A stretch of 23,515 bases of DNA, from positions 1 through 23,515 of the IMG/VR virus record IMGVR_UViG_3300047392_000026; one strand, written 5' to 3'. The stretch comes from a virus. Position numbers and translations under genes: made by a program. Below, one piece after another: positions 1-23,515 of the stretch. Within the stretch, counting starts at the first letter, position 1, and the number at the start of each line of letters is the position of its first letter. The notes below the pieces were generated by a model. It was not told the DNA's origin. It made no database searches and worked only from the letters and a program-made list of their open reading frames with translations.

Positions 1-1726
1 TAAATGTTAGGCTTGTATTTTGGTTATATGGTGAGCCATTGCTGTTGGAACGACTGCCTAATATTTTGTAAGTCACACCTGCATCGCTACTATACCAAAA
101 CTCAAATCGATCTACAATACCGCTTGGTGTTAAACCAGTAATGTCTAATGCTGGCACTGCAACATTATTCAATTGCACAACTGTAGGTGCGGCAGGAGTT
201 CCAATAACAGTAATTTCTGGAATTGTAATTGGCACACTTGGCACACGTGGGCGTCGTGGAACACCACCAGCAGTATACATTGTAGCATCATATTCTTGTG
301 CTGTAATTTCAACTGCAATGCCACCTGCTTCTGCCTCAATCTCACGTACACGCACAATTCTAAATGGCTGATCCACAAAGCCATAAATGCTATTTGTTAC
401 TGTAATAACATCGCCTGCTTCGGCATTGATCTTAGAATAATCGGTTGTAAATGTAATCACACGATCCATGCGATTCTGGTATAGTTCTAAATACGCCAAC
501 TCACGTGCTTGCAATGGCTCGTTCAGAAGATCAAGACGAATGTTTAATGTGTTATCTGGTTCATTTGCGTTGCGGAATTCGTCTGGCAAATCAATGCGGA
601 TAGTATCAATTTGATCGCGCAATTGTCTATGCGGGAATTCAACAATAACACTGTTGTACATGTTATCTAAAGCAGTGCCAGTTAAATCAATGCCCGAGAT
701 AATATTGCTATCATCAAATGCCAATGCAGTTGTGGCATCTCTATTGACTTTTACACCCCATACTCCACGAGCAATGTCATAATTGACAAAAGCGCCACAA
801 TTATTAGCTAATGCTGTTAAATTATCTAATACATTGTTGCCGGGATTGACAATACCGTTGATCTGATAACGATCGCCTAATTGGTATGTAAGTCCATCAG
901 TTTCATCAATGTAGTTTACTTCATCATCAGCGTAATCATTTAGTGCTACTAAACTTGCAGTATCAATATCAGCCGCAGATAAGTCAGCACCGCTGATTGG
1001 ATTGGTTAAGAAAGAGTAAATTGCATCACCAGGTTTGAACAAGTTATTGCTTACTTTAAATTGTAATTCTGGTAATCCAGTAATGCCTTTGTCTCTATTA
1101 TAAGAAACTTTAATTAGGGCAAAAGTTAGTCCTACCATGCGGAATGTATTGTCCCATGCAGGAAATACTGCACGGGCATCACCTGGGACACTTGGCAATG
1201 GGCTGATATACTCGCCTAAATCGCTTGGTAAAATTGGTGTAAAACTGCCATTGCCATACAAATAGATTTTAACAAGATCGCGTGGGCTTGTATCTACAAT
1301 ACCGTCCTGGTTAACAAGATAATCAACTGTTACACCATCTGCTTTAAAATACACACGTTGGTTGTTCCAGTAGATTTCATCTACGCTGGTTGTGATTGTA
1401 GCACCATCACTAAGGCGTGTAGTAACAGCAGTAGGCACTTCAGATAATGTCAAGCAATACCACATTGTTTGGTTTGCGTCTGTTAACTGTGCATCAGTAA
1501 TCTTACCGCCTAGATATGCACTGCCATATAATAAAGGAATAGGATTTGTTGTATCTGGTGCGGCTTGTAAGCGCACACCTTGATCTACGGCGCCGGCGCC
1601 GTTATCTTGCCCAGTTGATTTGTTAATCAGCCTACTAACACCGTATGCAACTAAAATACGTACTAGAGCACTACCAATGCTTGAACTACCAATTGCGGCA
1701 GCAGCCGCTGTCAAAAAACTTGCCAT
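1..1726 (-). CDS. J-like tail tip / host-specificity protein, 3' end cut by window
   Basis: The minus frame is open from an ATG at 1726 to the window edge, giving 575 codons with the C-terminus missing. The protein starts MASFLTAAAAAIGSSS, a hydrophobic N-terminus common in tail tip proteins. Around residues 420-480 it carries a stretch of the type ITFTTDYSKI..AGDVITVT..IYGF..QPFRIVRV..EA..VEITAQEYDATMY. I recognise this as the conserved core of lambda gpJ-like / phage-tail_3 proteins. A fibronectin-like segment (PAAPTVVQL...FEFWYSSDAGVTY) begins near the cut, as in J proteins. Known role of the family: it forms the tail tip and contacts the host receptor. It follows the GNAT gene by 3 nt, and its Shine-Dalgarno AAGGA lies in the last GNAT codons, which suggests translational coupling. 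Position last in the tail module fits J. Confidence 0.85.
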   Translation of the reverse strand, partial: MASFLTAAAAAIGSSSIGSALVRILVAYGVSRLINKSTGQDNGAGAVDQGVRLQAAPDTTNPIPLLYGSAYLGGKITDAQLTDANQTMWYCLTLSEVPTAVTTRLSDGATITTSVDEIYWNNQRVYFKADGVTVDYLVNQDGIVDTSPRDLVKIYLYGNGSFTPILPSDLGEYISPLPSVPGDARAVFPAWDNTFRMVGLTFALIKVSYNRDKGITGLPELQFKVSNNLFKPGDAIYSFLTNPISGADLSAADIDTASLVALNDYADDEVNYIDETDGLTYQLGDRYQINGIVNPGNNVLDNLTALANNCGAFVNYDIARGVWGVKVNRDATTALAFDDSNIISGIDLTGTALDNMYNSVIVEFPHRQLRDQIDTIRIDLPDEFRNANEPDNTLNIRLDLLNEPLQARELAYLELYQNRMDRVITFTTDYSKINAEAGDVITVTNSIYGFVDQPFRIVRVREIEAEAGGIAVEITAQEYDATMYTAGGVPRRPRVPSVPITIPEITVIGTPAAPTVVQLNNVAVPALDITGLTPSGIVDRFEFWYSSDAGVTYKILGSRSNSNGSPYNQNTSLTF

Positions 1727-1729
1727 ATC

Positions 1730-2179
1730 TTATTCCTTAATCCAATGACTCTCAACACATCTCCAACCGCGCTTTGACAAATCAATGTCACTGCTACCTG
1801 GTTGGGTGGATAAACTTACAGTATCCACTAATTTATCTCGGATAAATCGTTCGCAGTCTGTTTGCCACTTGACAAACAACTCAGCACTTATGCGACTGCG
1901 TCTAAACTCTGGTTCAACCCACCAAAACAATTCTCTCATGCGCTTCTTAGAACTAATCCAAGGATCTTGTTCTACCATCGCGCCTATCATACCAATAATT
2001 TTACCATCATGCTCAGCCACCATTAGATAACCATTTGCAATCAAGTGCTTTAAAATTACAATTGCACCAATGGCATCTGCGTCAGACCAATCTGAATAAT
2101 TTACAAGACTTGCAGTTGCAAATGATTTTAATAATTCAAATGTTTGTGTAACGTCGTCTGATGTTGCGGCTCTTATCAT
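1730..2179 (-). CDS. GNAT-family N-acetyltransferase in the tail module
   Basis: 149 aa. The N-terminus MIRAATSDDVTQTFELLKSF is the usual first strand and helix of GNAT enzymes. Residues ~50-70 (GYLMVAEHDGKIIGMIGAMV) are the beta2-beta3 hairpin. Residues ~85-100 (LFWWVEPEFRRSRISAELF) are the acetyl-CoA binding region (motif A). The usual R/Q-x-x-G-x-G/A is here R-R-S-R-I-S, so the pyrophosphate loop lacks its glycines. Either CoA binding is altered or the alignment is shifted. The substrate is unknown. The start overlaps the stop of the upstream tail gene (ATGA, 2176-2179) and the stop is 3 nt from the J-like gene, so it is co-translated with tail tip genes. GNATs next to tail genes occur in other environmental phages; their target is not established. 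Confidence 0.8.
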   Translation of the reverse strand: MIRAATSDDVTQTFELLKSFATASLVNYSDWSDADAIGAIVILKHLIANGYLMVAEHDGKIIGMIGAMVEQDPWISSKKRMRELFWWVEPEFRRSRISAELFVKWQTDCERFIRDKLVDTVSLSTQPGSSDIDLSKRGWRCVESHWIKE

Positions 2180-3033
2180 GCTGTTGCCAATGGTTTACCA
2201 AAATCAAAATTGCTTGTTGCAATTGCGGCTACGCGGCTAAAACCAGCATCATCACTTCTATATCCAGTTCCGGCGGTTGTAACAGTTACACTTGTAACTA
2301 CACCGCCTGCTACTGTTGCAGAAATCTTACCGTTAATACCACTACCAGTGATATTTATTAAAGATAAGTTGGTGTAGGTTCCATTAGTATATCCGCTACC
2401 AGCAATGATGTCACCTATTGTAGCGATAGCGCCATTTGTGCCAGTAGTTAAAACACGGAATTGGAATCCAGTGCCACCTGGGATTGTTGCAGTAACATAA
2501 CTGCCTTTGAAATTATATTTTCGTTCAGCATTATTAGTAAACTGCCCAGCAATTTTTTGATTCAAAACAGTCACAATGCTAGAGCAACTCACACTAATTG
2601 TAGTAGAAGCAGTCTGACTAAACTGATTGTATTCATCATTGAAACTATAATTGGCAATAATACCAACAAAGCGAGCACTTGGGTTACCAGCAATGTTTAG
2701 TGCAACACCAGTATTAGTATTGAAGAATACTCGAGTGATTGAAACTTCACTACCTTTAATAGAATAACCCATCATACCAGCAATGAATGCTTGATCGATT
2801 GCAGCCAAACTAATAGTAATGTCATTTTGACTTGGGCGTAATTCATTATTGAACTCACTAACAGCAAGTAATGCACCCATCGGTGTATATTCAAAAGTGC
2901 CACCACTCTCAACTAGGCTATATGGTGTATCATGATTACTCATACGCAATGTGCCGTAGTCTGGGATCACCATTTTGATAAACAGACTTTGTTTAACGCT
3001 ACTGTATGCGCTTAAATTTAATGCTCCAGCCAT
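2176..3033 (-). CDS. Distal tail protein (hub-region), with glycine-rich insertion
   Basis: 285 aa. No enzyme motif is visible. Residues 1-185 (for example AGALNLSAYSS and IKGSEVSITRVFF) and the tail RVAAIATSNFDFGKP look like one family of phage distal tail proteins that lie between the tape measure and J genes, in the place of lambda L. Between them, residues ~186-262 form a Gly/Thr/Val-rich block with two GxGY motifs (GSGYTNGTY and GTGYRSDD) around ITGSGINGKISATVAGG. This repeat type is familiar from phage fibre and baseplate proteins. It looks like an inserted beta-rich domain that could be surface exposed. The start overlaps the stop of the upstream gene by one base at 3033 and the stop overlaps the GNAT start. 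The exact place in the tail tip is inferred from gene order only. Confidence 0.7.
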   Translation of the reverse strand: MAGALNLSAYSSVKQSLFIKMVIPDYGTLRMSNHDTPYSLVESGGTFEYTPMGALLAVSEFNNELRPSQNDITISLAAIDQAFIAGMMGYSIKGSEVSITRVFFNTNTGVALNIAGNPSARFVGIIANYSFNDEYNQFSQTASTTISVSCSSIVTVLNQKIAGQFTNNAERKYNFKGSYVTATIPGGTGFQFRVLTTGTNGAIATIGDIIAGSGYTNGTYTNLSLINITGSGINGKISATVAGGVVTSVTVTTAGTGYRSDDAGFSRVAAIATSNFDFGKPLATA

Positions 3034-3677
3034 TATAGCACCTCATAGAAAACAAAGTCGCCATTCCATGCCACAATATCACGTTCAATGATAGTCCAGG
3101 TTGGACACTCAACGCAAATAACACTCCAGCTAACTTCATTGCCAACTTTCATAGTGACAGCAGTATTACTTGGTGTTTCAAGAATTGGTCTATGCACAGG
3201 AACCAATTGCGTTGGGTTGCTGCCTTTTGTAACAACATCTCTAATCATATACACATATTTGCTAGAACCAGGTTGTATTAAATCACCAACCTTAAACAAT
3301 ACAGTACCTACAGCACCTGGCATGCCACCTAGTTCAAATTTAGTTGTATCACTTGCGGCTTGAGCTGTAGTATATTTAAAAGTCATTGTTGAGGTAGAGG
3401 TTGCCTCACCTCTATAACCTGTATACCAATCAAATGAAGTGCTTGGTAATGTGATTGTTTCAGACTTTAACAAATTTGCTGTGTCGATATCTTCGATGTA
3501 TCCACGATTAGAACGCCAACTCATACCTGTTGGCATCTTAACAGTAAAACGCCATACAGCACCACCACGACTAATACTGCGTACACGCTGATCACGTGCA
3601 ATAGTTTGACTAACTATTGGTCGCTTATTCACGCTGATTGATTCAGCGTTATCAAAAACCCATTGAAATGAAGCCAT
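3033..3677 (-). CDS. Minor / distal tail protein
   Basis: 214 aa, beginning MASFQWVFDNAESISVNKR, followed by a beta-rich chain with RDQRVRSISRGGAVWRFTVKMPTG near residues 28-51. Proteins with this opening lie directly after the tape measure gene in many environmental siphophages. By position it corresponds to the distal tail (Dit / lambda M) slot. The C-terminal part holds two cysteines (VICVECPTW) and ends FYEVL. No transmembrane segment, signal peptide or catalytic motif is visible. It starts 12 nt after the tape measure stop, with AAGGATAT upstream as a ribosome site, and its stop touches the next start. Function beyond structural tail protein is inference. Confidence 0.7.
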   Translation of the reverse strand: MASFQWVFDNAESISVNKRPIVSQTIARDQRVRSISRGGAVWRFTVKMPTGMSWRSNRGYIEDIDTANLLKSETITLPSTSFDWYTGYRGEATSTSTMTFKYTTAQAASDTTKFELGGMPGAVGTVLFKVGDLIQPGSSKYVYMIRDVVTKGSNPTQLVPVHRPILETPSNTAVTMKVGNEVSWSVICVECPTWTIIERDIVAWNGDFVFYEVL

Positions 3678-3689
3678 ATCTAATATCCT

Positions 3690-6035
3690 TTATCTTCTAC
3701 TTGGAATTGAACTGCGGCCCTTCTCGGTAACTGCATATAAAAATTCCGGATCACTTGCAACTAGTTGTCTAAAACTAGAAGCATCAACTGCGTTAATGTT
3801 GTATGTAACATTAGAGCCACCACCTAAACTATGATTAGGTACAATATTGCCAGCACTACGTGGTACAAAAAGTTCAGGACCTTTTTCACCAACCATGTAA
3901 GGTGTCATAGCATCAACTGGGCCGCCACTGGCTCTACCGGGTAGTCCTAATAAGGATCCAATAAAACCACCTGCAGACTTGCCATCACCAAAGATGCCTA
4001 ATGCTAACTTTTGTGCTTGGATGCGAACAAATTGTTCAATTACACTATTCGCAAAATCTTTAAAACTCAACTTACCAGTTTTAACAAAATTTACAATAGC
4101 ATCTTCAAAACTACGTGTGACCGTACTGAACATAGTGCGTGCTTGTTCAGCCGCATTGGTGGCATTTTCAACATATTGCTTATATGCCTTTTCCCAACCT
4201 ACACCAAACTCGCGGCTCTTATCAATTTGTTCTTGAGTTTGCTTTCCTTGCTTGTCATATAGTTCGCTGACTTGTTTTGTAATCTCAGCAATACGTTCTG
4301 GCTTGATAGGAACTAACTCGCCATCTTTTCTACCTAACTTGGCTTGTTCTTCTTGTAGTTTCTGAGCAATAGCCAATTGTTTTTGTAATTCAATTGCTTG
4401 TATGATCTTTTCATTCTCAGTAGCAGTAAGACCAATCAACTCGCTCTTGGCTGTGATAGCATTTAGTTGAGCTTGATTAGTTAGACCTAACGCAAATTGA
4501 TATGCTTCTTCGCTATTACGAATTTCCTGAAGTCCAGCAACACTTTTCTTATTAGTTTCTAATGCTATTCCAGTTTGTTGTTCTACATTTCTAATGGCTT
4601 GTTCAATCTGAGCCAGACGAGATTCAGCAGTTGGATCAATACCAAGTGTTAGACGAACTTTTTCTGCTTCCTGTTGTAAAGCAATAACTTGTAAGCGGCT
4701 CTTTGTCAAGATGGCTTCTTGTTGAATATACATTTCAAGATTATCGCGACCTAAACCAGTGCCACGCAACTGGATAGCCAATTGATGATCAGCCTCAATA
4801 TTACCTCTACTGAAGTTTTCTACTAATTGTTTATATTGTAAGTTTGATGCGGCAAGTTGATCGGTAATTCTTGCTTCAAGATTATAAAGTTCTAAGGCAG
4901 CCTTGGCATTAACGGCAGTTGTTCTTGCGGCAATTTCTGCTTCACGCTGGGCGGCACCTTCGGGACCTTTTAATTTTTCATTAGCATTTACTTCAGCAGT
5001 GATCTTAGCAATTTCTGCGGCCTGCTGAGCGGCAATCTTGATCTTTTCATCACGAGTCTGTAATGCTACACTTAAACTATAGTTGGCATTAGCATCCTCA
5101 ATACGCTTATTACTTGCTTTAAGTTCTTCTTCGGCTACTCTACCTGCGGCACCTTCACCTTTAATACGTCGTGGATCATTAGCGGCAAATTGACTTGTCC
5201 CACGCCCGCCACCAGCATCACTTGGACCAATATTAATTCTTGACAAGCCAAGGTCTTCGCGAATGGCTGCTTTTTGTTCTCTAAAAAACTTGCCTATAGC
5301 ATCTGTGGCTTTATTAATACCAATAGCAAGATTACCAGCAAAACTTAATCCAAGTCGATCGATGCCAGTTTTTAATTCATCAACGGCTGCTTTATATCTA
5401 TCGAGGGCGGCAACTTGGGCATCAGTAATAGCATCCCTACCAGCCTTAACGTTTGACCAATCAATTCGAGCGGCTTCTTTCCCCATTAACTCTGTGGCTA
5501 TTCTCTGACGCTCTGTCTTATTTGTCATCCCTGCCAATGATGCGGTGACATCAGCCATGATATCATCAATATCTCTTAAATTGCCGCTGGCATCAACGGT
5601 ATTGACACCTAATGTTCTAAATGTGTCTTTTAGTTTGCTATTTCCATCAGCCGCATCAGCAACACTATTGCTTAATTTGGTAGCAAACTTTTCAAAAGAA
5701 TCCATACTACCGCCAGCCTGTACTAAACTGGACTTAAAGTTCATTAGCACGCCAGCACTGATGCCGGTGGCCGCACTAATATCATTTAACGCATCGGCAG
5801 TTTTCAATCCATGTGATGCTAATGCTACCATAGCCGCACCAGCAGCCGCGGCTGCTAAGCCTAATGGACCTAACTTACCAACGATGCCATTAATAGTATT
5901 ACCAAATGCTCCACCAACTTGGCCAGCACCAGCAATATCAGCCTTTAAATCATTGATACTTTTCTTAAGACCATTGATGTCATTGGCACCTTCTACCTTG
6001 GTCTTGATTACAACTTCTTCAATTGTCTTAGCCAT
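3690..6035 (-). CDS. Tail tape measure protein
   Basis: 781 aa, the longest complete gene in the window. Residues 1-40 are polar (MAKTIEEVVIKTKVEGAND). Residues ~52-74 form an Ala-rich hydrophobic segment (LGPLGLAAAAAGAAMVALASHG). A long alanine/glutamate/glutamine-rich helical middle is predicted to be coiled coil. The C-terminus (~642-740) has the lambda gpH-type block FEDAIVNFVKTGKLSFKDFANSV...ASGGPVDAMTPYMVGEKGPELFVPR, which is diagnostic for lambda-family tape measures. Known role: it sets tail length, is threaded by chaperones G and GT, and is ejected with the DNA. The order G/GT, gp10-like, tape measure fits. As a rough rule of about 1.5 angstrom per residue, the tail would be near 110-120 nm. 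Confidence 0.95.
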   Translation of the reverse strand: MAKTIEEVVIKTKVEGANDINGLKKSINDLKADIAGAGQVGGAFGNTINGIVGKLGPLGLAAAAAGAAMVALASHGLKTADALNDISAATGISAGVLMNFKSSLVQAGGSMDSFEKFATKLSNSVADAADGNSKLKDTFRTLGVNTVDASGNLRDIDDIMADVTASLAGMTNKTERQRIATELMGKEAARIDWSNVKAGRDAITDAQVAALDRYKAAVDELKTGIDRLGLSFAGNLAIGINKATDAIGKFFREQKAAIREDLGLSRINIGPSDAGGGRGTSQFAANDPRRIKGEGAAGRVAEEELKASNKRIEDANANYSLSVALQTRDEKIKIAAQQAAEIAKITAEVNANEKLKGPEGAAQREAEIAARTTAVNAKAALELYNLEARITDQLAASNLQYKQLVENFSRGNIEADHQLAIQLRGTGLGRDNLEMYIQQEAILTKSRLQVIALQQEAEKVRLTLGIDPTAESRLAQIEQAIRNVEQQTGIALETNKKSVAGLQEIRNSEEAYQFALGLTNQAQLNAITAKSELIGLTATENEKIIQAIELQKQLAIAQKLQEEQAKLGRKDGELVPIKPERIAEITKQVSELYDKQGKQTQEQIDKSREFGVGWEKAYKQYVENATNAAEQARTMFSTVTRSFEDAIVNFVKTGKLSFKDFANSVIEQFVRIQAQKLALGIFGDGKSAGGFIGSLLGLPGRASGGPVDAMTPYMVGEKGPELFVPRSAGNIVPNHSLGGGSNVTYNINAVDASSFRQLVASDPEFLYAVTEKGRSSIPSRR

Positions 6036-6038
6036 ATC

Positions 6039-6314
6039 TTATTTTCCTAACTCTTTTTTAATGTAATCACTGATATGCTTTTTAGTTGGTTTAGTCATAC
6101 CGTCTGGGAATTGATTACTCCAACCTTGATCTAATCGTTTAGCATATGGATACTTTGCGTGTATTTCATCACCTTGTAATGTTGTATTACGGCGGGCGTT
6201 GCCAGTGTCAATAGCAGTATTATCCTTAAACACTTTATAGGCTTCTTGAGCCAGTTTTTTTGGATCTAATACTTGCTGTATCCGATCTAATCTTTTAATA
6301 ATTTCGCCTGCCAT
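6039..6314 (-). CDS. HK97 gp10-like tail completion/neck protein
   Basis: 91 aa. The central part IDTGNARRNTTLQGDEIHAKYPYAKRLDQGWSNQFPDGMTKPT (residues ~35-78) follows the pattern of HK97 gp10-like neck proteins: an 'x-D-T-G-N-A-R-R' start, a 'YPYAxRLDxGWS' core and a 'PxGMxxPT' end. These proteins help join head and tail or complete the tail. It is unusual that it lies after the chaperone genes and directly before the tape measure, rather than before the tail tube gene. The start codon is 1 nt after the stop of the GT frame and its stop is 3 nt from the tape measure start, so it belongs to the same tightly packed operon. Confidence 0.75.
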   Translation of the reverse strand: MAGEIIKRLDRIQQVLDPKKLAQEAYKVFKDNTAIDTGNARRNTTLQGDEIHAKYPYAKRLDQGWSNQFPDGMTKPTKKHISDYIKKELGK

Positions 6315-6315
6315 A

Positions 6316-6558
6316 TTATGGTTTCCTTACAAGTTTAAGCAATTCTTCTTCGCTTAGTTCTGGCATAGTATTTTTACCGTCTGCCTTATCCTGCTGATAC
6401 TTTTCCCAAGTCATTGACACATCATAGACCATTAAATCAAATGTTGTGGCACGACTCGACACTTCACTTGGCAGCAGTCCATAGTGTTTGGCCAATGCCC
6501 CAATGGTAATCAATTTTACTGATTGCCAGTCTGTGCTGTCGATGGCTTGGTCTTTGAC
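6316..6558 (-). CDS. Tail assembly chaperone T segment, made as a G-T frameshift fusion
   Basis: This is the -1 frame extension that continues G after the slip at 6558-6564. It reads VKDQAIDSTDWQSVKLITIGALAKHYGLLPSEV and ends SEEELLKLVRKP, 80 residues, with no stop between the slip and 6318. The frame has no ATG of its own before the conserved part; only a TTG at 6513 without a ribosome site is available. That supports expression as a fusion. The GT product would be 99 residues of G plus 80, so 179 aa. In lambda and relatives, GT binds both the tape measure and the tail tube subunit to start assembly. The 'ALAKHYGLLPSEV' helix resembles the T domain of related phages. Confidence 0.8.
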   Translation of the reverse strand, partial: VKDQAIDSTDWQSVKLITIGALAKHYGLLPSEVSSRATTFDLMVYDVSMTWEKYQQDKADGKNTMPELSEEELLKLVRKP

Positions 6559-6854
6559 TTTCCCAAGTTTTCATTGATCTTAATCAAGGCCTCAAATACA
6601 ATATCAATAGGTAGCATTTCTTCATCGCCAATAACTGGCTTGCCATCCGCACTGACAATAATCTTTCTCATTAACGCATTTAGTTGTGTGCCGCTTTGAT
6701 CTTGTTGAGCACGGTAAAAATCAAAGTATGTGTGGATATCCACACTATCATACATATAAAACTCAATAGGTTCTCCATACTCTTTGACAATCTTTTCATC
6801 GTCAAGAACCATTTTTAGTAATTCGGGTTTTTTTGCTACTTTAGCGATGTCCAT
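6516..6854 (-). CDS. Tail assembly chaperone G
   Basis: 112 aa, starting MDIAKVAKKPELLKMVLDDEKIVKEYGEPIEFYMYDSVDIHTYFDFYRAQ. This opening (charged helix, then EPIEFYM..D) is typical of the first chaperone between the tail tube and the tape measure. The end of the gene, ENLGKSKTKPSTAQTGNQ, is polar and low in complexity, as expected of a part only translated without frameshift. The slippery heptamer GGGAAAG lies in frame as G-GGA-AAG, 13 codons before the stop. The gene follows the 56-aa gene by 3 nt. The role (chaperoning the tape measure and tail tube) comes from lambda G; the sequence itself shows the frameshift arrangement and gene order. Confidence 0.8.
   Translation of the reverse strand: MDIAKVAKKPELLKMVLDDEKIVKEYGEPIEFYMYDSVDIHTYFDFYRAQQDQSGTQLNALMRKIIVSADGKPVIGDEEMLPIDIVFEALIKINENLGKSKTKPSTAQTGNQ
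6558..6564 (-). promoter_or_regulatory. Programmed -1 ribosomal frameshift site GGGAAAG
   Basis: On the minus strand the codons read TTG-GGA-AAG, so the heptamer G-GGA-AAG fits the X-XXY-YYZ rule. It is the same heptamer used at the lambda G/GT junction. After the slip the -1 frame is open for 80 codons. Confidence 0.85.
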
Positions 6855-6857
6855 ATC

Positions 6858-7028
6858 TTATTTTCCAATCTTATCTTTTAGGTAATGTATAGCACTTAGC
6901 ACAAAACGCAATCTTGCGTCTGTTTGCTCTAAGTCTTTACGAGCGCATTTTAATTCTGAAATAGTTTTGGCAGCTTCAGCCTCCATACTTTTTAGAATAT
7001 CATGCAATTCCAACTTATCAAAAATCAT
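6858..7028 (-). CDS. Small helical protein (56 aa) before the tail chaperones
   Basis: The ATG at 7028 is preceded by a near-perfect ribosome site, AAGGAGG at 7034-7040, the strongest in the window. The product is 56 aa, from MIFDKLELHDILKSMEAEAAKTISELKCARKDLEQ to YLKDKIGK. It is almost all predicted helix with heptad-like spacing and one cysteine, with no TM segment. It sits after the tail tube terminator and 3 nt before chaperone G, where many siphophages have one small unknown gene. I do not recognise a family. It could aid tail assembly or be a regulator. The strong ribosome site and tight fit between neighbours make it likely to be expressed. Confidence 0.7.
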   Translation of the reverse strand: MIFDKLELHDILKSMEAEAAKTISELKCARKDLEQTDARLRFVLSAIHYLKDKIGK

Positions 7029-7050
7029 ATCTACCTCCTTGGTGATACTC

Positions 7051-7060
7051 TATTTAGCTC
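7051..7060 (-). promoter_or_regulatory. GAGCTAAATA box, possible late promoter
   Basis: The decamer GAGCTAAATA (minus strand) begins 4 nt after the 7065-7090 terminator and ends 22 nt before the ATG of the 56-aa gene. It resembles the T4 late promoter core TATAAATA. The identical decamer follows the terminator before the small terminase gene. Promoter activity is inferred. Confidence 0.45.
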
Positions 7061-7064
7061 AATG

Positions 7065-7090
7065 AAAAGAGGATCCGAAGATCCTCTTTT
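7065..7090 (-). terminator. Terminator with 11-bp stem and cUUCGg loop
   Basis: A perfect 11-bp inverted repeat (AAAAGAGGATC / GATCCTCTTTT) encloses a 4-nt loop. On the minus strand this reads C-TTCG-G, the extra-stable UUCG tetraloop, followed by a TTTT tract. It lies 23 nt after the stop of the putative tail tube gene, so it would end or reduce transcripts from the head module. The stem itself is symmetrical, but the UUCG loop only forms on the minus strand. Confidence 0.8.
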
Positions 7091-7113
7091 GTCTTACATC
7101 AACTTGTGATTGA

Positions 7114-7668
7114 TTAAGCGATACCAGCCAATTTGTAATTACCATTAACTTCAATGGTAATTGGTGATACCCAAACTGGACTATCAGCAGACACTTTTGG
7201 TGCCAAAGCACTGATAAAGCCATTGCCCATGATCAAGTAGTTGTCTGGGGTCTGACCTGTAGTAGCACCACTCGGAGCAACCATAAATGCTACTTGAATG
7301 CGGCTATTACTATAACCAAATACACCACCAGTTGCGATAGTTGTATTAGTTCCTGGAGTTGTTCCGAAGAACAACGTTGGGTCTAATACGAAGTTGCCAC
7401 TTACGCTGTTAGTTGATACCGTTGTAATAACGTTCTCGCCTTGTTGGCTGAGCGTTTTCCAGCGGAAACTACCGTTCGCGTTGTTAATTGTGACATCTTG
7501 TAATCCTGTAAGTTCAATGGCTCCAGTAGCAAGTGTTAAAGCACCAGTACCAGAATCTACAGCAGTATAAAAGTTTGTTGAAGTCAAACTTTCGGTTGCT
7601 GTACCATCCCACTTAATCAGAACAAGTTTAACCCAGTTTTGTTGTGTTGTTGCGTTAATATACGCCAT
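7114..7668 (-). CDS. Putative major tail (tube) protein
   Basis: 184 aa, beginning MAYINATTQQNWVKLVLIKWDGTATESLTSTNFY. It is rich in Thr, Asn, Gly and Ser with few charges and looks like an all-beta structural protein. There are no cysteines and no TM segment. It lies just before the chaperone genes and just after the head-tail joining genes, exactly where the tail tube gene sits in lambda-like maps, and it is followed by a strong terminator as expected for a highly expressed structural gene. A ribosome site (AAGGAAAAAG) precedes the start. The assignment rests mainly on position and composition; I see no diagnostic motif. Confidence 0.65.
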   Translation of the reverse strand: MAYINATTQQNWVKLVLIKWDGTATESLTSTNFYTAVDSGTGALTLATGAIELTGLQDVTINNANGSFRWKTLSQQGENVITTVSTNSVSGNFVLDPTLFFGTTPGTNTTIATGGVFGYSNSRIQVAFMVAPSGATTGQTPDNYLIMGNGFISALAPKVSADSPVWVSPITIEVNGNYKLAGIA

Positions 7669-7679
7669 GTTCTTTTTCC

Positions 7680-8072
7680 TTAAATTAGTTTTGAGAATCT
7701 ATACTCGAAAGTATAAACAATGACATCTTTGTCAATCTCAGTAGTATAATCAAATTCTTTCTTAAAGACATTTGACATACTACTCATATCTTTTGCATTT
7801 CCAATTATTACCAATGCTGATTCTAAATCAGAGGGTTTATTTTTAGCATCTACAGCAAGATATCCAACTATTGTTGTAGTTGTTTTAGCAATATCTAAAG
7901 CCCCTAAGGTCTCTACAAATGCTTCTTGCGAAGTTGTTGGCTCATCAAGATAAACTCGTTTCATATTTTGACGATACAATTCTTTATCGCCTTGCGCCCA
8001 GGGCAACTCGCTTGCACATTTAATTGTGCCAGACAAGTTTGCTGAGAGATAGGTTAAAAGTTCTGTTCTCAT
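7680..8072 (-). CDS. Putative tail terminator / head-tail joining protein
   Basis: 130 aa, MRTELLTYLSANLSGTIKCASELPWAQGDKELYRQNMKRVYLD and onward, ending DKDVIVYTFEYRFSKLI. The alternating strand/helix pattern and the size match tail terminator proteins (lambda U-like), which sit between connector and tube genes. The C-terminal strand pattern (VIVYTFEYRF) fits that fold. Its start overlaps the stop of the upstream joining gene (8069-8072), so the two are probably translated together. There is no direct motif; the call is by neighbourhood and size. Confidence 0.5.
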   Translation of the reverse strand: MRTELLTYLSANLSGTIKCASELPWAQGDKELYRQNMKRVYLDEPTTSQEAFVETLGALDIAKTTTTIVGYLAVDAKNKPSDLESALVIIGNAKDMSSMSNVFKKEFDYTTEIDKDVIVYTFEYRFSKLI

Positions 8073-8575
8073 CGAATACGCACCAAGTTTAACTTGACTG
8101 GTTCTTTTTCAGTGGTTTCAATTGTGTTGTCACCATCAAAATCATACCAATCACCTGCTTCAATTAATTCCTGGAATAGTGCAGCCGCCTTATCTTTATA
8201 ATAAAGAATTTTCTGGCGCTCTGCACTAGTCTCATTGCCAAAGTCTGCTATCTTAGGAAGAATGTATTCTTCCATAGCCTGATAAACACATAAATCTGTG
8301 AAATCACTTTGACGCCCTTTAATTAATAAAGCATTAACTTCTGGGACTAAACGTACATCGTTGTTTAAACTAGGATTGCGTTTAAATTGGTAATCTCTCC
8401 ACCAATCGCTTGCGCGAATCTTAGATAAAATACGCTGACTTGTGCGAATCAACATATCTTCAACTGTAATATCGTCTAGTCCCTCGTTTGCTTCAAATAG
8501 GCGCTGATCACGATCAACTACATCTTGATAGATGGCAAAACTTCTAAAAGTTGTACCAGAAATAATGAAAGTCAT
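8069..8575 (-). CDS. Putative head-tail connector / adaptor protein
   Basis: 168 aa. The sequence is helix-rich with many acidic and aromatic residues (VEDMLIRTSQRILSKIRASDWWRDYQFKR; FTDLCVYQAMEEYILPKIADF; ERQKILYYKDKAAALFQELIEAGDWYDFDGD). A helical bundle that repeats a short-helix, long-helix pattern is typical of the adaptor (gp6 / gp15-like) ring under the portal. The gene directly follows the major capsid gene, where adaptors are expected. Its ribosome site is AAGGAG, 9 nt before the ATG. It overlaps the next gene by 4 nt. No specific family signature was recognised. Confidence 0.55.
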   Translation of the reverse strand: MTFIISGTTFRSFAIYQDVVDRDQRLFEANEGLDDITVEDMLIRTSQRILSKIRASDWWRDYQFKRNPSLNNDVRLVPEVNALLIKGRQSDFTDLCVYQAMEEYILPKIADFGNETSAERQKILYYKDKAAALFQELIEAGDWYDFDGDNTIETTEKEPVKLNLVRIR

Positions 8576-8594
8576 CGTGATTGCTCCTTAATAA

Positions 8595-9419
8595 TTAGGG
8601 TGCGTCAACCAACTTAACACCACGGGCTGCGTCAACAAGACCAACACCAGCGTGTAAAGAAGCAACGATGTCGTTACCAACTGCGGCTGCACGACGTTGA
8701 ACTTCTAAGTCAACATTCTTGAACATTGCGATACGGAAAGCATCAGCACCAAAGATAGCACCTTTGAAACCAGTAACGCCAGAGATAGCGGCTGTTGCAA
8801 ATGCGCTTTGGTAGAAGCGAACACCAGCAATTTGACCAACGAAACCGTTTGCCATTGCTTCGTTTTGCATTGCACCACCAGCATAAGCTGTAGAACCAAC
8901 AACTTTCATCAACTCAGCGGCCGCGGCTGTTCCTAAAACACCATACAACTGACCCGTTTCGCCAGCGCCACGGATTTGTGCAACTGCGTCGAAAATTGCG
9001 TTCAATGTCAATGTGCCTGTGTCAGCAGATGCTGTAAGACCACTAAAAGCCGCAACTACGTCTTTGTCAAAAGCCGCAGAAACGCTGTTACCTAAAACAC
9101 GACCTAATTCGTTAGGATCGATACCACCTAAGTCACGAACAACGTCACGTGCGGCATAAATGTTCGCTGTGATTGTTTTGTTTGTACTTGTGATGCCCAA
9201 TGCATCAAAGTCAGTAGCGTCATGAGATGCGCTTGTCAACTTTTGTGCAGTTACGCTACCAAGCAATGGTAGTTGAGCTGTGATGGAACCTGCTGGAACC
9301 TGGATTTGTGGGATTGTCATACCACCCAAGAACAATGAAGATTCTTGTGCGGCGTAAACTGCGGCTGCTTTGGTGTTAACCATGAAACCGGCTAAGTCAT
9401 AGGCTGTATTGTATGCCAT
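8595..9419 (-). CDS. Major capsid protein
   Basis: 274 aa, MAYNTAYDLAGFMVNTKAAAVYAAQESSLFLGG and onward. It is alanine-rich with regularly spaced beta segments. Around residues 90-125 (NIYAARDVVRDLGGIDPNELGRVLGNSVSAAFDKDVVAAF) it shows the long spine-helix region found in HK97-fold capsid proteins of the small phage type, and near the C-terminus it has an 'F..A....DVEVQRRA' beta segment (FRIAMFKNVDLEVQRRAAAVG). It lies directly after the scaffold gene and has a good ribosome site (AAGGAAAA). Base composition is slightly richer in G and C at third positions than its neighbours, consistent with a highly expressed gene. Fold assignment is by pattern and position. Confidence 0.85.
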   Translation of the reverse strand: MAYNTAYDLAGFMVNTKAAAVYAAQESSLFLGGMTIPQIQVPAGSITAQLPLLGSVTAQKLTSASHDATDFDALGITSTNKTITANIYAARDVVRDLGGIDPNELGRVLGNSVSAAFDKDVVAAFSGLTASADTGTLTLNAIFDAVAQIRGAGETGQLYGVLGTAAAAELMKVVGSTAYAGGAMQNEAMANGFVGQIAGVRFYQSAFATAAISGVTGFKGAIFGADAFRIAMFKNVDLEVQRRAAAVGNDIVASLHAGVGLVDAARGVKLVDAP

Positions 9420-9436
9420 GTTATGTTTTCCTTAAA

Positions 9437-10111
9437 TTAAATTTTGCCGTTGCGTCTTGCTTCAGCGTATATTTTGCGATGATCTGGACGTGTTAGGTCA
9501 AGCGACTTCAAATCAATTTGACCACCGCCACTGTTATTTACATTACTTTGCGTGTTAGTAGTAGCAGGTGTAGCCGAAGTGAAGTGTGGATTAGCATCTA
9601 AGAACTCTTTGACATATTTTTCCACACTAAGTGGGTTACCAGAGTCGTCATACCTGACGCTACCTGTTTTAGTGTCAATCACTTCTACTTCACCTTCAGC
9701 ATTTAATCTAACAGCTGGTTTAAGCAATTGCTTGACCTGCTCTGGATTAACGCTACGATACTGTGACGCCAAGCTCAACAATGGTTGTTCAACTTTGAAT
9801 TCACGGATAATCGCGTCTCGTTTCTGAATTTCTGCGTCCTTCTTGGATGCTAGATCACTCATAACTTTATCAAATTCTCCACGCTTGAGTGCAGTTTCTT
9901 GCTCACGTTTTTGGTGAGTAGTAAGCACTTCACGGATTGTTTCAGGATCGCCCAATTCTTCGTATGGTTTTAGCAATTTCTTGCTTAAACTAGACTTCAT
10001 ACGTGCCATCATGTCATCAACTTCGCGTTGTGAATAAGATTTTTCAGCCTGAGTATTTGTTTCAGTTGTTGCCTCAGTTGCATCAACATTGCCAATGTTT
10101 GTATCGGTCAT
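9437..10111 (-). CDS. Capsid scaffolding protein
   Basis: 224 aa. The N-terminus is acidic and low complexity (MTDTNIGNVDATEATTETNTQAE). A long charged coiled coil follows (~24-115, including MARMKSSLSKKLLKPYEELGDPETIREVLTTHQKREQETALKRGEFDKVMSDLASKKDAEIQKRDAII). A Gly/Asn/Thr linker comes next, and a short basic end (DLTRPDHRKIYAEARRNGKI) that probably binds the capsid lattice. This layout and the place between portal and major capsid genes are characteristic of scaffolding proteins. The ribosome site AGGAGG lies 14 nt upstream of the ATG. No protease gene is seen in this window, so whether the scaffold is cleaved or recycled is unknown. Confidence 0.85.
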   Translation of the reverse strand: MTDTNIGNVDATEATTETNTQAEKSYSQREVDDMMARMKSSLSKKLLKPYEELGDPETIREVLTTHQKREQETALKRGEFDKVMSDLASKKDAEIQKRDAIIREFKVEQPLLSLASQYRSVNPEQVKQLLKPAVRLNAEGEVEVIDTKTGSVRYDDSGNPLSVEKYVKEFLDANPHFTSATPATTNTQSNVNNSGGGQIDLKSLDLTRPDHRKIYAEARRNGKI

Positions 10112-10144
10112 TGTAAACCTCGCCTCCTAAGAGTATTGTTAATT

Positions 10145-10160
10145 GGGCACTAGTGTGCCC
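10145..10160. other. Short perfect hairpin between portal and scaffold genes
   Basis: GGGCAC / GTGCCC form a 6-bp stem with a 4-nt loop. No T tract follows on the minus strand, so it is not a convincing terminator. It could be an RNA processing or stability element at the start of the scaffold transcript. Confidence 0.4.
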
Positions 10161-10166
10161 ATAATG

Positions 10167-10174
10167 TATTTAGT
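10167..10174 (-). promoter_or_regulatory. ACTAAATA box, possible late promoter
   Basis: ACTAAATAC on the minus strand resembles the T4-late-like TATAAATAC. It is 55 nt upstream of the scaffold ATG in the only sizeable gap of the head module (10112-10191). It differs from the GCTAAATA copies at one position. Activity is inferred. Confidence 0.35.
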
Positions 10175-10191
10175 ATCAGTTTATTGTAATG

Positions 10192-11628
10192 TTAGGCATC
10201 ACCAAGAAGTTTGATGGCAGCAATTTCTGCTTGCTTTTCTGCTTCTTCTTTGTTGTACTCGTCGATTTCTTCAGCCAGTTCATGTTGGAAATCATCAGGT
10301 GAGCCTGGGTATTCAGTTAAGTTAAGTTCAAGCAATTCTGTAATTTCATGTGCTACAGCATTTTTCATTTCCGGAACATCAACACTGCTGTATACTTTTA
10401 ACAACTGGTCTAATTCATTGTCAGTATCACGAATGCTAAATGATTCAGGATAACTGATTTCGCCATCCCATGTTTGGCCTTGATACTCGGCAAATAGTTG
10501 CCACAATTGTTCTTCAGCAAGTTCAATGTTGTCGGCCTGTTCGCTTAGTTTGGCGTTAAGCAATTGAAATTCAACTTCTCTTGATACGCCACTCATCATC
10601 TTGGCTTCAGTTGCACGAATGCTACCAGTGTTGGCCATTTTATCAATGCTGGAGACCAAGTTGTTGATTGCAGTGTAAACTGAACTTACTTCCTGACCAG
10701 AGAACTCAAGCACATATGGCTTCAATGCTGGATCTAATGTGTCTTCCATGTGAATCAATGCGCCAGCGCCAGAACCCACGTTAGTACCTTTTGTGGTTAC
10801 TAAACTAGGATGGCTGCCTAAACGAATGCCTTGTTCAGCTTCACTTGTTAAGTTGTAAATTAAACGTTGTGTATCAGCAATGTCATTAACTGTACTGAGA
10901 CCCAATCCACGCACTGAACTTGTGTGTGCATACAAGCAAACGGCAGGAACACGGCCTAAACCATTTAACTCTACTAAACGATCAACAATGTCTTGCTTGT
11001 CGTGATTGACGGTTGTAGTGACTACATCTTGTGGAGTCCACTCTTTGATAACGCTAACACTACCATTTGAGTCTTCAACATACTTTAGATAGCTTAGTTC
11101 ATAGCTGCCATTTAACTTGCGTGTCCATTTCCAATCTGTTACAACAAGTGGAGTCATCATGTTCAAATATGGACGTACGCCTTGTGCAATTTCATCAGCT
11201 CGAGTAACAGCACCAACGTCTGGTTTGCTCATTACAATCCATGTGTGTCCAAAGATGTTGGCATAAATGCTGGCTTGCTTCATGAAAGCATCTAAGTTAC
11301 GGCCTTCCCAATCACAATCTTCTAAGAAGTCTGCTACTGTAATTTCAGCCTCTAAACTACCTAATTCACGCTCAGGTGGCATGCGGAACAAGAAACTAAT
11401 GTATGTTGAAATAATACTACGAACTTGATTGTCAAGCGGTGTCATGGCAACACGAGCCGCATATTCTGCCGCTGTTTCTAATTGATACTTTGTTAAGTAA
11501 TTGCCATTTTGATATTCTAGACCGCCCATGTAGCTGTCTAATAGAAACTGCCATCTTGCACGATGTCTAGTGTGAATTGCATTAGCGCCAGCCGCACTTG
11601 CATAATCAGTTGAAATAATTTGATCCAT
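10192..11628 (-). CDS. Portal protein
   Basis: 478 aa from the ATG at 11628 (MDQIISTDYASAAGANAIHTRHRARWQFLLDSYMGG), which has AAGGA upstream and starts 26 nt after the terminase stop. The same frame stays open upstream to 11751, but that would overlap the terminase and lacks a ribosome site. The body shows typical portal features: a NYLTKYQLETAAEYAARVAMTPLDN...YISFLFRMPPERELG region, a 'wing' with YLNMMTPLVVTDWKW, and a long helical C-terminal domain (SGVSREVEFQLLNAKLSEQADNIELAEEQLWQLFAEY). The C-terminus is acidic with a coiled-coil end. Known role: a 12-fold ring at the DNA entry vertex and the docking site for terminase. It lies between large terminase and scaffold, as expected. Confidence 0.92.
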   Translation of the reverse strand: MDQIISTDYASAAGANAIHTRHRARWQFLLDSYMGGLEYQNGNYLTKYQLETAAEYAARVAMTPLDNQVRSIISTYISFLFRMPPERELGSLEAEITVADFLEDCDWEGRNLDAFMKQASIYANIFGHTWIVMSKPDVGAVTRADEIAQGVRPYLNMMTPLVVTDWKWTRKLNGSYELSYLKYVEDSNGSVSVIKEWTPQDVVTTTVNHDKQDIVDRLVELNGLGRVPAVCLYAHTSSVRGLGLSTVNDIADTQRLIYNLTSEAEQGIRLGSHPSLVTTKGTNVGSGAGALIHMEDTLDPALKPYVLEFSGQEVSSVYTAINNLVSSIDKMANTGSIRATEAKMMSGVSREVEFQLLNAKLSEQADNIELAEEQLWQLFAEYQGQTWDGEISYPESFSIRDTDNELDQLLKVYSSVDVPEMKNAVAHEITELLELNLTEYPGSPDDFQHELAEEIDEYNKEEAEKQAEIAAIKLLGDA

Positions 11629-11651
11629 AATTGGGTCCTTTAGTAATATGT

Positions 11652-11659
11652 TATTTAGC
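11652..11659 (-). promoter_or_regulatory. GCTAAATA box overlapping the terminase stop codon
   Basis: GCTAAATA overlaps the TAA of the large terminase and ends 23 nt before the portal ATG. That spacing is nearly the same as in front of the 56-aa gene. It may be a late promoter core for the portal gene. As it overlaps codons it could also arise by chance. Confidence 0.35.
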
Positions 11660-12890
11660 CAACTCTGTGGCCAAAGCGTTGCGGGGCGGATGCCACCCCA
11701 GGTTTTGTAATTGGGAATAAGAATTGGACCATGTACGTCAATGCATCGCAACCATGATCGAATCCACTATCCTTAGCAGGAATCATTGTGTCAGTTTTGT
11801 AAGCCCAGTTTTTCAAGCAAGTGATAGTCTTTTTGCATTTTGGATCTATTATAAATCGAGTAGATCCGTCATCTCGCTTAAAGAACAAACTGTTGCCGCT
11901 GTTAATACGGTCTCGCACGAGTGGGTGCTGACGGTGGTATCTTGTGGTGAAGCCAGCCATTTCAAGCAATCTGATATCTGTGTTGCCTCCAGCGGAAGTT
12001 TTTCGTTGAACGCCAGCTGGGTCTGGAAACACTGTGATAGGGTTTGTGGGGTATCTGTTTTTGATCTCATCTATCATCTCCGTTGTGTTTGAATTCTCAA
12101 GATATATCTCATCGTATATCTCAATGCCAGTGCGTGTCTGACGACCAATTACTGCTGAACATGGCGTTACGTTAAAGTCCATTCCAATAAACACTGGTTC
12201 TGTTGCTGTGGGCTTGCGTACTTCTTGTATATTGTGATTACCAAAATCACCAAAGATGATACCAGCAAAGTTTTCCCAATTGGCTAGATATTCTTGCGAG
12301 AAAACTTTAGGTGCCAAGTCTTGACGTGCTTGCTCAATTTCATCTGCATCTACAAACCTGCCTTCTTCAGTCGTGTAAGAGAAACTTGCCCAGTTCCGAT
12401 TGGTTAAGTGCTTGTCATATAAATCGCGAGCAGCCTGGTTACCTGCTTTAGGTGTTCCTGTAAAAAGTGCGTGGCCTTTTTTATCGCTGAGTGCCGGACG
12501 AATGATCTGCGCCCAGATCTCTTCTAAGTCAATGTCGCAAAACTCGTCAATGCAAATAAAGTCTAAACTTTCACCACGCAAGTTGTCACCTTGTTCTGCA
12601 CTCTTTAAACAGATCATGCTGCCATTTTTTAAAGTGATGGTAAGTTCTGATTCATTAGTATTTGCAACCCAGCGTAATGAGTTTAACTTCTTCTTCAACT
12701 TGTTCCAACATAAACTCTTAATTTGCTGTCTTGAGTTGGCCAACATCCAGACTATGCTATTTGGCTTACTTGCAAAGCGACAAACTTCACGCATTGCCAA
12801 GAATGTTTTGCCGCCACGCCGCCCAGCAAGCACCACTCGAAAGCGGCTCTTACTGTCTGCAATAAGTTGTTGCTTATCACTTAGCGCCAT
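11655..12890 (-). CDS. Terminase large subunit (packaging ATPase and nuclease)
   Basis: 411 aa. ATPase domain: Walker A AGRRGGKT at residues 22-29, Walker B FICIDEF at 111-117 with the catalytic Glu next to the Asp, and coupling motif ALFTGTP at 141-147. Nuclease domain (RNase H-like): GMDFN at 236-240 (Asp 238), FPDPAG at 288-293 and DHGCDALTY at 378-386 give the metal-binding acidic residues. All expected motifs are intact and the length is usual for the family. It pumps DNA into the prohead with the small terminase and cuts the concatemer. The start codon directly follows the methyltransferase stop (TAA-ATG), so translation is coupled. Packaging type (cos or headful) cannot be read from the motifs alone. 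Confidence 0.96.
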   Translation of the reverse strand: MALSDKQQLIADSKSRFRVVLAGRRGGKTFLAMREVCRFASKPNSIVWMLANSRQQIKSLCWNKLKKKLNSLRWVANTNESELTITLKNGSMICLKSAEQGDNLRGESLDFICIDEFCDIDLEEIWAQIIRPALSDKKGHALFTGTPKAGNQAARDLYDKHLTNRNWASFSYTTEEGRFVDADEIEQARQDLAPKVFSQEYLANWENFAGIIFGDFGNHNIQEVRKPTATEPVFIGMDFNVTPCSAVIGRQTRTGIEIYDEIYLENSNTTEMIDEIKNRYPTNPITVFPDPAGVQRKTSAGGNTDIRLLEMAGFTTRYHRQHPLVRDRINSGNSLFFKRDDGSTRFIIDPKCKKTITCLKNWAYKTDTMIPAKDSGFDHGCDALTYMVQFLFPITKPGVASAPQRFGHRVG

Positions 12891-14120
12891 TTAATCAAAC
12901 AACTCCTTTGCTGGGTCTCTTGTATGCTCATACCATGCTTCAATGCGTTTCTTTGCTATTTCTACATAAGCAGGGTCTAACTCGCATCCAATGTAAGTGT
13001 GTCCAAGTTCAACAGCCGCACAGCCAGTGGAGCCTGAACCATTAAACGGATCTAATACCGTGCCACCTGGTGGTGTGACAAGTTTAATAAGATACTTCAT
13101 AAGTTCAATGGGCTTGACCGTGGGGTGGTTGTTGCCAGCATCGCTAAGTTGAAACTGCTCTACTAATACATTGGCACTGGCTCCGGGCTTCTTCTCAGCA
13201 TAGTTTAACACATTACCATCAGCATCTCGGGCTCTGCGTGTTTGTGCTCCAGGATCATCATGCCCAATGTGTCGCTCTTTACGGCTGACTTTGGGGCAGT
13301 AAAAATACTTTTGGTAGTCTGGGATATCACCAAGAACATTGGAGGGGAAGCGGCCTAACTCTGGATTGCTAAACGCAGGCTTATCAGCACGACCTCCTCG
13401 TTTGGTTTCTTCTTGATCTACTGCTTCAGTCCAATCAGTGCCACCTTGGAATGTAGCATATGGATTATCACTTTCACTAAAAGGCACACGAGTAGCATCA
13501 ATGTTATAAGCACCTGTGCCATACTTTAACACATTCTCACGGATACTTGTTTTAATAGGCTTGCGGGCAAGTGCGATTGGTTCGTGTGCTGGCTTTAGTG
13601 CTGTGCCCCAACCTGCCCATTCATTTTGTGCTGGGGCTAAAGCATCACGCAAATCGCATTGTTGTTCTTGGCAATTGTTTTGATTACTACCATTTAATGT
13701 TTTATTACACTTGGGGCAATTAGTCTTGGGACCAGACTCAATCTTACTGCGTTTAATGCCCAGGGCATTATCTGCTCGTTTCTTTTCTGTTCGTTCAATC
13801 TGCTTACCCACATCTTGACTCTTAGGAAAGCCTGATGAGTAAATCCACATTATTTGATCTCGTATTTCAAAGCCTGCTTGTTCTAATGTAATGGCAAGAT
13901 GATGGTAAGTTCTTGCGGCTGAGAATGCCAGAATATGTCCGCCAGGTTTTAATACACGCAAACATTCTTGATATGTTTCAAGTGCTCCTGTATTGGCGTC
14001 CCATGCTTTGCCCAAAAAGTCAATGCCATATGGCGGGTCTGTGATGATGGCATCTATTGAGTTGTCCGCTAATGTTTTTAAGGTCGTGCGGTTATCGCCT
14101 TGTAGTATTGTATAGTTCAT
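12891..14120 (-). CDS. DNA methyltransferase (N4-cytosine or N6-adenine, DPPY type)
   Basis: 409 aa from the ATG at 14120, preceded by AAAGGAGAC. The frame also allows a TTG at 14138, but that start would contain the ribosome site. Catalytic motif IV is DPPYG at residues 28-32 and the AdoMet-binding motif I is FNGSGSTG at 359-366. The order IV...I is the beta-class arrangement. Between them lie the conserved RVLKPGGHILAFSAARTYH...IMWIYSSGFPKS block and a large insert that probably holds the target-recognition region. The insert has four cysteines (135, 138, 150, 155; CX2C-X11-CX4C) that look like a small zinc ribbon. No restriction endonuclease is next to it, so it is probably an orphan enzyme that protects or marks phage DNA at packaging. 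Target sequence unknown. Confidence 0.92.
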   Translation of the reverse strand: MNYTILQGDNRTTLKTLADNSIDAIITDPPYGIDFLGKAWDANTGALETYQECLRVLKPGGHILAFSAARTYHHLAITLEQAGFEIRDQIMWIYSSGFPKSQDVGKQIERTEKKRADNALGIKRSKIESGPKTNCPKCNKTLNGSNQNNCQEQQCDLRDALAPAQNEWAGWGTALKPAHEPIALARKPIKTSIRENVLKYGTGAYNIDATRVPFSESDNPYATFQGGTDWTEAVDQEETKRGGRADKPAFSNPELGRFPSNVLGDIPDYQKYFYCPKVSRKERHIGHDDPGAQTRRARDADGNVLNYAEKKPGASANVLVEQFQLSDAGNNHPTVKPIELMKYLIKLVTPPGGTVLDPFNGSGSTGCAAVELGHTYIGCELDPAYVEIAKKRIEAWYEHTRDPAKELFD

Positions 14121-14150
14121 TTGTCTCCTTTGTAGCAACTATACTTGTAG

Positions 14151-14339
14151 TTATCGGCATAACACATCATTGATATGATCAGAGATCTTAGCTAACTCTT
14201 GTGGGCTAAGATAATATTCTTGTGCGTCACTGCTTCTAATAAATGCAAGACGAATCATATCAGGCGTTAACCATGTTACTTGCACATTGAGATTATCGCC
14301 GCCGCCTGCGCCACTCTCACTCAAATGCTGTATCTTCAT
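14151..14339 (-). CDS. Small protein of unknown function between terminase small subunit and methyltransferase
   Basis: 62 aa from the ATG at 14339 (MKIQHLSESGAGGGDNLNVQVTWLTPDMIRLAFIRSSDAQEYYLSPQELAKISDHINDVLCR). A start 9 codons further up (14366) gives 71 aa. Neither has a clear ribosome site; I chose the shorter because it overlaps the upstream gene less (23 nt instead of 50). The chain looks like one small alpha/beta domain: strands around VQVTWL and RLAFIR, then a C-terminal helix (SPQELAKISDHIND). No motif is recognised. It lies in a tightly packed packaging operon, so it may be translated by reinitiation from the terminase small subunit gene. Confidence 0.6.
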   Translation of the reverse strand: MKIQHLSESGAGGGDNLNVQVTWLTPDMIRLAFIRSSDAQEYYLSPQELAKISDHINDVLCR

Positions 14340-14850
14340 CGTCTTGGGTCTGAATAGTGTTTTCATCGTCTAGGCCATCTTGTGCGGTATCTTCGTCGAT
14401 ATCATCAGTCCAGGGTAATGGACGGTTGTCTTCATTGGCTTGTCCATTTTCATTTTGATCAAGCATGTTACGACCTAACCAGATTAACATTGGGACATTA
14501 CCATCTAACGCCACACGCAACTGTGTTTGACGCAGACTGGTTTTTAATTTATGGCGCCCAAATAGAAGATTTTCCGCAAATCCTCTGCGTAGTGTGTCTT
14601 CTTTAATGCCGAAATAATTAGCAATGTCGCGATCAGTACAACCTAAACTTGCTAAATGTTCTACTTCATCAAACGGCACAGGCACTTTGTTGCGCCCAAC
14701 AACACGAGCCAACTTTGTGACTTCTACAGTATGCCCAGTTTTAGGGCCTGGTTTACTTGGATTTAACGCTTCAGCCTGTCGTTGTAAACGCTCTTGAGCC
14801 ATACGAAAGATACGATTGTTAAAAGGTGATTTATCTTGTTCTTTATCCAT
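14317..14850 (-). CDS. Terminase small subunit
   Basis: 177 aa from the ATG at 14850; an upstream TTG at 14880 would lie inside the terminator arm. Residues ~58-85 (FDEVEHLASLGCTDRDIANYFGIKEDTLRRGF) form an HTH DNA-binding unit. The following LRQTQLRVALDGNVPMLIWLGRNMLDQNE (~104-132) is a characteristic oligomerisation helix block of phage small terminases. The C-terminus is very acidic (DDIDEDTAQDGLDDENTIQTQDDEDTAFE) and could contact the large subunit. Known role: binds the packaging start site and hands DNA to the large subunit. Unusually the methyltransferase and a small gene lie between the two terminase genes. No clear ribosome site precedes the start; the GAGCTAAATA box ends 5 nt before the ATG, so the message could be leaderless. 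Confidence 0.85.
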   Translation of the reverse strand: MDKEQDKSPFNNRIFRMAQERLQRQAEALNPSKPGPKTGHTVEVTKLARVVGRNKVPVPFDEVEHLASLGCTDRDIANYFGIKEDTLRRGFAENLLFGRHKLKTSLRQTQLRVALDGNVPMLIWLGRNMLDQNENGQANEDNRPLPWTDDIDEDTAQDGLDDENTIQTQDDEDTAFE

Positions 14851-14855
14851 ACTGA

Positions 14856-14865
14856 TATTTAGCTC
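14856..14865 (-). promoter_or_regulatory. GAGCTAAATA box between terminator and terminase small subunit gene
   Basis: It is identical in all 10 bases to the box at 7051-7060 and begins 3 nt after the 14869-14901 terminator. It lies only 5 nt from the terminase ATG. If it works like a T4 late promoter, the transcript would begin at or just inside the gene. That is a weakness unless the mRNA is leaderless. Confidence 0.4.
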
Positions 14866-14868
14866 AGA

Positions 14869-14901
14869 AGAAAGCCCCAATGTCCGACCACGGGGCTTTC
14901 T
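14869..14901 (-). terminator. Terminator between replication and packaging modules
   Basis: A perfect 10-bp inverted repeat (AGAAAGCCCC / GGGGCTTTCT) has a 13-nt loop. On the minus strand the stem ends GGGGCTTTC and is followed by TTCTGAGC. The GC-rich base and T-rich 3' side are typical of a factor-independent terminator. It separates the 95-aa gene and replication genes from the packaging operon. Confidence 0.7.
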
Positions 14902-15029
14902 AATGGGAGGAGGAAATTAATGCCGAAACAAAAAACTCCCATGTGTGCAGAGGAAAATGGCCTAATAAAAACCTCTGCGTAACAACAACGGTCCTAAGGT
15001 ATTATTTCTGTTATTGTTGCATTTATTTA
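14902..15029. other. Hairpin-rich intergenic segment with a 23S rRNA helix-69-like sequence
   Basis: No minus-strand gene fits here. Two stems can form: GGGAG/CTCCC (14905-14909 with 14936-14940, long loop) and GCAGAGG/CCTCTGC (14947-14953 with 14972-14978). Directly after, positions 14978-15001 on the plus strand match the universally conserved 23S rRNA H69-H70 region (E. coli about 1908-1931, which contains the I-CeuI homing site) at 22 of 24 bases, with 15 contiguous from AACGG to AGGTA. The phage transcribes the minus strand, so its RNA would be complementary to rRNA. A 20-codon plus-strand frame (14920-14982) with a strong ribosome site (GGAGGA) also exists; I do not trust it as a gene without expression data. 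Confidence 0.6.
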
Positions 15030-15317
15030 TCAGATACTTAAACGCACTTCAAACTCATCTTCTGGGTTATAGTATTCAACTTCTACATGATGATGCTGTA
15101 CAGTAGTTGTAACTTCTCTTGTAGTACCATCGGGCTCATACACTGTTTTAAGCGTTTTTATTTCAGGTTCTCGCACAATGTTAAACGAGCAAAGCCCTAG
15201 CAAACTGTCTGCGGCAAAACGTTGTATCTGCGGGTCATTATAAACTACTCCAGCGGCTGGCACTCTAGCCATAACGTTGCGTAGTAAATCACGGTTCGTA
15301 ATTGGATATTTTATCAT
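15030..15317 (-). CDS. Hypothetical protein (95 aa)
   Basis: 95 aa from the ATG at 15317 (MIKYPITNRDLLRNVMARVPAAGVVYNDPQIQRFAADSLLGLCSFNIVREPEIKTLKTVYEPDGTTREVTTTVQHHHVEVEYYNPEDEFEVRLSI), with AAGGA 8 nt upstream. The frame is open further up to 15452, but that part runs through the inverted repeat and encodes Cys/Lys-rich nonsense, so I rejected it. The C-terminal half has alternating strands and an HHH cluster; it may be a small beta domain. No family is recognised. It lies between the possible origin repeat and the terminator, so it is the last gene of the replication transcript. Confidence 0.6.
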   Translation of the reverse strand: MIKYPITNRDLLRNVMARVPAAGVVYNDPQIQRFAADSLLGLCSFNIVREPEIKTLKTVYEPDGTTREVTTTVQHHHVEVEYYNPEDEFEVRLSI

Positions 15318-15333
15318 ATTTGGTTCCTTAATA

Positions 15334-15451
15334 TGTGTAGCATGTGTAGGTTGTGTAGGAAAAATGCATTTTTTACAACTTCTTTTTATTCTATCATTAA
15401 AAAGTTGCTGTAGTTTTTGTCTTTTTCCTACACTTCCTACACATCTACACA
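15334..15451. repeat. Long inverted repeat with iteron-like GTGTAG units, possible replication origin
   Basis: Left arm 15334-15364 and right arm 15422-15451 pair over 28 bp with one bulged base and a 2-nt mismatch. The left arm consists of three exact-period 9-nt direct repeats (TGTGTAGCA, TGTGTAGGT, TGTGTAGGA) followed by AAAA. The right arm holds three more (T)GTGTAG units in the opposite direction. The 57-nt spacer is AT-rich and contains a second, smaller inverted repeat (CAACTT 15376-15381 / AAGTTG 15402-15407). It lies directly after the helicase gene stop. Iterons, an AT-rich unwinding region and neighbouring primase/helicase genes fit an origin. A long transcript-processing hairpin is the alternative. 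Confidence 0.65.
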
Positions 15452-15453
15452 AA

Positions 15454-17169
15454 TTACAGCTGAATCAGCATGTCATCCTTTGTTAAATCTTTGCCTGGAA
15501 TAGCAGTGCTAACACGATCCCAGGGAAATGCTCTTGCAGTTGTGCCACGCACGGAATCAGTTTTAAACACATAACTTTGGTGTGTGCTTAAAATATGCCC
15601 TTGCATTTCTAAATCAACTCGTTGTTGTGCGGCTTCTTTGTAAGCAACTTTATTGCGGCTCAGATAATCTTTCCATTGTTTCTTAATAGTTTTAGGATTT
15701 GGCTTTTTACCATCATTTACAATGCCTACAATATCTTGTAGCAATTTAACGCTAATGATACCACAGCTTTCAAATACCGGAAGCAATTGATCAAACACCG
15801 TATCCATTGTACTCTTCTGATCTTCAAAGCGTTGCTTGTAATCTTCGCCGTGTAATGGGCGTAGAATATCTAATGTTATAATATTGTGCTTTTTAATCAT
15901 TGCGCCCATCCAGGCTGCAACTTCAGATCTATTTTTAACAAGTTGTGCAATTTCATTAGCACGAACGCCTGCTTGTTCCTTTGTGCAATTTTCACGAGCC
16001 ATAATTTCATCAATCATTACTATATTAGTATTAATTACACTATAGCGTCTGTCTTCACCACCGGTACCAGTACCGCTTAACTTAAACACACCATGGCTGT
16101 TATTGCTTAATGCTAATAAACTGTAGTTTCTATCTGCTGTATAAGCATCGACACCCTTGCGCTCAACCCGCTGTTCTTCACCGCCAGTTGCTTGCTTCAT
16201 TTTGCCTGCTGGTAGTTCTTTTTCAGTTGGCTCATCAAAGAGCAAGATTGTAGCAAGTTCCCAAGATGCGTTAAAGCCATCATTAAGTTCTTTTGCTGCC
16301 GCAGGGACAATACAGTTAGGAGTAAAAATAGTCCTACAAAGTTCTGCATAGCGTCCTTTACCGTTACCACCAGGACTACCGCCTAAGTCTAAGTTAGGTG
16401 TATTTGCAACACGCTCGGGGAACAAATATTTGTAAGCAGGCCATTGTTCTAAATGGGCAATATTTTCTGCTTTACCACCACCAATGCAATACATTAGCAA
16501 ATCAAAATCAGGATTGTATGGCTCATTGCTCCAGCCTTCAACATATGATTCATCTCTAAATTCTGGCTCAAGCCAATAACTAGCAATTACTTGTGCCTTA
16601 TTATAAACTTTATCTGATGCCCATTTACTATACAAGAAACTTGCGGTCTCTTGATAGTGCGTTTTATTTTTAACAATAAACAACTTCTGAATATTGTTAT
16701 TAGCATCAAACAAATATTGTCCAATCATTTTACTAAAGGCGCTTGTTGCTCTCGCCCCATCAAAACTATGAAACACAGGATTGATGACACCTTGCTTATT
16801 ATCGCCCATGTCCATGCAATATGTGTATTTGTTGTTTTCCACATTATAACTAATATGGTATTTGTTGATAGCCTCTAAGATTGCCGGCTGTACTTCTTTC
16901 CATTTAAAATTATTAGATGCTTCTTGCGCTTCATCTAATTCAGTTTTGTCATTTTTGATATCATCAATCTTGTCTTGACATTGACGCACAATATATTTTT
17001 GTGCTTTAACTGCATCCTCAATATCTTGTAGTTCTTGTCCTTCTAAGACACTGATACCACAGGAATACGCACGTTCTAGTTCTTCTAGTTTATCTTGTTC
17101 TTCCCCTAATTCGCCGCGCAATTCTTTTAAGCGGGCATCTAATTGTTGTTGTGTTGTTTTCTTGGCCAT
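15454..17169 (-). CDS. SF3/D5-like replicative helicase
   Basis: 571 aa. Residues 1-85 are a charged coiled coil (QQQLDARLKELRGELGEEQDKLEELE). The ATPase part shows Walker A GSPGGNGKG at 264-272, Walker B ILLFDEP at 308-314, a sensor-like ALSNN at 353-357 and GGEDRRYSV at 370-378 with the likely arginine finger. This order and the spacing of about 40 residues between A and B fit the primase-associated SF3/D5 helicases (DUF5906-like). The final ~100 residues (NDGKKPNPKTIKKQWKDYLSRNKVAYKEA) look like a winged-helix DNA-binding domain. It unwinds phage DNA together with the primase encoded just upstream (gap 1 nt). Usually primase and this helicase are fused; here they are two genes. Confidence 0.85.
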   Translation of the reverse strand: MAKKTTQQQLDARLKELRGELGEEQDKLEELERAYSCGISVLEGQELQDIEDAVKAQKYIVRQCQDKIDDIKNDKTELDEAQEASNNFKWKEVQPAILEAINKYHISYNVENNKYTYCMDMGDNKQGVINPVFHSFDGARATSAFSKMIGQYLFDANNNIQKLFIVKNKTHYQETASFLYSKWASDKVYNKAQVIASYWLEPEFRDESYVEGWSNEPYNPDFDLLMYCIGGGKAENIAHLEQWPAYKYLFPERVANTPNLDLGGSPGGNGKGRYAELCRTIFTPNCIVPAAAKELNDGFNASWELATILLFDEPTEKELPAGKMKQATGGEEQRVERKGVDAYTADRNYSLLALSNNSHGVFKLSGTGTGGEDRRYSVINTNIVMIDEIMARENCTKEQAGVRANEIAQLVKNRSEVAAWMGAMIKKHNIITLDILRPLHGEDYKQRFEDQKSTMDTVFDQLLPVFESCGIISVKLLQDIVGIVNDGKKPNPKTIKKQWKDYLSRNKVAYKEAAQQRVDLEMQGHILSTHQSYVFKTDSVRGTTARAFPWDRVSTAIPGKDLTKDDMLIQL

Positions 17170-17170
17170 T

Positions 17171-18091
17171 TTATTTTAAGTTATATTTTTGTTTAAGACG
17201 CTTCGTAGTGTCTATAAATTGTGTGACAGGCGTTGCTTCTCGTAAGCAGTCCTTACCATGTCGTTCTCGTAGCAAGTGTATAACACTTCCCATTGTAATT
17301 GGCTTGCTAACTTGCCCGCCGTGTGTCCAAACAGTTGCCGCATCACCTGCTGTTTTTTGGCTCATCATGCCTGTAGTAACGTATTGGAAGTCTGTTAAAC
17401 TAAAGCCGCCTGCTTTTAAACCCCAGCCAACATTACGCCAAATTGTGTAGTTGCCCACATAAGTTTGCTTCAGCAAGTCAAGTATGCGTTGCTTTTGTGC
17501 GTCGTCAAGTTGTATAGCAGGACCTGTGTATTGCGTCATTGCTTCTGCACTTGCACGGTCTTGTTCTTCTACAATAGCAACTAACTGTTCAACAATATCA
17601 GTTGTTAGTAATCTGTTGGTGCGTTCGCATAGGACACAATCAGGCGTGCCATAAAACAAACGTGTAGGATCTTTACATGCTTCGTCAGCCGCTCCAAACA
17701 CTTTAAGCAAGCCACGATTTATTTTGCGTAGGCGGCCCGCATCTGTTTCTGCTACTTCTAGCGCAAAGCAAATGCGGAACTTGTGTAGTTCGGCAGTAAA
17801 GCTGGGTGTTGCATAAAAGCCCGCACCGCATGCATTGTAAAATGCATTGTCTAGTAGTTCAGGAATAGTCATGCCACTATCAATATCAACCATAAGCAAT
17901 TGCCTACTTGCAAAGTTCGCTTCTTTACGATTATCATTTAGTAGTTCGGCACTTGTAGCATAGCCATCCTGAGTAATCAACGAAAATGCATCTTCCCAAC
18001 TAACATCGATGTTGATCCAATTATGGCCCAAATCAACAAATGCATTCTTTGCTGGCTTGCCTATAATATTTGGGTTTATGCTCAACTTCAT
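17171..18091 (-). CDS. Archaeo-eukaryotic-type primase (prim-pol)
   Basis: 306 aa. The catalytic acidic pair is LLMVDIDSG (Asp 69, Asp 71). The second motif is YATPSFTAELHKFRICFAL with His 103 (the sxH-type nucleotide-binding motif), and the third is KDPTRLFYGTP (141-150). These are the motifs of AEP primases of phage and plasmid type. The C-terminal part (~195-285, QRILDLLKQTYVGNYTIWRNVGWGLKAGGFS...AATVWTHGG...MGSVIHLL) resembles a PriCT domain, which links primases to SF3 helicases. It would lay primers, possibly extend them, at the replication fork. It overlaps the small upstream gene by 4 nt (ATGA) and the helicase gene follows after 1 nt. Confidence 0.85.
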   Translation of the reverse strand: MKLSINPNIIGKPAKNAFVDLGHNWINIDVSWEDAFSLITQDGYATSAELLNDNRKEANFASRQLLMVDIDSGMTIPELLDNAFYNACGAGFYATPSFTAELHKFRICFALEVAETDAGRLRKINRGLLKVFGAADEACKDPTRLFYGTPDCVLCERTNRLLTTDIVEQLVAIVEEQDRASAEAMTQYTGPAIQLDDAQKQRILDLLKQTYVGNYTIWRNVGWGLKAGGFSLTDFQYVTTGMMSQKTAGDAATVWTHGGQVSKPITMGSVIHLLRERHGKDCLREATPVTQFIDTTKRLKQKYNLK

Positions 18092-18276
18092 GCTAATTCT
18101 TGCTGATATTTAATTACACGCAAAACTTCATTTAAACGCGGCACCATTTCAGGGTTCGCGCCAATTGCTTGTTTAGCTAACCGACGCACAACAATCTCTT
18201 GTCTTGTTAATGATTTATCTTGCACTACGGTTTGTAATTGCTCAATGGCATAATCATAAAATTCTTGTTTATTCAT
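18088..18276 (-). CDS. Small helical protein ahead of the primase gene
   Basis: 62 aa from the ATG at 18276 (MNKQEFYDYAIEQLQTVVQDKSLTRQEIVVRRLAKQAIGANPEMVPRLNEVLRVIKYQQELA). A TTG two codons upstream is possible but less likely because GGAG lies 8-9 nt before this ATG. The chain is predicted to be nearly all helix, basic in the middle (VVRRLAKQ), without cysteines or TM segments. It could bind nucleic acid or the primase, with which it is translationally coupled (stop/start overlap at 18088-18091). I do not recognise a family. Confidence 0.65.
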   Translation of the reverse strand: MNKQEFYDYAIEQLQTVVQDKSLTRQEIVVRRLAKQAIGANPEMVPRLNEVLRVIKYQQELA

Positions 18277-18300
18277 CTTCAAATCTCCAAAGGTTGGTAA

Positions 18301-18498
18301 TTACACTACTCACTCTGAGTAATGTGACTGTTATGGTCCTGGGAGATTGTCATGTCTCCTTCTTCTCGTAGGACCGACTAGACTGTCTCTAGACGGGAGT
18401 AAAGCATCTTAACTCTTTACCCACCTGAAAAGGATGGGCTGTCCATCCAGTGCAGGTTAAGATTTTTCTGAGAAGAAGTGTTAGCGTTGCACTAACAC
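18301..18498 (-). ncRNA. Putative structured RNA with six helices and a pseudoknot
   Basis: The ~200-nt gap between the GIY-YIG gene and the next gene is dense in base pairing. Helices (plus coordinates): 18304-18311 with 18317-18324 (8 bp, one G-U); 18335-18340 with 18370-18375 enclosing 18342-18346 with 18355-18359; 18378-18382 with 18388-18392; 18399-18404 with 18415-18420; 18432-18437 with 18443-18448, bracketed by 18423-18427 with 18453-18457; 18478-18484 with 18492-18498. The 10-nt loop of the 18399-18420 hairpin contains 18406-18413, which is perfectly complementary to 18456-18463, so a pseudoknot (or alternative fold) is possible. I find no match to known riboswitch, tRNA or group I intron cores. 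The RNA strand is assumed to be minus like all genes. Confidence 0.6.
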
Positions 18499-18500
18499 TA

Positions 18501-19292
18501 TTATTTAGCAAGTTCTTGCAGTTGTGTTAACCTATCTAAGGTCATTTGGAGCAAGTCGGGGTTTGAATTTTCCTTTTGGTATGTCAAGTACAAGCCTTGC
18601 ATGATTTCAATTTGTTCTTCAATTGGAAAACTTTCAGATAATTTAATAGTTTCTTTAGCAATACCCTGTAAACGATCAATGAAATTGTTTTCAGCATCTT
18701 CACGATCCTTTTTGCGTCTGCGTGCTTGCTTCTTTTCAAATTTAATAGCCCAGGCATGTGCTTCTTCTGCAGAGCCTTTGATGCCGGTCATAATCTTTGC
18801 AAGTTGTGCAATCTGTTCTGGAGTCCTGCGATCACTATGCAATTCTTCTTCTGCGGCTAACGTTTCCTTATATTCACGATAACTGCGGATGCCACGCTCG
18901 CGCATATCCTCTGCTACTGCTAATCGTTCTGTCATCCATGAAGCATTGCCTTTTTTCTCATTGGTAAGTTCATAACCATCAACAAGCAGAGCCATCATAT
19001 GCTCATCTTCTAGTGCTTCTGGACCTTCTGCTCCATAATCTACCACAGGCACCAACGCCCATGGAATATTATTTGCATCCAGCACATTAGCAATAAATTG
19101 GTATTTGGTTTCGCTATCTGCTGTAGCAGTTTTAGCACCATAAATGTGCTCTGCCCAGCGGCGTTCCCAGTCTGTAGTCTCACCTACATAAAACGGAATA
19201 TCTACACCCTCATGACTAAATCTTAGTTCATAAATGCATCCAGGTTCAAACCCTACGAGGTTGCCTGCTGTATCAAAAATCTTCTTGGCCAT
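18501..19292 (-). CDS. GIY-YIG family nuclease, possible homing endonuclease
   Basis: 263 aa. Residues 17-52 read GCIYELRF...IPFYVGETTDWERRWAEHIYG: the GIY motif appears as C-I-Y, the YIG motif as Y-V-G, with conserved Arg 44/45 and His 49. The catalytic Glu is probably in EALEDEHMMALL (~95-99), and ELTNEKKGN (108-116) is the usual Asn-containing end of the domain. After residue ~120 a charged helical/coiled-coil part follows (QARRRKKDREDAENNFIDRLQ), probably DNA binding. GIY-YIG nucleases cut DNA at one active site; in phages they act as mobile homing enzymes or in replication and exclusion. It has its own likely promoter and is bordered by a structured RNA, unlike the tightly packed neighbours, so it may be a mobile insertion. 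Confidence 0.8.
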   Translation of the reverse strand: MAKKIFDTAGNLVGFEPGCIYELRFSHEGVDIPFYVGETTDWERRWAEHIYGAKTATADSETKYQFIANVLDANNIPWALVPVVDYGAEGPEALEDEHMMALLVDGYELTNEKKGNASWMTERLAVAEDMRERGIRSYREYKETLAAEEELHSDRRTPEQIAQLAKIMTGIKGSAEEAHAWAIKFEKKQARRRKKDREDAENNFIDRLQGIAKETIKLSESFPIEEQIEIMQGLYLTYQKENSNPDLLQMTLDRLTQLQELAK

Positions 19293-19312
19293 TATTTTTC
19301 CTTTACTATTGT

Positions 19313-19341
19313 ATTTTACTTACCTTAAAGACAAAAAGCAA
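19313..19341 (-). promoter_or_regulatory. Sigma70-like promoter for the GIY-YIG gene
   Basis: On the minus strand TTGCTT (19336-19341) and TAAAAT (19313-19318) are separated by exactly 17 bp. The -10 matches the consensus in 5 of 6 bases and the -35 in 3 of 6. The -10 ends about 20 nt before the ATG, and AAAGGA lies between. Suggests early transcription by host polymerase. Confidence 0.45.
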
Positions 19342-19379
19342 GCGCAATATAGCCTAAAAATTGCAGATTTTACAAAAGG

Positions 19380-19415
19380 CAACACCTCCGGCGTTTCACA
19401 ACGTGAGAGGTGCTG
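19380..19415 (-). terminator. Terminator-like hairpin before the GIY-YIG gene
   Basis: CACCTC (19383-19388) pairs with GAGGTG (19407-19412), extended by two more pairs after one mismatch. Inside, CGTT/AACG forms a second short stem with a TCAC loop (GTGA on the minus strand). On the minus strand it is followed by CCTTTTGT, a modest T tract. It would separate the small upstream genes from the replication block. The rest of the 19293-19498 gap is AT-rich, with an AATAAATA box near 19448-19455. Confidence 0.5.
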
Positions 19416-19498
19416 TGTGCTATTAAAAAAGTATGTCACACTCTGTGCAACACAAATATTTATTAATACTTTTATATAGATAATACCAAAGTAAATTT

Positions 19499-19792
19499 TC
19501 AGTCGTTTTCGTTGGGTTCTAACACTCTACTCACTGCCATAATGCCCACAGTGAAGGCATCAGTTGTATGGATCTCGTTTAGTTTGCGAGCAAGTCGAAT
19601 AGCATGTCCTGCTTCTGGGAACATACTTTTACCATACTTGTAGCCTTGGTAGCCGAGGTCAGGATTGTGTGTTCGCACCTTAATGGGCTCACCATTGTAC
19701 AGAACAGCAAATACTGCATCTGCTTCACACACTTCAAACACACGATCACCATCAGCATGTGTGCAAATGATTGTAGGCTGTGGGCGTGCCAT
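19499..19792 (-). CDS. Hypothetical protein (97 aa)
   Basis: 97 aa, MARPQPTIICTHADGDRVFEVCEADAVFAVLYNGEPIKVRTHNPDLGYQGYKYGKSMFPEAGHAIRLARKLNEIHTTDAFTVGIMAVSRVLEPNEND. A beta-hairpin-rich N-terminal half (VFAVLYNGEPIKVRT) is followed by one helix (EAGHAIRLARKLNEI). No motif known to me. Its start overlaps the stop of the HTH gene by one base (TAATG), so it is translated together with it. Possibly a small early protein that adjusts host functions, but nothing in the sequence proves this. Confidence 0.65.
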   Translation of the reverse strand: MARPQPTIICTHADGDRVFEVCEADAVFAVLYNGEPIKVRTHNPDLGYQGYKYGKSMFPEAGHAIRLARKLNEIHTTDAFTVGIMAVSRVLEPNEND

Positions 19793-20496
19793 TATCGCTT
19801 GCCTCCTATGATCCTGTAGATGTATGAACGGGCTGTGTCATGTTTGAGTGCCATTTCATCAACACTCATACCAGCCGCATTATCCCGCATCACTGCGGCA
19901 TGATCTATTTGTTTGCGGTCCTTTAGTTCAATGCCAGCACGCCATTTCTTGACCACGTAATAAATGTTTGGTTCTGGAAAGTCCAATGCCTTTGAAATTT
20001 CTGTTGCTGTCTTACCTGCATCCAACATGTCATAGACCTTACCATGGTCAAGCACTCGTCTTTGCACCAAACCTTCACCAACTGCTCGTTGTGCTGAATT
20101 TGTAGGGCGCTTCCACCATACATAAGCCGCACCGTGTTCTTGATATATCTTTAACCACTTCATTACTTCGTCCATAGGCACTGCCGCACATAATCCTAAT
20201 GCTGGCACAAAGTCTTTGGACTTTGGGTGATTCATCTTGCCTGGTGCGGGAATGTTATACCAACGAAATAATTCACGATGCATGCCAGTTACTGGCAAAC
20301 CATAGCCTTCTGGCTTCTTATACCAAACGCCTGCAACTGATATTTCGTAAGTGGTCAAACTGCCTTCTGCAAAGGTAGTGTCTATTAAGTTGGCTTCATT
20401 TAGTGCCCGCCGTAGCCAAGCACGGGGGCTACCTAAAGGTCCTGTAACCCCGTGCCCTACTTGGGTTTGTGTGTTTATCCATGTATCTTCTTGCAT
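19792..20496 (-). CDS. Protein with two C-terminal helix-turn-helix units
   Basis: 234 aa. Residues ~153-186 (KVYDMLDAGKTATEISKALDFPEPNIYYVVKKW) and ~198-230 (DHAAVMRDNAAGMSVDEMALKHDTARSYIYRIIGGK) are two consecutive resolvase-type (HTH_7-like) helix-turn-helix units, each with the 'G-x-x-x-x-E-I/M-A' signature. The N-terminal part (residues 1-130) is rich in Trp and Tyr, with AWLRRALNEANLID, VWYKKPEGYGLPVTG and YVWWKRP. No catalytic residues of recombinases are visible, so it is more likely a transcription regulator or replication initiator than an integrase. The start has no good ribosome site; TATAAT lies 5 nt upstream of the ATG. Confidence 0.65.
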   Translation of the reverse strand: MQEDTWINTQTQVGHGVTGPLGSPRAWLRRALNEANLIDTTFAEGSLTTYEISVAGVWYKKPEGYGLPVTGMHRELFRWYNIPAPGKMNHPKSKDFVPALGLCAAVPMDEVMKWLKIYQEHGAAYVWWKRPTNSAQRAVGEGLVQRRVLDHGKVYDMLDAGKTATEISKALDFPEPNIYYVVKKWRAGIELKDRKQIDHAAVMRDNAAGMSVDEMALKHDTARSYIYRIIGGKR

Positions 20497-20517
20497 GCAA
20501 TTATATATGCATGAAAT

Positions 20518-20534
20518 GGTCTGGCTGTTAGACC
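20518..20534 (-). other. Short hairpin after the holin-like gene
   Basis: GGTCT / AGACC form a 5-bp stem with a 7-nt loop just after the stop codon at 20537, followed by ATTTCATG on the minus strand. It could be a weak terminator or processing site. The signal is weak. Confidence 0.25.
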
Positions 20535-20536
20535 TG

Positions 20537-20824
20537 TTATTTGATGTGGGTGATTAGATAGCCCATAGTGCCAAGTAGTGCAACAATGATAGTGCCTGCT
20601 ACTGTAACCATGGTTTTAAACTTTTCATCTTTGGCATTGTTTAGCATTGATTTAATTTCAGAGAACTGCTTTTCATTAGATTGCTTTAGTTCCTTAACAT
20701 CTGCACTAATCGCATCCATGCGTTTTTCTACACTATCCATACGAGTTTCCAATGCCTTATAACGCTCAGAGCACACTTGCTCATGAGTGCTTAACCTTGC
20801 TTCTGTACTATCTATCTGACTCAC
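20537..20824 (-). CDS. Holin-like / membrane-anchored coiled-coil protein
   Basis: 95 aa from a GTG at 20824 (MSQIDSTEARLSTHEQVCSERYKALETRMDSVEKRMDAISADVKELKQSNEKQFSEIKSMLNN...). I chose GTG because AAAGGAAA lies upstream and the start overlaps the upstream stop as GTGA. An ATG at 20905 with AAGGAAG is possible and would add 27 residues. The chain has a long coiled coil (~10-65) and one C-terminal transmembrane segment (MVTVAGTIIVALLGTMGYLI), then a short basic end (THIK). This layout is common among phage proteins annotated as holins or Rz-like partners. Only one TM segment is present, so true holin activity is uncertain; no endolysin gene is beside it in the window. Confidence 0.6.
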   Translation of the reverse strand: MSQIDSTEARLSTHEQVCSERYKALETRMDSVEKRMDAISADVKELKQSNEKQFSEIKSMLNNAKDEKFKTMVTVAGTIIVALLGTMGYLITHIK

Positions 20825-21036
20825 GGCAATAATTTCCTTTTTAGATTTTCCAATTCTTGATCCCTTAGTTCTCGGACTAATTGGTTGTAAACTGCTCGGC
20901 TCCATAGTTCTTCCTTATCTATTACAATATCAGAAAGATCATTTTTTATTGCGGGCCCGAGCCTGATTGGCTCTGATGGCCCTAGCCTGAGCAACTGCTC
21001 CAGCTTTGGTGGGATAAACTTTACCTGATTTGCCAT
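20821..21036 (-). CDS. Small protein (71 aa) overlapping the 48-aa gene in another frame
   Basis: 71 aa, MANQVKFIPPKLEQLLRLGPSEPIRLGPAIKNDLSDIVIDKEELWSRAVYNQLVRELRDQELENLKRKLLP. AAAAGGA lies 7 nt upstream of the ATG, and the stop overlaps the GTG of the holin-like gene (20821-20824), both in favour of a real gene. The C-terminal half (DKEELWSRAVYNQLVRELRDQELENLKRKLL) is a charged helix that looks like real protein. However, its first 98 nt overlap the 48-aa reading frame at 20939-21085, which has a stronger family look. One may be spurious, or both may be translated. Confidence 0.5.
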   Translation of the reverse strand: MANQVKFIPPKLEQLLRLGPSEPIRLGPAIKNDLSDIVIDKEELWSRAVYNQLVRELRDQELENLKRKLLP

Positions 21037-21085
21037 ATTGGTATCCTTTTCCGCCTCGTGGGCCAGTTGCTTTGTGTATAGGCAT
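20939..21085 (-). CDS. Small basic protein (48 aa) of the PRGGKGYQYGKSGKVYPT type
   Basis: 48 aa from the ATG at 21085 to TGA at 20939: MPIHKATGPRGGKGYQYGKSGKVYPTKAGAVAQARAIRANQARARNKK. I recognise the block 'GGKGYQ-x-GKSGKVY-x-TKA...QARAI' as a small widespread phage protein family of unknown role, found near tail fibre and lysis genes. The product is very basic with no acidic residue, so it may bind nucleic acid. TAGGAG lies about 10 nt upstream, and the start overlaps an AATAAATA box. It overlaps the 71-aa frame by 98 nt. The tail fibre stop is only 5 nt upstream of its ATG. Confidence 0.65.
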   Translation of the reverse strand: MPIHKATGPRGGKGYQYGKSGKVYPTKAGAVAQARAIRANQARARNKK

Positions 21086-21090
21086 ATTTA

Positions 21091-23515
21091 TTAGGCTCCT
21101 ACTGGTGTTAATGTTGTGATCAATGCCGCAGTCGACGGGGCAAACGCTGTAGCCGCATAAAACGGGAATGTGATGGCTGTATTATCGACAGCATAAGCAA
21201 TTTCCCAATAGTCAGTTGTGTTTGCTGAACTGATCAAATAGTTCCAGCCAACAATATTTGCGTTGCCTTTTGTGACATATACACGACCAGTTGAACCCAC
21301 AACATCCACACCGTTCTTACGCAACCAAATATAAGCAATGTGGTCACTACCGTTGTCGCTGTTGCTGGTTTGAACAGAGAACTGCAAGTTATACTTGCCA
21401 GCCGCTCCAGGAATCAATCTACTTGTGCTGCCAACTGTGGCAATGTTGGAGTCATCAGCAGTGCCCAATGGGAACACATACGCTGTATTAGCTGCCACTG
21501 GAGTAATAGTTGTGCTATAAGCAAACTGGCCAAACACACGGTTGTATATTAGGTTATCACCAGTGATGTTGGCAGTAGCACCTAAGTTTTTAAATGTCAC
21601 AGGGCCGCAGGAGAAAGTGCCGCCTGCGGCATTTAGACCCAGATAGTTAAATGTGTTAGTGCCACCTTGGAAGTTGTATTGATCGCTCTTGTAAGTCACT
21701 GCGGCTGCTGTGTGATCAATGATGCTAATACGATTACTTGTATTAGCAGGAGTTGCTGTTGGAAACGCACGAACTCTAAAACCACTGCTCATGTAAGCCG
21801 CAGTTGTTGTGACTGCTTGCGAACCACTTAAGGTTGGAGCAACTGAGTGTGGGATACCTAACACTAATGATGTCAGTGTTGGAACGCCACCAACTGGATA
21901 ATCACCACTGGTAATGTTGTTTAATCCACTAATACTCAACACACTATTGCGTCCATAAGCATATTTTGTTTGCCCACTAATAGTCAATGTCACAGCACAT
22001 CGTGTAATAGTCAAACCAATTGAAGTGCCTGGTGTTGTTGTAATAGGCAAGCCACCAGGTGTTGCTGATAGCGTTGCTGTTGTTGTGCCGTTAGTAGCAA
22101 TGATATAATAATCTTGGCCACCAGCAATACCAGTTGCTGATCCTATTAAAGTGCCTACCATTCTGATTGCTTGTCCAACTGCTGGAGTTGTTGCATTAAA
22201 TGACACTTGGCCTTTAGTTCCCGTCACTTGTAAGTTGCTAACCGTAGCACGGAAACTTGATACCGCAGTAATGTTTGCCGCAGGAAGTGTAAGTGTGCTA
22301 TCACTAAAGTTTTCAGCCGCATAAGATTGGATTTGAATACCGTGTAAAGTATTCATGCGACCACCTTGATAGATAGTGCCTACTCTATTACCAAAGTCAG
22401 ATGTGCAATAACCGTTAAAGTTCAATGTACCCAACACGTCGCCACTTAAAGTGGCACTTGGTGCTACTGAAGTAGTTCCAGTCCAGGGCAATGTAACACC
22501 TGAAACACTATTACCTCGTGCCATTTGTAAGTTCAAGGATGCGGCTGAGTTAGCCGCACTTAAACTATCTCCTTCAAAATGTGTATAAACTGCGTTGGCA
22601 CTATTACCAGCAAGACCGCTAATACTACTAACCGCACTATAACCATTATTATCACTTAACCAATTTAATACTGGGCTCGGAAATACATATGAATCATCGG
22701 GCGTTGCTTGCATTTCGCCTTTCAAGCGAACATTGGTGCGCAGACTCTTAACATACACTTCATTGCTGCCATTAACAGCAAGATCAACACCATTAGCAAC
22801 AGCACTACGAGCACGAGCGTTAGTAAAATATTGGTTAGTTCCTTCTGCTAAGTTGGTTGTTGTTTTAGTGGCTAATCTTGTATCAAAATCACTATTGGCA
22901 CGGGCAGTAGTGTAATATAAGTTGGTTGAGCCTTCTGTAATACCATCAGTTGAGGGCGTAGTGTAAGAAATAACACCAGTTGTACTATTATAACTTAGAG
23001 AACCACTTGTACTAATAGCACCACGAGCCAATGCGTCAGTATATTGAGTGATTGTATTGGTAATTACACCAGTAGTACTGTTATAGGAGATACCAGTGCC
23101 AGCACTTACCGATCCACGAGCACGAGTATCTGTATAATATAAATTTGTTCCTTCAGCAAGATCTGTTGTAGTCTTTTCTGCTAAGTGCCCATCAAATGCA
23201 GTTTCAAAATCAGCAGTGTTTAATTTTTGACCTAATGCACTTGTAACAGTTGTGGCAAAGTTGGCATCGTCACCCAATGCCGCAGCCAATTCATTTAATG
23301 TATCTAATGTTGCTGGAGCACTATCTACTAATGCCGCAACTGCACTATTGGCTGCACTTGTTGCGGCATTATCTGCGTAAGTTTTAGATGCAATTGTAGT
23401 ATCAACTGCAATAACGCCTGTAGTATTATCATACGCAATGCCTGTGCCTCCGCTGATAGCAGTACGAACACGCCCATCAGTGTAGTATAAGTTTGTGCCT
23501 TCGGCAAGATTGCTT
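21091..23515 (-). CDS. Tail fibre protein, 5' end outside the window
   Basis: The frame is open from the right edge (23515) to TAA at 21091, about 808 codons, with the N-terminus missing. The first visible part holds repeats of the type 'DLAEGTNLYYTDTRARGSVSAGTGISYNSTTGVIT', with copies at ~23515-23456, ~23166-23107, ~22950-22890 and ~22855-22795. This is a common trimeric shaft repeat in fibres of environmental phages. A Thr/Ser/Asn-rich middle contains VAPTLSGSQAVTTTAAY and similar beta segments. The last ~140 residues (AANTAYVFPLGTADDSNIATVG...KYNLQFSVQTSNSDNGSDHIAYIWLRKNGVDV...) look like a jelly-roll receptor-binding head. Known role: recognition of the host surface. It lies far from the J-like gene, on the other side of the replication genes. 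Confidence 0.85.
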   Translation of the reverse strand, partial: SNLAEGTNLYYTDGRVRTAISGGTGIAYDNTTGVIAVDTTIASKTYADNAATSAANSAVAALVDSAPATLDTLNELAAALGDDANFATTVTSALGQKLNTADFETAFDGHLAEKTTTDLAEGTNLYYTDTRARGSVSAGTGISYNSTTGVITNTITQYTDALARGAISTSGSLSYNSTTGVISYTTPSTDGITEGSTNLYYTTARANSDFDTRLATKTTTNLAEGTNQYFTNARARSAVANGVDLAVNGSNEVYVKSLRTNVRLKGEMQATPDDSYVFPSPVLNWLSDNNGYSAVSSISGLAGNSANAVYTHFEGDSLSAANSAASLNLQMARGNSVSGVTLPWTGTTSVAPSATLSGDVLGTLNFNGYCTSDFGNRVGTIYQGGRMNTLHGIQIQSYAAENFSDSTLTLPAANITAVSSFRATVSNLQVTGTKGQVSFNATTPAVGQAIRMVGTLIGSATGIAGGQDYYIIATNGTTTATLSATPGGLPITTTPGTSIGLTITRCAVTLTISGQTKYAYGRNSVLSISGLNNITSGDYPVGGVPTLTSLVLGIPHSVAPTLSGSQAVTTTAAYMSSGFRVRAFPTATPANTSNRISIIDHTAAAVTYKSDQYNFQGGTNTFNYLGLNAAGGTFSCGPVTFKNLGATANITGDNLIYNRVFGQFAYSTTITPVAANTAYVFPLGTADDSNIATVGSTSRLIPGAAGKYNLQFSVQTSNSDNGSDHIAYIWLRKNGVDVVGSTGRVYVTKGNANIVGWNYLISSANTTDYWEIAYAVDNTAITFPFYAATAFAPSTAALITTLTPVGA

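Follow-up and report, generated by a model that had tools for sequence, protein, structure and literature searches.

A pseudoknotted RNA at the head of a tailed-phage primase operon, probably a translational leader

What is encoded by a gap of about 220 bases between a nuclease gene and the primase operon of a tailed phage? The stretch of DNA analysed here (the window; 23,515 nucleotides, positions 1 to 23,515 of IMG/VR virus record IMGVR_UViG_3300047392_000026) is part of a tailed-phage genome, with every annotated gene on the minus strand. The gap extends from the stop of a GIY-YIG open reading frame (ORF; 18501) to where a small ORF, overlapping the primase gene, begins. An initial annotation, made from the letters alone, had placed an unrecognised structured RNA with a pseudoknot at 18301-18498 and suggested a nuclease-associated RNA, a relic of a self-splicing element, a cis-regulator of primase expression, or a small phage RNA. 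The genes around the gap are as follows.

18501 to 19292, minus strand: GIY-YIG nuclease, an optional neighbour (PF01541, E 5e-4, just below the cut-off)
18088 to 18276, minus strand: first operon ORF in the window (ATG at 18276-18274, 8 nt spacing from GGAG; listed from TTG at 18282)
17171 to 18091, minus strand: primase (weak PriCT-2 match, PF08707, E 5e-4, just below the cut-off)
15454 to 17169, minus strand: candidate replication helicase/ATPase, DUF5906 (PF19263, E 3.5e-12)

The window primase (17171-18091, minus strand) had no tblastn match among 50,697 INPHARED phage records. Relatives of the window terminase, about 42-44% identical, occur in Pelagibacter phage HTVC026P and phage DSL-LC06.

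Copies of the RNA

Eleven copies of the RNA were collected, namely that of the window and 10 further ones in IMG/VR phage contigs, some of which have almost no helix sequence in common; they amount to about four independent clades, and every record comes from a metagenome and could be a fragment. L001 and L002 were found via a protein search with the GIY-YIG gene (the L001 RNA is 98.6% identical to the window copy), and L017, L019, L020, and L022 with a DNA pattern built on the conserved core of the window, L001, and L002 RNAs; pattern matches L023-L028 were rejected as chance. A covariance model (R1), built from five sequences of this group (window, L001, L002, L017, L019, L020, and L022), matched near primase genes in L005 (84 bits, E 8e-22), L008 (34 bits, E 9e-8), and L040 (32 bits, E 2e-7). 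With a second model (R2), a far relative was found in G007 (L012/L057; 20.7 bits, E 6e-4 for the record). L012, whose membership was assigned from this 20.7-bit match and manual inspection, has a 10-bp P3, a d pseudoknot of 4 bp only, and P6, P7, P8, e, and f all built from new sequence (elements as listed below).

Nothing credible for the RNA was found in Rfam, riboswitch families included, at the gathering threshold or at E≤10, and RNA blastn against INPHARED phages and PLSDB plasmids gave no real match. A pattern scan of GTDB genomes returned a single match, which lies inside a gene and was taken as chance. Models R1-R3 had no match in other primase-bearing records, Pelagibacter phage HTVC026P, or phage DSL-LC06, and by model search the RNA was absent from more distant primase loci; one match (E 0.9) in a 5.1-Mb genome was regarded as chance. 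No phage RNA of this kind was found to be already described in the literature searched.

Fold and covariation

Folding energies lay far below those of dinucleotide shuffles on both strands, with z −4.6 (18283-18500) and −5.5 (18360-18500) on the minus strand and −3.2 on the plus strand, and no shuffle was as low; the suggested excess of pairing over chance is thus borne out. The RNA is a minus-strand product, because the genes are all on that strand and G.U outnumbers A.C (12 to 4) among the non-Watson-Crick cells of the helices. A structured RNA was therefore correctly recognised by the initial annotation, and its limits are better drawn at about 18508-18283 on the minus strand. Its elements are listed in 5'-to-3' order, with the per-helix counts of pairs changed on both sides (double changes).

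18283 to 18508, minus strand: whole conserved structured RNA, probable 5' leader of the primase operon (10 homologues and covariation)
18498 to 18508, minus strand: conserved 5' end, CTAAATAA; overlaps the GIY-YIG ORF stop codon; also in L008 and L019, without that gene
18478 to 18498, minus strand: 5' hairpin H1; double changes in 4/4 pairs
18470 to 18478, minus strand: helix P3, 5' strand; P3 double changes in 8/9 pairs, none broken
18457 to 18463, minus strand: pseudoknot strand d (partner, loop of hairpin f); double changes in 5/7 pairs
18424 to 18456, minus strand: hairpin e; double changes in 6/6 inner-stem pairs
18397 to 18422, minus strand: hairpin f (18415-18422 with 18397-18404); double changes in 7/7 pairs
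18406 to 18412, minus strand: pseudoknot strand d', within the loop of hairpin f; covaries with d
18374 to 18396, minus strand: hairpin P6; double changes in 4/5 inner pairs
18370 to 18375, minus strand: P7, 5' strand GGTCCT, interlocking with P3; its GG is common to P6; mostly invariant
18360 to 18367, minus strand: helix P3, 3' strand; pairs with 18470-18478
18342 to 18359, minus strand: hairpin P8; double changes in 4/5 pairs; 3' strand also complementary to the Shine-Dalgarno region
18338 to 18348, minus strand: proposed repressing strand (AGG of P7 together with P8 3' strand); complements the start region of each copy
18335 to 18340, minus strand: P7, 3' strand AGGACC (hand alignment)
18303 to 18325, minus strand: hairpin P9, missing from L008 and L040; double changes in 6/6 compared pairs
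18282 to 18293, minus strand: CCTTTGGAGATT, Shine-Dalgarno region, with which the repressing strand would pair (sequence comparison)

The order of elements is thus H1, P3 5' strand, an A-rich joiner, d, e, f (with d' in its loop), P6, and P7 5' strand, followed in the 3' half by P3 3' strand, P8, P7 3' strand, P9, and the Shine-Dalgarno region. Covariation among homologues, the check named by the initial annotation, is present and strong. In alignment A4 (ten copies, L012 left out), 90.9% of cells were paired, and double changes with pairing kept were found in 32/55 proposed pairs; neither value was reached by any of 500 shuffles, and sliding the partners by 1-3 columns lowered them to 41-50% and 4-8 pairs. 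The A4 pair count is an undercount, since L019 is misaligned in strand d, several copies in hairpin e, and L008 and L040 at their 3' ends; the per-helix counts were taken from a hand alignment, made by eye and including L012, in which these misalignments are corrected.

The fold of about 200 nt, with hairpins H1, e, f, P6, P8, and P9 and two interlocks (P3/P7 and d with the loop of f), is very well supported by these comparative sequence data. The noted 8-nt complementarity (18406-18413 with 18456-18463; ATCTTAAC and GTTAAGAT) is exact and covaries as pseudoknot d/d'; the second interlock, P3/P7/P8, had been missed. P7 is the least supported element, because its double changes (2/5 pairs in the hand alignment) occur in L012 only; it is mostly GGnCC/GGnCC with a variable middle pair, and GGTCC:GGACC is replaced by GAAC:GTTC in L012. 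A nested double pseudoknot like that of HDV was rejected, as the 2-3 nt between P7 5' strand and P3 3' strand leave no room for the P3 hairpin of HDV.

Position at the primase operon and a proposed switch

The RNA heads a PriCT-2-type primase operon in 11/11 copies, with the L002 contig ending within a small ORF before the primase. It lies directly before the primase in L005, L008, L017, L020, and L022, and is separated from it by one or two small ORFs in the window, L001, L012, L019, and L040, so that the first ORF behind it (primase or preceding small ORF) varies by phage. A helicase gene, DUF5906 or VapE-like, lies behind the primase; the two ATPases are exchanged between records (VapE-like in L005, L017, and L020; DUF5906 in the window and L008), with the primase and leader RNA retained. 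At the 3' end of the RNA, ACCAACCTNNGGA is conserved in eight copies and contains the Shine-Dalgarno site. In L019, with no close preceding gene, a promoter-like TTGATT-17-TATAAT immediately precedes the CTAAATAA end. No terminator-like site was found on the RNA strand of the window. Transcription attenuation by H1 and the T-rich P3 strand was rejected; this arrangement is terminator-like in L019, and no such site was found in the RNA sense in the window, L005, L008, or L012.

Among the suggested roles, that of a cis-regulator of primase expression is favoured, as the RNA stands at the head of the primase operon throughout and includes the Shine-Dalgarno region of the next gene; cis-regulation is likely, judged from the sequences. 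A trans-acting or stand-alone phage non-coding RNA (e.g., a host-factor decoy or an anti-defence RNA), transcribed immediately before the primase genes and perhaps released by processing of their mRNA, would account for the large, compact, and strongly conserved structure, the promoter-like site of L019, and the variable first downstream ORF. We consider it unlikely, given the lack of a terminator-like site on the RNA strand of the window, conservation that continues into the following gene's Shine-Dalgarno site, and the same operon head in every copy.

This unclassified structured RNA probably serves the phage primase operon as its 5' leader and probably controls translation of the operon. 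A translational switch is proposed because every copy has complementarity between its P8 3' strand and the Shine-Dalgarno region, and because the energies of the two states are nearly balanced. In the on state, P3, P7, and P8 would be formed, leaving the Shine-Dalgarno region free and the operon translated; in the off state, P8 would open, and its 3' strand, together with AGG of P7, would pair with CCTNNGGAG(A) and hide the Shine-Dalgarno site. The two states would be mutually exclusive. Candidates for the trigger are a protein of the operon (the primase, for instance), some other factor from phage or host, or a small molecule; following the example of T4 gene 32, our first guess is a replication protein that regulates its own synthesis. 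We tentatively go further, to a reading that is possible rather than probable, that this is a new RNA class, a ligand- or protein-sensing double interlocked pseudoknot of group I-like order, in which a P8/Shine-Dalgarno strand swap controls translation of a DNA-replication operon.

By computation, every copy shows complementarity between its repressing strand and its start region. The pairing reads AATCTCC.AGG with CCT..GGAGATT in the window and GATTTCC.AGG with CCT..GGAAATT in L005, and in L008 there are eight consecutive pairs (TCTTTTCC with GGAAAAGA). P8 5' strand, P8 3' strand, and the Shine-Dalgarno region vary together (GGAGA/TCTCC/GGAGA, GGAAA/TTTCC/GGAAA, and GGGAA/TTCCC/GGAAAAG). Specificity was assessed by comparing the RNA's own start, as partner of the repressing strand, with the other Shine-Dalgarno-bearing starts of the same record. 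Its own start was the best partner in the window (0/27 others as good), L005 (0/30), L019 (0/32), and L012 (0/9), and tied or second in L008 and L040 (1/43 others as good, each); it was less special in L002 (3/23), L022 (2/14), and L020 (2/7), which counts against the switch. Strands that pair with a GG-rich P8 strand will also tend to pair with Shine-Dalgarno sites anyway. In seven members, the open and closed states differed by no more than about 3 kcal/mol (energies of nested pairs only), and the structure is computationally predicted to be able to occlude the ribosome-binding site, as a translational operator would.

Two other roles at the same site were weighed. A 5' hairpin near the transcript start, followed by a compact pseudoknotted body, is a layout able to stabilise mRNA, and H1 lies near the likely transcript start with such a body behind it; a leader that keeps the replication mRNA from decaying at its 5' end, or that brings in ribosomes, with no switching, nonetheless appears improbable, as it leaves the complementarity between the P8 strand and the start region in all clades unexplained. 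An RNA linked to replication, or an origin element (a primer or a landing site for the primase), would suit a location adjoining the primase gene. The G.U bias indicates an RNA on the coding strand, GC skew is unchanged at the site, and the link to the start region would again go unexplained, which makes an origin element very improbable.

Comparison with known systems and relation to the GIY-YIG gene

As a translational leader, the RNA would work most like the gene 32 leader pseudoknot of phage T4 or a translational riboswitch, to judge by analogy. Like the gene 32 operator of T4 and RB69, it is a leader pseudoknot of a phage replication gene, located 5' of the Shine-Dalgarno site. The T4 pseudoknot is about 28 nt long, whereas the present RNA is about 200 nt long and has two interlocking pseudoknots and several further hairpins; in T4, gp32 binds and spreads over the start region, whereas an exchange between RNA pairings is proposed here. 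The layouts also agree in an optional GIY-YIG gene that abuts the leader. In T4, segG, a GIY-YIG homing nuclease gene, runs into the gene 32 pseudoknot sequence and is missing in RB69 (PMC535899); here, the GIY-YIG stop codon overlaps the 5' end of the RNA. With translational riboswitches that have pseudoknotted ligand domains, the RNA shares a compact conserved domain followed by an exclusive pairing able to hide the Shine-Dalgarno site; it matches no Rfam riboswitch family.

The GIY-YIG gene precedes the RNA in 7/11 copies (window, L001, L002, L005, L017, L020, and L022), in two dissimilar versions with 30% identity. No GIY-YIG match was found in the RNA-bearing records G016, G004, G007, and G015 (27.9-32.8 kb, possibly fragments), which between them carry L008, L012, L019, and L040, and in view of these four records the suggestion of a nuclease-associated RNA is not supported. 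The omega RNA/HEARO and the reRNA of IS607 TnpB are likewise structured RNAs beside a nuclease gene, as some copies are here; unlike these guide RNAs, the present RNA adjoins a GIY-YIG gene, does not consistently co-occur with it, and has no HEARO match. CTAAATAA makes up the GIY-YIG stop region of some copies, and L008 and L019 keep it without that gene. From these sequences, the frame of the nuclease therefore seems to have extended over a leader that was there first, which is also what was proposed for T4 segG. By analogy, the recurrence of the segG/gene 32 layout suggests that free-standing homing nucleases may preferentially settle at leaders that regulate replication genes. A weak GIY-YIG match (G012:C1:10820-11005, the L035 record) also lies near a primase in a phage without the RNA.

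The same neighbour raises the case for a group I-like self-splicing element or relic tied to the nuclease. The strand order P3, P7, P3', P8, P7', P9 is that of the group I core (Rfam Intron_gpI), and an interlocked P3-P7-P8 core is present, with strong covariation in P3 and P8 and weak covariation in P7. A group I intron was rejected, as the RNA fails three defining tests despite this core-like order. Helix f, with double changes in all of its pairs, flanks the would-be P4 3' strand, so that P6 does not directly follow it, and group I introns have no such helix; the RNA also has the extra pseudoknot d/f and a P8-P7 joiner of 1-2 nt in most copies. At E≤10, neither the window copy nor L005, L008, or L019 gave an Intron_gpI covariance match, and no gene is split, the RNA lying between complete ORFs. 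With the GIY-YIG-free records added, the chance of even a relic, as first suggested, is next to negligible.

The RNA is best filed as a new family of the phage-leader kind. To our knowledge, few phage mRNA leaders with elaborate folds have been described, and this one is distinctive in its strong covariation, second interlock, location at a replication operon, and testable exchange of two pairings; such a leader would offer a direct handle on the timing of DNA replication in small uncultivated phages.

Two further gaps of the window were noted. That at 19293-19498 (minus strand), upstream of the GIY-YIG ORF, is non-coding (folding z −1.9) and has a hairpin (CAGCACCUC/GAGGUGUUG) with CCUUUUG behind it, which together resemble a terminator by eye; the non-coding gap at 14885-15029 (minus strand) also has hairpins (folding z −2.0).
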